From Rhizobiales bacterium UBA3584 (GTDB lineage Bacteria; Pseudomonadota; Alphaproteobacteria; Rhizobiales; Devosiaceae), in assembly GCA_002375765.1 (NCBI GenBank), contig DFMV01000040.1, positions 45,967 through 109,966 of the forward strand: a DNA stretch of 64,000 nucleotides. The letters are read 5' to 3'. Shown here in pieces: positions 1 to 64,000 of the stretch (positions within the stretch are counted from its first letter, which is position 1; each line of letters opens with the position of its first letter). A program made the translations under genes and the position numbers. The notes under the pieces are model-generated. The model saw only the letters and a list, made by a program, of their open reading frames with translations. It was not told the DNA's origin and ran no database searches.

Positions 1-1944
1 GAAGTCGTGGTGCTCCACCTCATGGGGCATCTGATGGAACGTCAGCTCGATCCTGCTGCCGGTTATCTGCTGCAGCGCGAACTCGAAGGGCGTGGCATCA
101 AGATCCACTGCAAGGCGCAGACCAAGGCAATCCTCGGCGAGGACAAGGTCGAGGCCGTCGTTCTCGATGACGGTACGGTTTATGACGCCGATCTGGTGGT
201 GATGGCTGTGGGCATCCGCCCTGAAACGCGCATCGCAACCGATGCCGGCGTCACTGTTGAGCGCGGCATTATCGTTGACGATGCAATGCGGACATCGGAC
301 CCTGATATTCTGGCTCTCGGAGAGTGCGTCGAGCACAACGGCATGGTCTATGGTCTGGTTGCACCGCTCTATGACATGGCCAAGGTCGCAGCCAAGACGC
401 TGACTCAAACCGAGGCGGCGTTCAAGCCGGTCCAGACGGCCACGCAGCTCAAAGTAACGGGGGTTAGTCTGTATTCAGCGGGCGACTTCGCCGATGGCGA
501 AGGGCGCGAAGAGATCGTTTTGCGCGACGCAGCGGCCGGGGTTTACAAGCGGCTGGTTCTCGAAGGCGACAAGGTGATCGGCACCGTTCTCTATGGGGAA
601 ACCGGCGATGGGGCGTGGTTCTTCGATCTCATCAAGAAAGCTGAGCCGATCAGCACCATGCGCGACACCTTGATTTTTGGCCAGGCCTACCAGGGGGGTG
701 CCGAACTGGACCCTATGGCGGCCGTTGCAGCCTTGCCGGATGATGCAGAAATCTGCGGCTGCAACGGTGTCTGCAAATCCGCGATCACCGGCGCGATCGC
801 ATCCAAAGGCCTCAACACTCTCGATGGCGTTCGGGCCCACACCAAAGCATCGGCCAGTTGTGGCTCTTGCACGGGGTTGGTTGAAAAGCTGCTCGCGGCA
901 ACCCTCGGGGATTCCTACAATCCGGCCGCGGTGCAGCCGGTTTGCCCGTGTTCGGATCTCGGGCACGATGACGTGCGTCGCCTGATCGTCGCCAAGGAGC
1001 TCAAGTCAATTCCGGCGGTCATGCAGGAATTGGAATGGAAAACTTCGTGCGGCTGCGCGAAATGCCGCCCAGCCCTCAATTATTACCTGCTCTCGACATG
1101 GCCGGGCGAATATGAGGACGACAACCAGTCGCGCTTCATCAATGAGCGTGTGCACGCCAATATCCAGAAGGACGGCACCTATTCGGTGGTTCCGCGCATG
1201 TGGGGTGGCATCACCAATCCGCGCGAATTGCGGGCCATCGCCGATGTCGCCGACAAGTTCGCTATCCCAACCATCAAGGTCACCGGTGGCCAGCGCATCG
1301 ACCTCTTGGGGGTCAAGAAGGAAGATCTGCCCGCCGTGTGGGGTGACCTCAACGCCGCCGGCATGGTTTCTGGCGCTGCCTACGCCAAAGGACTGCGTAC
1401 GGTCAAAACCTGCGTCGGGTCGGACTGGTGCCGTTTTGGGACCCAGGATTCGACCGGGCTCGGGGTGCGCATCGAAAAATTCATGTGGGGGAGCTGGACG
1501 CCGGCCAAGGTCAAGATGGCCGTTTCGGGCTGCCCGAGAAACTGCGCCGAGGCGACCTGCAAGGACGTTGGCGTTATCTGCGTGGATTCGGGCTACGAAA
1601 TCCATTTCGCTGGCGCTGCCGGTCTCGACATCAAGGGCACCGAAGTTCTCTGCCATGCCAAGACTGAGGATGAGGCGCTCGAAATCATTGTGGCTCTGAC
1701 CCAGCTCTATCGCGAGCAGGGGCGGTACCTCGAGCGCATCTACAAATGGGCCAAGCGCGTCGGATCGGCCTCGATCAAGGCGAACATCGTCGATGACCTG
1801 GAAAAGCGCCGCCACTATTTCGAGCGCTTTGTCTATTCGCAGAAATTCTCGCAGGTCGATCCATGGGAAGAGCGGGTCAACGGCAAGGACGCGCACGAGT
1901 TTGCGGCCATGGCCGAATTCGGCTTTCCCCAGGCAGCGGAGTAG
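1..1944 (+). CDS. nirB: Nitrite reductase [NAD(P)H] large subunit, 5' end outside window
   Basis: Cytoplasmic assimilatory nitrite reductase, reducing nitrite to ammonium with NAD(P)H. The open frame runs from base 1, so the first part (about 170 residues of the usual ~815) lies upstream. Seen here: the end of the FAD/NAD-binding half, a BFD-type [2Fe-2S] domain with CGCNGVC near residue 252 and CGSC near 288, a second Cys-rich stretch (CPCSD), the ferredoxin-like half-domain, and the siroheme/[4Fe-4S] motif C-x5-C (residues 471/477) followed by C-x3-C (511/515, SGCPRNC). All four siroheme-cluster cysteines are present, so the enzyme looks active. nirD starts 4 bases downstream, as the first of three further operon genes. 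Confidence 0.97.
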   Translation, partial: EVVVLHLMGHLMERQLDPAAGYLLQRELEGRGIKIHCKAQTKAILGEDKVEAVVLDDGTVYDADLVVMAVGIRPETRIATDAGVTVERGIIVDDAMRTSDPDILALGECVEHNGMVYGLVAPLYDMAKVAAKTLTQTEAAFKPVQTATQLKVTGVSLYSAGDFADGEGREEIVLRDAAAGVYKRLVLEGDKVIGTVLYGETGDGAWFFDLIKKAEPISTMRDTLIFGQAYQGGAELDPMAAVAALPDDAEICGCNGVCKSAITGAIASKGLNTLDGVRAHTKASASCGSCTGLVEKLLAATLGDSYNPAAVQPVCPCSDLGHDDVRRLIVAKELKSIPAVMQELEWKTSCGCAKCRPALNYYLLSTWPGEYEDDNQSRFINERVHANIQKDGTYSVVPRMWGGITNPRELRAIADVADKFAIPTIKVTGGQRIDLLGVKKEDLPAVWGDLNAAGMVSGAAYAKGLRTVKTCVGSDWCRFGTQDSTGLGVRIEKFMWGSWTPAKVKMAVSGCPRNCAEATCKDVGVICVDSGYEIHFAGAAGLDIKGTEVLCHAKTEDEALEIIVALTQLYREQGRYLERIYKWAKRVGSASIKANIVDDLEKRRHYFERFVYSQKFSQVDPWEERVNGKDAHEFAAMAEFGFPQAAE

Positions 1945-1948
1945 GGCG

Positions 1949-2284
1949 ATGACCGAGTGGATCAAGATCGGACAGCTTTCCGACATTCCCCAGCGCGGTG
2001 CGCGGTGCCTCAATACGCCCATCGGCAAGATCGCCGTATTCCGGACCGCTACCGACGATGTCTTTGCGATCGAGGATCGCTGCCCGCACAGGGGCGGGCC
2101 GTTGAGCCAGGGCATCGTTCACGGTGCGCAGGTGACCTGTCCTCTACACAATTGGGTGTTTTCGCTCGAAACCGGCGAGGCGCAGGGCGCCGATGAGGGC
2201 AAGGTTCAGACGTTTGCGCTTCGCCGCGATGGTGAAACGCTGCTGATCGACGCAAGCTTTGCGCTTGCTGTCGCTGCGGAGTAG
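1949..2284 (+). CDS. nirD: Nitrite reductase [NAD(P)H] small subunit, Rieske type
   Basis: Small subunit of the assimilatory nitrite reductase, 111 residues. It is a Rieske fold with both cluster-binding boxes intact (CPHRGGPL and CPLHNW, giving C-x-H and C-x2-H). Some NirD proteins, including the enterobacterial one, have lost these ligands, so this copy probably still binds a [2Fe-2S] cluster (inference). The ATG start 4 bases after the nirB stop is chosen because the Rieske domain begins shortly after it. A longer reading frame running upstream into nirB has no family support. Confidence 0.95.
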   Translation: MTEWIKIGQLSDIPQRGARCLNTPIGKIAVFRTATDDVFAIEDRCPHRGGPLSQGIVHGAQVTCPLHNWVFSLETGEAQGADEGKVQTFALRRDGETLLIDASFALAVAAE

Positions 2285-2288
2285 CGAC

Positions 2289-4919
2289 TTGACCGAACCC
2301 ATCCGCACAACCTGTCCCTATTGCGGCGTCGGCTGCGGCGTGCTCGCCACGCCGCAGGACGATGGCTCGGTTCTAATCGCCGGCGATCCCCAGCATCCGG
2401 CCAATTTCGGCCGGTTATGCTCGAAGGGTTCGGCGCTGGCCGAAACCATCTCACTGGAAGGTCGTCAGCTCGTTCCCATGATCGATGGCGTTGAAGCCAG
2501 CTGGTCCGACGCGCTCGATGCGGCTGCCGGCCGGTTGCGCGCAATTATCGACGCGCACGGGCCGGACGCCGTTGCCCTTTACGGATCGGGACAACTGCTC
2601 ACCGAGGATTATTACGTCGCCAACAAGCTGATGAAGGGATTTATCGGCACTGCCAATATCGACACCAATTCGCGGCTTTGCATGGCATCCTCGGTTGCCG
2701 GGCACAAACGCGCCTTTGGGTCCGATACTGTTCCGGGCACCTATGAGGATCTCGAACTTGCCGATCTGGTCGTGCTGGTCGGATCCAATCTCGCCTGGTG
2801 CCACCCGGTTCTCTATCAACGTATCCTCGCGGCCCGGGACGCCAGGCCGGATCTGCGGATCGTGGTGATCGATCCACGCCGCACCAATTGCGCTGAAACC
2901 GCCGATTTGCACCTGCCCATCGCTTCCGATGGCGACGTGGCGCTTTTTGCGGGTCTCTTCGCCCACCTTTCAAATGCCGGCGTACTCGATGCCCGCTTTA
3001 TCGCCGACCACACCACAGGCATTTCCGATGCGCTTGACGCAGCCGACGACTGGACGATCTCTCGCGTTGCAGAGGCAACGGGCCTCTCGACAGCCGATGT
3101 AGCGATGTTTTTTGACATGTTCACGGCCACCGAAAGGGTCGTGACCGTCTATTCCCAAGGGGTCAACCAATCGACTTCGGGAACCGACAAGGTCAACGCC
3201 ATTCTCAACTGCCACCTGGGTACGGGCCGCATCGGGCGGCCGGGTATGGGGCCGTTTTCAATCACCGGCCAACCCAACGCCATGGGCGGGCGCGAGGTGG
3301 GCGGTTTGGCCAACATGCTGGCCGCGCATATGGAATTTGACGATGCGGATCGTGTGGCCCGGTTCTGGAATGCGCCCGCCATCGCCACCAAACCGGGGCT
3401 CAAGGCCGTCGACATGTTCGATGCCATTGGCGACGGGCGGATTAAGGCCGTGTGGATCATGGCGACCAATCCCGTCGTATCGCTCCCTGACGCCGATGCC
3501 GCCCGCAAGGCCCTTGCGGACTGCGACACGGTAATTGTCTCGGACATGTTTGCGACCACCGATACGGCGCGCATGGCTAATATTTTCTTGCCCGCCGCCG
3601 GCTGGGGAGAAAAGTCGGGCACCGTGACCAATTCGGAGCGCCGGATTTCACGTCAACGCGCCTTCCGCCCGCTTCCCGGAGACGCGCGTCCCGATTGGTG
3701 GATCATTTGCCAGATTGCCAGGCGTCTTGGCTTTTCCGGTTTCGATTACGCTTCGCCTGCCGAAATCTTTGCCGAGCACGCCGAACTTTCGGGGTTTGAG
3801 AATCGGGGCAGCCGCGATTTCGATATCTCGGCCCTGGCCGACCGCGATTATGAAACGCTCGCTCCGGCCCAATGGCCGGTGCCACGGTCCGGCAGAGGAG
3901 CAACGCGGTTTTTCGGTTCGGGAGGCTTTTTCACGCCGGACGGCAAGGCTCGCATTCTTCCTCTCGCCCCTCCGCCCCCCAAGGATCGCGGGCCGGGCCA
4001 ATTGATCCTCAACACCGGCCGCGTGCGCGACCATTGGCACACCATGACCCGCACGGGCCGCACGCCGCGCCTTTCAGCGCATTACGCGGAACCCTTCGCC
4101 GAAATTCATCCCCACGATGCCGAGCGGCTTTCGATCCGCCGCACCCAGCTCGTCCGGCTCGAGAATGCCTACGGCACCGCTATCGTTCGCGCCCTCGTCA
4201 CCGACCGGCAGCAGAAGGGCTCGGTCTTTGTGCCCATGCACTGGACGGGGGAAACTGCCGTAACGGGCCGAGCGAATGCACTCCTTGGCCCGTTCACCGA
4301 CCCGGTTTCCGGGCAACCGGCGCTCAAGATGGGTCGGGTCAGCGCAACGCCGGTCGATGTGGCGCTCTATGGATTCCTCGTGAGCTGCCGCAAGCCCGAT
4401 CTGAGCACGCTCGACTATTGGGCCGTGGCACCGGCTCGGGAAGGCTGGCGCGCTGAAATCGCGTTCTTTGAGCGTCCCGAGGATATACTTGTCCAGGCCC
4501 GCGCCATTCTGGGTCTGCCTGCCAACGCTCAACTGACCACGAGCCTGGATGCCCGAACGGGCCGGATCAACCTTGTCCGCTTTGACGGCGATCGGCTCGA
4601 TTGCGCGCTTTATCTTTCGCCCGACCCGGTACTCGCCGCCCGCCAATGGATCATCGAACAATTCGCCGGAACACATGACACGCCAATCGCGCGGGCCAGG
4701 GTGCTCGCGGGTCGCCCAGGTGCCGATCAGCCCGATCCGGGACCGCTGGTCTGTTCGTGTTTTGGCGTCGGTGCCAACCAGATTGCCGATGCAGTCGTCG
4801 GCGGATGCGCCAGCGTGGCGGACATAGGCGATGCCCTGCAAGCGGGCACAAATTGCGGTTCCTGCCGCACAGAAATCGGGAGAATTATCGATGCAAATCG
4901 TCTCGCGGCAGCCGAGTAA
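2289..4919 (+). CDS. nasA: Assimilatory nitrate reductase catalytic subunit
   Basis: Molybdenum (bis-MGD) enzyme reducing nitrate to nitrite in the cytoplasm, 876 residues. The N-terminus carries the [4Fe-4S] motif CPYCGVGC with the fourth Cys in GRLCSKG. The molybdopterin oxidoreductase and dinucleotide-binding domains follow. The C-terminus has a BFD-type [2Fe-2S] domain (LVCSCFGVG near residue 822, NCGSCR later), found in NasA proteins that accept electrons without a separate small subunit. I chose the TTG at 2289: GGAG at 2278-2281 lies 7 bases upstream and the codon follows the nirD stop directly. A TTG at 2259 would lie inside nirD. The 3' end overlaps cysG by 29 bases. Confidence 0.95.
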   Translation: MTEPIRTTCPYCGVGCGVLATPQDDGSVLIAGDPQHPANFGRLCSKGSALAETISLEGRQLVPMIDGVEASWSDALDAAAGRLRAIIDAHGPDAVALYGSGQLLTEDYYVANKLMKGFIGTANIDTNSRLCMASSVAGHKRAFGSDTVPGTYEDLELADLVVLVGSNLAWCHPVLYQRILAARDARPDLRIVVIDPRRTNCAETADLHLPIASDGDVALFAGLFAHLSNAGVLDARFIADHTTGISDALDAADDWTISRVAEATGLSTADVAMFFDMFTATERVVTVYSQGVNQSTSGTDKVNAILNCHLGTGRIGRPGMGPFSITGQPNAMGGREVGGLANMLAAHMEFDDADRVARFWNAPAIATKPGLKAVDMFDAIGDGRIKAVWIMATNPVVSLPDADAARKALADCDTVIVSDMFATTDTARMANIFLPAAGWGEKSGTVTNSERRISRQRAFRPLPGDARPDWWIICQIARRLGFSGFDYASPAEIFAEHAELSGFENRGSRDFDISALADRDYETLAPAQWPVPRSGRGATRFFGSGGFFTPDGKARILPLAPPPPKDRGPGQLILNTGRVRDHWHTMTRTGRTPRLSAHYAEPFAEIHPHDAERLSIRRTQLVRLENAYGTAIVRALVTDRQQKGSVFVPMHWTGETAVTGRANALLGPFTDPVSGQPALKMGRVSATPVDVALYGFLVSCRKPDLSTLDYWAVAPAREGWRAEIAFFERPEDILVQARAILGLPANAQLTTSLDARTGRINLVRFDGDRLDCALYLSPDPVLAARQWIIEQFAGTHDTPIARARVLAGRPGADQPDPGPLVCSCFGVGANQIADAVVGGCASVADIGDALQAGTNCGSCRTEIGRIIDANRLAAAE

Positions 4920-6339
4920 GGCCGAACCACCCCGGATGGCACGCCTCGACGTGCTTCCGGTTTTCTTCGATCTCAAGGGAAAAAAGGTGCTTGTTGCCGG
5001 TGGCGAAGAGCCTGCCGCCTGGAAGGCCGAATTGATGGCCGCCGCCGGTGCGAGAGTGAGCGTTTTTGCTGAACACTTCTGCGAGGAGATGGTCGCGCTC
5101 GAAGCGCGTGGAGCCATCCAGTTTGTACAAGGCGATTGGCGGCAGGCGGACTGGGCTGGCCTGGCACTGGCCATAGGGGATTGTTCAGAGGAAGAAGCCG
5201 CCGAGTTTGTTGCAATGGCACGAGTGCATGGGGTGCCGGTCAATGTGATCGACAAGCCCGAGCATTGCCAGTTTCAGTTCGGCTCCATCGTCAACCGCTC
5301 TCCGCTCGTTGTCGGCATTTCCACCAGCGGAGCGGCGCCGATATTGGGTCAGGCGGTGCGCCGGCGTATCGAGACCCTGTTGCCCAAAACGCTTAGCGCA
5401 TGGGCGCGGCTTGCACAGTCTGTGCGCTCTATTGTGCTGGATCGGCTCGCCGCCGGCGCGGAGCGCCGCGCTTTCTGGGAGCGGTTCACCGACCTGAGTT
5501 TTTCGGGCAAGGAGCCAGTTGGCGACCCGGAGGCGATGATTGCCCACGCGTCGCGGGTACCCTCCGGGCGTGTCACCCTTGTGGGGGCTGGTCCGGGAGA
5601 CGCGGAATATCTCACCCTCAAAGCCGTCCGCGCGCTGCAGTCCGCCGATGTGATCTTGTTTGACGATCTGGTTTCCGACGATGTTCTTGAACTGGCGCGC
5701 CGGGAGGCCAAGCGTATTCTCGTCGGGAAACGCGCTCGCCGGGCGAGTTGCCGTCAGGAAGATATAAATTCGATGATGGCCGACCTTGCCCGCAAGGGCC
5801 GGCATGTGGTGCGGCTCAAGTCCGGTGACCCAATGCTGTTCGGACGAGCCGGTGAAGAGATTGCCGCCCTTGAAGCGCAAAATATACCCGTCTCGGTGGT
5901 TCCGGGCATTTCGACTGCGTTTGCCCTTGCTGCCGAGTTGGGCATCTCGCTGACCCACCGCGATTGTGCGCAGTCGGTCCGGTTTGTGACCGGCCACGCC
6001 CGCAATGGTCAATTGCCCTCAAATCTTGATTGGCGGGCTTTATCCGATCCCGCGACAACTCATGTCTATTACATGTCGGGTGCGACAGCTCCCCAGATTG
6101 CCGAGAACCTGCTGGCTCGGGGCATGGACCCGGCCATGCCGGTGCTGATAGCGAGCAATGTCGGTCGTCCGGAGCGACAAATCGTGCGCTGCCGGCTCGA
6201 TGGGCTCGCCGTGGAAATGAAGGGCCAGCACTTTTCCGGCCCGGTCATCACCGCAATCGGTCAAGCGTTCGGCCGGAGAAGGGCAGAGACTCCCAGGCTC
6301 GCAACGGCGTCTGAAGCGGTTGCCGCATACGCCTCATAG
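4891..6339 (+). CDS. cysG: Siroheme synthase (precorrin-2 dehydrogenase/ferrochelatase and uroporphyrinogen-III methyltransferase)
   Basis: Makes siroheme, the cofactor NirB needs, which explains its place at the end of the operon. It has 482 residues. The N-terminal third is the NAD-dependent dehydrogenase/chelatase module (VLVAGGEE, NVIDKPEHC, SIVNRSPLVVGIS). The C-terminal part is the SAM methyltransferase (LVGAGPGDAEYLTLKA, RLKSGDPMLFGRAGEE, GISTAFALAAELGISLTHRD). The glycine-rich loop of the N-terminal module is less regular than usual (GGEEPAAWK), and the common SGKAP is SGAAP, so one N-terminal activity may be weakened (inference). The ATG at 4891 has GGGAG at 4878-4882 and lies inside the nasA 3' end. 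Confidence 0.93.
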   Translation: MQIVSRQPSKAEPPRMARLDVLPVFFDLKGKKVLVAGGEEPAAWKAELMAAAGARVSVFAEHFCEEMVALEARGAIQFVQGDWRQADWAGLALAIGDCSEEEAAEFVAMARVHGVPVNVIDKPEHCQFQFGSIVNRSPLVVGISTSGAAPILGQAVRRRIETLLPKTLSAWARLAQSVRSIVLDRLAAGAERRAFWERFTDLSFSGKEPVGDPEAMIAHASRVPSGRVTLVGAGPGDAEYLTLKAVRALQSADVILFDDLVSDDVLELARREAKRILVGKRARRASCRQEDINSMMADLARKGRHVVRLKSGDPMLFGRAGEEIAALEAQNIPVSVVPGISTAFALAAELGISLTHRDCAQSVRFVTGHARNGQLPSNLDWRALSDPATTHVYYMSGATAPQIAENLLARGMDPAMPVLIASNVGRPERQIVRCRLDGLAVEMKGQHFSGPVITAIGQAFGRRRAETPRLATASEAVAAYAS

Positions 6340-6359
6340 GCATTTTGAAAATTACCGAC

Positions 6360-6391
6360 TTGACGACACCTAGTTATGTTTCATAACATAA
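6360..6391 (+). promoter_or_regulatory. Promoter and nested palindromic operator of the hydroxycinnamate-type operon
   Basis: A sigma70-like pair is visible: TTGACG at 6360-6365 and TAACAT at 6384-6389, 18 bases apart. Between and over the -10 lie two overlapping perfect inverted repeats: GTTATG-TTT-CATAAC (6373-6387) and TTATGT-N6-ACATAA (6374-6391). This is the classic position for a repressor. The ATGT..ACAT core resembles PadR-type operators but with a shorter spacer. Which regulator binds is not shown by the sequence. Confidence 0.6.
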
Positions 6392-6410
6392 TTCAACTGG
6401 GAGGTTGGCC

Positions 6411-8273
6411 ATGTCAAATCTATCGACGCCCATTCGCGAGGTCAGGATGGGCCAAATGTCGGCGCGAGCCGAACGGGCGCAGGACGGAATTGTTCATGTG
6501 CGTTCGAGTGAGCAGTTGGCTCCCTATTCGCGCTCCATCCCCGACGCCATCGCGCAATGGGCGGAAAAAACTCCCGATGCACTCATGGTTGCAGATCGCA
6601 ACAGCGATACGGGCGACTGGCGCAAGTTGAGCTATGCGCAGGTCATGGCGGCCATCAAGCCGCTTGGCCAGGCGCCTCTTGATGCGGGGCTGTCGCAGGA
6701 CCGTCCGCTGATGATCCTGTCGGGCAATGAAATCGAACATCTCCTGCTTGGGCTGGCCGCCATTTGGGTTGGCATTCCCTACGCGCCGATTTCGCCGGCC
6801 TACTCGCTGATCTCCACCGATTTTGGCAAGCTCAAGCATATCGCCGGGCTCCTCACCCCCGGAATGATATATGCGTCCGATGGCGAGAAATTCGGGCCGG
6901 CCATCGAAGCGGTGTTCGGCGACAGTGTTCCTCTGGTGGTCAAATCCAATCCGCCATCGGGCCGTAACTCGCGTCTGTTTGATGATCTTGCAGCGACCGG
7001 TGTCACAGCAGCGGTGGCTCGGGCCCACGACGCCGTTACGCCCGACACCATTGCCAAGATACTCTTTACCTCGGGCTCGACCGGCATGCCCAAGGGTGTC
7101 ATCACCACCAACCGCATGATGACCTGCAATCAGGAGATGATCCGCACAGCCCTGGCGTTTCTCAAGGACGAACCGCCGGTGCTTTTGGACTGGATGCCCT
7201 GGAACCACGTTGCCGGCTCGAGTCACAATACAGGCATCGCGTTTTACAATGGCGGCAGCTTTTATATCGATGACGGCCAGCCCACCCCCGCAAAAATCGG
7301 CAATACGCTGCGCAACCTACGTGATGTTCAGCCCACCATATATCTCACCGTACCCAAGGGGTACGAGTTCCTTGTGGCGGCGTTCGAAGAGGATCACGAG
7401 GTTCGGAGCAAGTTCTTCTCGCGCCTGAAATTGATGCAGTATGCGGGCGCCAGCCTGTCCCAGCATGTCTTTGACGGCATGGACAGGGCGGCGCGGGCCG
7501 AACTGGGTCAGCGGGTGATGATCATCACCGGCTACGGCTCAACCGAAACCGCTCCCTTTGCCTTCACCACCACCTGGCCGGTTCAGGAGGCGGGACATAT
7601 CGGGCTGCCGGCGGCGGGTATGGAAATCAAGCTGGTGCCCAATGGCGACAAGATGGAGTTGCGGGTCAAAGGCCCCAATGTCACGCCGGGCTATTGGCGC
7701 GACGAAGAAAAAACGCGCGAGGCCTTCGATGAGGAAGGGTTCTATAAAATCGGCGATGCCGTAAGACAGGCCGACGAAAATGATCTGTCCAAAGGCTTCG
7801 TTTTTGATGGGCGCGTGAGTGAAGATTTCAAGCTCTCGACCGGCACCTGGGTCAATTTTGCCAGCGTGCGCAAATCGGTAGTCGAGGCGTGCGCGCCTCT
7901 GATCCGCGATGTGGTTGTGACCGGCGCGGACCGTAACCATCTGGGCGCGCTGATTTTTCCTGACTTTGAGGCCTGTGCGCGTTTTGCCGGTTTGCCGGCA
8001 GGGACGGATCCTGCACAGATTGCGGAACATGCCAGCGTCAAGGACAAGTTTGCGGCTGATCTTGGAGCGCTGGCGAAACGTGCGACCGGCAGTTCCAATC
8101 ATGTTGCCCGAGCGTATGTGATGACCGCGCTGCCCGATATCGACAAAGGCGAGGTTACTGACAAAGGGTCGATCAACCAGCGTGCCGTTCTGGCGGCCCG
8201 CAAGGATCTTGTCGAGGCCCTCTATGCCGAGCCGGTGCCGACCGGCGTTCTAGATCTGCCGAGAAAAGGATAA
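6411..8273 (+). CDS. fcs: Feruloyl-CoA synthetase-like AMP-dependent acid-CoA ligase
   Basis: Activates an aromatic (hydroxycinnamic-type) acid to its CoA thioester with ATP; 620 residues, cytoplasmic. ANL-superfamily motifs are complete: LFTSGSTGMPKG near residue 218, YGSTETAP near 375, and the catalytic C-terminal lysine in VTDKGSINQR near 584. The middle section (DWMPWNHVAGSSHN, LTVPKGYEFLV) is typical of feruloyl-CoA synthetases rather than fatty-acid ligases. The ATG at 6411 has TGGGAGG at 6398-6404. It leads an operon with thiolase, dehydrogenase, thioesterase and crotonase. No vanillin dehydrogenase is present, which argues for side-chain beta-oxidation rather than the Fcs/Ech/Vdh route. 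The exact substrate is inferred. Confidence 0.85.
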   Translation: MSNLSTPIREVRMGQMSARAERAQDGIVHVRSSEQLAPYSRSIPDAIAQWAEKTPDALMVADRNSDTGDWRKLSYAQVMAAIKPLGQAPLDAGLSQDRPLMILSGNEIEHLLLGLAAIWVGIPYAPISPAYSLISTDFGKLKHIAGLLTPGMIYASDGEKFGPAIEAVFGDSVPLVVKSNPPSGRNSRLFDDLAATGVTAAVARAHDAVTPDTIAKILFTSGSTGMPKGVITTNRMMTCNQEMIRTALAFLKDEPPVLLDWMPWNHVAGSSHNTGIAFYNGGSFYIDDGQPTPAKIGNTLRNLRDVQPTIYLTVPKGYEFLVAAFEEDHEVRSKFFSRLKLMQYAGASLSQHVFDGMDRAARAELGQRVMIITGYGSTETAPFAFTTTWPVQEAGHIGLPAAGMEIKLVPNGDKMELRVKGPNVTPGYWRDEEKTREAFDEEGFYKIGDAVRQADENDLSKGFVFDGRVSEDFKLSTGTWVNFASVRKSVVEACAPLIRDVVVTGADRNHLGALIFPDFEACARFAGLPAGTDPAQIAEHASVKDKFAADLGALAKRATGSSNHVARAYVMTALPDIDKGEVTDKGSINQRAVLAARKDLVEALYAEPVPTGVLDLPRKG

Positions 8274-8276
8274 TCC

Positions 8277-9518
8277 ATGACCAAGGGTTTGCGTCTTACA
8301 TTCGAGGATGCCTGGCTGCTCGGCGGGGCTCGTACGCCGTTCGTTGATTATCGCGGCGCGCTTTCTGACATCTCGCCCATTGATCTAGGTATCAAGGCCG
8401 CACGCGCGGCTATCGAAAAAACAGGCGTCGCCGCTTCAGATATCGAAACGACGGTCGCCGGTTCCATGGCTCAGGCATCGTTTGATGCCTATGTCACGCC
8501 GCGCCATATCGGGCTCTATGCCGGCGCACCGACCGAGGCACCGGCCCATCTGGTGCAGCGCATTTGCGGCACCGGGCTTGAAGCCATCGCCCAGGCGGCC
8601 GATGCGGTCGCGTTGGGCCGCGTCAGTCTCGCGCTCGCGGCCGGTACGGAATCGATGAGTCGTAATCCCATCGCCGCCTATACGCATCGCAACGGCTTTG
8701 CCATGGGCAAGGTGGAGTTCAAGGACTTCCTCTGGGAAGCGCTCTATGATCCTGCCGGATGTGTCACCATGGGCGACACCGCCGAAAACCTTGCCAAACA
8801 GTACGGCATCGAGCGTGAACGGGTCGACCGCTTCGCTGTTCGCAGTTTCGAGCGGGCAATAGCGGCGCGCGATGGGGGATTGCTGGCCGAGGAAATTGTG
8901 CCCGTGGTCAGCGAGACATTCGAAATCGAGGGGATCGATAAGCGATCCATCCGGTTGCCGCGCGGCGTTGAACAGGTGGATACCGACAGCCATATCCGGC
9001 CCTCGCCCTACGAGATCCTTTCCAAACTGCGCCCGGCGTTCGGGGGTGTTCAGACAGGCGGCAATTCGTCCGCCATCGTCGATGGCGCCGGTGCGGTGCT
9101 TCTAGCGTCTTCGGACTATGCAAAATCCCATAGGCTCACGCCCAAGGCACGCATTCTCGCCTCTGCGGCGGTCGGTGTGCCGCCCCAGATCATGGGTATC
9201 GGTCCGGCGCCTGCCATTCGCGCCGTGCTCGAAGCGAGCGGGCTGACGCTGGATCAGATCGGTCGCGTCGAGATCAACGAAGCGTTCGGGGCGCAGATCC
9301 TGGCCTGTGTCGATGAGTTGGGCCTCGATGAGGACAAGCTCAACGTCAATGGTGGTGCAATCGCCATTGGCCACCCGCTGGGTGCTACGGGCATTCGGCT
9401 CGCGCTCACGCTGGCTCATGAACTGGAGCGTTCGGGCGAACGTTATGGCATCGCTTCGGCCTGCATTGGTGGCGGGCAGGGCATTGCGGTTCTCATCGAA
9501 AACCCGAAGGCTGGCTGA
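8277..9518 (+). CDS. Thiolase (acetyl-CoA acyltransferase), aromatic-acid operon
   Basis: Biosynthetic/degradative thiolase of 413 residues. Nucleophile Cys97 is in ICGTGLEA (Gly-Thr instead of the usual Gly-Ser), His366 in IAIGHPLGATG, and Cys396 in ACIGGGQG, so the catalytic triad is complete. It starts 3 bases after the ligase stop and its TGA overlaps the next ATG by one base, showing tight translational coupling. In context it would cleave the beta-ketoacyl-CoA made by the following dehydrogenase, releasing acetyl-CoA and a shortened aromatic acyl-CoA (inference). Confidence 0.92.
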   Translation: MTKGLRLTFEDAWLLGGARTPFVDYRGALSDISPIDLGIKAARAAIEKTGVAASDIETTVAGSMAQASFDAYVTPRHIGLYAGAPTEAPAHLVQRICGTGLEAIAQAADAVALGRVSLALAAGTESMSRNPIAAYTHRNGFAMGKVEFKDFLWEALYDPAGCVTMGDTAENLAKQYGIERERVDRFAVRSFERAIAARDGGLLAEEIVPVVSETFEIEGIDKRSIRLPRGVEQVDTDSHIRPSPYEILSKLRPAFGGVQTGGNSSAIVDGAGAVLLASSDYAKSHRLTPKARILASAAVGVPPQIMGIGPAPAIRAVLEASGLTLDQIGRVEINEAFGAQILACVDELGLDEDKLNVNGGAIAIGHPLGATGIRLALTLAHELERSGERYGIASACIGGGQGIAVLIENPKAG

Positions 9519-10279
9519 TGGACATCGCGGGAAAAACAGCAATTGTCACCGGCGGCGCCTCGGGGCTCGGCGCGGCGACGGCCAAGGCTCTGGCTGCGGC
9601 GGGCGCGAAAGTCGCCATATTCGACCGCGATGCGGAGAAGGGTGCCATCATCGCCACCGAGATCGGCGGGCGGTTTTTCTCCTGCGACGTTGCGGATGCA
9701 GCAAGCGCTGGGGCCGCGATTGCCGACGCGATCGCCGCGCTCGGTACGCCGTCGGTTCTGGTCAATTGCGCGGGCATCGGCACGGCGTCCCGGATTGTCG
9801 GCCGCGACGGTCCGATGCCGCTCGATGCGTTCGAGCGGGTGATCCGGGTCAATCTTGTGGGCAGTTTCAACATGATGCGGCTGGCAGCCGATGCCATGCA
9901 GGAGCTAGAGCCCGATGCAAATGGCCAGCGCGGCGTCGTGATCTCCACGGCCTCGGTCGCTGCCTTTGAAGGGCAGATCGGGCAGGCGGCTTATGCGGCG
10001 TCGAAGGGTGGCATCGTTTCCTTGACGCTGCCGGCGGCGCGTGAGTTCGCCCGGTTCGGGGTGCGTGTTCTGGCTGTCGCGCCGGGGCTGTTCCTCACGC
10101 CTCTGCTGGAAGAATTGCCCGCCGAGGCGTTGGATGCGCTGGGGCAATCCATTCCCAATCCGGCTCGACTGGGCAAGCCTGAGGAATTCGCCGATCTGGT
10201 TCTGGCAATGGTAGGCAATGACTATTTGAACGGCGAAGTCGTGCGGCTGGACGGTGCGCTGCGCATGGCGCCGAAATAG
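9518..10279 (+). CDS. Short-chain 3-hydroxyacyl-CoA dehydrogenase, HSD10-like
   Basis: Classical SDR of 253 residues with the cofactor motif TGGASGLG (residues 11-18), NCAGIG, the catalytic Ser in STASVA, Tyr159 and Lys163 (YAASK). The stretch MPLDAFERVIRVNLVGSFN is typical of type II 3-hydroxyacyl-CoA dehydrogenases (HSD10-like). Its place between a thiolase and a crotonase supports oxidation of 3-hydroxyacyl-CoA to 3-ketoacyl-CoA with NAD+. The start overlaps the thiolase stop by one base. Confidence 0.9.
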   Translation: MDIAGKTAIVTGGASGLGAATAKALAAAGAKVAIFDRDAEKGAIIATEIGGRFFSCDVADAASAGAAIADAIAALGTPSVLVNCAGIGTASRIVGRDGPMPLDAFERVIRVNLVGSFNMMRLAADAMQELEPDANGQRGVVISTASVAAFEGQIGQAAYAASKGGIVSLTLPAAREFARFGVRVLAVAPGLFLTPLLEELPAEALDALGQSIPNPARLGKPEEFADLVLAMVGNDYLNGEVVRLDGALRMAPK

Positions 10280-10288
10280 GACAGGTCC

Positions 10289-10705
10289 ATGTTTTCCAAC
10301 ATCACACGCATCGAAATCCAGTTCGGCGATTGCGACCCGGCAGGCATCGTCTACTACCCCAATTATTTCCGCTTCTTCGACAATGCGACGGCGGCCCTGC
10401 TGTCGGCCGCTTTCAAGATGCACAAGCGTCACTGGATCGCCAAGTACGGTATTGCGGGCATTCCGATGGTCGATACGGGCGCGAAATTTTCCAGGCCTTC
10501 CCGCTTCGGAGATGTAGTCGAGATTCGCTCGGAAATAACGGCGCTGGGGCGTTCGAGCTTCGGCGTGCGCCATCTCCTCTACAATGAAGGCGAGATCGCC
10601 ATCGAAGCGCATGAAAAACGCGTCTGGGTCGGCCGCGACCCTGACGATAGCGAAAAGATCGTATCGCTGCCGATACCCGATGATGTACGCGCGGTGCTCG
10701 GCTAA
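10289..10705 (+). CDS. 4-hydroxybenzoyl-CoA thioesterase-family hotdog thioesterase
   Basis: Hotdog-fold acyl-CoA thioesterase of 138 residues. The N-terminal signature FGDCDPAGIVYYPNYF contains Asp16, which aligns with the catalytic Asp17 of the Pseudomonas 4-hydroxybenzoyl-CoA thioesterase. Within this operon it would release a free hydroxybenzoate-type acid after the thiolase step (inference). It lies 9 bases after the dehydrogenase gene and 50 bases before the crotonase gene. Confidence 0.88.
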   Translation: MFSNITRIEIQFGDCDPAGIVYYPNYFRFFDNATAALLSAAFKMHKRHWIAKYGIAGIPMVDTGAKFSRPSRFGDVVEIRSEITALGRSSFGVRHLLYNEGEIAIEAHEKRVWVGRDPDDSEKIVSLPIPDDVRAVLG

Positions 10706-10755
10706 GCCGGCACAAACAAACACCGATTTGAACACCAGGCCCGAAGGGAAAGATT

Positions 10756-11529
10756 ATGGCTCAGGACACGGATGTGCTCTCGATTGACCGCAAGGGCACC
10801 ATTGTCCACCTGACGCTCAATCGCCCCGAAAAGCGTAACGCGCTCAACGATGCGACGATCGCCGCGCTCGATGCGTTCTTTTCGAACGTTCCCGATGCGG
10901 CGCGCGCCATCGTTATCGGTGGGGCGGGGGGGCATTTCTCCTCGGGCCTCGATCTTTCCGAACAGGTGCGTCGTGAGCCGCTCGAGGTCATGGCCCATTC
11001 GCGCAACTGGCATCGGGTCATGGAGAGTATCCAATACGCTCGCGTGCCGGTGGTTGCCGCCCTGAATGGCGCGGTGATGGGCGGTGGTCTCGAACTGGCT
11101 GCGGCCTGTCATGTCCGGGTTGCCGAGGAAAACGTACAGTTCCGCATGCCCGAAGGTATGCGCGGAATTTTCGTTGGCGGCGGTGGCTCGGTGCGGATCG
11201 CAAAGCTCATCGGGGATGATCGTCTGATGGAAATGATGCTGACCGGACGCATCTATTCGAGCGCGGAGGGTGAGCGGATCGGTCTCGCCCATTACGCCCT
11301 TTCCGAGGGTAGTGCCATCGACAAAGCGTTCGAGTTGGCCGAGCGGATCGCCGAAAATTCTCCCACGATCAACCAATTCATCATCCACGCCATGTCCCGC
11401 ATTTCCACCATGCCGCCCGAGGCAGGGCTTTATGCGGAGAGTCTTGCTGCGGCGCTGAGCCAGACGGGGCCGGACGCTGAAGAAGGCCTCAACGCGTTTC
11501 TTCAGAAGCGCAAGCCGGTGTTCCGATAG
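10756..11529 (+). CDS. Enoyl-CoA hydratase (crotonase family)
   Basis: Crotonase-fold protein of 257 residues. Both catalytic glutamates of true enoyl-CoA hydratases are conserved with the usual 20-residue spacing: Glu113 in GGGLELAA and Glu133 in MPEGMRG. The oxyanion-hole region is GGHFSSGLDL. It is therefore expected to hydrate the 2-enoyl-CoA made by the upstream ligase. Whether it also cleaves retro-aldol style like the Ech of ferulate degradation cannot be read from the sequence, but the accompanying dehydrogenase and thiolase favour hydration. Confidence 0.9.
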   Translation: MAQDTDVLSIDRKGTIVHLTLNRPEKRNALNDATIAALDAFFSNVPDAARAIVIGGAGGHFSSGLDLSEQVRREPLEVMAHSRNWHRVMESIQYARVPVVAALNGAVMGGGLELAAACHVRVAEENVQFRMPEGMRGIFVGGGGSVRIAKLIGDDRLMEMMLTGRIYSSAEGERIGLAHYALSEGSAIDKAFELAERIAENSPTINQFIIHAMSRISTMPPEAGLYAESLAAALSQTGPDAEEGLNAFLQKRKPVFR

Positions 11530-11570
11530 GGGAGCCGAGATGCTGGCCGGAATAAAATGACTGCTTTCCC

Positions 11571-11602
11571 TTGAATTTAAGATGCAGTCAAAATATATCT
11601 TA
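11571..11602 (+). promoter_or_regulatory. padR-type gene promoter with overlapping inverted repeat
   Basis: TTGAAT at 11571-11576 and TATATC at 11594-11599 are separated by exactly 17 bases. The inverted repeat TAAGAT-N13-ATCTTA (11578-11583, 11597-11602) straddles the -10. PadR-family regulators are commonly autorepressed, so this is a plausible own operator (inference). Confidence 0.5.
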
Positions 11603-11627
11603 CTCCTAACTGAACAGGAGTTTGAAA

Positions 11628-12164
11628 ATGCGTGAGCATGATTTTGGCAGACGTGGTTCCTTTGGCCGTGGCGGGCCTTCCCCCGAGCGCCTGCGTGGGC
11701 GCCGTGGCCGGGTATTTGATTCCGCCGAACTGCAGTTGGTGGTGCTTGATCTCATCACGGACCAACCCCGGCACGGCTATGAGTTGATCCGTGAGATCGA
11801 GGCGCTGTCGGGCGGGCTCTATGCCCCCAGCCCCGGCATGATCTATCCAACGCTGTCTCTGCTGCTCGAAATGGGCCTCGTGGAGGAAGTCAGCACCGAT
11901 GGAGCCCGCAAGAGCTTTGCGATCACCGAAGCGGGCAAGGCCCATCTGGCTGAAAACGAAAAGCCGCTTGCCGCCGCGCGTTCTCGGCTGGCGGCGTTGG
12001 CCGAAGCCAAGGATCGTGCCGATCCGGCGCCGCTGCGGCGCGCCATGGGCAATTTGCGCGAAGTGCTGATCATTGCATCGCGCAAGCCAGGGTTTGACGA
12101 GAAGAAGATTCTCGAGAGTGCCCGATTGATCGACGAGTTGGCAGGAACGATCGAGCGCCTGTAG
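11628..12164 (+). CDS. PadR-family transcriptional regulator
   Basis: Winged-helix regulator of 178 residues. After a short Arg/Gly-rich N-terminus comes the PadR HTH (LQLVVLDLI, HGYELIREIE, YPTLSLLLEMGLVEE) and a C-terminal helical dimerisation region. AGGAG at 11616-11620 sits 7 bases before the ATG. It lies about 100 bases after the aromatic-acid operon with its own promoter. PadR proteins often respond to phenolic acids, so control of the upstream operon is likely but not shown. The operon operator at 6373-6391 and the inverted repeat before this gene are not the same sequence. Confidence 0.9.
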   Translation: MREHDFGRRGSFGRGGPSPERLRGRRGRVFDSAELQLVVLDLITDQPRHGYELIREIEALSGGLYAPSPGMIYPTLSLLLEMGLVEEVSTDGARKSFAITEAGKAHLAENEKPLAAARSRLAALAEAKDRADPAPLRRAMGNLREVLIIASRKPGFDEKKILESARLIDELAGTIERL

Positions 12165-12214
12165 GGGCTTGAGTTCGGGAGCACTGTGGGGCACACCCAT
12201 TATGTCTGTGATCG

Positions 12215-13498
12215 ATGGGTGCTCCAATGACAATTACCGATCCGCGCGGCTTTCTGAGCGAATTGTTCGATTGTGCGGTTCGGGCTGCCGATCCAGGCGA
12301 TGCGATAGCGGCGCATTTGCCCGAACGGCCGCGCGGCCGCACCATCGTCATCGGGGCCGGCAAGGCCGCCAGTGCCATGGCTGCCGCTTTAGAGGCGCTA
12401 TGGGACGGCCCGCTTGAGGGCATCGTCATTGACCGGCACGGAGAGATCACCCCCACCCGACAGATCAAGGTTTTGCAGGCCGCCCATCCCGTGCCCGACA
12501 GCGCCGGTCTCGCCGGGGCGAGAGCCCTGCTCGACAGAGTACAGGGATTGACGGCTGACGATCTTGTCATTGCGCTGATTTCGGGGGGGGGGTCGTCGCT
12601 GTTGCCGATGCCGGGTGGCGATCTGACGCTGGACGACGAAATTGCCGTCAACCGGGCCCTTCTCGAGTCCGGCGCGCCCGTCGGGGCGATGAATGTGGTG
12701 AGAAAGCACATCTCGGGGATCAAGGGCGGGCGGCTGGCCAGGGCCGCGGCGCCGGCCCGGGTCGTTTCGCTGATCATTTCGGATGTGGCCGGGGATGATC
12801 CCGCCGAAATCGCTTCCGGCCCAACCGTGCCGAGCAGATCCACTGCCGGCGATGCGCTTGATATTGTTACACAATATCGCCTGAAGGTGCCTGGTGCGGT
12901 TTTGGCGCATTTGCGCTCGTCTGCCGCCGTGGCGCCATCGCCCGACGATCCCGACTTTGCCCGCAATAGTGTTTCGGTGATCGCTTCGGCGCGTACCTCG
13001 CTTGAAGCGGCGGCGCGCCATGCGCGGGAAAGCGGTGTTCCGGCGGTGATTTTGTCCGACGCCATCGAGGGTGAAGCGCGCGATATCGGGGGAATGCACG
13101 GGCTGATGGCGCGGGAAATATCGGCGTTTGATCAACCGTTTACGCGGCCCGTGGTGATGCTTTCGGGAGGTGAGACAACGGTTACCCTGGCCGGCGGGGC
13201 TTTCGGAAGAGGCGGACGAAATACTGAATTTCTTCTTGCATTTGCCAAGGCAATTCAAGGGGTTGAAGGGATTGATGCGCTGGCTGCGGATACCGACGGC
13301 ATCGACGGATCGGAAAACAACGCCGGGGCGTTCGCGGATGGGGGAACATTTGCGCGCATGCGGGCCGCGGGACTTGATCCCAACAGGGTGCTGGCGGGGC
13401 ATGATGCCTGGAGCGGGTTTTCGGCTATCGGCGATTTGTTCGTGACCGGGCCGACCGGAACAAATGTCAATGATTTCAGGGCGATACTGGTTCGCTAG
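12215..13498 (+). CDS. Glycerate 2-kinase (type-2, DUF4147/MOFRL family)
   Basis: Phosphorylates D-glycerate to 2-phosphoglycerate; 427 residues. The N-terminal DUF4147 domain carries IGAGKAASAMA, ISGGGSSLLPMP and VRKHISGIKGGRLA. The C-terminal MOFRL domain carries LSGGETTVTL and GGRNTEFLLAF followed by DTDGIDG. A second ATG at 12227 is an alternative start; neither has a strong ribosome-binding site. It stands alone, 50 bases after padR, and its 3' end overlaps the convergent LuxR gene by 23 bases. Confidence 0.9.
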   Translation: MGAPMTITDPRGFLSELFDCAVRAADPGDAIAAHLPERPRGRTIVIGAGKAASAMAAALEALWDGPLEGIVIDRHGEITPTRQIKVLQAAHPVPDSAGLAGARALLDRVQGLTADDLVIALISGGGSSLLPMPGGDLTLDDEIAVNRALLESGAPVGAMNVVRKHISGIKGGRLARAAAPARVVSLIISDVAGDDPAEIASGPTVPSRSTAGDALDIVTQYRLKVPGAVLAHLRSSAAVAPSPDDPDFARNSVSVIASARTSLEAAARHARESGVPAVILSDAIEGEARDIGGMHGLMAREISAFDQPFTRPVVMLSGGETTVTLAGGAFGRGGRNTEFLLAFAKAIQGVEGIDALAADTDGIDGSENNAGAFADGGTFARMRAAGLDPNRVLAGHDAWSGFSAIGDLFVTGPTGTNVNDFRAILVR

Positions 13499-14099
13499 AG
13501 CCTGTTTGTCGTGCAGTCGAACCGGAAAAGTCTTCAACTTTTCCTGACTGCACTCCAGCGACGAACCAGCCAACGAGTTCGGCGGTATTCTTGAGACCCA
13601 GCTGGCGTGTCATGCGGTAGCGGTGGGTCTCGACGCTGCGCGGCGAAAGCCCCAGTTCCTGGGCGATTTCGGCATTTGTCTTGCCCTGCGCGACGAGGGT
13701 GAGGACCTGGTTCTGGCGTGGTGTGAGGGCTTGCCGGTGGACATCGACCGGGCGTGGAAGGGGATCGAAACAATAGACGGCGCGGGCGAAAGGATCGTTT
13801 AAAATCATGGACTTACCGCGTGCCCGGCACCAGAAGCGGGTGCCGTCGCGGTGGGCCATGATGCGCTCGTCGGTATAGGTGCGGCCGCCCGAAAAATTGG
13901 TGCGCCAGAGATCGCCCACCATCACGAAATCGGCGACGCCGGGATAGAGAACCTTGAAGCTCCGGTCGGCCAGTTCCTCGGGTAAATACCCGAAAAGACT
14001 GGCAAAAGCGGAATTGACCTGCCGGATGATCCGATGGGTCGCATAGACCATGGGAACGGGGAGGTCGTCGAGGGTGAAGTGCAGGCCGGTGTGATCCAT
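13476..14099 (-). CDS. PAS-LuxR transcriptional regulator
   Basis: Regulator of 207 residues: an N-terminal PAS domain (about 10-120; LFGYLPEELADRSF, AHRDGTRFWCRARG) and a C-terminal LuxR-type HTH (about 140-200; LTPRQNQVLTLVAQGKTN, EIAQELGLSPRSVETHR). There is no receiver domain, so sensing would be by the PAS domain. The ATG at 14099 is chosen because the frame upstream of it runs antisense into the next gene and has no family features. It is divergent from phaA and aacS with two palindromes in between, so it most likely controls acetoacetate/PHB metabolism (inference). Confidence 0.88.
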   Translation of the reverse strand: MDHTGLHFTLDDLPVPMVYATHRIIRQVNSAFASLFGYLPEELADRSFKVLYPGVADFVMVGDLWRTNFSGGRTYTDERIMAHRDGTRFWCRARGKSMILNDPFARAVYCFDPLPRPVDVHRQALTPRQNQVLTLVAQGKTNAEIAQELGLSPRSVETHRYRMTRQLGLKNTAELVGWFVAGVQSGKVEDFSGSTARQTGSSEPVSP

Positions 14100-14143
14100 G
14101 ACGTATAAATACGTCTTTGGACGCCCAATGTACACCCGGTACA
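14100..14143. promoter_or_regulatory. Divergent operator region between PAS-LuxR gene and phaA
   Basis: Two clean inverted repeats lie in the 76-base divergent gap. GACGTAT-AA-ATACGTC (14100-14115) is a perfect 16-base palindrome touching the LuxR start codon. TGTAC-N5-GTACA (14129-14143) lies nearer phaA. The first is placed to act on the regulator's own gene, the second on phaA. Confidence 0.6.
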
Positions 14144-14175
14144 CTGACCCCCTACGCCCAATGGAGGAGACCGTC

Positions 14176-15351
14176 ATGGCGCCCCAAGTCCACATCACCG
14201 CCGCGCGGCGCACGCCCATCGGATCGCTCAATGGAAGCCTGTCGGCGCTTGCCGCCCACGAGTTGGGAGCGGCAGCGGCCAAGGCGGCAATCGCCGATGC
14301 CGGGATCGCGCCCGAGCACATCGAGGAGGCGATCATGGGGCAGGTGCTGACGGCAGCGGCGGGGATGAACCCGGCGCGCCAGATGGCACGGCTGGCCGGA
14401 ATGGCTGATGCCACAACGGCGTTCGTTGTCAATCAGGTGTGCGGATCGGGCCTGCGTGCCGTGGCGCTGGGCGCCCAGCAGATCGGAATGGGCGATGCGA
14501 ATGTGGTGCTGGCCGGCGGGCAGGAATCGATGAGCCGGGCCCCCCACGCCGCTTATCTGCGCTCGGGGACCAAGCTGGGCGATGTCAGTTTCATCGACAC
14601 CGTGATGAGCGACGGGCTGACCGATGCTTTCGGGAAAATGGCCATGGGGGTGACGGCGGAAAATGTGGTGCGCCAATGCGGGCTGACCCGCGAGCAGCAG
14701 GACCAGTTTGCGCTGCGGTCGCAGCAACGCGCCTCGGCGGCGCAAAGGGACGGGAAATTTGCCGGTGAAATCGTGCCCGTCACCATAGCAGGGCGCAAGG
14801 GTGAGACGGTTGTCGATCAGGACGAGTTCATCCGGCACGATGCAAGTCTTGAAAGCATGGAAAAGCTGCGCCCGGCCTTTGAAAAGGACGGAACAGTAAC
14901 GGCGGCAAATTCCTCGGGGATAAATGACGGCGCTGCAGCTCTTGTCCTGATGTCGGACGCGGCGCTCAGGGATCATGGTGCGACATCGCTGGCGCGGATC
15001 GTGAGCTGGGCGACGGCGGGTCTTGATCCCAATGTCATGGGCCTGGGGCCGATTCCCGCTTCGCGCAAGGCGCTGGAGAAGGCAGGATGGAGCGTTGGCG
15101 ATGTCGATCTGTGGGAAGCCAATGAGGCGTTCGCCGCGCAGAGCCTTGCAGTGGTCGGCGAACTCGAGGTCGATCCCGAAAGGGTCAACGTCAATGGTGG
15201 CGCTATCGCGCTGGGTCATCCCATCGGCGCTTCGGGTGCGCGGGTTCTGGTGACGCTGGTCCATGAGATGGCGCGGCGGGACGTAAAGCGGGGCGTTGCA
15301 ACGCTGTGCATCGGCGGTGGCATGGGTATTGCGATGTGCGTGGAGCGGTGA
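14176..15351 (+). CDS. phaA: Acetyl-CoA acetyltransferase (beta-ketothiolase)
   Basis: Condenses two acetyl-CoA to acetoacetyl-CoA, or the reverse; 391 residues. The catalytic residues fall at Cys89 (VCGSGLRA), His348 (LGHPIGASG) and Cys378 (LCIGGGMG), the same numbering as the Zoogloea PHB thiolase. GGAGGAG at 14163-14169 fixes the ATG at 14176. It is followed after a repeat-bearing gap by acetoacetyl-CoA synthetase, so the pair can turn acetoacetate from PHB or ketone bodies into acetyl-CoA. Confidence 0.95.
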   Translation: MAPQVHITAARRTPIGSLNGSLSALAAHELGAAAAKAAIADAGIAPEHIEEAIMGQVLTAAAGMNPARQMARLAGMADATTAFVVNQVCGSGLRAVALGAQQIGMGDANVVLAGGQESMSRAPHAAYLRSGTKLGDVSFIDTVMSDGLTDAFGKMAMGVTAENVVRQCGLTREQQDQFALRSQQRASAAQRDGKFAGEIVPVTIAGRKGETVVDQDEFIRHDASLESMEKLRPAFEKDGTVTAANSSGINDGAAALVLMSDAALRDHGATSLARIVSWATAGLDPNVMGLGPIPASRKALEKAGWSVGDVDLWEANEAFAAQSLAVVGELEVDPERVNVNGGAIALGHPIGASGARVLVTLVHEMARRDVKRGVATLCIGGGMGIAMCVER

Positions 15352-15400
15352 GGTGCCGTATGTCGGAGCGCCGCGGAAGGGATTTTCGGCGCTTCAGGTA

Positions 15401-15430
15401 CTGGGGCCCGGGTCTTCGCCCGGGATGACA
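15401..15430. repeat. Palindromic intergenic repeat, phaA-aacS gap
   Basis: CTGGGG..CCCGGG-TCTTCG-CCCGGG..ATGACA. It belongs to the dispersed family with CTGGA at one end and TGACA at the other. It could form an mRNA hairpin between the two genes. The identical core recurs at 18421-18450. Confidence 0.75.
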
Positions 15431-15503
15431 ATAGAGGGTGGGCCGGCGTTTGGGGATCAGTTCGAGGGCAAGGGCATTTGTCTTGGCCCTGCCCATTAAC
15501 CGT

Positions 15504-15535
15504 CGTCACCCCGGCCACCGAGCCGGGGTCCAGCA
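15504..15535. repeat. Palindromic intergenic repeat, inverted orientation
   Basis: Same family in reverse orientation: GTCAC, stem CCCCGGC (15509-15515) and GCCGGGG (15522-15528), then TCCAG. Together with 15401-15430 it fills most of the 252-base phaA-aacS gap, in which no further gene is visible. Confidence 0.75.
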
Positions 15536-15603
15536 CACCCGGTGCCTGAGGTGTCAGCACAGTTTTGGCTTTGGTTGCCGGAATGGCGTGAGGGAGGGAA
15601 ACA

Positions 15604-17565
15604 ATGTCTGGATCCAATGACGCAGGGATCGGCGATATCGTCTGGGAGGCCGATGCGGCCCGGAAAGAAGGCTCGGCCTTGTGGCGGTTTGCCGAGGCAA
15701 CGCGCCATTGCCATGGGGCCGATCCGTCCGATTATGGGGCGCTGCTGGACTGGTCGATCCGCGAGCCGAACGCGTTTCATGATGCGTTGTGGGATTTTCT
15801 GGGCGTTGTGGGGAGCAAGGGTGAGACCGCATTTGTGGCGGGCGAAACCATAAGGGACGCGAAATTTTATCCCGGCGCGCGGCTCAACTATGCCGAGAAC
15901 CTTCTGACCCGGCGCGACGATGGGGTGGCGATCATCGCCCATCGCGATGACGGCACGCGACGCGAGATGAGTTGGGGTGGGCTTTATGATCGGGTGTCGC
16001 AGGTCGAACAGGCGTTACGAGCCGAAGGCGTGGCCGAAGGCGACCGGGTGGGAGCGATCGTTACCCACGATATCGAGGCGATCGTCTTCTATCTGGCGAC
16101 GTCCGCCATCGGAGCGATCTGGTCGTCGTGCTCGCCCGATTTCGGCCCTGCCGGGGCCAGCGACAGGCTGGGGCAGATCGACCCCAAGGTGCTGGTCGCG
16201 GTGCCCGGCTATGGATATGCAGGCAAGGCCATCGACGTTTCGGCCACGATCCGGACGGTTGCCGAGGCAACCAAGCTCAAAAAGATCGTGCTTTTAGGGG
16301 CGGTGCCGGAAAGCCTTGTTGATCTCGATTGCGTGGCGCTGGACGATTGGATCGAACCGTTTGTGCCGCAAGAGATCGCCTTCAACCGCATGGAGTTTTC
16401 CGCGCCGCTGGTCATTCTTTATTCCTCGGGCACGACGGGCAAACCCAAGTGCATCGTCCATTCGGGCGCCGGGCTTTTAATCCAGCACAAAAAAGAGCAG
16501 ATGCTCCATTGCGACATCAGCGAAGGCGAGCGGTTCTTCTATTTCACCACCTGCGGATGGATGATGTGGAACTGGCAGGTGTCCGGGCTGGCGCTGGGGG
16601 CGACGCTTGTCACCTATGACGGCAACCCGTTCCATCCCGAGCCGGGACGGCTTATCGACCTGATCGACGAGGACGGGATCGCCATTTTCGGCACCAGCGC
16701 CAAATATATCGACGCCTGCGCCAAGGCAGGACTAAAACCGAAAGACACGCATCGGCTTTCGCAATTGCGGCTGATCCTTTCGACGGGATCGCCGCTGATC
16801 GCGCCGAGTTTCGATTACATTTATGCCGACTGGAAACCGGATTTGCATCTGGCTTCAATTTCGGGCGGGACCGACATCTGCGCGTGCTTTATCGGCAGCA
16901 ACCCGCTGTTGCCGGTGCGGCGCGGCGAATTGCAGTGCGCGCTGTTGGGCATGGATCTCGATACGCTCGACGATGTGGGACGGCCGGTCTCAGGCGTGCC
17001 AGGGGAATTTGTGTGCCGCAACGCGCATGTTTCGATGCCCGTCTCGTTCTGGGGCGACGCTGACGGATCGCGCTACACCGAAGCTTATTTCGCGCGCTTT
17101 CCCGGCATCTGGGCGCATGGAGATTTCGTGGAGAAGCGGCCTTCTGGCGGGTTCATCATTCACGGACGATCCGACACCACGCTCAATCCGGGCGGCGTGC
17201 GGATCGGCACGGCGGAGATTTACCGGCAGGTGGAAACCATTGCCGCGATCGAGGAAGCGATTGCCGTGGGCCAGGATTTCGACGGGGATCAGCGGGTGAT
17301 CCTGTTCGTCAAATTGCGGGAGGGGCAGGTGCTCGATGCGGCACTGGAAAAGGAGATCCGGACGCGCATCCGGTCAGGCGCCAGCCCGCGGCACGTGCCG
17401 GCAAAGATTATTGCCGTCACCGCGATCCCCCGGACACGCTCGGGCAAGATTTCCGAGACCGCCGTACGCGACGTGATCCATGGGCGGGTGGTCAAGAACA
17501 CCACGGCGCTGGCCAACCCCGAGGCGCTGGAGCAGTACAGGGACATCGCGGCGCTGCGCGAGTAG
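15604..17565 (+). CDS. aacS: Acetoacetyl-CoA synthetase (acetoacetate-CoA ligase)
   Basis: Activates acetoacetate with ATP and CoA; 653 residues, the normal length. An N-terminal ACS-type domain precedes the ANL motifs [29 protein letters not shown] and [12 protein letters not shown]. The C-terminal domain carries [22 protein letters not shown] and RTRSGKISE with the catalytic lysine. It works with PhaA upstream and is probably controlled by the divergent PAS-LuxR protein. The stop codon is followed directly by a 72-base repeat. Confidence 0.95.
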
Positions 17566-17637
17566 CTGCCGGTTTTTGGCGACGAGAGGCCTTTAGATGG
17601 ACCCCGGGAATAAATCCCGGGGTGACAGGGGGAGGGG
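17566..17637 (+). repeat. 72-bp extended palindromic repeat, copy A
   Basis: Begins at the base after the aacS stop. It contains GCCTTTAGATGGA, a CCCCGGGA..TCCCGGGG hairpin, TGACAG and a G-rich tail. It is identical over all 72 bases to copy C at 18255-18326 on the other side of the GIY-YIG gene. Confidence 0.9.
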
Positions 17638-17746
17638 TGGCATGGGCGTTCTTGCATCCGCCGCCTTGTCATTCCGGAAGTTAGTGGCGGTAGGAGCGAC
17701 TTCTGCGGCTGTGCGCTGATAAAACGGTTCAAACCTGTGGGAGTAG

Positions 17747-17818
17747 CTGCCGGTTTTTGAGGCGGACAGGCCTTTAGATGGACCCCGGGAACAAGTCCCG
17801 GGGTGACAGGGGGAGGGG
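17747..17818 (+). repeat. 72-bp extended palindromic repeat, copy B
   Basis: Same length and layout as copies A and C, differing at a few positions (GAGGCGGAC in place of GGCGACGAG; AACAAG in place of AATAAA). The preceding GAGTAG also matches the bases before copy A. Confidence 0.88.
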
Positions 17819-17844
17819 AGGGAGGTGCGTGTCAAAACCAATAT

Positions 17845-17875
17845 TGTCATTCCGGGAACAGTTCCGGGAATCCAG
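17845..17875 (-). repeat. Palindromic repeat, inverted orientation
   Basis: TGTCATTCCGGGAAC-AGTTCCGGGAATCCAG: the same end signature (TGTCA, TCCAG) in reverse. A degenerate half copy, TGTCATTCCGGAA, lies at 17667-17679. Confidence 0.8.
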
Positions 17876-17910
17876 CTAGCGGCGGCGCCGTGAAATCGGG
17901 CAGTTGTGGA

Positions 17911-18195
17911 TCAGATCAGCCGTTCGTAGAGATCGTCCCAATCGGGATTGTCCTTTTCGATCTGTTTGATCTTCCAGGTGCGCGGCCATTCCTTGAGCGT
18001 TTTTTCCCGCTGGATGGCGATTGTCACATCCTCGTGGATCTCGGCATAGACCAGGCGGTGAACCTTGTAGAGACGGGTAAACTTTCCGCCTTTTCCCTGC
18101 CGATGTTCCCATACCCGACGCGCGATGTCGTTGGTGACCCCGATATAGAGGGTGCCGTTGCGCCGATTGCACAGGATGTAGGTGTAATAGGGCAT
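17911..18195 (-). CDS. Small GIY-YIG nuclease-domain protein
   Basis: 94-residue stand-alone GIY-YIG domain. The motif reads YYTYIL then LYIGVTND, with the family Arg in ARRVWEH and the metal-binding Glu region YAEIHEDVTIAIQREK near residues 50-65. Such minimal proteins (URI/YhbQ-like family) are widespread and their role is poorly known. It sits alone, with three near-identical 72-base repeats and several shorter palindromic repeats within 400 bases on either side. That arrangement could reflect a link between the nuclease and the repeats, or simply a permissive gap. The ribosome-binding site is weak. Confidence 0.9.
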   Translation of the reverse strand: MPYYTYILCNRRNGTLYIGVTNDIARRVWEHRQGKGGKFTRLYKVHRLVYAEIHEDVTIAIQREKTLKEWPRTWKIKQIEKDNPDWDDLYERLI

Positions 18196-18254
18196 TGGAG
18201 GAAATTGTCCACGCAGGGCGGGCTTGGCAAGTGTTTTGACTCCCCAGCGATCAA

Positions 18255-18326
18255 CTGCCGGTTTTTGGCGACGAGAGGCCTTTAGATGGACCCCGGGAAT
18301 AAATCCCGGGGTGACAGGGGGAGGGG
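18255..18326 (+). repeat. 72-bp extended palindromic repeat, copy C
   Basis: Identical to copy A (17566-17637) over 72 bases and in the same orientation, so A and C form a direct repeat bracketing the GIY-YIG gene with a period of 689 bases. Confidence 0.9.
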
Positions 18327-18350
18327 GTAAGGCATTAATAAAAAACGCTC

Positions 18351-18378
18351 TGTCATCCGGCCCTGAGCCGGGATCCAG
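18351..18378 (-). repeat. Palindromic repeat, inverted orientation
   Basis: TGTCATCCGGC-CCTGA-GCCGGGATCCAG, the short form of the family. Confidence 0.78.
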
Positions 18379-18420
18379 TACACTCAGCGCTCGCGACAGA
18401 ACCGCCGCCTCTGCCGCTTA

Positions 18421-18450
18421 CTGGTTCCCGGGTCTTCGCCCGGGATGACA
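18421..18450 (+). repeat. Palindromic repeat, forward orientation
   Basis: CTGGTTCCCGGG-TCTTCG-CCCGGGATGACA, same core as 15401-15430. Confidence 0.78.
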
Positions 18451-18483
18451 GGGGGTGGAGGCGGCACCGCTACAACAACCACC

Positions 18484-18559
18484 GTCATTCCGGTATGTTC
18501 CGCAGGGCAATCGGTTCCCGGATCGATTGCTGATCCTGCTCCAATCCCGGAATCCATCT
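18484..18559 (-). repeat. Palindromic repeat interrupted by an insertion
   Basis: The left arm GTCATTCCGG and right arm CCCGGAATCCATCTAAAGGC are those of an inverted 72-bp-type repeat (ATCCATCTAAAGGC is the complement of GCCTTTAGATGGA). About 45 unrelated bases lie between the arms, so this copy looks split by an insertion or a diverged loop. Confidence 0.6.
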
Positions 18560-18597
18560 AAAGGCGGGAGCGGCGGGCGGGCGGAGACGATTTCGCC

Positions 18598-19739
<1,142 letters not shown>

Positions 19740-19743
<4 letters not shown>

Positions 19744-20861
19744 TGCGGTCCACCTCCCAGATCCGCGCGGGCCTCGGCGAGACCGGCTTGCGTCAATGTC
19801 CAATGGGGCGTCGGCTCGGGGTGGTGGCGGGTGGCGGTGACCAGCCCGCGTGATTGCAGGCGCTTGAGCGCGGAGGCCGTGCCGGTGCCGTGATAGGCAT
19901 CGAGCATGGCCTGTTCTGCGGGATAGGCGGGGTCGTTGTGTTCAGCGGCGAGGCGATAAAGCGTTGCCAGAACGCGGCGGCCGCGCAGGCTCTTGCTGTT
20001 TTCGCGCTGGCGCAGCAGGGCGGGAAGCAGCCCGCGTTCGGGGGAAAAAAGCAGCGAGATGACAACGATGGCCGATACGGCGAGGACGATCAGCGGGCCG
20101 GTGGCCAGGCCCCTGCCTGTGGCGCTGACCAGGGCGCCGAAGACGCCCGAGATCATGCCGAACAGGGCGGCGAGGCTGACCATGGTGCCCAGCCGGTTGG
20201 TCCATTGGCGCGCCGCGACGGCGGGGGCGATGATCATGGCCGCCATGAGCACGACGCCGACCATCTGCAGGCCGATGACCACGGCCAGCGCGATCATCGT
20301 GGTCAGGCCCGCTTCGAGCGCGAGGACCGGCAGGCCCAGCGTTCTGCCATAGCTCGGATCGAAGGTTATGAGCTTGAATTCCTTCCAGAACAGGGCGACC
20401 AGACCAAGCGCAAAAAGGGCGATGGCGCCCATGACGAAAAGATCGGAGCGCAGGATGGCGGCGGCCTGACCAAAAAGGAAGGATTCAAGCCCGCCCTGGG
20501 CGGCGTTGCCGGCGTTCTGGATAAAGGTCAAAAGCGCGATGCCGAGGGCAAAAAAGATCGAGAGCACGATGCCGAGACTCGCGTCGGTCTTGAGCCTTGT
20601 GGTGCGGCTGAGCGCCAGGACGATCAGCGCGGCGAGGGCGCCGGTGACCAGCGCACCAACCAGAATGGCGGGCAGGCTGCGCGTGCCGGCGATGAGGAAC
20701 CCCAGGCAGATGCCGGGCAGGGCGGCGTGCGAGAGCGTGTCGCCAAGCAGCGACTGTTTGCGCAGCACCGCGAAACTGCCCAATACGCCCGAAACGATGC
20801 CGAGCAGGGCGGCGCCGATCAGGACGTTCTGGATGGTGTAATCGGAGAGCAGGGCGAACAT
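19740..20861 (-). CDS. Mn/Fe-type metal ABC transporter permease with C-terminal winged helix (MntC/SitC-like)
   Basis: 373 residues. The ABC-3 permease core (LGSFAVLRKQSLLGDTLSHA, GVVLMAAMIIAPAVAARQ) spans residues 1-280. A C-terminal helical/winged-helix segment follows (TLYRLAAEHNDPAYPAE, ALKRLQSRGLVTATRH, WTLTQAGLAEA). It is paralogous to the next permease and shares the unusual extension. It lies one base after the ATPase stop and overlaps the second permease by 4 bases, so the four genes form one operon read on the minus strand. Confidence 0.88.
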
Positions 20862-20862
20862 T

Positions 20863-21648
20863 TCAGGCGGTGGCCTCGAGCGTGGCGTCGCGGTCGATCA
20901 GCGCGATCTGGCCGCCATAGGCCTTGCGCAGGTTTTCCGGGGTATAGACCTCGGACACCGGGCCCTGGGCGATAACGCGGACGTTCAAAATGACCATCCA
21001 GTCGAAATAGTCGCGCACGGTCTGGAGATCGTGGTGGACGACGATCACGGTCTTGCCGGCATCGCGCAGGGCGTGGAGGATTTTGACGATGGCCCGTTCG
21101 GTGGTGGCGTCCACCCCGGCCATGGGCTCGTCGAGGAAATAGACGTCGGCATCCTGAACCAGCGCGCGGGCGATGAACACACGCTGCTGCTGGCCGCCCG
21201 AAAGCTGGCTGATCTGGCGGTCGGCGAAATCTTCCATGCCGACGCGGGTGAGCGCTTCGAGGGCGCGCTGGTGTTCGGCGCGTCCGGGACGGCGCAGCCA
21301 GCCGAGCTGGCCGTAGAGCCCCATGGTCACCACATCGAGCGCGGTCGTGGGGAAGTCCCAATCCACACTGGAGCGCTGGGGGACATAGCCGACCTTGCGG
21401 CGCTGGTCGGAATAGGGGCGGCCGTGAATGGTGACGTGGCCGGCGGTGGGTTTTATCAGATCGAGGATCGATTTGATCAGCGTTGATTTGCCGGCCCCGT
21501 TGGGGCCGACGATTGCCGCCATGACGCCGGGCGGGATATCGAAATCGATATCCCAAAGCACCGGCTTTGACTGGTAGGAGACGGTAAGATCCTCCACATG
21601 CACGGCGAGGCCGGGTTCGTGGAGGTCGGCGGTCAGTCGATCGACCAT
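20863..21648 (-). CDS. Metal ABC transporter ATP-binding protein (MntB/SitB-like)
   Basis: 261 residues: Walker A GPNGAGKST, Q-loop YVPQRSSVDWDFP, signature LSGGQQQR, Walker B DVYFLDEP, H-loop VVHHD. SVDWDFP after the Q-loop glutamine is typical of manganese/zinc-family ATPases. The ATG at 21648 overlaps the substrate-binding protein gene by 16 bases. A TTG at 21660 is an alternative start. Confidence 0.93.
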   Translation of the reverse strand: MVDRLTADLHEPGLAVHVEDLTVSYQSKPVLWDIDFDIPPGVMAAIVGPNGAGKSTLIKSILDLIKPTAGHVTIHGRPYSDQRRKVGYVPQRSSVDWDFPTTALDVVTMGLYGQLGWLRRPGRAEHQRALEALTRVGMEDFADRQISQLSGGQQQRVFIARALVQDADVYFLDEPMAGVDATTERAIVKILHALRDAGKTVIVVHHDLQTVRDYFDWMVILNVRVIAQGPVSEVYTPENLRKAYGGQIALIDRDATLEATA

Positions 21649-22610
21649 TGATGTGCCCAATCTGCAAGTGCATCGGGGAGTGGTGCGGGAGTGCCGCCAA
21701 GCGCTTCGGCGATGGCGACGGTATTGGAATGGATCATGCCGATATAGGTTCCGCCGGCGGTTTCGGGGGCGCCCATGGCGTCAGAGAACAATTCGCCGCC
21801 GATCTCGACCGGCTGGCCGGCCTCGTTGGCGGCTTCGACGACGGCCTGGATGGTGCGCGGGTTGATCGTCGATTCAACGAAGATGGCGGGCACCTGGCGC
21901 TCGACGATCAGGTCGGCGGTTTGCCGTATATCGGCGATGGCCGCTTCGGACTGGGTGGAAATCCCCTGAATACCCGCCACCTCAATGCCATAGGCGCGGC
22001 CATAATAGGCGAAGGCATCGTGGGCGGTGACGAGGATGCGCTGGGTTTGGGGGATCGAGGCGATCGTCTGGGCCGTCCATTCATCGAGCGCTGCGAGTTC
22101 GGCCCCGTAAGTCTGGGCATTGGCGTTTATCGTGGCAGCGCAATCGGGCGCGCTTTCGGACAATTGGTCGGCGATGACGGGGACAATTTTGGCCCAGAGC
22201 GAGACATCCATCCACAGGTGCGGATCGACGCCATAGGCGTCGTCGGTGGTGATCAGGTCTTCGCGCGCGACGCCCGCTTCGGAGACGGCGAGCGTGGGCA
22301 CGCGCTCGGCATAGCGGGCAAAGACATCGCCGAGCTGACCTTCGAGGCTGTAGCCGGAATAGAGGATCAGATCGGCGCGGTTAAGGGTCTGCACGTCCTG
22401 GGCGGTGGCCTGATAAAGGTGCGGATCGATGCCCGGCCCCATCATGGTTTGAACGGCGACGCAATCGCCGCCCAGGGTTTCGGCGATATCACCGATCATG
22501 CCCACTGTGGCGACGACGGAAACCGGCTCCTGCGCTGAGGCGCTGAGCGGGGCGAACGAGAAGAGGGCGACGGTGGCGAGGAGGAAGGATCGGGAAAGCA
22601 TGAGAACCAT
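21633..22610 (-). CDS. Metal ABC transporter substrate-binding protein (MntA/SitA-like)
   Basis: Periplasmic cluster A-I metal-binding protein of 325 residues. A signal peptide ends near SASAQ. Likely metal ligands are His in DPHLYQAT, His in DPHLWMD, Glu in the ISTQSEAA region and Asp in GELFSDAMG, the pattern of PsaA/TroA/SitA proteins. The His-rich loop of many ZnuA proteins is missing, which together with the two permeases favours Mn or Fe(II). ATG codons at 22610 and 22601 are both possible starts. Upstream is a strong inverted repeat. Confidence 0.9.
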   Translation of the reverse strand: MVLMLSRSFLLATVALFSFAPLSASAQEPVSVVATVGMIGDIAETLGGDCVAVQTMMGPGIDPHLYQATAQDVQTLNRADLILYSGYSLEGQLGDVFARYAERVPTLAVSEAGVAREDLITTDDAYGVDPHLWMDVSLWAKIVPVIADQLSESAPDCAATINANAQTYGAELAALDEWTAQTIASIPQTQRILVTAHDAFAYYGRAYGIEVAGIQGISTQSEAAIADIRQTADLIVERQVPAIFVESTINPRTIQAVVEAANEAGQPVEIGGELFSDAMGAPETAGGTYIGMIHSNTVAIAEALGGTPAPLPDALADWAHQWSID

Positions 22611-22630
22611 TATTGCACGTTGGTGGGAAT

Positions 22631-22690
22631 ATGCAATTGAATATGACAATCATTCGCATGAAGTCAATTGCAAATGCGAATGATTTGCAA
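22631..22690. promoter_or_regulatory. Metal-regulator operator candidate upstream of mntA-like gene
   Basis: A perfect 12-base inverted repeat, AATCATTCGCAT (22648-22659) and ATGCGAATGATT (22674-22685), with a 14-base gap. Nested within it is TGCAAAT-N7-ATTTGCA, whose right arm overlaps the 12-base arm, and ATGCAATTG occurs at 22631-22639. The AT-rich TGCAA..TTGCA pattern is in the style of Fur/Mur-family sites of alphaproteobacteria; the actual regulator is inferred. Confidence 0.6.
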
Positions 22691-22950
22691 AGTAGGGTCG
22701 GTGGAGGTGCTTTGGGATAAGTGGGTGGTGTTGGGGGGCGCTGCTTGGGGGTGCGGTAGGGATTGGGGGCAAGAGTGGTGCTTGGAGCAGGGTGGCGCTT
22801 GGAGCGGGATGGCACGTACGGGCAGGCGGCGCCTGCGGGCAGGGTGGCGCTTGGGGGCGGCGGTGATTGGGGGGCGGTGGTGATTGGGGCGCAAGAGTGG
22901 TGCGCGACCGGTACGGGCGTTGAGATCGGCAAGATAGTCGTTGAGATTGG
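22691..22950 (+). other. G-rich, C-poor imperfect repeat tract
   Basis: About 260 bases with strong strand asymmetry. Units recur imperfectly: CAGGGTGGCGCTTGG twice (about 22788 and 22840), GTGATTGGGG twice, and CAAGAGTGGTGC twice. Runs GGGGGG (22733), GGGGG (22747), GGG (22759) and GGGGG (22765) could form a G-quadruplex. No protein-like frame is supported. The rest of the gap to 23112 shows nothing recognisable. Confidence 0.65.
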
Positions 22951-23112
22951 TGCGTCACATCGATTGCGATGAGCGGTGTTCCAGCCATTGGAGTTGACTG
23001 TGAGATCGCCCAAGTTGCGTGGCGTATGGGCAGGACCAGCATTGTGCCGGCCTTTGGCTTGACCGGTGGGAATTCCTCAACCGCGATGCATGTTCAAGTT
23101 TGGGGGGATTAC

Positions 23113-23901
23113 ATGAGTATCGAGCAGACACTCGCGCGGCTTTCCGATCGCGTGAAATCTCATTCGAGTACAATGCTGACCGAGGAGGCCGTGAAGACGA
23201 CCGTGGTCCCGTTCTTTCAAGCACTTGGCTAAGACGTGTTCAACCCGGAGGAGGTTGTTCCCGAGTTCACCGCGGACGCCGTAGGAAAGAAAGGGGAGAA
23301 GGTCGATTACGCCATCAAGATCGACGACCAGATCCGAATACTTGTCGAGTGCAAACCGATAACAACTCAACTGGACAAGGTCCACTTGGCGCAACTCTTC
23401 CGCTATTTCACTGTCACCAGTGCCAAGTTCGCCGTCCTGACCAATGGCAGAACATTCCATTTTCATAGCGACCTAGAAGAGCCCAACAAGCTCGATACGC
23501 GGCCATTCTTGAACTTCGATTTGTCGGACGTCCAACCGCATCCCTTGTCGGAGCTCAAGAAGTTTGAGCGGGCCGGATTTGACGTCGAGAGGATTCTGGC
23601 AACAGCCGAACGTCTGAAATACACTTCGCTGTTGAAGGCCGAAATTGCAAAGATGATCGAGAATCCTTCCGACGATTTGGTGAAGCTGGTCGCTGGGAAA
23701 GTGCACGAAGAGCGTGTTACCGCAGCGGTAATGGAGCAGTTCACCGGATTGGTCCGGAGTGCCTTGAGAGCTTATCAAGCCCCTCAAGAGTGGTCATGCG
23801 CGATCAGAAGCCCTATTGCGTCATCCCTGACGAAAGTCCGGCCAGATATGCCCGCACCTTCGCTGAGCTCAGACGCAGGCAGGCGCACGCAATTGGGGTA
23901 A
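23113..23901 (+). pseudogene. Decayed restriction-endonuclease-like protein (COG4748, HsdR N-terminal type)
   Basis: The frame starts MSIEQTLARLSDRVKSHSS with GGGGGG upstream and is broken by an in-frame TAA at 23230-23232. Homologous proteins have a Tyr at that point (LGYDVFNP), so a single TAT/TAC to TAA change explains it. The same frame then continues with PD-(D/E)xK features (KGEKVDYAI, ILVECKP) and LFRYFTVTSAKFAVLTNG, typical of COG4748 proteins. The last ~50 residues after FTGLVRSAL do not look like the family, suggesting a second lesion or truncation. Not expected to give a full enzyme unless the stop is read through. Confidence 0.75.
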
Positions 23902-23919
23902 TTGCCAAATGGCAATGAT

Positions 23920-24609
23920 CTAGGACGTCATCCGCTCCTCACGAGCAAACGGGCTGAGGCCAAGCCACTCCTGCATTCGGGCGGCGATCTCAGGTGGGCC
24001 GGTCAACTCGAGCCTTCCATCATTTACCGCTTTTTCGACCGAGTCCAAACCCATCCAGATCGCGGTCATGGTGCGCAAGCTGCATTCAGAGTAGAGATCA
24101 ACCGCGTAGCCTGGATCAGCATAACAGGCCTCGATGCCGGACTGCGGATCGGCCAGCAACCAATAGTTCTGCCGCGCGGTCGGGAGATTGTTGAACACGA
24201 ACTGGAGGCAAACCCGACGCTCCGGCAGCGGGTCGACGTTCAGGAAGCGATGCATGTCCCATATCAGCAATTCAGGATCGAGATTGTTGAGGGAAATTTC
24301 GCTTTCCACCCATCTTTGTCCCCATGCGCCGATCCCCATGACAAGCGGGCGAAGCTCTTTTCCGGCCTTTGTCAGGCGGTACTCCCTTGCACCCGAGTTG
24401 CCGCTGAAACATTGAACAACTCCTACCGCCTCCAATTCTCCCAGCCGTTTTGACAACAGCGTTGGCGACATTCGCGGCAGGCCACGCCGGAGATCGTTAA
24501 ACCGCGTGCTGCCGCACAGAAGCTCGCGGATCAAAAGCGGCGTCCAGCGTGCACATAAGATCTCCGAAGCCATCGAAATCGGACAGAACTGACCGTAGCT
24601 GCCACGCAT
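23920..24609 (-). CDS. HxlR-family transcriptional regulator
   Basis: 229 residues. The N-terminal HxlR winged helix is clear (CPISMASEILCARWTPLLIREL, read in two parts; FNDLRRGLPRMSPTLLSKRL; GAREYRLTKAGKELRPLV). A C-terminal ~110-residue domain of the kind seen in longer HxlR proteins may bind a ligand. The ATG at 24609 is preceded by an A/G-rich site (AAGGAAGG). It is divergent from the GFA-family and nitrilase genes, so it is probably their regulator (inference). Confidence 0.88.
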   Translation of the reverse strand: MRGSYGQFCPISMASEILCARWTPLLIRELLCGSTRFNDLRRGLPRMSPTLLSKRLGELEAVGVVQCFSGNSGAREYRLTKAGKELRPLVMGIGAWGQRWVESEISLNNLDPELLIWDMHRFLNVDPLPERRVCLQFVFNNLPTARQNYWLLADPQSGIEACYADPGYAVDLYSECSLRTMTAIWMGLDSVEKAVNDGRLELTGPPEIAARMQEWLGLSPFAREERMTS

Positions 24610-24751
24610 GGAATGCCTTCCTTTCCCCGGAAGCACTGATCCGTCGAGCCTAAGGGGCGCGTCCGACCCGGTCCAGTACAGTTTCAGGACTATCGCAACT
24701 CCAGTATTGCGCCGACCCTGGTGGTGCGCATGGAACCAGGGGAGAGAGTTT

Positions 24752-25180
24752 ATGGTCACGGCACACAAAGGCACCTGCTTCTGTGGCAGCGTTGAAATCG
24801 AGGTTTCCGGCGCTCCGGAAGGGATGGGCTATTGCCACTGCACCTCCTGCCGGGCCTGGTCGGGCGGGCCGGTGAACGCGTTCAGCCTGTGGAAGCCCGA
24901 AAATGTGCGAGTCACCAAGGGGCAGGACCTCGTTGGCGAATATGCCGGCGTGCCAAACTCGAAGCGCCGTTTCTGCAAGCAATGCGGCGGGCACATCATG
25001 ACGGATCACCCCGAATGGGGCGTCACCGATGTCTTCGCAGCCGCGATCCCCAGCTTGATCTTCGAACCGGGCGTACATGTGAACTACGCAGAGACCGTGC
25101 TGCCGATGCGGGACGGCCTGCCCAAGTACAGGGACTTTCCGGCCGAAATTGGCGGGTCCGGGAAGAAAGTGGCGGAATAG
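24752..25180 (+). CDS. GFA/CENP-V family zinc protein
   Basis: 142 residues with the family's zinc-binding cysteines: Cys9/Cys11 (CFC), Cys28/Cys30/Cys33 (CHCTSC) and Cys75/Cys78 (CKQC). The family is named for glutathione-dependent formaldehyde activation, but most members have no proven activity. GGGGAGAGAG at 24738-24747 supports the ATG at 24752. It is probably co-transcribed with the nitrilase 34 bases downstream. Confidence 0.88.
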   Translation: MVTAHKGTCFCGSVEIEVSGAPEGMGYCHCTSCRAWSGGPVNAFSLWKPENVRVTKGQDLVGEYAGVPNSKRRFCKQCGGHIMTDHPEWGVTDVFAAAIPSLIFEPGVHVNYAETVLPMRDGLPKYRDFPAEIGGSGKKVAE

Positions 25181-25214
25181 TGCCTATTCATGGGCCCAGC
25201 ACGAGGAGAATCCG

Positions 25215-26150
25215 ATGACTAAAATCGCAATTGTTCAGGAGCCGCCAGTCTATCTAGACCTTGCCGCCAGCATGGAGCGTGCCGTCGGACTGGTCGCACA
25301 AGCCGCCAGCAAGGGCGCCCGGCTGTTGGTCTTTCCCGAGGCCTGGTTTCCCGGTTATCCGACCTTCGCCTGGCGCCTCTCACCCGGTGCCGACATGGGA
25401 AAAACAGACGAATTGTTCGCCTTGCTGCAAGCCAACTCCATCGACTTGAGCCGCAATGGCATGGCTCCGTTGCAGGAAGCCGCCGCCGAGCATGAGATGG
25501 TGATCGTGGCCGGTTATCAGGAAGTTGATGGCGAGGTGTCGGGTTCGACCCTGTTCAATTCCTGCATCACCATCGATGCCGACGGCACCATCGCGAACAA
25601 TCACCGCAAACTGATGCCAACAAACCCGGAGCGCATGATCTGGGGTTTTGGTGACGGGGCGGGCCTCAATGTCGTCGAAACAGCGGTGGGACGGATCGGT
25701 GCGCTCATCTGCTGGGAGAGCTACATGCCACTGGCGCGTTTTGCCCTGTATGCCCAGAGCATCGACATCTATGTCGCGCCGACATGGGACAGCGGCGCCA
25801 CGTGGATGGCCACGATGCAGCATATCGCCCGCGAAGGCGGCTGTTGGGTGATCGGATGCGCGACGGCGCTCGAGGCTTCTGACATTCCCACTGACATCCC
25901 GCATCACGACACTTTATTTCCAAACAAGGATGAATGGGTGAACTCCGGCGATGCCGTGGTCTACAAGCCCTTCGGCGGGATCGTCGCCGGGCCCATGCAC
26001 CGCGAGAAAGGGCTGCTTTCGGTCGAGATCGACGTCTCGGAAGCTCGAGCCTCCCGCCGGAAGTTCGACGTCAGCGGCCACTATTCCCGCCCTGACGTGT
26101 TTTCGCTCTCGGTCGACAGAAGGCACAAGCGGCCGATATCGTTCAGTTGA
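25215..26150 (+). CDS. Nitrilase
   Basis: 311-residue carbon-nitrogen hydrolase. The catalytic triad is visible as Glu42 (FPEAWFPGYP), Lys132 (HRKLMPTNPER) and Cys166 (CWESYMP). The CWE context after the Cys is typical of true nitrilases, which convert nitriles to acids and ammonia. AGGAG at 25204-25208 supports the start. The substrate is unknown. The HxlR-GFA-nitrilase group has no other enzyme that would name a pathway. Confidence 0.92.
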   Translation: MTKIAIVQEPPVYLDLAASMERAVGLVAQAASKGARLLVFPEAWFPGYPTFAWRLSPGADMGKTDELFALLQANSIDLSRNGMAPLQEAAAEHEMVIVAGYQEVDGEVSGSTLFNSCITIDADGTIANNHRKLMPTNPERMIWGFGDGAGLNVVETAVGRIGALICWESYMPLARFALYAQSIDIYVAPTWDSGATWMATMQHIAREGGCWVIGCATALEASDIPTDIPHHDTLFPNKDEWVNSGDAVVYKPFGGIVAGPMHREKGLLSVEIDVSEARASRRKFDVSGHYSRPDVFSLSVDRRHKRPISFS

Positions 26151-26515
26151 CTGGAGGCCAGCGACTGGTGCCCGGCTTCGATCAAGGAGCCGGGCGAGAA
26201 CCAGTATCGGGGTGGTCAGAGAGTCCGTCAGGTGTCAGTACCGCCGGAATCGGTCCGGTTGTCCGGCAGGCTTTGCGGATCTGGACCTCACCGCAGAGCG
26301 GTGACTTCACGGCGCAAAGCGCATGGGCCGGAACCGCACGGAGTTCTCGAACCTTTGTCATTCTACACAGCCATTCTGGCCCGTTTGGAAAAAGGCCGTC
26401 CTTGGGCCTAAGTTCCTGTTCACCTTGTGGCGGGCCGGCTTTGTGCAATCGGGGAGGTGCCGGGCTAGTGTGAAAAGGACCTGACGCGAACTCTTTGAGC
26501 ATAAGGGGACAGAGC
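26151..26515. other. Gap of 365 bases with one hairpin
   Basis: A perfect 8-base stem, GCCCGGCT (26170-26177) and AGCCGGGC (26188-26195), follows the nitrilase stop by 20 bases and may help end transcription, though no T-run follows. The rest shows no supported gene. Just before 26516 AGGGGA serves the next gene. Confidence 0.5.
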
Positions 26516-27352
26516 ATGAAATATCTCCTGCGGGCCCTCGGCGTTCTCGCCATAGTCGTTGCCCTTTACATCATGGTCGGCGAACAGCTCGTCGGGTCGA
26601 GCGGCAGCGCCTTTGTCAACGCCCGTCTGGCCACCATTCGCACCCCGATCGAGGGGCGAGTCGAGATGGCGCCACTTGCCATCGGTGCCCGCGTTGCCGC
26701 CAATCAGTCGATTGCCGCCGTCAACGCGCGCCACAGCCAAACCGACCGCACGCTCGACTATGCCCGTGACCTTGCAATCGCCCGAGCAGAACGCGATGCG
26801 CTCGCCGGTGAGGATGGGGATGCCGCGGGGGCGGACGGTGATGACGAGAGCCTTCGTCTCAGCGCCCGCGTCCAGGCGATGCAATCGCTTCTGGAAGAAC
26901 AGCAGACGGCCCAATCGCGTGATGTCTCGGCCAGTATCACATCGCCCGTCCCCGGCCTTGTCTGGTCGATCGCCGAGGGCAATGCCAGCCAGGTCGCCGC
27001 CGGCGCCACCATCGCATCGGTCGCCCGCTGCGACAGCGCCTTTATCCACGCCAGTGTCGATGAAAATCTCTACAACCGCCTCGCCATCGGCGACGCCGCC
27101 CAGTTCCGCACCGCGAACGGGCAAACCATCGACGCTACAATCAGCCTTCTCGCAGGCACCGGGCCACGCACGCTGATCGAAACCCTTGCCATCGCGCCTC
27201 GCGCCCGCCAGACCGACGGCTTCACCGTCCTGCTCAATGCTCCGGCGCTGACGGAGGACACCGCTTGCCCCCTCGGCCAGACCGGACGCGTGATCTTCAG
27301 CCGTGGCCCCCTCGCCGTGGTCGGCGACTGGCTCGACACCGTCGGGCTCTGA
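26516..27352 (+). CDS. HlyD-like membrane fusion protein, BgsB-like partner of glucan synthase
   Basis: 278 residues: one N-terminal membrane anchor (about 5-25), then a periplasmic adaptor fold with a lipoyl-like segment split by a coiled coil (ATIRTPIEGRVEMAPL, later ITSPVPGLVWSIAEGNASQV) and a beta-barrel tail. Four bases separate it from the glycosyltransferase gene. The same pairing of an HlyD-like protein with a family-2 glycosyltransferase is known for BgsB/BgsA of Sinorhizobium meliloti, which make a mixed-linkage beta-glucan. The assignment rests on architecture and context. Confidence 0.78.
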   Translation: MKYLLRALGVLAIVVALYIMVGEQLVGSSGSAFVNARLATIRTPIEGRVEMAPLAIGARVAANQSIAAVNARHSQTDRTLDYARDLAIARAERDALAGEDGDAAGADGDDESLRLSARVQAMQSLLEEQQTAQSRDVSASITSPVPGLVWSIAEGNASQVAAGATIASVARCDSAFIHASVDENLYNRLAIGDAAQFRTANGQTIDATISLLAGTGPRTLIETLAIAPRARQTDGFTVLLNAPALTEDTACPLGQTGRVIFSRGPLAVVGDWLDTVGL

Positions 27353-27356
27353 TCTG

Positions 27357-29330
27357 ATGCTTGCGGTGTCCGAAACCGTTTCGGCCTGGGCCCCAACCCT
27401 TTTGATGCTCGGGCTCGCGCTTGCGGTCATTCCGCTGCTCGACCGGTTCAATGGCTGGCATCGGGCCGTTCTTGCCGCCGTCGCGGTCTTTCTGTCCCTG
27501 CGCTATATCCACTGGCGCGCCACCGATACGCTTGCGCCTGCCGGCTTCACGTTCGACGCTCTTGCCAGCTGGAGCTTTTTCCTGGTCGAGGCCGTAGCGA
27601 TGGTTTCCAGCATCTCGGCCTTCGTGCTTCTCTCCCGCCACCGCAACCGCTCCCCTGACGCGGATGCCAATGCCGGCTGGTGGGGCGAAAATCGTCCCAC
27701 AGTCGCGGTGCTGATTGCCACATATAACGAGGAGTGGCCGATCCTCGAGCGCACCATCGCCGGTGCCAAAGCCCTGCGCTGGCAAGAAAAGACGATCTAC
27801 GTTCTCGATGATGGCCGCCGGGAGTGGCTGGGCGAGCGGTGCGCCGAACTCGGGGTCGTCCATGTCACCCGCGACAGCAACGCCCACGGCAAGGCCGGCA
27901 ACATCAACAATGCGCTCGACAGGCTTCGCGCATCAGGTCAGCCGCCCGATTTCGTGGCGGTGCTCGACGCCGATTTCGTGCCGCATCTGGGCTTCATCTC
28001 GAGGTCCTTGTCGTTGTTCAAGGACGAAACGATCGGTCTGGTCCAGACCCCGCAGCACTTCTTCAACGCCGACCCCATCCAGCACAATCTGGGCATAAGC
28101 CGCGCGTATCCCGATGAACAGCGCTTCTTTTTCGATCATCTGCAGCCGGCCCGCGATGCCTGGGGGATACCGGTGTGTTGCGGCACGTCCTCGATCGTGC
28201 GCTGGACGGCGCTCGATGCCATCGGCGGTTTTCCCACCGACAGCGTGACCGAGGACTACCTTCTCACGGTCCGCCTGCAGGACAATGGATATAGCACGGC
28301 ATATCTCAACGAACCGCTGAGCGAGGGCCTCGCCCCCGAAGGGCTCAAGGAATACATCACGCAGCGCGCCCGCTGGGGCATGGGATTCATGCAGATCGTG
28401 CGTGGCCCGTACGGCCCATTCAAAGCCAATCGCCTGCGCCTGCGCGACCGCTGGGGGCTGATCGATTCCTTTCTGTACTGGGCCTCGATCTTCCCGTTCA
28501 AGATCGCCTGCATCATCTATCCGCTGTTCTACTGGTATTTCGGGATCATCGTCGTCGACACCGATTTCGACGCAATCGTTGCCAATTTCGGCCCCTATTA
28601 CATCATGACAATGGCGTTCATGAACTTCGCCTCCAAGGGCCTGTTCGTGCCTCTCGTCCACGACGTCAGCCAACTCGTCGGCGCCCGCGACATTACCCGT
28701 GGGGTCTTTACCGGACTGTTCCGCCCGCACGGCCAGAAATTCAAGGTCACAATGAAAGGTGGCGATCGCACCAAGGCCACTGTCCAGTGGCCCATTCTGC
28801 GCGGCTTTCTCATCCTGTTCGGCCTCACCATCGGCGGCTTGCTGATCGGTCTGGTTTACGAGCCGGCCTTTGACGGACTGGCCGGCGACGGCAAGTTGGT
28901 CATCCTGTTCTGGACGCTCTACAATCTGGTCAGCCTCGCCCTGACCATTCTCGTGTGTGTCGAGCTGCCGCGCACCGCTTCGCTTCTCCGCCGCGACCCC
29001 GAGCGCGTCTTTGTCGCCTCTTCAGGCCGGCGGCTGGAGGTCTGGCTGGCCGATATCAATCAGGATGCCGCACGCCTTCGCGGCGTCACCTTGCCCGTCA
29101 ACGCTCCCGCATCCGTGGAGATGGCCGGCATCGGCCTGATGCGCGGCACCGTGGCCCAATCGATCGGCGGTACTGTCGATATCGCGCTCGAGTTGACCGA
29201 GGAGCAGCGTCAGGATCTCTATGAAAAGCTCCATACACGCGAGGGCGAGCCGGGCACCGGATTTGTGGCAACCGCCGATCTTCTGTCAGGCGTCGCCCGT
29301 CGCATCTTCAGCACTGCAAGGCCGGGATGA
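27357..29330 (+). CDS. Membrane beta-glucan synthase, GT2 family (BgsA/CrdS/BcsA-like)
   Basis: 657 residues. Membrane segments at the N-terminus are followed by a GT2 domain: AVLIATYNEEW near residue 115, DDGRREW, VLDADF near 202, TEDYLLTVRL near 298 and QRARW near 336, i.e. the D, DxD, TED, QxxRW set of processive beta-glucan synthases. Further membrane segments follow, then a ~100-residue cytoplasmic tail (ELPRTASLLRRDPERVFV, ADINQDAARLRG) in the place of a PilZ domain but without a clean RxxxR/DxSxxG motif. BgsA of S. meliloti is likewise c-di-GMP-controlled without a canonical PilZ. Cellulose, curdlan or mixed-linkage glucan cannot be told apart here. Confidence 0.88.
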   Translation: MLAVSETVSAWAPTLLMLGLALAVIPLLDRFNGWHRAVLAAVAVFLSLRYIHWRATDTLAPAGFTFDALASWSFFLVEAVAMVSSISAFVLLSRHRNRSPDADANAGWWGENRPTVAVLIATYNEEWPILERTIAGAKALRWQEKTIYVLDDGRREWLGERCAELGVVHVTRDSNAHGKAGNINNALDRLRASGQPPDFVAVLDADFVPHLGFISRSLSLFKDETIGLVQTPQHFFNADPIQHNLGISRAYPDEQRFFFDHLQPARDAWGIPVCCGTSSIVRWTALDAIGGFPTDSVTEDYLLTVRLQDNGYSTAYLNEPLSEGLAPEGLKEYITQRARWGMGFMQIVRGPYGPFKANRLRLRDRWGLIDSFLYWASIFPFKIACIIYPLFYWYFGIIVVDTDFDAIVANFGPYYIMTMAFMNFASKGLFVPLVHDVSQLVGARDITRGVFTGLFRPHGQKFKVTMKGGDRTKATVQWPILRGFLILFGLTIGGLLIGLVYEPAFDGLAGDGKLVILFWTLYNLVSLALTILVCVELPRTASLLRRDPERVFVASSGRRLEVWLADINQDAARLRGVTLPVNAPASVEMAGIGLMRGTVAQSIGGTVDIALELTEEQRQDLYEKLHTREGEPGTGFVATADLLSGVARRIFSTARPG

Positions 29331-29331
29331 A

Positions 29332-30444
29332 TCATTCCGGCGGCGTGTCCGGCCGGCGGTTCTTGCGCCTGTCTGCATCCCTGGTCTGGAACCGCGCCAG
29401 CGCGTTGCTCAGGCGCGTCACTTCCCGATAGCTCATCAGTCCGGGCACAAATCCGATGTCCTCGCCCTTCGAGAGCCGGCTCGTTGCATCGATCAGCCCG
29501 CTCAGCGGACGCAGAAGCAGCGTCAGCACCAGTATTATCGCGAGAATACCCGCCAGTCCGATGAGCCCGCCCCCCATCAGCATGAACCGGGCAAACCGCG
29601 ATTGCGCCTCCGCAAACGGCGCAGGGTCAAGCCGCAACACCAGGGACCAGCCAAAGCTGGGCACGTCGGCAAACCCGACCTCAGGCATGATGAAGCTGTA
29701 ATAATCCGCACCGTCGGGCCATTGTTCGATGTAGGCGCCCGAGTTGACAAGATTGGCGGCCCGAAAGCTCGCCAGCGTCTGCACGCTCTGTGCGTCGACC
29801 GCCGGATCGGTCGACATCACAATATCGCCCGAACGATCGACGACAAACGCGTCGAGATCGAGTGAGCCAGCCATTTCGGCCAGCAGATTGCGCACCCATT
29901 CCAAATCGATGTGAATGCCGAAGACGCCGCGCACCTGGCCCTGCATATTGGTCACCGGCAGCGAAAAATCCACGAACCTTGGGGGAATCTCAGCTTCGGG
30001 CGCAATCAGGTCGGCCAGCAGCACCGCTTCATGCGCGTCCCCGGCGAACGGCCCTTCCAAACCCCGCTGGAACCAGGGCCGCTGGCCGACGCTCTCGCCC
30101 ACCAGCATGCCATCACTCGCGGCCACCACGGTGCCATCGGTCCGCGCCAGCCCTGCCCAGGAAATCTTGTTTTCGGGGTCCCGATAGCCATCGATGGCAG
30201 CCTGGAGGTCCTCTGCACTCTGACCCGGATCGACCCTGTCGGCAAACCCGGCGACATAGGTCCATTCCTCGGCCAATGCACGCCCGAGCGAGTCGGCGAG
30301 TGCCGCGCCGCGCACCTTTACCGCCATGGCCGACATTGTCTGCGAATATTGGGAGAGGCCGCGGTTGAACTGAATGGCTCCAACGCCAAGGGCGAGGAGC
30401 AGGATCGCGACGATGCAGCCGGTCAGAAGGGTGCGCAGGGACAT
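29332..30444 (-). CDS. Cache-domain membrane sensor without output domain
   Basis: 370 residues: membrane segment at about 7-29, a large periplasmic dCache domain (WAGLARTDGTVVAAS, RPWFQRGL, LPVTNMQGQVRGVFGIHI), a second membrane segment near 285-310, and a short HAMP-like cytoplasmic tail (LLRPLSGLIDATSRLSKGED). No GGDEF, EAL, kinase or methyl-accepting domain follows before the stop. It is convergent with the glucan synthase gene, one base between stops. It could pass a signal by heterodimerising with another receptor (inference). Confidence 0.82.
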   Translation of the reverse strand: MSLRTLLTGCIVAILLLALGVGAIQFNRGLSQYSQTMSAMAVKVRGAALADSLGRALAEEWTYVAGFADRVDPGQSAEDLQAAIDGYRDPENKISWAGLARTDGTVVAASDGMLVGESVGQRPWFQRGLEGPFAGDAHEAVLLADLIAPEAEIPPRFVDFSLPVTNMQGQVRGVFGIHIDLEWVRNLLAEMAGSLDLDAFVVDRSGDIVMSTDPAVDAQSVQTLASFRAANLVNSGAYIEQWPDGADYYSFIMPEVGFADVPSFGWSLVLRLDPAPFAEAQSRFARFMLMGGGLIGLAGILAIILVLTLLLRPLSGLIDATSRLSKGEDIGFVPGLMSYREVTRLSNALARFQTRDADRRKNRRPDTPPE

Positions 30445-30846
30445 GGCCGTACTCCAAATTCTCCCAGCGACAAATACTAGCCAATATCACCATTCGGGCC
30501 AACCGCTGCCCCGGCGCGGCAGTCGGGGCAGTTCAAAGGCGTGGCGAGGCGGGAGTGCCCGCATGGCCGGCGGGACGTGCTGGCGTTAGATCCCGAGGCG
30601 GTTTGGCTCACCCGTGTAAACGAACCCTGGCGTCGTTGTGTCTAGTTTCCCCGCTTGTCGTAGATCGAACGCCAAGGCTGATGTCCGTGCCAGCCACAGC
30701 GCTTCAACGGCAGATTTTGACATTTAGTCGGTCAAGAGGGGCGTCGGATACGGGAGAAGGGCCAAGGATTGAAGCAGGGCCTATCGGTGTTCGACAGGCC
30801 CAAACTCACTGCTTTGGAGCCGGAACCGCCGGCCTCCGATGGAGCA
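30445..30846. other. Gap of 402 bases without a supported gene
   Basis: Contains an imperfect-loop hairpin GGGCCT (30777-30782) and AGGCCC (30796-30801) downstream of the minus-strand gene ending at 30847, possibly part of its terminator. Nothing else is recognisable. Confidence 0.4.
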
Positions 30847-31305
30847 TCAGGATGGGTTTTCTTCGGTATCGGGCATCTCTGATTGCATGCTCGCATCGGC
30901 CTCGACGGCCACCGGTTCAACCGGTTCGGGCAGCTCGACCTCGATGAGCCGCTCTGCACACAGTTCCGCAGCGCCATCGACCGGATCTTCAGCGTTAGCA
31001 AATGTAGTCCAGCCGGCATCGGAAATGAAATTGTCCTGCGAGAAGCTGCTCTCCTCTGCAAGGGCGGCGAGATTGGTGCGGACATCAGGGGCTGCGAGGA
31101 ACCGCTCTACACAGAGGTCAGCTGCAAGCGATGCACGCGCCTCTTGCGCGCTTGTCTCGGCCATTTCCGCAGCTGAACCACCTGTAACCCAGCCACCCCA
31201 GGCAAAGCCTACAACCATGGTCAACACAGCTGTTCCTGCGCAGGACCAGAAGAGTGCCACTTTTGAGGGACGATAGTTCGCCACTTTCTCTCGAATGTCT
31301 GCCAA
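30847..31305 (-). CDS. Small membrane-anchored protein, unknown function
   Basis: 152 residues: a basic N-terminus, one membrane segment (about 15-37, VALFWSCAGTAVLTMVVGF), then an acidic, Ala/Glu-rich periplasmic part with two cysteines and a Pro/Glu tail. I do not recognise the family. The start is a TTG at 31305, supported by a strong GGAGG 8 bases upstream. It lies next to an AT-rich stretch. Confidence 0.72.
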   Translation of the reverse strand: MADIREKVANYRPSKVALFWSCAGTAVLTMVVGFAWGGWVTGGSAAEMAETSAQEARASLAADLCVERFLAAPDVRTNLAALAEESSFSQDNFISDAGWTTFANAEDPVDGAAELCAERLIEVELPEPVEPVAVEADASMQSEMPDTEENPS

Positions 31306-31752
31306 TTATAATTCCTCCGATTAACATGATTGCGCAGCGTAGGTGGCGGTGCCCCCGATGTCGAGCGCCGTGGCAACGAATCTCTGAATAGAAATACAAT
31401 AACAACGAGTAACAATACTATATTGAGCTCAATATTAAGCGTAATTCTTCGCTATTATATTTATAGATCTTCGAAACACAATTAGGTGATTTGGAGGATT
31501 AATTGGATTTGGCGTTGATGTCGGTTCGTTTTTCAAAAGATTTTTTAATCTTTTCGATTGTTCAAGAGCCTGTTTCTCCTGGAAATTGCGCCTTCAATTT
31601 GGGTTTTGGGACGATTTCCAGAACACGCTATCTAAGCCCGGTTGGGAAACTAAGGCCGGTGAAGTAATGTAAATTGAACCGCGATCACTCTGTGAACAAC
31701 CTTCTGTTCGGAAAGCGAAGCGTAGGTGCCACCTGCGGGCTGTTGTTTGAGA
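31306..31752. other. AT-rich stretch with perfect palindromes
   Basis: From about 31380 to 31600 the composition is clearly AT-rich, unlike all neighbouring DNA. It holds a perfect 16-base palindrome ATATTGAG-CTCAATAT (31420-31435) and a hairpin AAAAGATT-TTTT-AATCTTTT (31535-31554). No gene is supported. It could be a promoter region for the minus-strand membrane protein or a remnant of transferred DNA. Confidence 0.5.
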
Positions 31753-31959
31753 CAAGCCCTCTATGCGGTTTGGAAGGCAAAACAGTTCAAGGGGATGGAG
31801 CGCATGGGCCGAGGGGGCCGTCCGCTTGCCGTCCAAGGATGTGATGCCTTGTGCTGCCCAAGCCAGCCGCTTCAAGGCATCGAGAGGAATTTGCTCGTCG
31901 CTGAAGTCCCGAACGGTGCGGCGGCGGGCGAGGGCATCATTGATGGTAAGGTCGGTCAT
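31753..31959 (-). pseudogene. Nitroreductase (SagB-type) N-terminal remnant
   Basis: Starts MTDLTINDALARRRTVRDF and keeps about 69 residues of a nitroreductase/SagB-type fold (LKRLAWAAQGIT, RTAPSAHALHPLELF, then IEGL). After this the frame no longer resembles the family and ends at 31594, whereas complete proteins have about 200 residues. The FMN-binding C-terminal half is missing, so this is a truncated relic. Confidence 0.65.
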
Positions 31960-32110
31960 CGATCCGCATAATGACCATCGCGCTGCCCGATACAACCTCT
32001 GCCTCGAACATCGGCGCGAACGGTTCAAATCGACAACGTTGATGCCGTCGAACGTAACCTGCACGTGGGCAAAGTCGTCGTGACCCTCGGCGCGAGGAGC
32101 CGCCTCGGCG

Positions 32111-32506
32111 TCAGAATTCTTCGAAACAATCGTAGTTGCGCTGTCTCACGATCTTTCCGTCCTCGAAGGAAAAGGCGATCGCGCTGTGGGCGACCATCTC
32201 ATTGCCTGCTGCAAGCGTCCCGACCGGGACGGCCAGCGTGCCGCGCCAGTTCACTTCGACGATGAGATAACTCCCGCGCTCTGCATATTCGAGCACTTCG
32301 TAGGACTGATTTGAAAGGAGCGTCCTGCTCTTTTCCAGATCGGCCGCCATTTGTGCGACCCCGCGCCGATCACCTTTCGCCTTGAGACGATTGGGCAGTT
32401 CGATCTGGACCGCATGGGGCGCATAGCACCCGATAACCGCATCCGTGTTTCCCTGCTCGATGTGTTCCAGATAAGCTTTGGCTAGCGTGATGAGCGACTC
32501 GGCCAT
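32111..32506 (-). CDS. SnoaL/NTF2-like protein
   Basis: 131-residue protein of the SnoaL-like/NTF2 superfold (AKAYLEHIEQGNTDAVIGCY, RGTLAVPVGTL, AHSAIAFSFEDGKIVRQRNY). Members are small-molecule isomerases, hydrolases or binding proteins; this one's activity is unknown. GGAGG precedes the ATG at 32506. It is divergent from the TetR gene with a shared operator, so it is likely the TetR target. Confidence 0.82.
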   Translation of the reverse strand: MAESLITLAKAYLEHIEQGNTDAVIGCYAPHAVQIELPNRLKAKGDRRGVAQMAADLEKSRTLLSNQSYEVLEYAERGSYLIVEVNWRGTLAVPVGTLAAGNEMVAHSAIAFSFEDGKIVRQRNYDCFEEF

Positions 32507-32543
32507 TGTTCCCTCCTGCTTGCTCCTTGACGACTGGAATTGT

Positions 32544-32572
32544 ATTCTAGTTCTAAGTAGAACGTTGTTCTA
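32544..32572. promoter_or_regulatory. Operator with alternating TAGAAC half-sites between SnoaL-like and tetR genes
   Basis: Three perfect half-sites in alternating orientation: GTTCTA (32550-32555), TAGAAC (32558-32563), GTTCTA (32567-32572), preceded by a near match ATTCTAG (32544-32550). This gives two overlapping palindromes with 2- and 3-base spacers, fitting a TetR dimer pair. Confidence 0.72.
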
Positions 32573-32582
32573 GTGAGGTCAA

Positions 32583-33152
32583 ATGAAAAACCGGCGAGAG
32601 CAGATCCTGGATGCGGCGCTGGAGGTTTTTCTCGAAAAGGGGTTTGACGGCGCCACCCTTGCGGCCATCCGGCAAAGGAGCGGCGCATCGACAGGCAGCA
32701 TCTACCATTTCTTTTCAGGCAAGGCCGATATTGCCGCGGCCCTGCTCAGTCACGCCACAACCGGCTGGGCCGCACAATCGGGGTCCCAGGCCGATCCATC
32801 GGATGCGGAGGGTTCGATCACATCCTCCGTGCACGGCTTTCTGCATTGGGGCGCCGCCAACCCAAAACAATTTGCCTTTATGGACGAGTTGCTGACGCGC
32901 TCGGGCACCTCTCCCGATTTCGAAGCTGTGGGTGAAATGCTTGCCGCGGGCCGGGCACGCGCCGGCGAGCTTTATCAATCGTGGGTTCAGATGGGGTCGG
33001 TTCGTGATCTGAACTGGGACGTGGCTTACGCGCTTATCATGGGCCCTGCTTACGCTCTCCTGCGTTCAGCCACCAAGGGCAAGCAAGTGTCGGATCTGGA
33101 AATCGACGTCGTGGTGCGTGCTGCCTGGACCGCAGTTCGCGCGGCAAGCTGA
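32583..33152 (+). CDS. TetR-family transcriptional regulator
   Basis: 189 residues. The N-terminal HTH is typical (REQILDAALEVFLEKGFDGA, TLAAIRQRSGASTGSIYHFF), and the C-terminal ligand domain is of the AcrR/YcdC-like kind. It starts 10 bases after the operator half-sites, so it is almost certainly autoregulated and controls the divergent SnoaL-like gene. Confidence 0.9.
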   Translation: MKNRREQILDAALEVFLEKGFDGATLAAIRQRSGASTGSIYHFFSGKADIAAALLSHATTGWAAQSGSQADPSDAEGSITSSVHGFLHWGAANPKQFAFMDELLTRSGTSPDFEAVGEMLAAGRARAGELYQSWVQMGSVRDLNWDVAYALIMGPAYALLRSATKGKQVSDLEIDVVVRAAWTAVRAAS

Positions 33153-33207
33153 CATCGGCTGCAAGCTCTCCGCCGCCTTTGCCAATAACCACACAAGACT
33201 GGTTTGC

Positions 33208-33894
33208 CTAGAAACCGCCCTGGGTGGGTGACGGCTCCTCTACCGTTTCCAGGCCGGCGGCGCGCCATTGCGGCAGGCCGTCTTCCAGCCGGCGGGCATG
33301 AAATCCGGCCTCGCGGAGTGTGGCAACTGCCTCGAAGGCATAGACGCAATATGGGCCGCGGCAATAGGCAATGATCTCATGATCCTTGCCCAATTCATCG
33401 ATCCGCTGCTCGAGCTCGGCCAGCGGAATATTGGCCGCTCCCGGAATATGTCCCGCCGCATATTCGTCGGCCGGGCGAACGTCCAGCACCGTTACCAGTC
33501 CTGACCGCGCGCGCTCGAGCAGATCCTTGCGCGACACCGGCTCCATTCCGTCGCGCTTGTCGAAATAGCCCCGAACGATACGATCCATTTCCGCAACGTG
33601 CTGTTCGGTCACCACTCTGAGGGCCGAGATCAGCGCGATCACGTCGTCCCCGGCCAGTGAATAGAGGATGAACTTACCGTCCCGCCTTGCGCTCACGAGC
33701 CCGGCGCGCTTGAGTGTCTGCAAATGCTGGGACGTGGTGGCGATGGCCAGTCCGGTGCGCTCGGCTACCGCCTCCACGCTGCGCTCGCCCTGGGCCAGCA
33801 ATTCGATGATTTCGATCCGGGCCGGATGCCCAAGGGTCTTGGCTGTCCGGGCGAATTGTTCGAATACGGCGCGCTTGGGCGAGGTGCTTGACAT
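33208..33894 (-). CDS. ArsR-rhodanese fusion regulator
   Basis: 228 residues: an ArsR-type winged helix (about 10-100; LGHPARIEIIELLAQGERSV, TSQHLQTLKRAGLVSARRDG) joined to a rhodanese domain (about 120-220; VLDVRPADEYAAGHIPGA) with active-site YCRGPYCVYA, whose first Cys can carry a persulfide. The fusion is known in bacteria as a likely sulfane-sulfur sensor. It is divergent from a persulfide-dioxygenase-like gene and an MFS gene, with a clean inverted repeat in between. Confidence 0.92.
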   Translation of the reverse strand: MSSTSPKRAVFEQFARTAKTLGHPARIEIIELLAQGERSVEAVAERTGLAIATTSQHLQTLKRAGLVSARRDGKFILYSLAGDDVIALISALRVVTEQHVAEMDRIVRGYFDKRDGMEPVSRKDLLERARSGLVTVLDVRPADEYAAGHIPGAANIPLAELEQRIDELGKDHEIIAYCRGPYCVYAFEAVATLREAGFHARRLEDGLPQWRAAGLETVEEPSPTQGGF

Positions 33895-33916
33895 GGTTGA
33901 GCATTTGTCATTAGTA

Positions 33917-33938
33917 CATTCAACAAAACTATTGAATG
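33917..33938. promoter_or_regulatory. ArsR-type operator in the divergent sulfur-response promoter
   Basis: Perfect inverted repeat CATTCAA-N8-TTGAATG between the ArsR-rhodanese gene and the metallo-beta-lactamase gene. The ATTCAA..TTGAAT form resembles sites of the BigR/SqrR-type ArsR repressors of sulfide metabolism. Confidence 0.7.
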
Positions 33939-33975
33939 AATGGCTTTGGCCGTTTTGTCAAGGAAAGGCTCACCG

Positions 33976-34713
33976 ATGATCGTCCGTCAGTTCCTGCATA
34001 CCGACCCGGTCGGTGCCTCCTATCTTCTGGGCTGCGGTGGAAAGGCGTCGGGCGCCGTCATTGACCCGATCGGGCCCATCGAGCCTTATCTCGAGGCTGC
34101 CGACCAGACCGGCATGAAGATTTTTTACGTCATCGACACCCATGTTCATGCCGACCATATTTCCACCGGGCGTGAACTGGCCGAGGCTTCGGGCGGCCAA
34201 TATGTGCTGCATGAAAGCGCCGATGTGACGTTCGATTATCACGGTGTCGCCGAGGGCGATGTGCTCGAGCTTGGCAATGTCACGCTCACGGTGATGCACA
34301 CGCCGGGTCACACGCCCGAGCACATTTCCCTGCTGGTCACCGATCGGACGCGCAGCAATGAGCCCTGGTTCGTGGTGACCGGCCATACGCTGATGGTGGG
34401 CGATCTTGGCCGGACCGAACTGGCGACCAGCGCCGAGGATGGCGCGCGCAATCTCTTTGCCAGCGCCCAGCGGCTCAAATCCCTTCCCGATCACCTCGAA
34501 GTCCTGCCCGGCGCGTTTTCCGGCTCGGTGTGCGGGCGCAAACTCTCGGGAAAACCGTCCTCGACCATCGGGTTCGAGCGTCGTTTCAACACGGCCTTCG
34601 CCATAGAGAACGAAGCCGAATTCATTGCCGCGATGGTCGCCGACATCCCGCCGCCTCCGCCCGGCGCGGCGCAAACCCGCGCGCTCAATGCCGGACGCCG
34701 CCAAGCTCAATGA
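33976..34713 (+). CDS. Metallo-beta-lactamase-fold hydrolase, persulfide dioxygenase-like
   Basis: 245 residues of the ETHE1/Blh group. The metal motif is complete: THVHADH (His56, His58, Asp60, His61), HTPGHTPEH and Asp in MVGDLGR. Persulfide dioxygenases oxidise glutathione persulfide to sulfite. Its pairing with an ArsR-rhodanese regulator supports a role in reactive-sulfur removal. It overlaps the MFS gene by ATGA. Confidence 0.85.
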   Translation: MIVRQFLHTDPVGASYLLGCGGKASGAVIDPIGPIEPYLEAADQTGMKIFYVIDTHVHADHISTGRELAEASGGQYVLHESADVTFDYHGVAEGDVLELGNVTLTVMHTPGHTPEHISLLVTDRTRSNEPWFVVTGHTLMVGDLGRTELATSAEDGARNLFASAQRLKSLPDHLEVLPGAFSGSVCGRKLSGKPSSTIGFERRFNTAFAIENEAEFIAAMVADIPPPPPGAAQTRALNAGRRQAQ

Positions 34714-35945
34714 CAGCCATACCGCACCAGTTCGGCATTGCCGAAAACCGCAGCCAGTTTGTCCACCAACTCGTCCAGGTGCTCCTGGTCGGTTTCGCCA
34801 TCGGGATGACGCGAACGGTCGTTCCGGCGCTGGCCGAAAGCGAGTTCGGGCTGGAGCGCGGCTCTTTCGTGCTTTTGTCGGCCTTCGTCATCGCCTTTGG
34901 AGTGGTCAAGGGCGTACTCAACTTCGTGGCGGGCCGGCTCTCGGAGCGCATCGGGCGCAAGAAGGTTCTGGTGCTTGGCTGGCTGATTGCGCTCCCCATC
35001 CCGGTGATGATCGCCCTGGCGCCCAATTGGAACTGGATCGTCGCGGCAACGGTGCTGCTCGGGGTCAATCAGGGGCTCTGCTGGTCCATGGCGCAAACCT
35101 CCAAGCTCGATCTCACCCGCCCCAACCAGCGAGGGGTCGTTATCGGACTCAATGAGTTTTCCGGCTATGTCGGTGTCGGGCTGGCCGGCATCATCACCGG
35201 CTATGCGGCAACCCTTATGGGGCCGCGTGAGGGCCTGCTGAGCTTTGGCTTGATCGTTATCGGGCTGGGGCTTGTCCTTTCTGCGTTCTTTGTGCGCGAC
35301 ACGCTCCCCTGGGCGCATGCCGAAGCCAAATCCGCTGCTGCGACCGCGCCGCTCTCCACCTGGGAGGTCTTTGCCCTGATGTCGTGGCGCGATCGCCGGC
35401 TGGCCGCGATTTCGCAGGCGGGGCTGGTCGAAAAATTCGTCGACGCGCTGGTCTGGGTCATTTACCCGGTCTTTTTGTTCGCGCGTGGCCTGAGCCTGCC
35501 GGAAATCGGCTGGGTGGTGGGCATGTACGGCATGGTCTGGGGCGGCTCGCAACTTTTGACCGGCCCTCTCTCGGACAAGATCGGCCGCCACTGGCCCAAT
35601 GTTTCGGGCATGTGGATCTGCGGCGCTGGCGTGGCCATGATGGTCCTCGGAGAAGGAATTGCCTGGTGGTCGTTTTCAGCGGCGGTCTCGGGCCTGGGGA
35701 TGGCGTTGCTCTACCCCAATCTTTCAGCAGCGGTGGCCGATATCGCCGCGCCCGCCTGGCGCGGGTCGGCCATTGGCATTTACCGTTTCTGGCGCGATCT
35801 CGGCTATGCCATCGGCGCGCTTGGTTTTGCCCTTGCCGCCAATCTTGCCGGGCAGATCGAGGCGGCCTTCTGGTTTGTGGCCATTGCCATGCTGATTTCG
35901 GGCCTTGTGCTGCTCGTCTGGGGTGAAGAAACCCGCCCGCATTGA
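34710..35945 (+). CDS. MFS transporter
   Basis: 411 residues with about 12 membrane segments and the MFS loop motif GRLSERIGRKKVL after segment 2, repeated as GPLSDKIGRHWPN in the second half. Its ATG overlaps the hydrolase stop by 4 bases, so it is in the sulfur-response operon and may export a sulfur compound such as sulfite (inference; substrate not visible). Confidence 0.9.
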   Translation: MTAIPHQFGIAENRSQFVHQLVQVLLVGFAIGMTRTVVPALAESEFGLERGSFVLLSAFVIAFGVVKGVLNFVAGRLSERIGRKKVLVLGWLIALPIPVMIALAPNWNWIVAATVLLGVNQGLCWSMAQTSKLDLTRPNQRGVVIGLNEFSGYVGVGLAGIITGYAATLMGPREGLLSFGLIVIGLGLVLSAFFVRDTLPWAHAEAKSAAATAPLSTWEVFALMSWRDRRLAAISQAGLVEKFVDALVWVIYPVFLFARGLSLPEIGWVVGMYGMVWGGSQLLTGPLSDKIGRHWPNVSGMWICGAGVAMMVLGEGIAWWSFSAAVSGLGMALLYPNLSAAVADIAAPAWRGSAIGIYRFWRDLGYAIGALGFALAANLAGQIEAAFWFVAIAMLISGLVLLVWGEETRPH

Positions 35946-36031
35946 AAGCTGCGTTCGCGTGGCCAAAGCTGCGCCGCTCGGGGGCGGTCTCTGGCGCTAT
36001 TGCGCAGGATTTGTCTGTCGGTGGCATGGCA

Positions 36032-36056
36032 GTCTGGGTATGGTTTTGACCCAGAC
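36032..36056 (+). promoter_or_regulatory. Inverted repeat before the AraC-GyrI gene
   Basis: Perfect 8-base arms GTCTGGGT (36032-36039) and ACCCAGAC (36049-36056) end 11 bases before the ATG at 36068. It could be an operator or a leader hairpin near the ribosome-binding site. Confidence 0.45.
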
Positions 36057-36067
36057 AGAGGACTGCT

Positions 36068-36928
36068 ATGGCCAAGGACCAGACACAGGCGAGTTATCTC
36101 GATCGATTGAACCGGGTCGATGATTATGTGTTTGCCCATCTCGAGGACGAGATTTCATTTGATCGGCTGGCCGAGATCGCGTGCCTTTCGCCTTACCACT
36201 GGAGCCGGATCTATTCGGCGATGCGGGGGGAGACAATCGTTGCGACGGTGCGGCGACTCAGGCTGCAACGCGCCGCCGACCGGCTGGCCAATTCGGGCGC
36301 CGATATCGGCGAGATCGCCAGCCGCGCAGGTTATGGTTCGACCGAAACGTTCGGGCGGGCGTTCAAGGATGCGTTCGGGATGAGCCCGGCGGCCTATCGG
36401 CAAGCGGGATCGCATGCGGCGTTCGCGCGGGCCAATGAAGCGGCGAACGCCGAGGGATTTGCCGTGGAGCTGGTTGCGCTCGCCGAGCGACGCTGCGCCG
36501 GGATCGACCACAACGGCAGCTACATGGAAATCGACCACGCCATGGGGCGGCTGTTTTCCGAACTTGCCGGCAGCCAGGCGCTTCCCGCAAGCCCGCAGAT
36601 GATCGGGGTGTTTTTCGACGATCCCGATCTGGGCCCGGAAAGCGAGCTGCGCTCGCGCGCCTGCCTGCCGATTGGTGAGATGGTGGCTATCGACGCGCCG
36701 ATGGTGGAAACCACGTTGCGCGGCGGGCTTTACGCGCGGCTCAATTATACCGGCCCCTATGCCGACATGCGCGGGGCGTATCGCTGGCTGTTGGGCACCT
36801 GGTTGCCCAAATCGGGATATGAGCCCGATGACGCGCCGATCTTTGAAGCCTATCTCAACGATCCGCGCGCGGTGCCGCAAAACCAGTTGCGGACCGATAT
36901 CCATCTGCCGCTTAAGGATATGGGGTGA
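36068..36928 (+). CDS. AraC-family regulator with GyrI-like effector domain
   Basis: 286 residues. The N-terminal double HTH of the AraC/Rob kind (LAEIACLSPYHWSRIYSAM, IGEIASRAGYGSTETFGRAF, GMSPAAYR) is followed by a C-terminal GyrI-like domain (about 130-280; YARLNYTGPYADMRGAYRWL) that binds small, often hydrophobic, molecules in relatives. It is followed by a DUF1801 gene in GTGA overlap and a cupin gene, which look like its operon. Confidence 0.9.
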   Translation: MAKDQTQASYLDRLNRVDDYVFAHLEDEISFDRLAEIACLSPYHWSRIYSAMRGETIVATVRRLRLQRAADRLANSGADIGEIASRAGYGSTETFGRAFKDAFGMSPAAYRQAGSHAAFARANEAANAEGFAVELVALAERRCAGIDHNGSYMEIDHAMGRLFSELAGSQALPASPQMIGVFFDDPDLGPESELRSRACLPIGEMVAIDAPMVETTLRGGLYARLNYTGPYADMRGAYRWLLGTWLPKSGYEPDDAPIFEAYLNDPRAVPQNQLRTDIHLPLKDMG

Positions 36929-37341
36929 GCGCGCCGCCCGTGCCGCCCGATGTGGCGCAGGCGCTGTCGCGGCATCCTGCGCGGGTTCAGGAACAATTGC
37001 GCGACATCCGCCAGATGATTTTTGCGACCGCATCGGCAATTGAGGGCGTTGGGCCGCTGACCGAAACGCTGAAATGGGGTGAGCCGGCCTATCTGACCGA
37101 AAAGACCCGCTCGGGCACCACGATCCGGCTGGGTGTATCGAAACTGGCGCCCGACAGGGGCGCGGTGTTTTTCAATTGCCGGACAAACCTTGTTGGAAAT
37201 TTCAGGGCGAATTTCGCTGATAGCTTCAGCTTTGAAGGCAATCGGGCGCTTATTGTTCCGGCTTCGGGCCGACTGGAGGAGACGCCGCTTGCGTTGTGCC
37301 TGCGGGCGGCGCTGACATATCATCGGCGCGGCAACGCTTAA
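36925..37341 (+). CDS. DUF1801-domain protein
   Basis: 138 residues with the DUF1801 pattern ([45 protein letters not shown]). Its function is unknown. The start is GTG at 36925, overlapping the AraC stop (GTGA), which indicates translational coupling. Confidence 0.82.
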
Positions 37342-37357
37342 AACGAAGGGATCGATT

Positions 37358-37753
37358 GTGGAGATCATCAGGGCAGGCGCGACAGCGTCGGGGAAAGGGC
37401 CGGCGGACTGGTTCACCGGCACGGTGCGGATCGACCCGCTGTTCAACCGGTTCGATCCCGAGCGGGTTCAGGGGGCGGCGGTGACGTTCGAGCCCGGCGC
37501 GCGGACGGCATGGCATACCCATCCGCTCGGTCAGACGCTTATCGTGACCTCGGGCTTCGGGCGGGCGCAACGTTGGGACGGCCCGATCGAGGAGATCGGG
37601 CCCGGTGACGTCGTCTGGTTTGCACCCGGTGAAAAGCATTGGCACGGGGCCGGGCCGGAGACGGCGATGACGCACATCGCCGTGCAGGAGGTTCAGGACG
37701 GCAGGGCAGTCGACTGGTTGGAGAAGGTTTCCGACGAGGAGTATGGGGCGTAA
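37358..37753 (+). CDS. Single-domain cupin, hydroxynitrile lyase (GtHNL)-like
   Basis: 131 residues, GTG start at 37358. Length and sequence closely follow the small manganese cupins that include the R-selective hydroxynitrile lyase of Granulicella tundricola. The metal ligands His53, His55, Gln59 and His94 all fall at the same numbers ([18 protein letters not shown]), and [16 protein letters not shown] and MTHIAVQE are shared family blocks. Many proteins in this family have unknown physiological roles, so lyase activity is possible rather than established. Confidence 0.85.
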
Positions 37754-37834
37754 GCGCGGCAAGGGTTCATCGCCCGTTTGCGTGGGCCCTGGTGAACCCG
37801 GTGCTCAAGAGAGAACCGCCGGGTCTGCCGGTTA

Positions 37835-37863
37835 CTGGATCCCGGCTCAAGGCCGGGATGACA
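37835..37863 (+). repeat. Palindromic repeat between convergent genes
   Basis: CTGGATCCCGGC-TCAA-GGCCGGGATGACA, short form of the family, between the cupin gene and the convergent esterase gene. Confidence 0.78.
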
Positions 37864-37893
37864 TTGGTGGGATATGGGTGATTTTGTGAGGCT

Positions 37894-38859
37894 TTAGGCG
37901 CCGAGACGTTCTCTGAGCCACGCCGCCCCATCGTCGAGCGCCCGCGCGGCGAGGGATGAGACCGAGACCGCTTCGAGAAACGCGTGGACCGAGCCGGGGT
38001 AGAGGCCGCCCGAGACCGGGACATTGGCCGCCTCGAAGTTCGATTTGAGGGCCAGGTTTTCGTCTCGGAGGATGTCGAGGTCGGCGATGGTCATGAAGGT
38101 CGGGGGCAAGCCCTTCAGGTCCGCGAGGATGGGGCTGACGAAGGGGTCGGTGCGCTGGGCGGGCTCGCGGATATAGTTGGACCAGAGGGTTTCCATTTCC
38201 GCGGTGCCGAGAAGATAGTGGCCATCGGCGAAACGCCGGTGGCTTTCGCTTTCCATGCGCGCATCGAAGGCTCCGTAATTGAGCACAACGCCGGAAAGCG
38301 CATCGCCATAGTCGCTTTCGCGCAGGGTGAGCGCTGTGGCAAGGGCGAGATTGGCGCCCGCCGAATCCCCGCCGATGGCCAGACGGGCCGGGTCGATGCC
38401 CCATTCCTCGCCGCGATTGGCCAGAAGGCGCACCAGATCGGCCAGAAGGGTGAGCTGGTTGGGGAATTTGGTCTCCGGGGCAAGCGGGTATTCCACCCCG
38501 ATCACCGTGATGCCGGCGCGGGAAGCGTATTCGCGCATCAGCCGGTCATGGGTATCAAGACTGAAAAAGGTCCAGCCGCCGCCATGCAGATAGATCAGTG
38601 CCGGAAGCGGGCCGGGGCGAGGGGTGTGGATGCGGGTGCGCAGTTGACCGATAACCCTGTTGACCGAGCGGTAAAGGGCTGGGCCACCCTTTGCCCAGGG
38701 CGCGCGCACCGCTTCGGCGAACTGGCGCCGGGTTTCGATATCGAGGGTTTGAAAGGCAGGAAATTGCCCATAGGCGGCGGTTACGCCATCGACAAAGGCG
38801 ATCAGCTCAGGGTCGAGCCCTTCGGCAAGCCGGGGGTCGGAATTGGGACCGTTTTGCAT
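37894..38859 (-). CDS. Alpha/beta hydrolase, hormone-sensitive-lipase family
   Basis: 321-residue esterase with the HSL oxyanion motif HGGGW, nucleophile elbow GDSAGAN, Asp in DILRDEN and His in SVHAFLE, a complete triad. No signal peptide, so cytoplasmic. It stands alone; the substrate is unknown. Confidence 0.92.
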   Translation of the reverse strand: MQNGPNSDPRLAEGLDPELIAFVDGVTAAYGQFPAFQTLDIETRRQFAEAVRAPWAKGGPALYRSVNRVIGQLRTRIHTPRPGPLPALIYLHGGGWTFFSLDTHDRLMREYASRAGITVIGVEYPLAPETKFPNQLTLLADLVRLLANRGEEWGIDPARLAIGGDSAGANLALATALTLRESDYGDALSGVVLNYGAFDARMESESHRRFADGHYLLGTAEMETLWSNYIREPAQRTDPFVSPILADLKGLPPTFMTIADLDILRDENLALKSNFEAANVPVSGGLYPGSVHAFLEAVSVSSLAARALDDGAAWLRERLGA

Positions 38860-38970
38860 TAAATCATACTATAATAAGGCTAAGAAAAGATCCTTCTATA
38901 GTGGCGGGACCTTAAATCGGAATTGTGGGAATCGTTTCAATTGTATGTGCATGTCGGGCCGGCTCGAGAG

Positions 38971-40641
38971 TTACCGCGGCTGACCGGCCTCGCGCAGGGA
39001 TCGATCCGTCAGGACCATGAGGCGGAACGGGGTGTTTTCGGGCAGCAGGGCGTGGGTGGCCAGGAGCACGGTGCGCCCGGCCAGCGCGTTGGGGAAATCC
39101 GCAAGGAGGGCCAGTTCGGTTTCCCGGTCGAGCCCGGCTGTGGGCTCGTCCAGAAGAACGATCGGGGCCGGAGAGAGCAGGGTGCGGGCGAGGCACAGGC
39201 GTCTTGCCTGCCCGGCCGACAGGGTCGTGCCGGTTTCGCCCAATATCGTATCGAGGCCGTGGGGCAGGGCGCGGATTGTGGTTTCGAGCCGGGCATTTTT
39301 CAGCGCGGCGTAAAGTTCGGCATCGGTGGCGTCGGGTTTGGCAATCAGGAGGTTGTTGCGCACCGTATCGAGAAAAACGGGGCTCTCCTGGCTGAGCAGG
39401 GCGATATGGGCGTGCAGATCGGTCTGGGCGATGTCGCGGATATCGGTGCCATCGATGCGGATGGCGCCCGATTGGGGATCGTAAAGGCGCAGCAGGAGGT
39501 GGAGCAGGCTCGACTTTCCCGCGCCGCTGGGGCCGGAGATGGCGATGTGTTCGCCCGGAGCGAGTGTGAGCGAGACCTCGGATAGGACCGGCTCGGCGTT
39601 GGGGTAGGCGAACGCCACGGTTTCAAATGTGATGGCGCCGGTTGTCGGGCAGGGCACCGGGCGGGCCAGGTCGCGTATGGCGATCGGAGCGGTGGCGATC
39701 TGGTGCAGGCGCTCGGCGGAGGCCAGCGCAGCGCCGAGCTTGCCGATGGAGCGCACGATGACGGCGGTCGCTTCGAAACTGCCCAGCGCGGCAAAGACCA
39801 GACCGGCAAGGACGGGGCCTTCAAGGGCGCCCGATTGCACGGCACTCAATCCGACAAAGACAATGGCGAGCAGCGCGAGGCCGGTGACGGCCTGCACGGC
39901 CGCCGCGGCAATCGTTGTGGCCAGGCCCTGACGGTTGCGCAGGTGGGCGAGGGTTTTGCTGGCCGCGTCGAAACGGGCGGCGACAAAGCCGGTCTGGCCG
40001 AAAACGACGAGATCGTCATGGCCTGCGATGGCGTCGAGCACATGGGCGCGCAAGGTGGCGGCGGCTTGGACGGCATCGCGGCCCAGCGTCCTGGTCGTGC
40101 GGGCGAGAACGGCGGGAATGACGAGAATGCTCGTGGCGATGGCGCCCAGATAGATCCACGCGGCGTCGGGCAAAAGGACGAACAGCACCGCCGAGACCGC
40201 GCCGCCGAGCACCAGCGCGGCAAGGAACGGGCCGATGGCGAGCAGGAAGACGGTATCGAGTGCGTCGATATCGGCGGTCATGCGGGTGACGAGATCGCCG
40301 TGGCGCAAGGAGCGATCGGCCAGTGGCAGGCGCGGGAACAGCGCGCCAAACAGCCAGCGGCGCAGATCGGACAGCAGGGTAAGGGTGGCGTTGTGGCCGA
40401 CCAGTTTTTCAAAATAGCGGGCCAGGATGCGGATAAAGGAAAAGCCGCGCACCATGGCCGAGGGGGCGAAAAGATTGAACGAGACGCCGAGCGCGGTCAG
40501 CGCGGTGGCGGTCAAAAACCATCCCGAAACGCCGAGCAGAGCGGTGCCGGCGGCCAGCGTTACGAGCGAAAGCAACAGCGCGAGGGCAAGCCTTCCGGCG
40601 TGCGGCCTGAACAGAGGCGCGAAAAACAAGAGCGACTTCAT
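38971..40641 (-). CDS. cydC: Thiol reductant ABC exporter subunit CydC
   Basis: 556 residues, six membrane segments then an ATPase domain: Walker A GPSGAGKSS, a signature reading LSAGQARR (Ala for the usual second Gly), Walker B IVLLDEP. With CydD it exports glutathione/cysteine to the periplasm, needed for cytochrome bd and c-type cytochrome assembly. It overlaps cydD by 4 bases and is divergent from cydABX. Confidence 0.94.
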   Translation of the reverse strand: MKSLLFFAPLFRPHAGRLALALLLSLVTLAAGTALLGVSGWFLTATALTALGVSFNLFAPSAMVRGFSFIRILARYFEKLVGHNATLTLLSDLRRWLFGALFPRLPLADRSLRHGDLVTRMTADIDALDTVFLLAIGPFLAALVLGGAVSAVLFVLLPDAAWIYLGAIATSILVIPAVLARTTRTLGRDAVQAAATLRAHVLDAIAGHDDLVVFGQTGFVAARFDAASKTLAHLRNRQGLATTIAAAAVQAVTGLALLAIVFVGLSAVQSGALEGPVLAGLVFAALGSFEATAVIVRSIGKLGAALASAERLHQIATAPIAIRDLARPVPCPTTGAITFETVAFAYPNAEPVLSEVSLTLAPGEHIAISGPSGAGKSSLLHLLLRLYDPQSGAIRIDGTDIRDIAQTDLHAHIALLSQESPVFLDTVRNNLLIAKPDATDAELYAALKNARLETTIRALPHGLDTILGETGTTLSAGQARRLCLARTLLSPAPIVLLDEPTAGLDRETELALLADFPNALAGRTVLLATHALLPENTPFRLMVLTDRSLREAGQPR

Positions 40642-42398
40642 GCGCGGTCCTCCCGCCTGCTCGCGGACGGTTTGGCGCGATGCGGCGTCGCCAGCAGCTT
40701 GCCGCCGGCCATGCGCAGCACGGAATCGGCGCGGGCGGCGACGGTCGCGGAGTGGGTGAGAATAATCAGGGTGCGGCCTGCGGCGAAGGCGAAGACCTGA
40801 TCGAGCACTTGGGCTTCGGTTTCGGGGTCGAGATGGGCGGTGGGCTCATCGAGGATGATGAGCGCCGGATCGGTCAGAAACAGCCGGGCCAGCCCGATGC
40901 GCTGGATCTGGCCGCCCGAGAGCCCGTATCCGCCTTCGCCAACCAGAGTGTCGAGGCCGTCGGGGAGCGCAGTCGCGAACGCGGTCACCAGCGCGCGGTC
41001 GGCAGCGGATGCGATGGCGGCGCGGTTGGCCAGGGGATCGGCAAAGCCGATGTTTTCGGCGATGGTGCCGGTGAAGATGCGGGGCTTTTGGGCGATGAAA
41101 GCGAGGGCGCCGCGCAGATCGGGTTCGGACCAGTCAGCGACCGGGCGGCCATCCAGACCGATCGCGCCATCGAACGGGATCAGTCTGGTTATGGCGCGGG
41201 CGAGGGTGGATTTGCCGATGCCGCTCGGGCCCATGATGGCGAGGGTCTTGCTCGGGGGCAGATCGAGGTCGAGGGCGTTAAGGATGGGGGTGCCCAAAGC
41301 GGTCTGGACGGTGAGGCCGTTGATGGTGAGACCGGCAGCGGGTTTGCCTGCCGCAGCGGGCGGCGCGAGGTCGGCGCTTTGCAGAGCATCGGGGGCGGCG
41401 ACGAGGCTTTCGATTTCGGCCAGAGCCGAGCGGGCGGTGGCGCGGTCGTGATAGTGGGCGGCCAGTTGGCGCAGCGGGGCATAGACTTCCGGCGCCATGA
41501 TGAGGGCGAGCAACCCCGCGCTGAGGGTCAGGCCGGGGTTGATGCCGAGGAACCCCAGATAGGTCAGGCCGACATAAAGCGCGACGCCGGCGACACCGAG
41601 GGCGGCGAAAAATTCGAGGATAGCCGAGGACAGAAAGGCGATGCGCAGCACGGCGTTGGTGCGGCGGCGCAAGGCTTCGCTGGCGGCGTGAACGTCGTTT
41701 ATGGCGTCGGCCTCGCGTCCGAAGAGCTTGAGGGTCAGCAAGCCGCGCAGCCGGTCGGCGAAATGGGCCGAAAGGCGCGAGAGCGCATTGGCCTGCCGGT
41801 CGGTGGCCGCCTGGGCGCCCCAGCCGGCCAGCGCCATGAACACCGGGATCAGCGGCGCGGTGAACAGAAACAACAGCGCCACGACCCAATCGATGGGGAA
41901 CAGAACGACCGCAAAGGCGACGGGCAGGATGGCTGCGGCGATCATGGCGGGAAGGTAGCGGGCAAAGAAATTTTCCAGCCCGTCGACCTGATCGATCAAG
42001 GCCGCGGCAACGGCGCCAGAGGCGGGCTTCAGACCCAGCGCGTGGCGTTGGGCGAGAAGGTGGGAGAACAGGCGATCGCGCAAGGACTTCTTGATGGCTT
42101 GGGCGCCGATGGTGCCGGCCTGCTCCCCGATCATGCCCAGAACGGCGCGGGCAAGGATGATGACGGCCATTGCACCGATGAGCCCCATCACGGCGGCAAG
42201 CGATTCGCCATCCTCGATGGTGCGGCCCAGCGTTTGCGCCAAAAGCCACGCATAGACCACAAGCAGCACACCCGAGACGAGCGGGGTAACGATGGCGAGG
42301 GTGAGCGCATGCCCGCCCAGCGTCCGCAAACCCATGAGGTTGCTCGCGCCTTTTGCCGGTGCAATCGTATCAGTTGGTGAGGCCATTTTGCGTACCAT
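40638..42398 (-). CDS. cydD: Thiol reductant ABC exporter subunit CydD
   Basis: 586 residues, membrane domain followed by an ATPase domain with GPSGIGKST, LSGGQIQR and LIILDEPTAHLD. The start at 42398 gives MVRKMASP; the ATG at 42386 is an alternative. The 161-base gap to cydA holds the FixK/FNR box, which may serve both directions. Confidence 0.94.
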   Translation of the reverse strand: MVRKMASPTDTIAPAKGASNLMGLRTLGGHALTLAIVTPLVSGVLLVVYAWLLAQTLGRTIEDGESLAAVMGLIGAMAVIILARAVLGMIGEQAGTIGAQAIKKSLRDRLFSHLLAQRHALGLKPASGAVAAALIDQVDGLENFFARYLPAMIAAAILPVAFAVVLFPIDWVVALLFLFTAPLIPVFMALAGWGAQAATDRQANALSRLSAHFADRLRGLLTLKLFGREADAINDVHAASEALRRRTNAVLRIAFLSSAILEFFAALGVAGVALYVGLTYLGFLGINPGLTLSAGLLALIMAPEVYAPLRQLAAHYHDRATARSALAEIESLVAAPDALQSADLAPPAAAGKPAAGLTINGLTVQTALGTPILNALDLDLPPSKTLAIMGPSGIGKSTLARAITRLIPFDGAIGLDGRPVADWSEPDLRGALAFIAQKPRIFTGTIAENIGFADPLANRAAIASAADRALVTAFATALPDGLDTLVGEGGYGLSGGQIQRIGLARLFLTDPALIILDEPTAHLDPETEAQVLDQVFAFAAGRTLIILTHSATVAARADSVLRMAGGKLLATPHRAKPSASRREDRA

Positions 42399-42445
42399 AC
42401 GCGAAAGTAAGGGCGTGGGGATGCGTTATCCCGCCGCGCGGCGCC

Positions 42446-42459
42446 TTGATCCAGGTCAA
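42446..42459. promoter_or_regulatory. FixK/FNR-type box upstream of cydA
   Basis: TTGAT-CCAG-GTCAA, one mismatch from the consensus TTGAT-N4-ATCAA, centred about 107 bases before the cydA ATG. It predicts low-oxygen induction of cytochrome bd, and possibly of cydDC on the other strand. Confidence 0.7.
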
Positions 42460-42559
42460 TGTGGCCAAACGGTGCTAAAGTGTAGGCGTTAGGCAGTCGC
42501 CATCCGCCAGTTCCGGCGCTCGATCTGCGGATGGCACGTAACGATTTAGGGGCATACCT

Positions 42560-44194
42560 ATGATCGACGAAGTCGTCGTAAACCTGTCGCGATTGCAATT
42601 TGCTGCGACCGCTCTCTATCACTTCCTGTTCGTGCCGCTGACGCTGGGGCTTTCTTTCATGATGGCGATCATGGAGAGCACCTATGTGATGACGGGGCGC
42701 GAGATCTGGCGAAAGATGACCCTGTTCTGGGGCACGCTGTTCGGCATCAACTTCGCCATGGGCGTTGCGACCGGCATCGTCATGGAATTCCAGTTCGGGA
42801 TGAACTGGTCCTATTACAGCCATTACGTGGGCGACGTGTTCGGCGCGCCTCTGGCCATTGAAGGGCTGATGGCGTTTTTCCTCGAAGCCACGTTTATCGG
42901 GCTGTTCTTTTTCGGCTGGGACCGGCTTTCCAAGGTCGGCCATCTGGTCGTCACCTGGCTCGTGGCGCTGGGAGCCAATTTCTCGGCCCTGTGGATCCTG
43001 ATCGCCAATGGCTGGATGCAGTATCCGGTGGGCGCGACATTCAATCCCGACACCATGCGCATGGAAGTGACCGACTTCATGGCGGTGCTGTTCAACCCGG
43101 TGGCGCAGGCCAAATTCGTGCACACGGTTTCGGCCGGGTATGTAACGGGCGCGGTGTTCGTGTTCGGCATCAGCGCGCTGTTCCTGCTCAAGGGCAAGCA
43201 TGTCGAACTGGCCAGGCGCTCGATGGTGGTGGCAGCCAGTTTCGGCCTGGCTTCGGCATTGTCGGTGGTCGTTCTGGGCGACGAGAGCGGGTATGTGGCG
43301 ACCGAGCATCAGAAGATGAAGATCGCGGCGATGGAGGCGATGTATCACACAGAGCCCGCCCCCGCCGGGCTGAGCCTTGTGGCGTTTCCCATCGGCAATG
43401 GCGAGGTGTTCGAGATCAAGATCCCCTGGGTTCTAGGCCTGATCACGACGCGCAGCTTCGATACGGAACTTCCCGGCATCGACGAGCTTGTCGAGCACGC
43501 GGAAACGCGGATCGAAAACGGGCTTTTGGCCTATGAGGCCGTCGCGGCCCTTGAGGAGAACCGGCAGGATGAAGATGCCCGCGCGGTGATCTCGGAAACC
43601 TGGCCCGATCTGGGCTATGCGCTGCTCCTCAAGCGCTATCGGGTCGATATCGAGAACGCCACGCCCGAGGAAATCTCAATGGCGGCGGCCGATACGGTGC
43701 CGGCGGTGTGGCCCCTGTTCTGGACTTTCCGGCTGATGGTGGGCATCGGGTTCTTCTTTATCGCGTTCTTTGCCCTTTCCTTCTGGAAGGCGTCACGCGG
43801 CACGCTGGAGACCCATCGCTGGTTCTTGTGGGGCGCCGTGGCGGCCATGCCACTGCCCTGGCTTGCGGCGGAGGCGGGCTGGATCATCGCCGAGTTCGGG
43901 CGACAGCCCTGGGCCATCGAGGGGGTTCTGCCGACCTTTTATGCGGCCTCGGGGCTGACCGTGCTCGACCTTTCGCTCAGCCTGACCTTCTATGTCACGG
44001 TCTATACGATCCTGGCGATCATCATGGTGATCCTGATGGTCAAGGCGATCCAGGCCGGGCCCAAGGATTATGTGGCGCTCCTCAATGGCGAGCCTGACGC
44101 CATGGAAACGCCCGCGCCCAAATCGGACATTCCGCAATCGCCTGAAGGCTATGGCGATGACGAGCCAAGCGGCAAGCCCGCCCCGGCTGAATAA
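42560..44194 (+). CDS. cydA: Cytochrome bd ubiquinol oxidase subunit I
   Basis: 544 residues. Haem ligands are visible: His21 (ALYHFLFVPL, matching E. coli His19 for b595), His188 (FVHTVSAGY, b558) and Met393 (RLMVGIG, b558). The hallmark GRQPWAIEGVLPT is present. The long segment between about 255 and 385 (ESGYVATEHQKMK onward) is the quinol-binding Q-loop of the long type. Located in the inner membrane with CydB and CydX; a high-affinity terminal oxidase. Confidence 0.97.
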   Translation: MIDEVVVNLSRLQFAATALYHFLFVPLTLGLSFMMAIMESTYVMTGREIWRKMTLFWGTLFGINFAMGVATGIVMEFQFGMNWSYYSHYVGDVFGAPLAIEGLMAFFLEATFIGLFFFGWDRLSKVGHLVVTWLVALGANFSALWILIANGWMQYPVGATFNPDTMRMEVTDFMAVLFNPVAQAKFVHTVSAGYVTGAVFVFGISALFLLKGKHVELARRSMVVAASFGLASALSVVVLGDESGYVATEHQKMKIAAMEAMYHTEPAPAGLSLVAFPIGNGEVFEIKIPWVLGLITTRSFDTELPGIDELVEHAETRIENGLLAYEAVAALEENRQDEDARAVISETWPDLGYALLLKRYRVDIENATPEEISMAAADTVPAVWPLFWTFRLMVGIGFFFIAFFALSFWKASRGTLETHRWFLWGAVAAMPLPWLAAEAGWIIAEFGRQPWAIEGVLPTFYAASGLTVLDLSLSLTFYVTVYTILAIIMVILMVKAIQAGPKDYVALLNGEPDAMETPAPKSDIPQSPEGYGDDEPSGKPAPAE

Positions 44195-44206
44195 GGAGAG
44201 CGAAAA

Positions 44207-45355
44207 ATGGATTTCATTCCAATTGATTATGAAACGCTGCGCCTTATCTGGTGGGCGCTGCTGGGCGTGCTTCTGATCGGCTTTGCCATCATGGGCGGCA
44301 TGGATCTGGGCATGGGGGCGCTGTTGCCCTTTGTGGCCCGGACCGACGACGAGCGGCGCGTAATGCTCAACCTGCAGGGCCCGACCTGGGAGGGCAATCA
44401 GGTGTGGCTGGTGCTTGGCGGCGGCGCGATCTTTGCGGCCTTTCCGCCGCTTTATGCGGTGAGCTTTTCAGGCTTTTACCTGGCGATGATCGTGATCCTG
44501 TTTGCCCTGATCCTGCGGCCCGTGGGCTTCAAATATCGCGGCAAGGTCACCGATCCGCGCTGGCGCAGTGCCTGGGATTGTGCCTTGTTCATCGGCGGTT
44601 TCGTGCCGGCGCTGATCCTGGGCGTTGCCGTGGGCAATGCGCTGTTAGGCGCGCCCTTCGATCTCGATAACACTTTGCGGCCCTCCTATCTGGGCAATTT
44701 CTTCGGGCTTTTGACACCCTTCGCGCTGTTGTGCGGGCTGGTGAGCCTTTCCATGCTGGTGGTGATGGGCGCGAGCGTGCTCGCGGCACGCACCGAGGGG
44801 GCGCTTGCAGAGCGGGCCGCGCAATATGGCCAATGGGCGGCGCTGGCGGCCATGGGGCTGTTCGCTCTCGCCGGGCTGTGGATCGCCTTCGGGATCGAGG
44901 GTTATGTCATCACCAGCGCGGTGGTGACCGATCAGGCGTCGAACCCGCTGGCCAAGACCGTGGCGCGCGAAGTTGGCGGCTGGATGGCCAATTATGGACA
45001 TTATCCCTGGATGATGGTTGCGCCGGCCCTGGGCTTTCTGGGCATGGCGGGGGCGGCTGCCGGCATCAAGACGTATCCGGGTGCCATGACAATCATATCG
45101 GCGGGGCTGGGCGTGTTCGGGATCGTGGCAACGGCGGGGCTTTCGATGTTCCCGTTCCTTCTGCCGTCCTCGCACAACCCGGTGGCGAGCCTGACTGTGT
45201 GGGACGCGACATCGAGCCATCTGACGCTGTTCATCATGCTGATCGCCACGCTGATCTTCATGCCGATCATCCTTGCCTACACAAGCTGGGTGTACAAGGT
45301 GATGAGCGGCCCGGTGACCAACACCAGCCTTGGCAAAAACCCCAACGCCTACTGA
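44207..45355 (+). CDS. cydB: Cytochrome bd ubiquinol oxidase subunit II
   Basis: 382 residues, about eight membrane segments, with the family start LIWWALLGVLLIGFAIMGG and the block GPTWEGNQVWLVLGGGAIFA. It is 12 bases after cydA with AGGAG upstream, and followed 12 bases later by cydX. Confidence 0.97.
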   Translation: MDFIPIDYETLRLIWWALLGVLLIGFAIMGGMDLGMGALLPFVARTDDERRVMLNLQGPTWEGNQVWLVLGGGAIFAAFPPLYAVSFSGFYLAMIVILFALILRPVGFKYRGKVTDPRWRSAWDCALFIGGFVPALILGVAVGNALLGAPFDLDNTLRPSYLGNFFGLLTPFALLCGLVSLSMLVVMGASVLAARTEGALAERAAQYGQWAALAAMGLFALAGLWIAFGIEGYVITSAVVTDQASNPLAKTVAREVGGWMANYGHYPWMMVAPALGFLGMAGAAAGIKTYPGAMTIISAGLGVFGIVATAGLSMFPFLLPSSHNPVASLTVWDATSSHLTLFIMLIATLIFMPIILAYTSWVYKVMSGPVTNTSLGKNPNAY

Positions 45356-45367
45356 GAGGAACGATCT

Positions 45368-45481
45368 ATGTGGTATTTTTCGTGGATTTTGGGTGTCGGG
45401 CTGGCCTGCGCCTTCGCCATTCTCAACGCCATGTGGTTCGAGATGCGCGAGGATCGGCGGGAAGTGCGGGACAAGTCCTGA
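45368..45481 (+). CDS. cydX: Cytochrome bd small subunit CydX
   Basis: 37 residues, MWYFSWILGVGLACAFAILN then AMWFEMREDRREVRDKS. Typical CydX/YbgT: an N-terminal MWYF(S/A)W, one membrane helix and a charged tail. AGAGGAA precedes the ATG. It stabilises the oxidase haems in characterised systems. Easily missed because of its length. Confidence 0.95.
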   Translation: MWYFSWILGVGLACAFAILNAMWFEMREDRREVRDKS

Positions 45482-45507
45482 GCGCCTCGGGGGTGTGGAC
45501 GCGCTGA

Positions 45508-45539
45508 CTGGACCCCGGGAATAAATCCTGGGGTGACAG
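45508..45539 (+). repeat. Palindromic repeat downstream of cydX
   Basis: CTGGACCCCGGGAATAAATC then CTGGGGTGACAG: the 72-bp repeat core with one stem mismatch, lying between cydX and the convergent gntR terminator. Confidence 0.78.
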
Positions 45540-45562
45540 TTGCGGTGGGACGATGAGCTGAC

Positions 45563-45586
45563 AAAAAAACGCGCCAGTCGTGGCGC
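45563..45586 (-). terminator. Rho-independent terminator of the gntR gene
   Basis: Read on the minus strand: stem GCGCCA, loop CGAC, TGGCGC, then G and seven T. It begins 3 bases after the gntR stop. Confidence 0.85.
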
Positions 45587-45588
45587 CC

Positions 45589-46248
45589 CTACCGCGCCAT
45601 GGGAACCGGTGTCATCCGGTCTTTTGCGCCCAGAATGTGGGCGCGCATCATGGTTTCGGCTCTCGCGCCATCGGCGCGCAGCAGGGCGGTGACGATCGTT
45701 TCGTGTTCCTCATAGGATCGGGCCAGCTGGGCGGGATAGGCGAACAGGTCGGTTCTAAACGGGGCAAGGCGCGAGCGTGACAGGGCGGCCATTTCGCTCA
45801 GTTGCGGGTTACGGGCTGCCGTTTGCACGCGGGCGTGAAACAGGGTGTCGTAAGCCCCATAGGCATCGGTGCGGCCCAGGCGCACCATTTCGGCGGCGGC
45901 CAGATGCTCGGCTTCAAGGGCGTGGCGTTCGGGGCCCGACATGCGCTCGGCGGCCAGGCGGGCACACACCGCTTCGAGTTCGGCCATCACCTCGATGAGG
46001 TTGATCATATGTTCGGGGCTCAACTGTGCCACAACGGCGCCCTTGTTGGGGCGCCGGGACACCAGACCCATGGCGGCAAGCTGGCTCAGCGCCTCGCGCA
46101 CCGGGGTCCGCGAGACGAAAAACCGGTTGGCGAGGGTCAATTCGTCGAGTTTTTCGCCGGGGCGGAACTGGCCGGCAACTATGGCATCGGCCAGTTGCCC
46201 GACAATGTCATCGACTGTATCGCCCTTGCGCGGCAGACCTTGTTGCAC
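45589..46248 (-). CDS. GntR-family regulator (FCD/FadR subfamily)
   Basis: 219 residues, HTH near 10-75 (LADAIVAGQFRPGEKLDE, VSRTPVREALSQLAAMGLV) and an all-helical FCD ligand domain with metal-binding His residues (FHARVQ, HETIVTALL, MRAHI). The GTG start at 46248 is the first usable codon in frame. No obvious target gene is adjacent on its strand, so its regulon is unknown. Confidence 0.88.
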   Translation of the reverse strand: MQQGLPRKGDTVDDIVGQLADAIVAGQFRPGEKLDELTLANRFFVSRTPVREALSQLAAMGLVSRRPNKGAVVAQLSPEHMINLIEVMAELEAVCARLAAERMSGPERHALEAEHLAAAEMVRLGRTDAYGAYDTLFHARVQTAARNPQLSEMAALSRSRLAPFRTDLFAYPAQLARSYEEHETIVTALLRADGARAETMMRAHILGAKDRMTPVPMAR

Positions 46249-46336
46249 CAGTCCGGTCCCATCGAATTTATGGCGATGGGACTATGAATAGAAATGGCTG
46301 CCAAGTGAAGAGGCAATATTTCAGTCTGCATAATAT

Positions 46337-46993
46337 CTAGGCAAATTTCTTGCGCGCCAGATGGGTCGAGGGCGGTGGCGGGACGTCGCCGGGAGTCTTG
46401 CCGTCGCCAACCGGGGCGGCCAGGGCGGTGACGATGGGGATCACGCCGGCCCAGATGGGCAGGTCGTGGTCTTCGGGGTCGTCGGCGGGCGGGGCCTGGC
46501 GGATCTTGGCCGAAGCTGCTTCGATCTCGAGCGCGATGACGCCGGTCGCCTTGCGCTCCTTGTCATGCATGGGGCGCACTTCGCCCCAGCGCAGGGGCAG
46601 GAGGTGCTCGGTGATGAGCTTGAGGGCCTGTTCGGCCTCCCCGGGATCTGTGACCAGCCGCGTGATGCCGTGGACGGTGGCTGCCCGGTAATTCATCGAG
46701 TGGTGAAAGCCTGAACGCGCCGCAACGATGCCTTCAAGCAGGGTGACGGTCATGGAAATCGGGTCGCCATCCTTGTGCATGGCGACGATGCGGGCTTTGG
46801 ATGCGCCGTGCAGATAGATGGTCTGGCCCCAGCGGGCATAGGCCATGGGCACCACCATGGGGCGGCCATCGGCGATGAAGCCTACATGGCCGACGAGCCC
46901 GCAATCGAGAATATCGTTGATGGTGTCCTCATCATAGCGCGCGCGGCGGGGCTGGCGGGCGCGGGCGTAGGGCGGCAGGGCGTGCTCGTTCAT
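46337..46993 (-). CDS. FMN-binding pyridoxamine 5'-phosphate oxidase-like protein
   Basis: 218 residues with the split-barrel PNPOx-related fold (CGLVGHVGFIADGRPMVVPM, TIYLHGASKARIVA, RSGFHHSMNYRAATVHG). The family includes FMN- and haem-binding proteins of uncertain activity. The ATG at 46993 is chosen because the frame upstream runs antisense to the MocR gene and is not family-like. It is divergent from a MocR regulator, a common pairing. Confidence 0.88.
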   Translation of the reverse strand: MNEHALPPYARARQPRRARYDEDTINDILDCGLVGHVGFIADGRPMVVPMAYARWGQTIYLHGASKARIVAMHKDGDPISMTVTLLEGIVAARSGFHHSMNYRAATVHGITRLVTDPGEAEQALKLITEHLLPLRWGEVRPMHDKERKATGVIALEIEAASAKIRQAPPADDPEDHDLPIWAGVIPIVTALAAPVGDGKTPGDVPPPPSTHLARKKFA

Positions 46994-47032
46994 GGTGGTG
47001 CCTTCGGAACTCAACGTTTCGGCTTTGCGGTG

Positions 47033-47077
47033 AGACCGGTTATCTGCGATAGACTGGTTCTGCGTAAGGTCCACTTT
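47033..47077. promoter_or_regulatory. Direct repeats in the MocR/PNPOx-like divergent promoter
   Basis: AGACCGGTT (47033-47041) and AGACTGGTT (47051-47059) are direct repeats 18 bases apart, each followed by CTGCG. AAGGTCCACTTT lies at 47066-47077. MocR proteins usually bind direct repeats in such gaps. Confidence 0.5.
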
Positions 47078-47098
47078 GGTTTGATTTGAGGGTTCCAG

Positions 47099-48523
47099 AT
47101 GCTTGAGGGATTGATCGTGCTGGAGCGCTCGGGCGCGCCGCTGCCCGAACAGATCTACCGTGCCGTCGGCGAGGCGGCACGGTCGGGCCGGCTCAAGGCC
47201 GGATCGGTGTTGCCCAGTTCGCGGCAATTGGCGGCGGGCTTGGGGATTTCGCGCAATTCGGTCAATGCGGCCTATGAGTTGCTGCGGGCCGACGGAGTGA
47301 TCGCGGTGCGGGCCGGTGCCGCGCCGCAGGTGGTGGCGCGGGCCGAGCTGGAGGCAGCAGAACTCGATGGGGCTGGGGCACATGTGAGGCTGTCGCAGCG
47401 CGGGGAGGCGCTGGCGCGCGATCTGCGCAATTGGCGGGGCGGGCGGCACGCGGGGCAACTCGAACCCGGCGCACCCGACGAGGCGCTGTTTCCCGCCGAT
47501 CTGTGGGCGCGAACCCTGAGGCGGGTGGCGCGGCAGAAATTCGGGGAGGCGGCGATCTATGGCGATGTCGAGGGATTGCCCAGGCTCAAATCGGCGCTGG
47601 CCGAACATCTGGCGCGGCATCGGGGGGTGAGCGCCACGGCGAGCCAGGTCATCGTCGTGCCGTCGATCCAGGCGGGATTGTCGCTGGCGGCGCAGTGTCT
47701 TGCCGATCCAGGCGAGGTCGGAGTTGTGGAATCGCCGGGCTATTTCGGAGCGCGGACGGCGTTTGCCGGGGCGGGGCTGGTGACAAAGGCGCTGGAGGTG
47801 GATGAGCAGGGCGCCGATCCGGCGGCGCTGGCCGGCAGCGGGGCGCGGCTGGTCTATGTCACGCCCTCGCACCACTATCCCACCGGCGCGCGGATGAATT
47901 TGCAGCGGCGCATGGATCTGCTCGAAGCGGTGCGGCGCGAAGGGGCGGTGGTGCTGGAGGACGATTACGACAGTGAATTTTTATGGCAGGGGCGGGCGAT
48001 TGCCGCCCTGCAGGGGATCAGCCGTGGCGGGGAGGTGATCTATTTGGGCACCACCGCCAAGAGCCTGCTGCCGGGGTTGCGGCTGGCCTATATGGTGGTG
48101 CCCGACACGTTGGCGGGGCCTCTGAGACAGGCGCAGCGCAATATGGGCCTGCGGGTCAATATCCACGCGCAGGCCGCTTATGCCGAATTGATCGAAAGCG
48201 GGGCGCTGGTCACGCATTTGAAACGGATCGCGCGGCTATATGAGGCGCGCGGGCGGCTGCTGGTCGAGACCTTGCGTAAAAGGCTCGGCGGGGCCATCGA
48301 TATCGCCATGCCAATGGGCGGGCTGCAGACCGTTATGGGGTTTGCCGACCGGGTCGATGATACCAAAGTCGCCGTCCGGCTGGCCGAGGAAGGCTTTGAA
48401 ACGCCAGCGCTTTCGAGTTATTGCGCTGGGAACACGCGCAAGGGCCTCGTGGTCGGGTTTGCCGATGCGACCGACAAACGGGTGGCCCGGTTTGCGGGAC
48501 TTCTCGAAGGGCTCCTTGTTTGA
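47099..48523 (+). CDS. MocR-family regulator (GntR HTH fused to aminotransferase fold)
   Basis: 474 residues: a GntR-type winged helix at 10-80 (LPEQIYRAVGEAARSGRLK, LPSSRQLAAGLGISRNSV) and a fold-type I aminotransferase domain with the PLP-lysine region GTTAKSLLPGLRLAY and EDDYDSEF. Likely senses PLP or a related amine and controls the divergent PNPOx-like gene. Its stop codon lies inside the palindrome that precedes metH. Confidence 0.92.
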   Translation: MLEGLIVLERSGAPLPEQIYRAVGEAARSGRLKAGSVLPSSRQLAAGLGISRNSVNAAYELLRADGVIAVRAGAAPQVVARAELEAAELDGAGAHVRLSQRGEALARDLRNWRGGRHAGQLEPGAPDEALFPADLWARTLRRVARQKFGEAAIYGDVEGLPRLKSALAEHLARHRGVSATASQVIVVPSIQAGLSLAAQCLADPGEVGVVESPGYFGARTAFAGAGLVTKALEVDEQGADPAALAGSGARLVYVTPSHHYPTGARMNLQRRMDLLEAVRREGAVVLEDDYDSEFLWQGRAIAALQGISRGGEVIYLGTTAKSLLPGLRLAYMVVPDTLAGPLRQAQRNMGLRVNIHAQAAYAELIESGALVTHLKRIARLYEARGRLLVETLRKRLGGAIDIAMPMGGLQTVMGFADRVDDTKVAVRLAEEGFETPALSSYCAGNTRKGLVVGFADATDKRVARFAGLLEGLLV

Positions 48524-48543
48524 CATAAAGATATCTTTATGTC
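48522..48543. promoter_or_regulatory. 22-bp perfect palindrome upstream of metH
   Basis: Arms GACATAAAGAT and ATCTTTATGTC, no spacer, overlapping the last two bases of the MocR stop codon. Its position 45 bases before metH and its form agree with the methionine-cycle repressor sites (SahR/SamR type, ArsR family) described in Proteobacteria. A small hairpin GCAGG-ATCAC-CCTGC follows at 48557-48571. Confidence 0.75.
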
Positions 48544-48588
48544 TTTGTATCACCTCGCAGGATCACCCTGCCAGAAACGGATTTTGTC

Positions 48589-52422
<3,834 letters not shown>

Positions 52423-52496
52423 CCTGCCGTCTCGACATCGGGCCTCCAACGTCTTATGAACCCGGCTAAATCCTAGCCTTGGGGGCCCATCCGCTC

Positions 52497-53345
52497 ATGC
52501 CCAATTTCATCCTCACTTTGTCCTGTGCCGACAAGCCCGGGATCGTCTCTGGCGTGACGAGCGAATTGTTCTCTTTGGGCGCAAATATCGCCGAGTCCAA
52601 CCAGTTCTGGGACAGGGATACCGACAAGTTCTTCATGCGCATCGGATTTACAGCGCCCGGTGGCGTGGACAAGGATGCCGTGGAACGGGCGCTCAAACCG
52701 GTGATCGAGCGGTTCGAGATGAAGACCGCCGTGATCGATGAAGCGCGGGTGCCGCGAATCGTCATCCTGGTCTCCAAATTCGACCACGCCATGCTGCATC
52801 TGCTCTACCAGATCAAGGTGGGCGCGCTGCGGGCAGAGGTCGCTGCGATCATCTCCAACCATGAAGATGCGCGCTCGATCGCACAGGCTGAAGGCGTTCC
52901 GTTCTATCATCTGCCCGTCGCCAAAGGACAGAAGGCGGAGCAGGAGGCCGAGGTGCTCAAAATCATCAAGGCGGCGGATGCCGATCTTGTGGTTCTGGCG
53001 CGGTATATGCAGATCCTGTCCGACCAGCTTTCAACGCGGCTTTTCGGCAAGGTCATCAATATCCACCACTCGTTCCTGCCCTCGTTCAAGGGCGCCAAGC
53101 CCTATCATCAGGCCCATGAGCGCGGCGTGAAGATCATCGGCGCGACGGCCCATTACGTAACCCCGGATCTGGACGAAGGCCCGATCATCGAACAGGAAAC
53201 AGCGCGGGTGACGCACGCGATGAGCCCTGAGGATCTGATCGCGGTGGGCCGCGATATCGAGAGCCGGGTTCTGGGCCGGGCGGTCAAGAGCCATCTTGAA
53301 AACCGCGTCATGCTCAACGGGCACAAGACAGTCGTTTTCGCTTAA
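52497..53345 (+). CDS. purU: Formyltetrahydrofolate deformylase
   Basis: 282 residues: N-terminal ACT domain ([20 protein letters not shown]) and formyltransferase-like catalytic domain with the Asn-His-Asp set ([24 protein letters not shown]). Hydrolyses 10-formyl-THF to formate and THF, balancing one-carbon pools with MetH and FolD. The ATG at 52497 fits the family N-terminus. Confidence 0.94.
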
Positions 53346-53356
53346 AGGAGTTCGCC

Positions 53357-54241
53357 ATGACCGCACGGATTATCGATGGCAAGGCGGTTGCCGCTTCGGC
53401 AATCGAGCGGGTCAAGGCAGGTGCGGCGGCGTTTACGGCGGCCAACGGGATGCCGCCGGGGCTGGCGGTCGTGCTGGTGGGCGAGGATGCGGCGAGCCAG
53501 GTCTATGTGGCGTCCAAGGGCCGGATGGCCAAGGAATGCGGGTTTTATTCGGTCCAGCATACGCTTGCGGCAGACACCACGCAGGATGATCTTCTGGCGC
53601 TGATCGGCACGCTCAATGCCGATCCGGCCATCCACGGCATTCTGGTGCAATTGCCGTTGCCCGGCCATCTGGACGAACGCACGACCATCGGCGCGCTCGA
53701 CCCGGCCAAGGACGTGGATGGGCTCCACGATGTTTCCATCGGCCGGCTGGCATCGGGGCAGGTGGACAAGACGCTGGTGCCGTGTACGCCCAAAGGCTGC
53801 ATGGAGCTGCTCGATACTGTCTATCCCGACGGGATTTCGGGGCTGACGGCCGTTGTCGTCGGCCGATCCAACCTTGTGGGACGTCCGGTGGCAGCGCTGC
53901 TCCAGCACGCCAATGCCACGGCCACCATCGCCCATTCGCGGACCCGCGATCTGCCCGGTCTGTGCCGGGGTGCCGATATCGTTGTGGCGGCGATCGGGAG
54001 GCCCCAATTCATCAAGGGCGACTGGATCAAACAGGGGGCCACGGTGATCGATGTGGGCATCAACCGCATCGCCGCTCCTGAAAAGGGCGAGGGCAAGACA
54101 CGGCTGGTCGGCGACGTCGATTTTGCCGCCGCGTCCGAGCGCGCCGGGGCGATCACGCCGGTGCCGGGCGGGGTGGGGCCGATGACGATTGCCATGCTGA
54201 TGGCCAATACGCTCAAGGCCGCCGAGCAGAGCGTTTCCTGA
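53357..54241 (+). CDS. folD: Methylenetetrahydrofolate dehydrogenase/cyclohydrolase
   Basis: 294 residues. The catalytic Lys is in [13 protein letters not shown], with family blocks [22 protein letters not shown] and [15 protein letters not shown]. Interconverts 5,10-methylene- and 10-formyl-THF. It lies 11 bases after purU with AAGGAG upstream, hence the same operon. Confidence 0.96.
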
Positions 54242-54253
54242 CCTTCTGGCCGG

Positions 54254-54267
54254 TTGATCTGGATCAA
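54254..54267 (+). promoter_or_regulatory. Perfect FixK/FNR box
   Basis: TTGAT-CTGG-ATCAA, an exact match to the consensus, centred about 66 bases before the start of a 46-codon gene. It starts 12 bases after the folD stop. Confidence 0.8.
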
Positions 54268-54326
54268 TTAAACCAAGCGAAAACAGGCGCATAACACTTC
54301 CATCACTCTTATTGATGGAGGCTGAA

Positions 54327-54467
54327 ATGTCCTTTGAAACCGCCCTCGTTGTCGCTGCCGTCGTCGTCGCTTTCGGCGTGTTCGGGCTGGCGCTGGGCTA
54401 TGTCAACTGGATTGCCGGCGCCCGCGCCATCACCAGTGAGGAAGAGCTTGCAGCGCGCGCAAAGTAG
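54327..54467 (+). CDS. 46-residue single-pass membrane protein under FixK/FNR box
   Basis: Reads MSFETALVVAAVVVAFGVFG followed by LALGYVNWIAGARAITSEEE and LAARAK. One membrane helix (about 5-28) then a charged cytoplasmic tail. GGAGG at 54317-54321, 5 bases before the ATG, is strong; an in-frame ATG at 54315 is less well placed. I do not recognise the family. Size, topology and the upstream oxygen-response box suggest an accessory subunit of a respiratory complex made at low oxygen, in the manner of CydX or CcoQ (inference). Confidence 0.8.
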   Translation: MSFETALVVAAVVVAFGVFGLALGYVNWIAGARAITSEEELAARAK

Positions 54468-54479
54468 CGCGCTGCGGGG

Positions 54480-54506
54480 TCTCCCGATCCGCTGTACGTC
54501 GGGAGA
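54480..54506 (+). terminator. Hairpin after the small membrane protein gene
   Basis: Perfect 8-base stem TCTCCCGA and TCGGGAGA with an 11-base loop, 12 bases after the stop. No T-run follows, so termination is likely but not certain. Confidence 0.5.
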
Positions 54507-54627
54507 TCAGGGGCGGCGCATCAGGGGAAAAATGCAGCCGCCCATTTGCCCATGAAGGTGCGATCCGCTCGCCGCGCCGCAGCGCTTTTTCTGCAGCGCC
54601 GAAGCGGGCCCTTCATGGGTTTTTTCT

Positions 54628-56535
54628 TCAGCCCAGCCGCGCCTTCGGCATCAGCGTCTGGATGGCCATGAAGCGGGCGAAATCCTTGGCAGCGCGCGGG
54701 CTCCATGCGGTTTCGGCTATGGCCGAGAGGCGCGGATAGGTCAGATGATCGAACAGGGCCCGATTGGCGAGGTTCTCGCTCCACAGGCATGATTGGATGC
54801 CGATCAGCTTGTCCTGCACCTCGGCCGGCCAATCATGAGCCGGATCGAAGGCGTAGCAGGTTTCGACCGAGACCGTGCCCGCCCAGCTGGCGCCCGGCTC
54901 CCACCACTCGGTCGATTGGGCCATGTCGAAATAGGCGTGTTCGGCGGGAGCCAGCACCACGTCATAGCCGGCCAGCGCCAGATCGCGGCCGCTCTCCGAT
55001 TTCTTCCAGGCGACCAGATAGGAGCGGTCGGGATCGACCCCGCCGCCCAATGCAGCTTCTTCCCAGGCGCCGGTATCCTTGCCGTATTTTTTCAGCAGGG
55101 ATTGTATCTGCTTGAGGAAATGGGACTGAAGCTCGAAGGTGCCCTGCCAGCCATTGGGCCCCTGCAGGGATCTGGCCTGGGGCGATCCGGCCCAGGCTTC
55201 GTCGGCCACCTCGTCGCCGCCGATATGGATCCATTTGGCCGGAAACAATTCGACCAGCGTCTTTATGACCGCTTCGAGGAATTTATAGGTCTCGTCCAAA
55301 GCGGGGTTGAGCGCGTTGTTGGGGAAATACTGCACCGAGCGGTAGATGCCAGTCTCGTCGGGATCGACGAGTTGGGGCAGGGCCTTGAGCACGCAATAGC
55401 AGTGACCGGGGATATCGATTTCGGGGATGGTCTGGATACCCAGGCTCAGCCCGTGATCGACCATGGCCGTCACATCAGCGGCGCGATAGACCAGCCCGTG
55501 CCGTTCAAACGGCGAGCCGAGCAGGGGCGGCAGGATTTCGCCGGGGCCGCGCCATGCGGCCTTTTCGGCAAGTTCGGGATAGTCGGGCACATCGAGCCGC
55601 CAACCCTCATCGTCGTTGAGGTGGATATGGAAGCGGTTGAGCTTGTTCCAGGCCATGGTGTCGAGGAAAGCGATGATCTCTTCGGTTGTGTACACCTGAC
55701 GCGCCACATCGAGATGGCTGCCGCGCCAGTCAAAGCGCGGGGCGTCCGATATGGTGCCCGATGTCGGGAAGGTGAAATCTTCGGGGTGTTTTTGCGCGCC
55801 GCGCAGCATCTGGGCCAGGGTTATGAAGCCGTGCTGGAAACCATCGGCATCGCCGGCTCTGAGAGTCACGGTTTCTCCGAAGACGATCTCGTAGGCGCCT
55901 TGGTCGAGCCGTGCTCCGGCCAGGCACCGGACCGGCAGTCCGTCGCCGAACAGGGTTTCGCCGGGAAACAGGCGGCGGGCCAGATCGGCTGTGACTTCGT
56001 ATGAATTATAGGCGAGCTCGGGTCCCTCGCCGAAACCGATCATGGCTGGCACCGAATTGCCGGTGACCTCCACGGCGGCCGGGAAGGGGATGACGCTGAT
56101 CGCCGTTTCGCCCTCAGGCAAGGGCCGGCGGGCCGGGTGGACGATGGTGGGTGAACCGGGCTCTCCCTTCAGCGTCATCGGGGCGATTTCGGGCAGCACC
56201 ATGGTGCCATCGGCCAGCGTCACGGCGGCGGATTTGGGGCCGTAGGTGTAGTGGCGCAGGGTGTGGGAAATCTGTTTTGCCACGATCTCCCAGCGTCCGC
56301 CGGGTTCGAGAACGAAGCCGTCCTCGGGCGCGAGCAGGTGGTAATTGGACAACTGCTCGAGCAACCGCGCGCCGCCGATGGGACTGTCGGGCTTGATGCG
56401 GAACAGCGAGGTAACGCCGAGGGCAAAGCCTTCGACCTGCTCTTGTCCGGTGTTGACCAGGGTGATCTTGAGCTGGCCGGGGGTCGCGATTTCCGGGTTC
56501 CAGTCCGCTTCGAGGCGGAACGAGGGCGTGGGCAT
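54628..56535 (-). CDS. Beta-N-acetylhexosaminidase, GH20
   Basis: 635 residues. N-terminal beta-sandwich domains precede the GH20 barrel: FDWRGSHLDVARQVY, HLNDDEGWRLD, the catalytic Asp-Glu pair in HIGGDEV, and Trp-rich substrate blocks (WKKSESG, WEEAALGG). No signal peptide, so cytoplasmic, as expected for an enzyme acting on imported N,N'-diacetylchitobiose. Length and N-terminal layout resemble the Vibrio GlcNAcase of the ChiS locus. Read on the minus strand, 45 bases after the hybrid kinase gene, probably in one operon. Confidence 0.93.
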   Translation of the reverse strand: MPTPSFRLEADWNPEIATPGQLKITLVNTGQEQVEGFALGVTSLFRIKPDSPIGGARLLEQLSNYHLLAPEDGFVLEPGGRWEIVAKQISHTLRHYTYGPKSAAVTLADGTMVLPEIAPMTLKGEPGSPTIVHPARRPLPEGETAISVIPFPAAVEVTGNSVPAMIGFGEGPELAYNSYEVTADLARRLFPGETLFGDGLPVRCLAGARLDQGAYEIVFGETVTLRAGDADGFQHGFITLAQMLRGAQKHPEDFTFPTSGTISDAPRFDWRGSHLDVARQVYTTEEIIAFLDTMAWNKLNRFHIHLNDDEGWRLDVPDYPELAEKAAWRGPGEILPPLLGSPFERHGLVYRAADVTAMVDHGLSLGIQTIPEIDIPGHCYCVLKALPQLVDPDETGIYRSVQYFPNNALNPALDETYKFLEAVIKTLVELFPAKWIHIGGDEVADEAWAGSPQARSLQGPNGWQGTFELQSHFLKQIQSLLKKYGKDTGAWEEAALGGGVDPDRSYLVAWKKSESGRDLALAGYDVVLAPAEHAYFDMAQSTEWWEPGASWAGTVSVETCYAFDPAHDWPAEVQDKLIGIQSCLWSENLANRALFDHLTYPRLSAIAETAWSPRAAKDFARFMAIQTLMPKARLG

Positions 56536-56580
56536 GGTGGCAGCCTTTGTAACAATTCTGAGGTTTTGGGGGCGGTCGGG

Positions 56581-59500
56581 TCAGGCGTTCTGGGTGCCTG
56601 CCGGTTCGGTTTCTCCCCGAGGCCTGGGGAGAATGTGCTCGCGCACCAGGTCGCGCAGGGTCTGGGCGAGAGTGCGCAGGTTTTCGTATTGGGCGGCGAG
56701 TTCGGCGTTCTGGCCGATCTGGGCTTCGACGTCGGTCAGGACGAACTCGGCGGTCTGGATCACGTCACGCCAGCGCGGGTTGGCGGGCAGGGTTTCGATC
56801 AGCAGATATTTGTCCAGGGTTCGCGCCTGCAGCGAGGAGCGATCGAGATTGACGCGCCAGACGCCGCTCTTTTCGGCGAAATCGATCTTGGAGCCGCCCT
56901 TGGCGCGGCGCCACAGGGCGATCGATTGGGTCATGACGGCCACTATGGTGTCGCGATAGACCTCCTTGCCCGGCAGTGGCGCGGTGTCGGGAGCAGCTGG
57001 GCTGGAGGGCGTTGCCTGCTGTTCGATCAGCACCGGCCCGACGGTATCGAGCACGCCCTGCACCGAGCGGACCAGATGGTCGGTCTGCTGGCGCGTTTCG
57101 GCCGTATCGGGGGTGATGACCAGCGCAAAGCCGCCGCCCGCATCGGCCTCTATCTCGAAGGCATTGAGCAGGACGGGATTTCCCGAGCGGCCCATGGGCA
57201 CATCGTCGAGCGCCACGCGGCCCTCATCGGCAATGGTGCGGGTCATGGCGTCGACCATTGTGGGGGTCAAAAGATCGCTCAGCAGCGTCTTGCCGGGGTC
57301 GATGACACGGCCGGCAAGCACGGCGGCAGCCTGGTTGGCGTAGGTGATGCGGCCGGTTTCACTGACCCCGAGCAGACCCGCTTCGAGCGTATCGAGCAAT
57401 CTCGCCATGCGCTGCTGGGAGAGCCGCAGGGCGTCCTCGACCTGCACGCGGCGCTCGATTTCCGATTTCAGTTCGATGTTTTCACGCGCCGTGCCGCGAG
57501 CCCGTCCAGCTTCGAGGAGCGTTGCGATGCGGGCGAGAAGCTCGTCCTTGACGAAGGGTTTGACCACGTAATCGTTGGCGCCGTGCTCGAACCCGGCGAT
57601 CACGTCGCGGGTGCGCGAGCGGGCGGTGACCATAATGATGGGCAGATCGAGCAGGCCATAGCGGTCGCGCAGGCGTTTGGCGACCTCGAGCCCGCCCATC
57701 TGCGGCATCATCACGTCGAGCACAACGAGATCGGGCTTGTGGTTTTCTATCGAGGCCAGGGCGTCCATGCCGTTTTCGGCGGCGCGCACGATATAGCCTT
57801 GAGGAGCCAGAACGTTGCGCAGCACCTGAATGTTGATCGGCTCGTCATCGACAACGAGGATCACCGGTGCCTCATCGGAATTGGCGGCGTTCATTTCGGC
57901 GGTGTCGGCCAAAAGCATGCCCATGGTCTCCCGCAGGCCCTCGCTGCGCTCGCCATAGGTGAGGATTTCCGCTTCGGTGGCTTCGGTTTCCGCGACCGGG
58001 ACTTCCAGGACGAAGCGCGAGCCCTTGCCCAGATCGGACTGTGCGGCCAGCTTGCCGTGCATGGCGCTGGCCAGTTGGCGGGCGATGGTTAGGCCCAATC
58101 CCGCGCCGCCGGGCTTGGCGATCATTTCGGGGCTTTCGCCGCGTTCGAGCGGCTGGAAGATGCGCTCGAGACTGTCGGGTGCGATGCCGACGCCGGTGTC
58201 GGTGACAGCCACGGCAACGGTGTCTCCGGCCCGCCATGCGGTGATCGAGATCGACCCCTGGTCGGTGTATTTGATGGCGTTGCCGAGGAGATTGTAGAGC
58301 ACCTGCTCGAAGCGCACCGGGTCGGCCATCACATAGGGAATGGTTTCGGGGATATCGACGTCGAGCGTCACCGGTTCGCCGCGCAGCAGCGGTTCGGCAA
58401 GCTGCATGACGTTGCGGATCGAGGTCGCCACATGGACCGGGTGGATGTCGAGGCGCATGCGGCCCTGCCGGATGCGGTAGATGTCGATGAGATCATCGAC
58501 CAGCCGCGAGAGGCGCCGGGCCGAAAAGCTGATGAGGTCGAGCTGGCTGCGCTGGGGCGGGGTCAATTCGCCCACGGCGCCGGCCGAGAGCGTTTCGGAA
58601 ATGCCGATAATGCCGTTCAGTGGGGTGCGCAATTCGTGGCTCGTGTTGGCGACGAACGTGTCTTTGAGCCTGTCGGCCTCTTCGAGCGCGGCGTTTTTTT
58701 CCTCGATCAGTTTGACGTGGCGTTCGAGCTCGACGTTCTTTTGCCCGATAAGGGACAGCTGGGCGCGGATGGCATCGCGCATGCGCTTGAAGCTTTCGGC
58801 GAGCCGGCCCAATTCGGTCGGCCGTTCCACGCTGGGCATTGTCCGTTCCAGATCGCCCGCGGCGATCGATTCGGCCACTTCGGTCAGTTTTTGCAGGGGC
58901 GCGGTCATGGTGCGCGAGAGCAGGTACGCCACCCAGAACAGGATAGGCAGGGCGATGGCGGCGATCATCAGGACAAAGCGCGTCAGCGCTTCGGAATTGG
59001 CAAAGGCCGTGCTGGTCGGCACTTCGGCAACCAGAGACCATCGGGCGTCGCCGAAATTGACCGGTCCCCATGCGGCCAGCGCGCGTCCGCCCGAAAGGCC
59101 CTCTCCGACCAGAGCGGTGGACAATGCGGGCAGGTCGGGTTCGGGCACGGGTACGATTTCCCCGATGGGCAGGTCATAACCGGCGGGTGCGGAAACCAGC
59201 CGCCCATTGCCGGCAATCATGTAGAAATTGCCGGTTTCCTCTTCCTGGGACTGAACGATGGACCCGACGCCGCTGGCGGGCAGGCGGAAGATCGCAACGC
59301 CGCGCGGGCGTTGATAGAACTCGACCCGCACGGCGACATAGGCGCCGAACGCTCCGGTTTCCGGGTCGAGGGCAAAATCTGAGATGCGGATGGGATCGGT
59401 TCCGGCAAGGGTGGCGGCGGCCAGTTGTCCCAGCGTGCTGTCGGCCAGTTCGCCATCGAGATCGCCGCCCAGATAGGCGTCCTTTTCGACCGAATAGACG

Positions 59501-60015
59501 ACGCGCCCATCGGTGTTGACCAGATAGAGATTGTCGAATTCGGCCGAGCGGATGAAGCTCGAATATTCCTCGTGGAAGCGCTGGTGGGCGTTGGCGTATT
59601 CGAGGGCGTTGGAGACCATCGCGTCGGTGTCGGGTGAAAATTCGCCATCGCTCGCCGGAGCCTGGCCATTGATGCCGAAGATGGCCTGGAGCACATCACG
59701 GGCCGTTTGCGGATCGGGGTCGATCTGGCGGAAGGCGTAGGAAAAGCCGTAGAAATCGCCGATGGAATAGCGGACGGCGTTCGATTTGGTCAGCGAATCG
59801 GCCTGCCGGAAAGCGAAGGTCAGATACTGGTCGAGCTCGGAGCGTTTGGCGTCGCGCACGAAGGCGAGGCGGGCAAAGGTTTCATCCTCGACATTGGCGT
59901 TGAGGATGGAAAAGAACACGGTCGCCGTCAAAACCAGCGGAATGGTGGTGATGGCGATCAGAATCGCGAACAGGCGGCCGCGGAAGCCCTTCGGTGCCAG
60001 CCCAAACGCGCCCAT
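56581..60015 (-). CDS. ChiS-like hybrid sensor histidine kinase with C-terminal DNA-binding region
   Basis: 1144 residues. In order: membrane helix (13-35), long periplasmic double-Cache sensor, second membrane helix (about 340-365), HAMP, coiled coil, HisKA with phospho-His near 459 (SHELRTPLNG), HATPase (NLLGNAIKYTDQG, GGAGLGLTIA), receiver with Asp near 765 (VVLDVMMPQMGG), a PAS-like domain (about 870-960), and a ~110-residue C-terminal domain (MTQSIALWRRAKGGSKIDFA, GVWRVNLDRSSLQARTLDKY, NPRWRDVIQTAEFVL). This ending matches what I know of the DNA-binding end of Vibrio cholerae ChiS, a membrane kinase that binds promoters directly. Two arginines six residues apart (DRSSLQAR) correspond to the conserved pair there. 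It is divergent from an oligosaccharide-binding protein gene, as in Vibrio. Confidence 0.85.
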   Translation of the reverse strand: MGAFGLAPKGFRGRLFAILIAITTIPLVLTATVFFSILNANVEDETFARLAFVRDAKRSELDQYLTFAFRQADSLTKSNAVRYSIGDFYGFSYAFRQIDPDPQTARDVLQAIFGINGQAPASDGEFSPDTDAMVSNALEYANAHQRFHEEYSSFIRSAEFDNLYLVNTDGRVVYSVEKDAYLGGDLDGELADSTLGQLAAATLAGTDPIRISDFALDPETGAFGAYVAVRVEFYQRPRGVAIFRLPASGVGSIVQSQEEETGNFYMIAGNGRLVSAPAGYDLPIGEIVPVPEPDLPALSTALVGEGLSGGRALAAWGPVNFGDARWSLVAEVPTSTAFANSEALTRFVLMIAAIALPILFWVAYLLSRTMTAPLQKLTEVAESIAAGDLERTMPSVERPTELGRLAESFKRMRDAIRAQLSLIGQKNVELERHVKLIEEKNAALEEADRLKDTFVANTSHELRTPLNGIIGISETLSAGAVGELTPPQRSQLDLISFSARRLSRLVDDLIDIYRIRQGRMRLDIHPVHVATSIRNVMQLAEPLLRGEPVTLDVDIPETIPYVMADPVRFEQVLYNLLGNAIKYTDQGSISITAWRAGDTVAVAVTDTGVGIAPDSLERIFQPLERGESPEMIAKPGGAGLGLTIARQLASAMHGKLAAQSDLGKGSRFVLEVPVAETEATEAEILTYGERSEGLRETMGMLLADTAEMNAANSDEAPVILVVDDEPINIQVLRNVLAPQGYIVRAAENGMDALASIENHKPDLVVLDVMMPQMGGLEVAKRLRDRYGLLDLPIIMVTARSRTRDVIAGFEHGANDYVVKPFVKDELLARIATLLEAGRARGTARENIELKSEIERRVQVEDALRLSQQRMARLLDTLEAGLLGVSETGRITYANQAAAVLAGRVIDPGKTLLSDLLTPTMVDAMTRTIADEGRVALDDVPMGRSGNPVLLNAFEIEADAGGGFALVITPDTAETRQQTDHLVRSVQGVLDTVGPVLIEQQATPSSPAAPDTAPLPGKEVYRDTIVAVMTQSIALWRRAKGGSKIDFAEKSGVWRVNLDRSSLQARTLDKYLLIETLPANPRWRDVIQTAEFVLTDVEAQIGQNAELAAQYENLRTLAQTLRDLVREHILPRPRGETEPAGTQNA

Positions 60016-60124
60016 CCTCGCTTCTCCCCTTCCCGGCCGAGCCCCTCGCTACGGCCTTTGACATCGTCTATTCATATGGGGATGGTACAATACATAAAGC
60101 CGGTCACACCCCTTAACGTCGATT

Positions 60125-60171
60125 TTGACGGTTTTGCCGGTTTTGGGTGCGCAATTGACGGAAAAGCACCC
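60125..60171. promoter_or_regulatory. Repeats in the divergent promoter between kinase and binding-protein genes
   Basis: Direct repeats TTGACGG at 60125-60131 and 60155-60161, exactly 30 bases (about three helical turns) apart. An inverted repeat GGGTGC (60145-60150) and GCACCC (60166-60171) encloses the second copy. These are the best operator candidates in the 293-base gap; nothing else is recognisable there. Confidence 0.5.
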
Positions 60172-60308
60172 GTGACAGAACCCTGCCTTGCCAGCCCACA
60201 ATGGTCCCCACGCTTTTCGGCGTATCCCGGCGCATGTGCCGTCGGGGAGGGAACATCTGTCAGCCGCGACGAAGGGGTCGCGGTGCAACTGGAGGGAGTT
60301 CAACACTC

Positions 60309-61982
60309 ATGACTGCCAATTTCTTCAAGGGCGCGCTGCTGGCCAGCGTTCTGGTCCTGCCGGCCGGGTTGGCCCAGGCGCAGGACGACGACCGAGCCAT
60401 TCTCACCATCGTACCCCAGCAGCTGACCGCCTGGGTCGAGAACTACAATCCGTTCAATACCACGACCGTTCTGCCCACCGTCATCGACTTCATGTATGAG
60501 CCGCTGGTGATCTTTAACGCCCTGCAGGGCGGCACGCCGGAATACCGGCTGGCGGAATCGTATGAATATTCCGACGATCTTCTGACCCTTACCTTCACCC
60601 TGCGCGAAGGGCTGACCTGGTCGGACGGCATGCCGCTCACGGCCAACGATGTGGCGTTCACATTCGATCTGATGGCCGAATATCCGGCGCTCGATGCCCG
60701 CGCGGTGTGGCCCAAGCTCGACAGCGTCACCGCCGTCGACGACCGCACCGTTGAAATCCGAATGAAAGAGGTCGATGCGGGGCTGATCTACCAGCTTGTG
60801 CAGGTCTATACGGTACCCGAACATATCTGGGCCGAGGTGGGCGATCCGGTGACCTATTCGAACAACACCACCGTGGGTTCGGGGCCGCTGACCGAAATCG
60901 AGCGTTTCACGCCGCAGGAATATATCCAGTGCGCCAACCCCAATTACTGGGACGCGGAAAGTCTGCATGTCGATTGTGTCCGCCTGCCCCAGCTGGCCAA
61001 CAACGATCAGGTGCTGACGGCCGCGGCCAATGGGGAGCTCGACTGGTTCGGTTCGTTCCTGCCCGATATCGAGCGCACCTATGTGGGCACCGATCCGGAC
61101 AATCACGGCTACTGGTTCCCGGCCGGCTCGCCGGTGTTTTTCTCGCTCAACATGGAAACGAGCGAGCCGGGGCTCGATGAAGCGTTCAACGACGTCGCGT
61201 TCCGCCGCGCCTTCTCGATGGCCATGGATCGTCAGGCGATGGTCGATATTGCCGGTTATGGCTATCCGACGGTCAATGATTATCCCTCGGGTCTTGGCCG
61301 GGCGTATCACTCCTGGAACAACCCCGAAGTCGAGGCCGAATATGGGCAATATACCCAGTTCGATATCGAAGGCGCCCGTGCGCTGCTCGATGAGGCCGGG
61401 TATTCAGACGTCGATGGCGACGGGTTCATCGACAGCCCGAGCGGCGAGCCGATCGCGTTCTCGATCATCGTGCCGAACGGTTGGACCGACTGGGTCAATA
61501 CCGTGCAGTTGGCTGTCGAGGGCCTGAACGAGTTGGGCATCAACGCTTCGATGCAGACCCCGGAAAGCCCGGCCTGGACCGATCAATTGATCGCCGGCGA
61601 CTATCAGGCGGCCATCAACTCGGTGACCACTGGTGTGACCCCGCACTACTTCATGGACCAGTCTCTGCATTCGCGGCACATCGGCCAGAGCCGCTTCCAG
61701 TCGTCGCGCTACACCAACCCCGAGCTCGATGCGGCGCTCGATGCGTTCAACGGAACGACGGATGAAGCCGAGCAGACCGAGATCATGAACGAGATCCAGA
61801 TGCTGATCGCTGCGGATATGCCGCTCATCAACGTCTTCAACAACCCGCTCTGGTACGAGTACAACACCGCGCGGTTTACCGGGTTCTTCAACGCCGACAA
61901 CCCCGTTGCGCGCCCGGTGGTCTATTCGGGTGTTCCCGAGCGCCTGTTGCATCTTCTGGCCCTGCGGCCGGTCGAAGACTGA
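60309..61982 (+). CDS. Periplasmic oligosaccharide/peptide-binding protein, SBP_bac_5 family (CBP-like)
   Basis: 557 residues with a signal peptide ending near LAQAQ. SBP_bac_5 blocks are clear: LTFTLREGLTWSDGMPLTAN, DVAFTFDLM, VGSGPLTEIERFTP, FRRAFSMAMDRQAMV. The family covers peptide and oligosaccharide importers. The length equals that of the Vibrio chitin-oligosaccharide-binding protein CBP. With a GH20 and a ChiS-like kinase next to it, chitobiose is the likeliest ligand (inference). GGAGGGAG at 60291-60298 serves the start. Confidence 0.85.
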   Translation: MTANFFKGALLASVLVLPAGLAQAQDDDRAILTIVPQQLTAWVENYNPFNTTTVLPTVIDFMYEPLVIFNALQGGTPEYRLAESYEYSDDLLTLTFTLREGLTWSDGMPLTANDVAFTFDLMAEYPALDARAVWPKLDSVTAVDDRTVEIRMKEVDAGLIYQLVQVYTVPEHIWAEVGDPVTYSNNTTVGSGPLTEIERFTPQEYIQCANPNYWDAESLHVDCVRLPQLANNDQVLTAAANGELDWFGSFLPDIERTYVGTDPDNHGYWFPAGSPVFFSLNMETSEPGLDEAFNDVAFRRAFSMAMDRQAMVDIAGYGYPTVNDYPSGLGRAYHSWNNPEVEAEYGQYTQFDIEGARALLDEAGYSDVDGDGFIDSPSGEPIAFSIIVPNGWTDWVNTVQLAVEGLNELGINASMQTPESPAWTDQLIAGDYQAAINSVTTGVTPHYFMDQSLHSRHIGQSRFQSSRYTNPELDAALDAFNGTTDEAEQTEIMNEIQMLIAADMPLINVFNNPLWYEYNTARFTGFFNADNPVARPVVYSGVPERLLHLLALRPVED

Positions 61983-62016
61983 TCCTCCGACCTGGGTGCC
62001 TGTGGCATCCGCTGCA

Positions 62017-62048
62017 CTGGACCCCGGGAATAAATCCCGGGGTGACAG
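62017..62048 (+). repeat. Palindromic repeat between binding-protein and permease genes
   Basis: CTGGACCCCGGGAATAAATC then CCGGGGTGACAGG, the 72-bp repeat core. A strong CCCCGGGA..TCCCGGGG hairpin in the mRNA. Confidence 0.8.
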
Positions 62049-62086
62049 GCTGGAGGGTGACCCCGGCCTTTTCCTCACAATCACCC

Positions 62087-62117
62087 TGTCATTCCGGGAC
62101 TTGTTCCCGGAATCCAG
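62087..62117 (-). repeat. Palindromic repeat between binding-protein and permease genes, inverted
   Basis: TGTCATTCCGGGAC-TTGTTCCCGGAATCCAG. With 62017-62048 it fills most of the 179-base gap inside an otherwise single operon. Confidence 0.8.
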
Positions 62118-62161
62118 CAGCGGCTTTTCCGCGAGCGCTGCTTCGGCAAGGAGCACTACCA

Positions 62162-63139
62162 ATGGCTTTTATCCTGCGCCGTCTGGGCTTTTACATCGCT
62201 GCGTTTTTCGTCGCGGCGACGATCAATTTCATGCTGCCGCGACTGATGCCGGGCAACCCGATCGACATCATGTTCGCCCAGGCGCAACTGACAATTCCGC
62301 CCGAAGCGCGGGCTGCGCTGATCGAAACCTTCGGGTTTGCGACAGGCCCGCTGCACGAGCAGTATTTCTCCTATCTCAAATCGGTTTTTACCGGCGATCT
62401 TGGCTATTCGATCCGGTTTTTCCCCCAGACCGTCAATGAACGGCTCGGCTACGCGCTGCCCTGGACGTTGCTTCTGGCCGGGTGCGCGACGGTTCTCGCC
62501 TTTGCCTTTGGCACGCTGATGGGGATTTTTGCCGCCTGGAAGCGCGGCGGAGCGTTCGATGCCGTCATCACGCCCGCTTCGCTGGCGCTGCAGGCCATTC
62601 CGCCGGTGGTGATCGCCATTGTCGCGCTGTTTGTCTTCGGTGTGGCGCTGCGCTGGCTGCCGACCGGCTATGCCTTCGATCCAAGTCTCGATCCGGGCTT
62701 TACCTGGAGCTATATCAGCTCGGTCTTCGTCCACGCGCTCATGCCGGTCATCTCCCTGATGATCGTTTTTGTGGGCGGGTATCTGGTCACCATGCGCAAC
62801 AACATGATCGGGCAACTGGGCGAGGACCATGTGATCATGGGACTGGCCAAGGGGCTTTCGGAACGCCGGGTGAAGTTCAATTACGCCGCCCGCAACGCGC
62901 TTCTGCCCTCGGTCACCTCGCTGGGGCTGACGCTGGGGGCGATCCTTGGCGGGTCGCTGGTTACCGAAGTGGTGTTCAATTATCCCGGGCTCGGCCAGAC
63001 GCTCTATATCGGCATCGTCACCCGTGATTATCCGCTGATCCAGGGCCAGTTGCTCATCATGACGCTGGCGATCCTGACCGCAAACCTCATTGTCGATCTG
63101 GCCTATGTGCTGCTCGACCCGCGGCTTCGGAGGGCCTGA
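62162..63139 (+). CDS. ABC transporter permease, DppB/OppB family
   Basis: 325 residues with about six membrane segments. The N-terminal FILRRLGFYIAAFFVAATIN and the C-terminal block GSLVTEVVFNYPGLGQTLY are typical. The EAA loop follows EDHVIMGLAKGLSERRVKF. AAGGAG at 62148-62153 precedes the ATG. It is part of the putative chitobiose importer with the neighbouring binding protein and second permease. Confidence 0.93.
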   Translation: MAFILRRLGFYIAAFFVAATINFMLPRLMPGNPIDIMFAQAQLTIPPEARAALIETFGFATGPLHEQYFSYLKSVFTGDLGYSIRFFPQTVNERLGYALPWTLLLAGCATVLAFAFGTLMGIFAAWKRGGAFDAVITPASLALQAIPPVVIAIVALFVFGVALRWLPTGYAFDPSLDPGFTWSYISSVFVHALMPVISLMIVFVGGYLVTMRNNMIGQLGEDHVIMGLAKGLSERRVKFNYAARNALLPSVTSLGLTLGAILGGSLVTEVVFNYPGLGQTLYIGIVTRDYPLIQGQLLIMTLAILTANLIVDLAYVLLDPRLRRA

Positions 63140-63143
63140 GACG

Positions 63144-64000
63144 ATGGTTGAAACCCTCAAAGTCTTTCTGCGCAACCGCAAGGCGGCGTTCGGGCTGATT
63201 ATCGTTCTGGCCTATGTGGCTGTCGCCGTTTTCGGGCCGATGATCCTTGGCGCCGACCCCATGGCGCGGGTGGGACGTCCGCACATGTCGCCCGATGGCG
63301 AGGCGTTGATGGGCACGACGCGGATGGGCCGCGATGTCTTTGCGCAACTGATCTACGGAACACGCACCTCGCTGGCCGTCGGGTTTTTCGCCGGGTTGTT
63401 GGTGGTGGTCATCGGCACCGTTTTGGGCATCGCCGCTGGCTATTTCGGCGGGCTGATCGACGAGATCATCAATTTCTGCACCAATGTGGTGCTGGTCATT
63501 CCCCAGCTTCCCCTGCTTCTGGTCATTGCTGCTTTCGTTGGCCAGACCTCGCCCTTCGTCATCGCCATCATCATTGGGGTCACCTCATGGGCGTGGGGGG
63601 CGCGGGTGACACGCGCGCAGACCATGACGTTGCGCCAGCGCGAATATATCCAGGCGTCCGAATTGATCGGCGAGCCCGCCCACCGGATGATCTTTGTGGA
63701 GTTGCTGCCCAACCTGCTCTCGATCATCGGGTTCAATTTCATCGGTTCGGTGACCTACACGATCATCACTCAGGCGACGCTCGAATTTTTAGGCCTGGGC
63801 AATCCCATGTCGGTTTCGTGGGGCACCATGCTCTATCACGCGCAGAATTCCTCGGCGATCACCGTGGGGGCGTGGTGGGAAGTGCTGGCGCCGGCTGTCG
63901 CCGTGGCCGGTATCGGCATCGGACTATCGCTCCTCAATTTCGGCGTCGATGAAATCTCCAACCCCCGCCTGCGCACGCTCGGCACCATAGCGGCGGCGGC
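63144..64000 (+). CDS. ABC transporter permease, DppC/OppC family, 3' end outside window
   Basis: Open from the ATG at 63144 to the window end (285 codons). It starts MVETLKVFLRNRKAAFGLI. Family blocks: MGTTRMGRDVFAQLIYGTRT, TSWAWGARVTRAQTMTLRQR and the EAA loop EYIQASELIGEPAHRMIFVE. Four bases after the first permease gene. ATPase genes are expected just beyond the window. Confidence 0.92.
   Translation, partial: MVETLKVFLRNRKAAFGLIIVLAYVAVAVFGPMILGADPMARVGRPHMSPDGEALMGTTRMGRDVFAQLIYGTRTSLAVGFFAGLLVVVIGTVLGIAAGYFGGLIDEIINFCTNVVLVIPQLPLLLVIAAFVGQTSPFVIAIIIGVTSWAWGARVTRAQTMTLRQREYIQASELIGEPAHRMIFVELLPNLLSIIGFNFIGSVTYTIITQATLEFLGLGNPMSVSWGTMLYHAQNSSAITVGAWWEVLAPAVAVAGIGIGLSLLNFGVDEISNPRLRTLGTIAAA

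Follow-up and report, generated by a model that had tools for sequence, protein, structure and literature searches.

A ChiS-CBP locus in an alphaproteobacterium, with a candidate operator and kinase-less relatives

Organization of the locus

We analyzed a 64,000-nucleotide stretch of DNA, hereafter the window, from an alphaproteobacterium with kinship to Pelagibacterium. Its ChiS-type locus has the following features:

54628..56535, minus strand: GH20 beta-N-acetylglucosaminidase, 635 aa, cytoplasmic by sequence (Glyco_hydro_20, E 4.2e-92)
56581..60015, minus strand: ChiS-type hybrid sensor kinase, 1144 aa (Pfam domains, 7KPO match and alignment)
56671..56964, minus strand: ChiS-family DNA-binding domain, residues 1018-1115, at the extreme C-terminus (7KPO, E 2.7e-24)
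57526..57861, minus strand: receiver domain, residues 719-830, with D767 (PF00072, E 3.8e-32)
57991..58665, minus strand: histidine kinase core, residues 451-675, with phosphoacceptor H460 (PF00512, PF02518)
59026..59622, minus strand: periplasmic sensor (dCache-like), residues 132-330 (PF02743, E 4.8e-9, below the family cut-off)
60113..60160, minus strand: candidate ChiS operator, CGKYAA repeats 9 bp apart (motif discovery)
60309..61982, plus strand: CBP (chitin-oligosaccharide-binding protein) orthologue, SBP_bac_5, 557 aa (6LZU, E 4.9e-163; 1ZTY, E 4.1e-161)
62162..63139, plus strand: ABC permease, OppB/DppB type (BPD_transp_1, E 6.8e-38)
63144..64000, plus strand: ABC permease, OppC/DppC type, cut by the contig end (ORF list and same-species genome)

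An earlier note on this DNA had listed a GH20 enzyme, a hybrid kinase, a divergent SBP_bac_5 protein of 557 residues and two Opp/Dpp-type permeases, and we recovered each of them in place. The GH20 gene starts 45 bp behind chiS, no signal peptide is visible in its product, and its best PDB match is 6EZR (E 3.7e-96), named Nag2 and presumably from a Vibrio. A signal peptide is visible in the CBP orthologue. In the same species, two ABC ATPase genes and a GNAT gene follow the OppC/DppC-type permease gene; the ATPase genes lie past the end of the window's contig, on contig C6 here, and are contiguous with the locus in a single-contig genome of the species. We read the ORFs of 48000-64000 and scanned five downstream proteins of the same species, and saw no cognate response regulator in either set.

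The proposed resemblance to the Vibrio locus held for gene content but not for orientation. As in the ChiS/CBP/chb system of V. cholerae, the locus combines a HAMP-HK-Rec-PAS-DBD kinase with a CBP orthologue and an Opp-type importer. However, the cbp operon is divergent from chiS here, whereas it is codirectional with chiS in all 17 Vibrionaceae loci with CBP. A further difference from the V. cholerae locus is the GH20 gene directly behind chiS.

Domain structure of ChiS

Judged by its sequence, the protein encoded at 56581-60015 is related to ChiS over its full length. This transmembrane protein consists, in order, of a periplasmic dCache domain, HAMP, HisKA/HATPase_c, a receiver, PAS and the ChiS DNA-binding domain, and it aligns end to end with 17 Vibrionaceae ChiS proteins. 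HAMP, HisKA, HATPase_c and Response_reg scored over their Pfam cut-offs; dCache_1 and PAS scored below. We aligned 62 kinase-bearing ChiS proteins (that of the window, 44 others from alphaproteobacteria and 17 from Vibrionaceae), and the phosphotransfer residues H460, D767 and K819 were invariant in all 62; minor changes affected one glycine (two alphaproteobacteria) and one receiver threonine (five Vibrionaceae). Because the three residues never vary, phosphorylation must matter for something. In V. cholerae ChiS, according to PMC5519180, the His and the Asp are dispensable for Pchb.

The claim that the kinase ends in a domain like the DNA-binding region of ChiS was borne out. Residues 1018-1115 matched 7KPO, the DNA-binding domain of V. 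cholerae ChiS, with 43 identical residues in 98 columns, and the five residues without which V. cholerae ChiS does not bind DNA (R1068, R1074, K1078, R1090 and R1092) are all conserved, as R1059, R1065, K1069, R1081 and R1083. Pfam gave no match beyond residue 903 at E<=0.001, which leaves the domain without a matching Pfam model. Structural comparison agreed with the same claim: a model of residues 1005-1144 (mean pLDDT 76) matched 7KPO in Foldseek (E 7.8e-6, prob 1.00) and no other PDB entry at E<=0.001. In contrast, the model does not render the beta-sheet insertion of 7KPO as strands; its pLDDT in this stretch is about 58-62. We infer that the C-terminal domain of the window's ChiS binds DNA.

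The binding protein and its ligand

The CBP orthologue shares 244 identical residues of 528 aligned with chain 6LZU, whose numbering and contacts led us to treat it as a VhCBP variant. VhCBP residues N204, S221, W363, D365, R436 and F437 are kept in the window's CBP, and the VhCBP paper ascribed GlcNAc specificity mainly to R436 and F437. Among 75 aligned CBPs, W363, D365, R436 and N204 occur in all 74 that cover them. However, Q, S, T and Y stand in place of the VhCBP contacts E10, N409, F411 and W513, so that four of the five main sugar-binding residues (W363, D365, R436, F437 and W513) are identical and W513 is Tyr. Every alphaproteobacterial CBP that covers N409 and W513 has other residues there, and many also differ at F411. 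Since the W513A change in Vibrio CBP costs 4.2 kcal/mol, affinity or ligand length may differ here.

A binding protein specific for peptides, which the earlier note had set against its own reading, left no sign in the sequence: six sugar-pocket residues of VhCBP are kept, and the NCBIfam peptide/nickel models fell short of their cut-offs (Opp4A 112.9 of 650, NikA 93.6 of 393, DppA 23.2 of 1005). These comparisons support a chitooligosaccharide-type binding protein, whose ligand would be a GlcNAc oligosaccharide.

The metabolic setting is consistent with this. We found nagA, and GH20 lies beside chiS; both fit chitobiose use. A chitinase search of the 92.8% complete assembly, covering family GH18, found no member; therefore, the organism may scavenge oligosaccharides made by others. 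There is a modest possibility that the same circuit responds to a beta-GlcNAc saccharide other than chitobiose, such as a cell-wall fragment or a longer oligosaccharide. The replaced contacts and the lack of a detected GH18 would suit such a ligand, but the N-acetyl-recognizing R436 and F437 are kept alongside the other four pocket residues, and the neighbor gene encodes GH20. Chitobiose is the sugar that we retain in the preferred reading. An EIIA-Glc family protein (PF00358) was likewise not found in the 92.8% complete genome, and the EIIA-Glc brake on the V. cholerae ChiS system, described in PMC10208484, is therefore without an obvious counterpart here.

A candidate operator between chiS and cbp

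The earlier note had pointed to the divergent region 60016-60308 as a promoter target, and we found a plausible candidate operator within it. CGKYAA copies occupy 60113-60118, 60125-60130, 60134-60139 and 60155-60160, and the best 24-mer, 60121-60144, lies 164 bp upstream of the cbp gene. Scanning 60000-60330 for promoter and terminator consensus sequences gave no hit. Motif discovery reached a log-likelihood of 281.4, compared with 76.0-90.2 in eight Markov-shuffled sets, with sites on the same strand in 20 of 20. In 54 of 58 alphaproteobacterial regions (34 of 38 outside the training set), no site elsewhere in the locus outscored the candidate; in the other 4, one did. A one-strand 9-bp CGKYAA pair was present in 47 of 75 regions, with 0.12 expected; the strict 9-bp pair on the expected strand occurred in only 30 of the 58 alphaproteobacterial regions. 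Additionally, a similar direct-repeat motif, discovered separately in Vibrionaceae, lies upstream of cbp in 11 of 11 regions, and kinase-type alphaproteobacterial loci share its orientation relative to cbp.

Within the 3.95-Mb genome, the strict pattern CGKMAAAAYCGKCAAAA had a single match at <=1 mismatch, the operator candidate itself. A looser pattern gave one extra site at 1 mismatch (C35:51200), which we took as chance; it lies inside a gene whose product looks, on visual inspection, like a dehydrogenase subunit. At <=3 mismatches, the genome held 393 matches (196 + 197) compared with 150 (76 + 74) for a reversed control; with this excess, further weak sites may exist. Upstream of 20 CBP paralogues the motif was absent in every case, with scores no higher than 0.8, whereas 22 ChiS loci of the family, a set that includes loci trained on, scored 11.2 or more.

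Conservation of a site does not reveal which protein binds it, and the repeats could serve a different transcription factor, encoded elsewhere, that acts on the cbp operon as well; the inverted site of most kinase-less loci (see below) would fit this. However, the site type accompanies ChiS in two proteobacterial classes and is missing at the 20 paralogous operons, which makes such a factor very unlikely, and we regard the repeats as a putative ChiS operator. At the position of Vibrio R1068, the 45 alphaproteobacterial sequences split into 23 with R and 22 with K, and the base two before the operator's second CG is A in 21 of the 23 R loci and T in 21 of the 22 K loci. Because the 22 K loci group as a single clade in the CBP tree, this covariation counts as one event and is only a lead.

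Distribution and kinase-less relatives

A gene neighborhood survey of the best 80 of 346 loci placed CBP beside the regulator in 74, of which 57 are divergent and 17 codirectional. Within Devosiaceae, a CBP orthologue (>=62% identity) was present in 29 of 30 genomes with the ChiS domain and in 0 of 106 without it. Recent transfer from Vibrio was rejected, as Vibrionaceae and alphaproteobacterial CBPs stand apart with 100% SH-aLRT.

At least two lineages, Azospirillaceae with related Rhodospirillales and one Devosia, carry a kinase-less ChiS with periplasmic sensor, membrane anchor and DNA-binding domain, still beside CBP. For 10 of the 13 loci from Azospirillaceae/Rhodospirillales, the protein is 474-536 residues long. 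These lineages keep the CBP operon and a nearby CGKYAA-repeat site that is often inverted: of 12 kinase-less loci from Azospirillaceae/Rhodospirillales, 9 have their best site on the opposite strand with respect to cbp. Further cases may be G382 and a metagenomic form with the order dCache-PAS-DBD. A 388-aa frame from Veronia was not counted, as kinase homology lies upstream in its locus. Loci L010 and L047 are truncated at contig ends, and L037 holds a domain-only frame of 157 aa.

These relatives bear on the possibility of an ordinary phosphorelay, in which the phosphate goes to an HPt or response regulator encoded elsewhere and the C-terminal domain serves some other purpose. The strict conservation of the phosphotransfer residues would be expected of it. 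However, the C-terminal domain retains every residue essential for DNA binding, the operator candidate tracks loci with that domain, with or without a kinase, and not paralogous operons lacking it, and the system is kept in lineages without a kinase. We consider such a phosphorelay extremely improbable. The persistence of kinase-less ChiS beside CBP suggests instead that ChiS is mainly a membrane-bound one-component regulator.

Discussion

Overall, we propose that the alphaproteobacterial ChiS-CBP locus very probably works as a circuit in which CBP-gated ChiS binds the CGKYAA repeats and drives the importer operon, with an output other than phosphotransfer. CBP would meet GlcNAc oligosaccharides in the periplasm, and its loading state would set the state of the periplasmic sensor of membrane-anchored ChiS. 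The C-terminal domain would then bind the direct repeats between the two transcription units, and DNA-bound ChiS would switch on the neighboring operon for CBP, two permeases and two ATPases. Chitobiose would be imported and split inside the cell by GH20, and the GlcNAc would be used through NagA. The intact kinase and receiver would probably adjust DNA binding. Sequence or structure provided the gene set, the domain order, the DNA-binding domain, the conserved operator candidate, the ligand-pocket residues and the phyletic pairing.

DNA binding, the direction of control, the contact between CBP and ChiS and the identity of the ligand are the parts of this circuit that we infer. The sign could differ from that in Vibrio: instead of silencing by free CBP, ChiS may undergo activation by ligand-loaded CBP, or ChiS may act as a repressor. 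Conservation covers parts only, and an operator between divergent genes could serve chiS itself. However, orthologous parts and the Vibrionaceae-like site orientation of kinase-type loci make the same logic likelier, and we regard a different sign as unlikely.

More generally, we consider it probable that ChiS is in essence a one-component regulator that sits in the membrane and is gated by a periplasmic binding protein. Alphaproteobacteria would have shed the kinase and receiver at least twice, and the window's full-length ChiS would sense CBP in the same direct way, phosphorylation being a modifier. Work on V. cholerae raised the question of how a periplasmic binding protein switches a membrane-bound, DNA-binding hybrid kinase without needing phosphotransfer, and natural kinase-less relatives with the same partner make it directly testable in harmless bacteria. 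Transmembrane transcription regulators (TTRs, PMC10269533) are similar in being membrane-anchored one-protein regulators. That survey relied on Pfam DNA-binding models, and ChiS is not named in its main text; as no Pfam model matches the ChiS DNA-binding domain, kinase-less ChiS may be missing from it.

The earlier note knew of no description of such a system in Hyphomicrobiales. We found no description of an alphaproteobacterial ChiS locus among the matches listed from open-licence literature, and the titles and abstract openings on Pelagibacterium and chitin, among the matches listed, gave nothing on a ChiS-CBP locus. However, the ChiS DNA-binding-domain family has been published from "diverse proteobacterial genomes" (Klancher 2021, PMC8092284) and automatic annotation names relatives "sensor histidine kinase ChiS"; therefore, the presence of a ChiS-type protein is not new. 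Our analysis adds the operator candidate, the pairing with CBP in Devosiaceae and the kinase-less ChiS beside CBP. The operator candidate offers a footprint for finding ChiS regulons, and the chitin-sugar circuit appears as an old, patchily retained module outside Vibrionaceae.

The ChiS locus and its DNA-binding domain

The window forms the terminal part of contig C67 in its assembly, and the locus is arranged around a divergent region of 293 bp between chiS and cbp:

56581-60015, minus strand: chiS, encoding a 1144-residue hybrid kinase, left of the divergent region
left side, 45 bp beyond chiS: GH20 gene
60309-61982, plus strand: cbp, encoding the CBP orthologue, right of the divergent region
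right side, after cbp: two permease genes, the second truncated by the contig end

How the operon continues is visible in a conspecific genome assembled as a single contig: the permeases are followed by two ABC ATPases, then by a GNAT acetyltransferase and a protein of 164 residues that has no Pfam match. The first ATPase is located at the start of contig C6 of the window's assembly (100% identical), with a further ATPase match right after it. The closest named loci are those of Pelagibacterium (family Devosiaceae); residues 985-1144 of the window kinase are 89% identical to a kinase named Pelagibacterium nitratireducens. A GNAT acetyltransferase gene was also observed near the importer operon at L113:11974-12435 and in 25 of 80 loci.

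Pfam domains of the window ChiS comprise HAMP, HisKA, HATPase_c and a receiver above the cut-off and dCache and PAS below it, with no match beyond residue 903. In a sequence search, residues 1018-1115 matched 7KPO, the solved DNA-binding domain of Vibrio cholerae ChiS (E 2.7e-24), and the sole further structure match at E<=1 had an E value of 0.19. Residues 1005-1144 were modelled with AlphaFold2 from 26 rows of window and locus sequences (pLDDT 76). The model matched 7KPO (E 7.8e-6) and no other structure at E<=0.001; its inter-helix sheet lacks strands, at low local confidence. Together, these matches bear out the proposal of the earlier note that the kinase ends in a ChiS-like DNA-binding region. 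Loss of R1068, R1074, K1078, R1090 or R1092 is reported to abolish DNA binding by V. cholerae ChiS (PMC8092284), and the window counterparts are R1059, R1065, K1069, R1081 and R1083, respectively. Among 62 aligned kinase-bearing ChiS proteins (45 alphaproteobacterial, window included, and 17 Vibrionaceae), the last four are invariant and position 1059 is R or K. H460, D767, the N-box Asn, the G1 Asp and the receiver Lys are likewise invariant in all 62; one glycine is replaced by Ser in two and the receiver Thr by Ser in five.

Distribution of the locus

A pattern scan with one genome per species yielded 346 relatives of the DNA-binding domain, and the best 80 were retained, with a bias to close relatives. 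CBP accompanies the domain in 74 of these best 80 loci. The full importer set lies on a single strand within 7 kb in 67 of the 74, and a GH20 gene (>400 bits) is nearby in 10 of the 80. The layout differs between groups: cbp is divergent from the regulator in 57 of the 74, every one alphaproteobacterial, as in the window, whereas it is codirectional in 17, every one from Vibrionaceae (at a distance of 5.8 kb in L073). Four of the six loci without CBP are truncated by contig ends; the others are L037, a domain-only frame, and L076 from Vibrio, where no CBP was found in 20 kb.

Within Devosiaceae, the domain occurs in 30 of 136 genomes, the window's own counted, and a CBP-like protein (E<=1e-120) in 69. 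These proteins split into two identity bands, 62-100% (29 genomes) and <=54%; when the two tables were matched up by eye, all 29 genomes of the upper band proved to carry the domain. The one domain-bearing genome left over, G100, has a short domain frame only and no CBP orthologue at >=62% identity. This frame (L037:9875-10345, Devosia sp. ZB163; L112 in G100) encodes 157 residues, which make up the ChiS DNA-binding domain and a brief lead. It is transcribed divergently to a GH20 gene and can be read either as a soluble derivative or as a relic. A second CBP-like binding protein, approximately 50% identical, is common in Devosiaceae, mostly in genomes without ChiS (e.g., G024:C1:114637-116277); none of the 20 upstream regions examined contains the repeat motif described below.

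A published study (PMC8092284) already describes the DNA-binding domain, including its fold and its occurrence across diverse Proteobacteria in several architectures. Of its 3,829 hits, 3,242 are direct ChiS homologues; the alphaproteobacterial and kinase-less forms may already be among its entries. The locus itself is therefore a further case of the published ChiS type. The earlier note knew of no description of such a locus in Hyphomicrobiales, and our search of open-licence papers likewise found none on an alphaproteobacterial ChiS-CBP locus. The parts for which that literature yielded no description are the operator candidate and the repeated loss of the kinase beside a kept partner.

Ligand contacts of CBP

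The window CBP matches chitooligosaccharide-binding proteins in the PDB at 540-547 bits, compared with 209 bits for the next family. Of the ligand contacts mutated in the Vibrio protein VhCBP (PMC8449061), N204, S221, W363, D365, R436 and F437 are identical by alignment, and E10, N409, F411 and W513 are replaced by Q, S, T and Y. That study puts GlcNAc specificity down chiefly to R436 and F437. We compared the CBPs of 74 loci and of the window (75 in total, of which one is a fragment without these columns): N204, W363, D365 and R436 are invariant wherever covered, and F437 is present in 17/17 Vibrionaceae, 41/45 kinase-type and 8/12 kinase-less alphaproteobacterial proteins. The W513 position is H, Y or F in every alphaproteobacterial CBP covered. 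The ligand is likely a GlcNAc oligosaccharide.

A candidate operator between chiS and cbp

Expectation maximisation on 20 of the 58 available divergent regions (57 loci and the window) returned a motif of 24 bp that resembles AAAATCGGCAAATTCGTCAAAAC and has the same strand orientation in all 20. Its log-likelihood was 281.4, compared with 76.0-90.2 in eight first-order Markov-shuffled sets, a comparison that overstates significance because the divergent regions share descent; the remaining controls weigh more. The intergenic site is the top-scoring place of the whole locus (7-20 kb; 64 kb for the window) in 54 of 58, the exceptions being L056, L060, L069 and L074, and in 34 of 38 loci outside the training set, several of which are near-copies of trained ones. 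With <=1 mismatch, CGKMAAAAYCGKCAAAA has a single match in the whole genome, the window site, and its reversed control has none. In the 550 bp preceding each of 20 CBP paralogues, which come from G100 and 19 genomes that lack the domain, the motif scored 0.8 at best, compared with 11.2-34.1 in 22 Devosiaceae ChiS loci, trained loci among them.

Separate runs recovered CCCGTTAAAAACGTTAAA in 11/11 Vibrionaceae regions (log-likelihood 135.5 vs 47.4-49.5 in five shuffled sets), where its strand relative to cbp agrees with that of the kinase-type alphaproteobacterial motif, and CATACCGTCAATTTCGTT in 12 kinase-less loci, a set containing near-copies (190.1 vs 54.0-59.3). The latter motif occupies one common place in 11 of the 12 and a different one in L056. 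Unlike in kinase-type loci, the best site lies on the opposite strand relative to cbp, near the regulator, in nine of the 12 (L049, L050, L052, L054, L056, L058, L060, L061 and L069), and the element there is therefore of the same type in another layout.

A CG[GT][ACT]AA pair at 9 bp on one strand occurs in 47 of 75 regions (30/58 alphaproteobacterial and 17/17 Vibrionaceae) against 0.12 expected, and on neither strand upstream of the 20 CBP paralogues. Other spacings are 30 bp (24 regions), 21 bp (14), 39 bp (13) and 12 bp (8); the 21-bp and 30-bp spacings would fit with the helically phased site pair described for the V. cholerae chb promoter, Pchb (PMC13316777). We also observed that R or K at residue 1059 (Vibrio R1068) tracks A or T, respectively, at the position two bases ahead of the second CG in the motif (60121-60144 in the window), a covariation that is a single clade-level event.

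Kinase-less relatives and a probable direct signalling route

Among the best 80 loci, 62 have a kinase in the regulator frame, 14 have a complete frame without one, and four are undecided between the two (L010, L037, L047 and L075). The 14 comprise L007, from a Devosia MAG, and 13 from Azospirillaceae and related Rhodospirillales. The L007 regulator consists of dCache, membrane, HAMP, coil and DNA-binding domain, in that order; the five of the 13 that were examined run from a membrane helix through a dCache-like domain, a second helix and a proline-rich linker to the DNA-binding domain. Ten of the 13 frames have 474-536 residues, and three are longer with an unsure start. CBP matches were found in 13 of the 14 loci (the match in L051 is a piece at the contig end), the exception being the truncated L055, and the five essential DNA-binding residues are kept in 10/10 aligned kinase-less domains. 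The predicted structure of one such regulator, of modest confidence (pLDDT 70, pTM 0.54), matches dCache sensor domains and 7KPO.

A quick CBP tree of 74 rows requires the kinase state to have changed at least twice, even when starred branches alone are counted. Loss is the simpler direction, because the Vibrio and alphaproteobacterial proteins can be aligned over the full length of kinase and receiver. In an even draw of 385 alphaproteobacterial genomes (<=13 first-look candidates scored per genome), nine carry the domain, one of them being the window's own genome; kinase/receiver homology is absent from the 3.2-kb locus in seven and present in two. A form of approximately 650 residues is represented by eight database proteins (P0022, P0025, P0028, P0031, P0032, P0038, P0040 and P0041); the two examined have dCache, a membrane helix, PAS and the ChiS domain but lack HAMP, kinase and receiver.

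The ChiS His and Asp are reported to be dispensable for Pchb in V. cholerae (PMC5519180). Given this dispensability and the kinase-less relatives, a direct route from CBP to the DNA-binding domain is likely the core mechanism: the signal would pass from CBP to the periplasmic sensor, through the membrane and directly to the DNA-binding domain.

Another kinase-less regulator, whose DNA-binding domain is distant, is encoded at L133 (G382:C171). It is flanked on the same strand by the end of an ABC ATPase gene upstream and a GNAT gene downstream, and is possibly a third independent kinase-less lineage. In the Niveispirillum locus L060, a GH3 enzyme gene lies between the regulator and cbp, and this enzyme could replace GH20.
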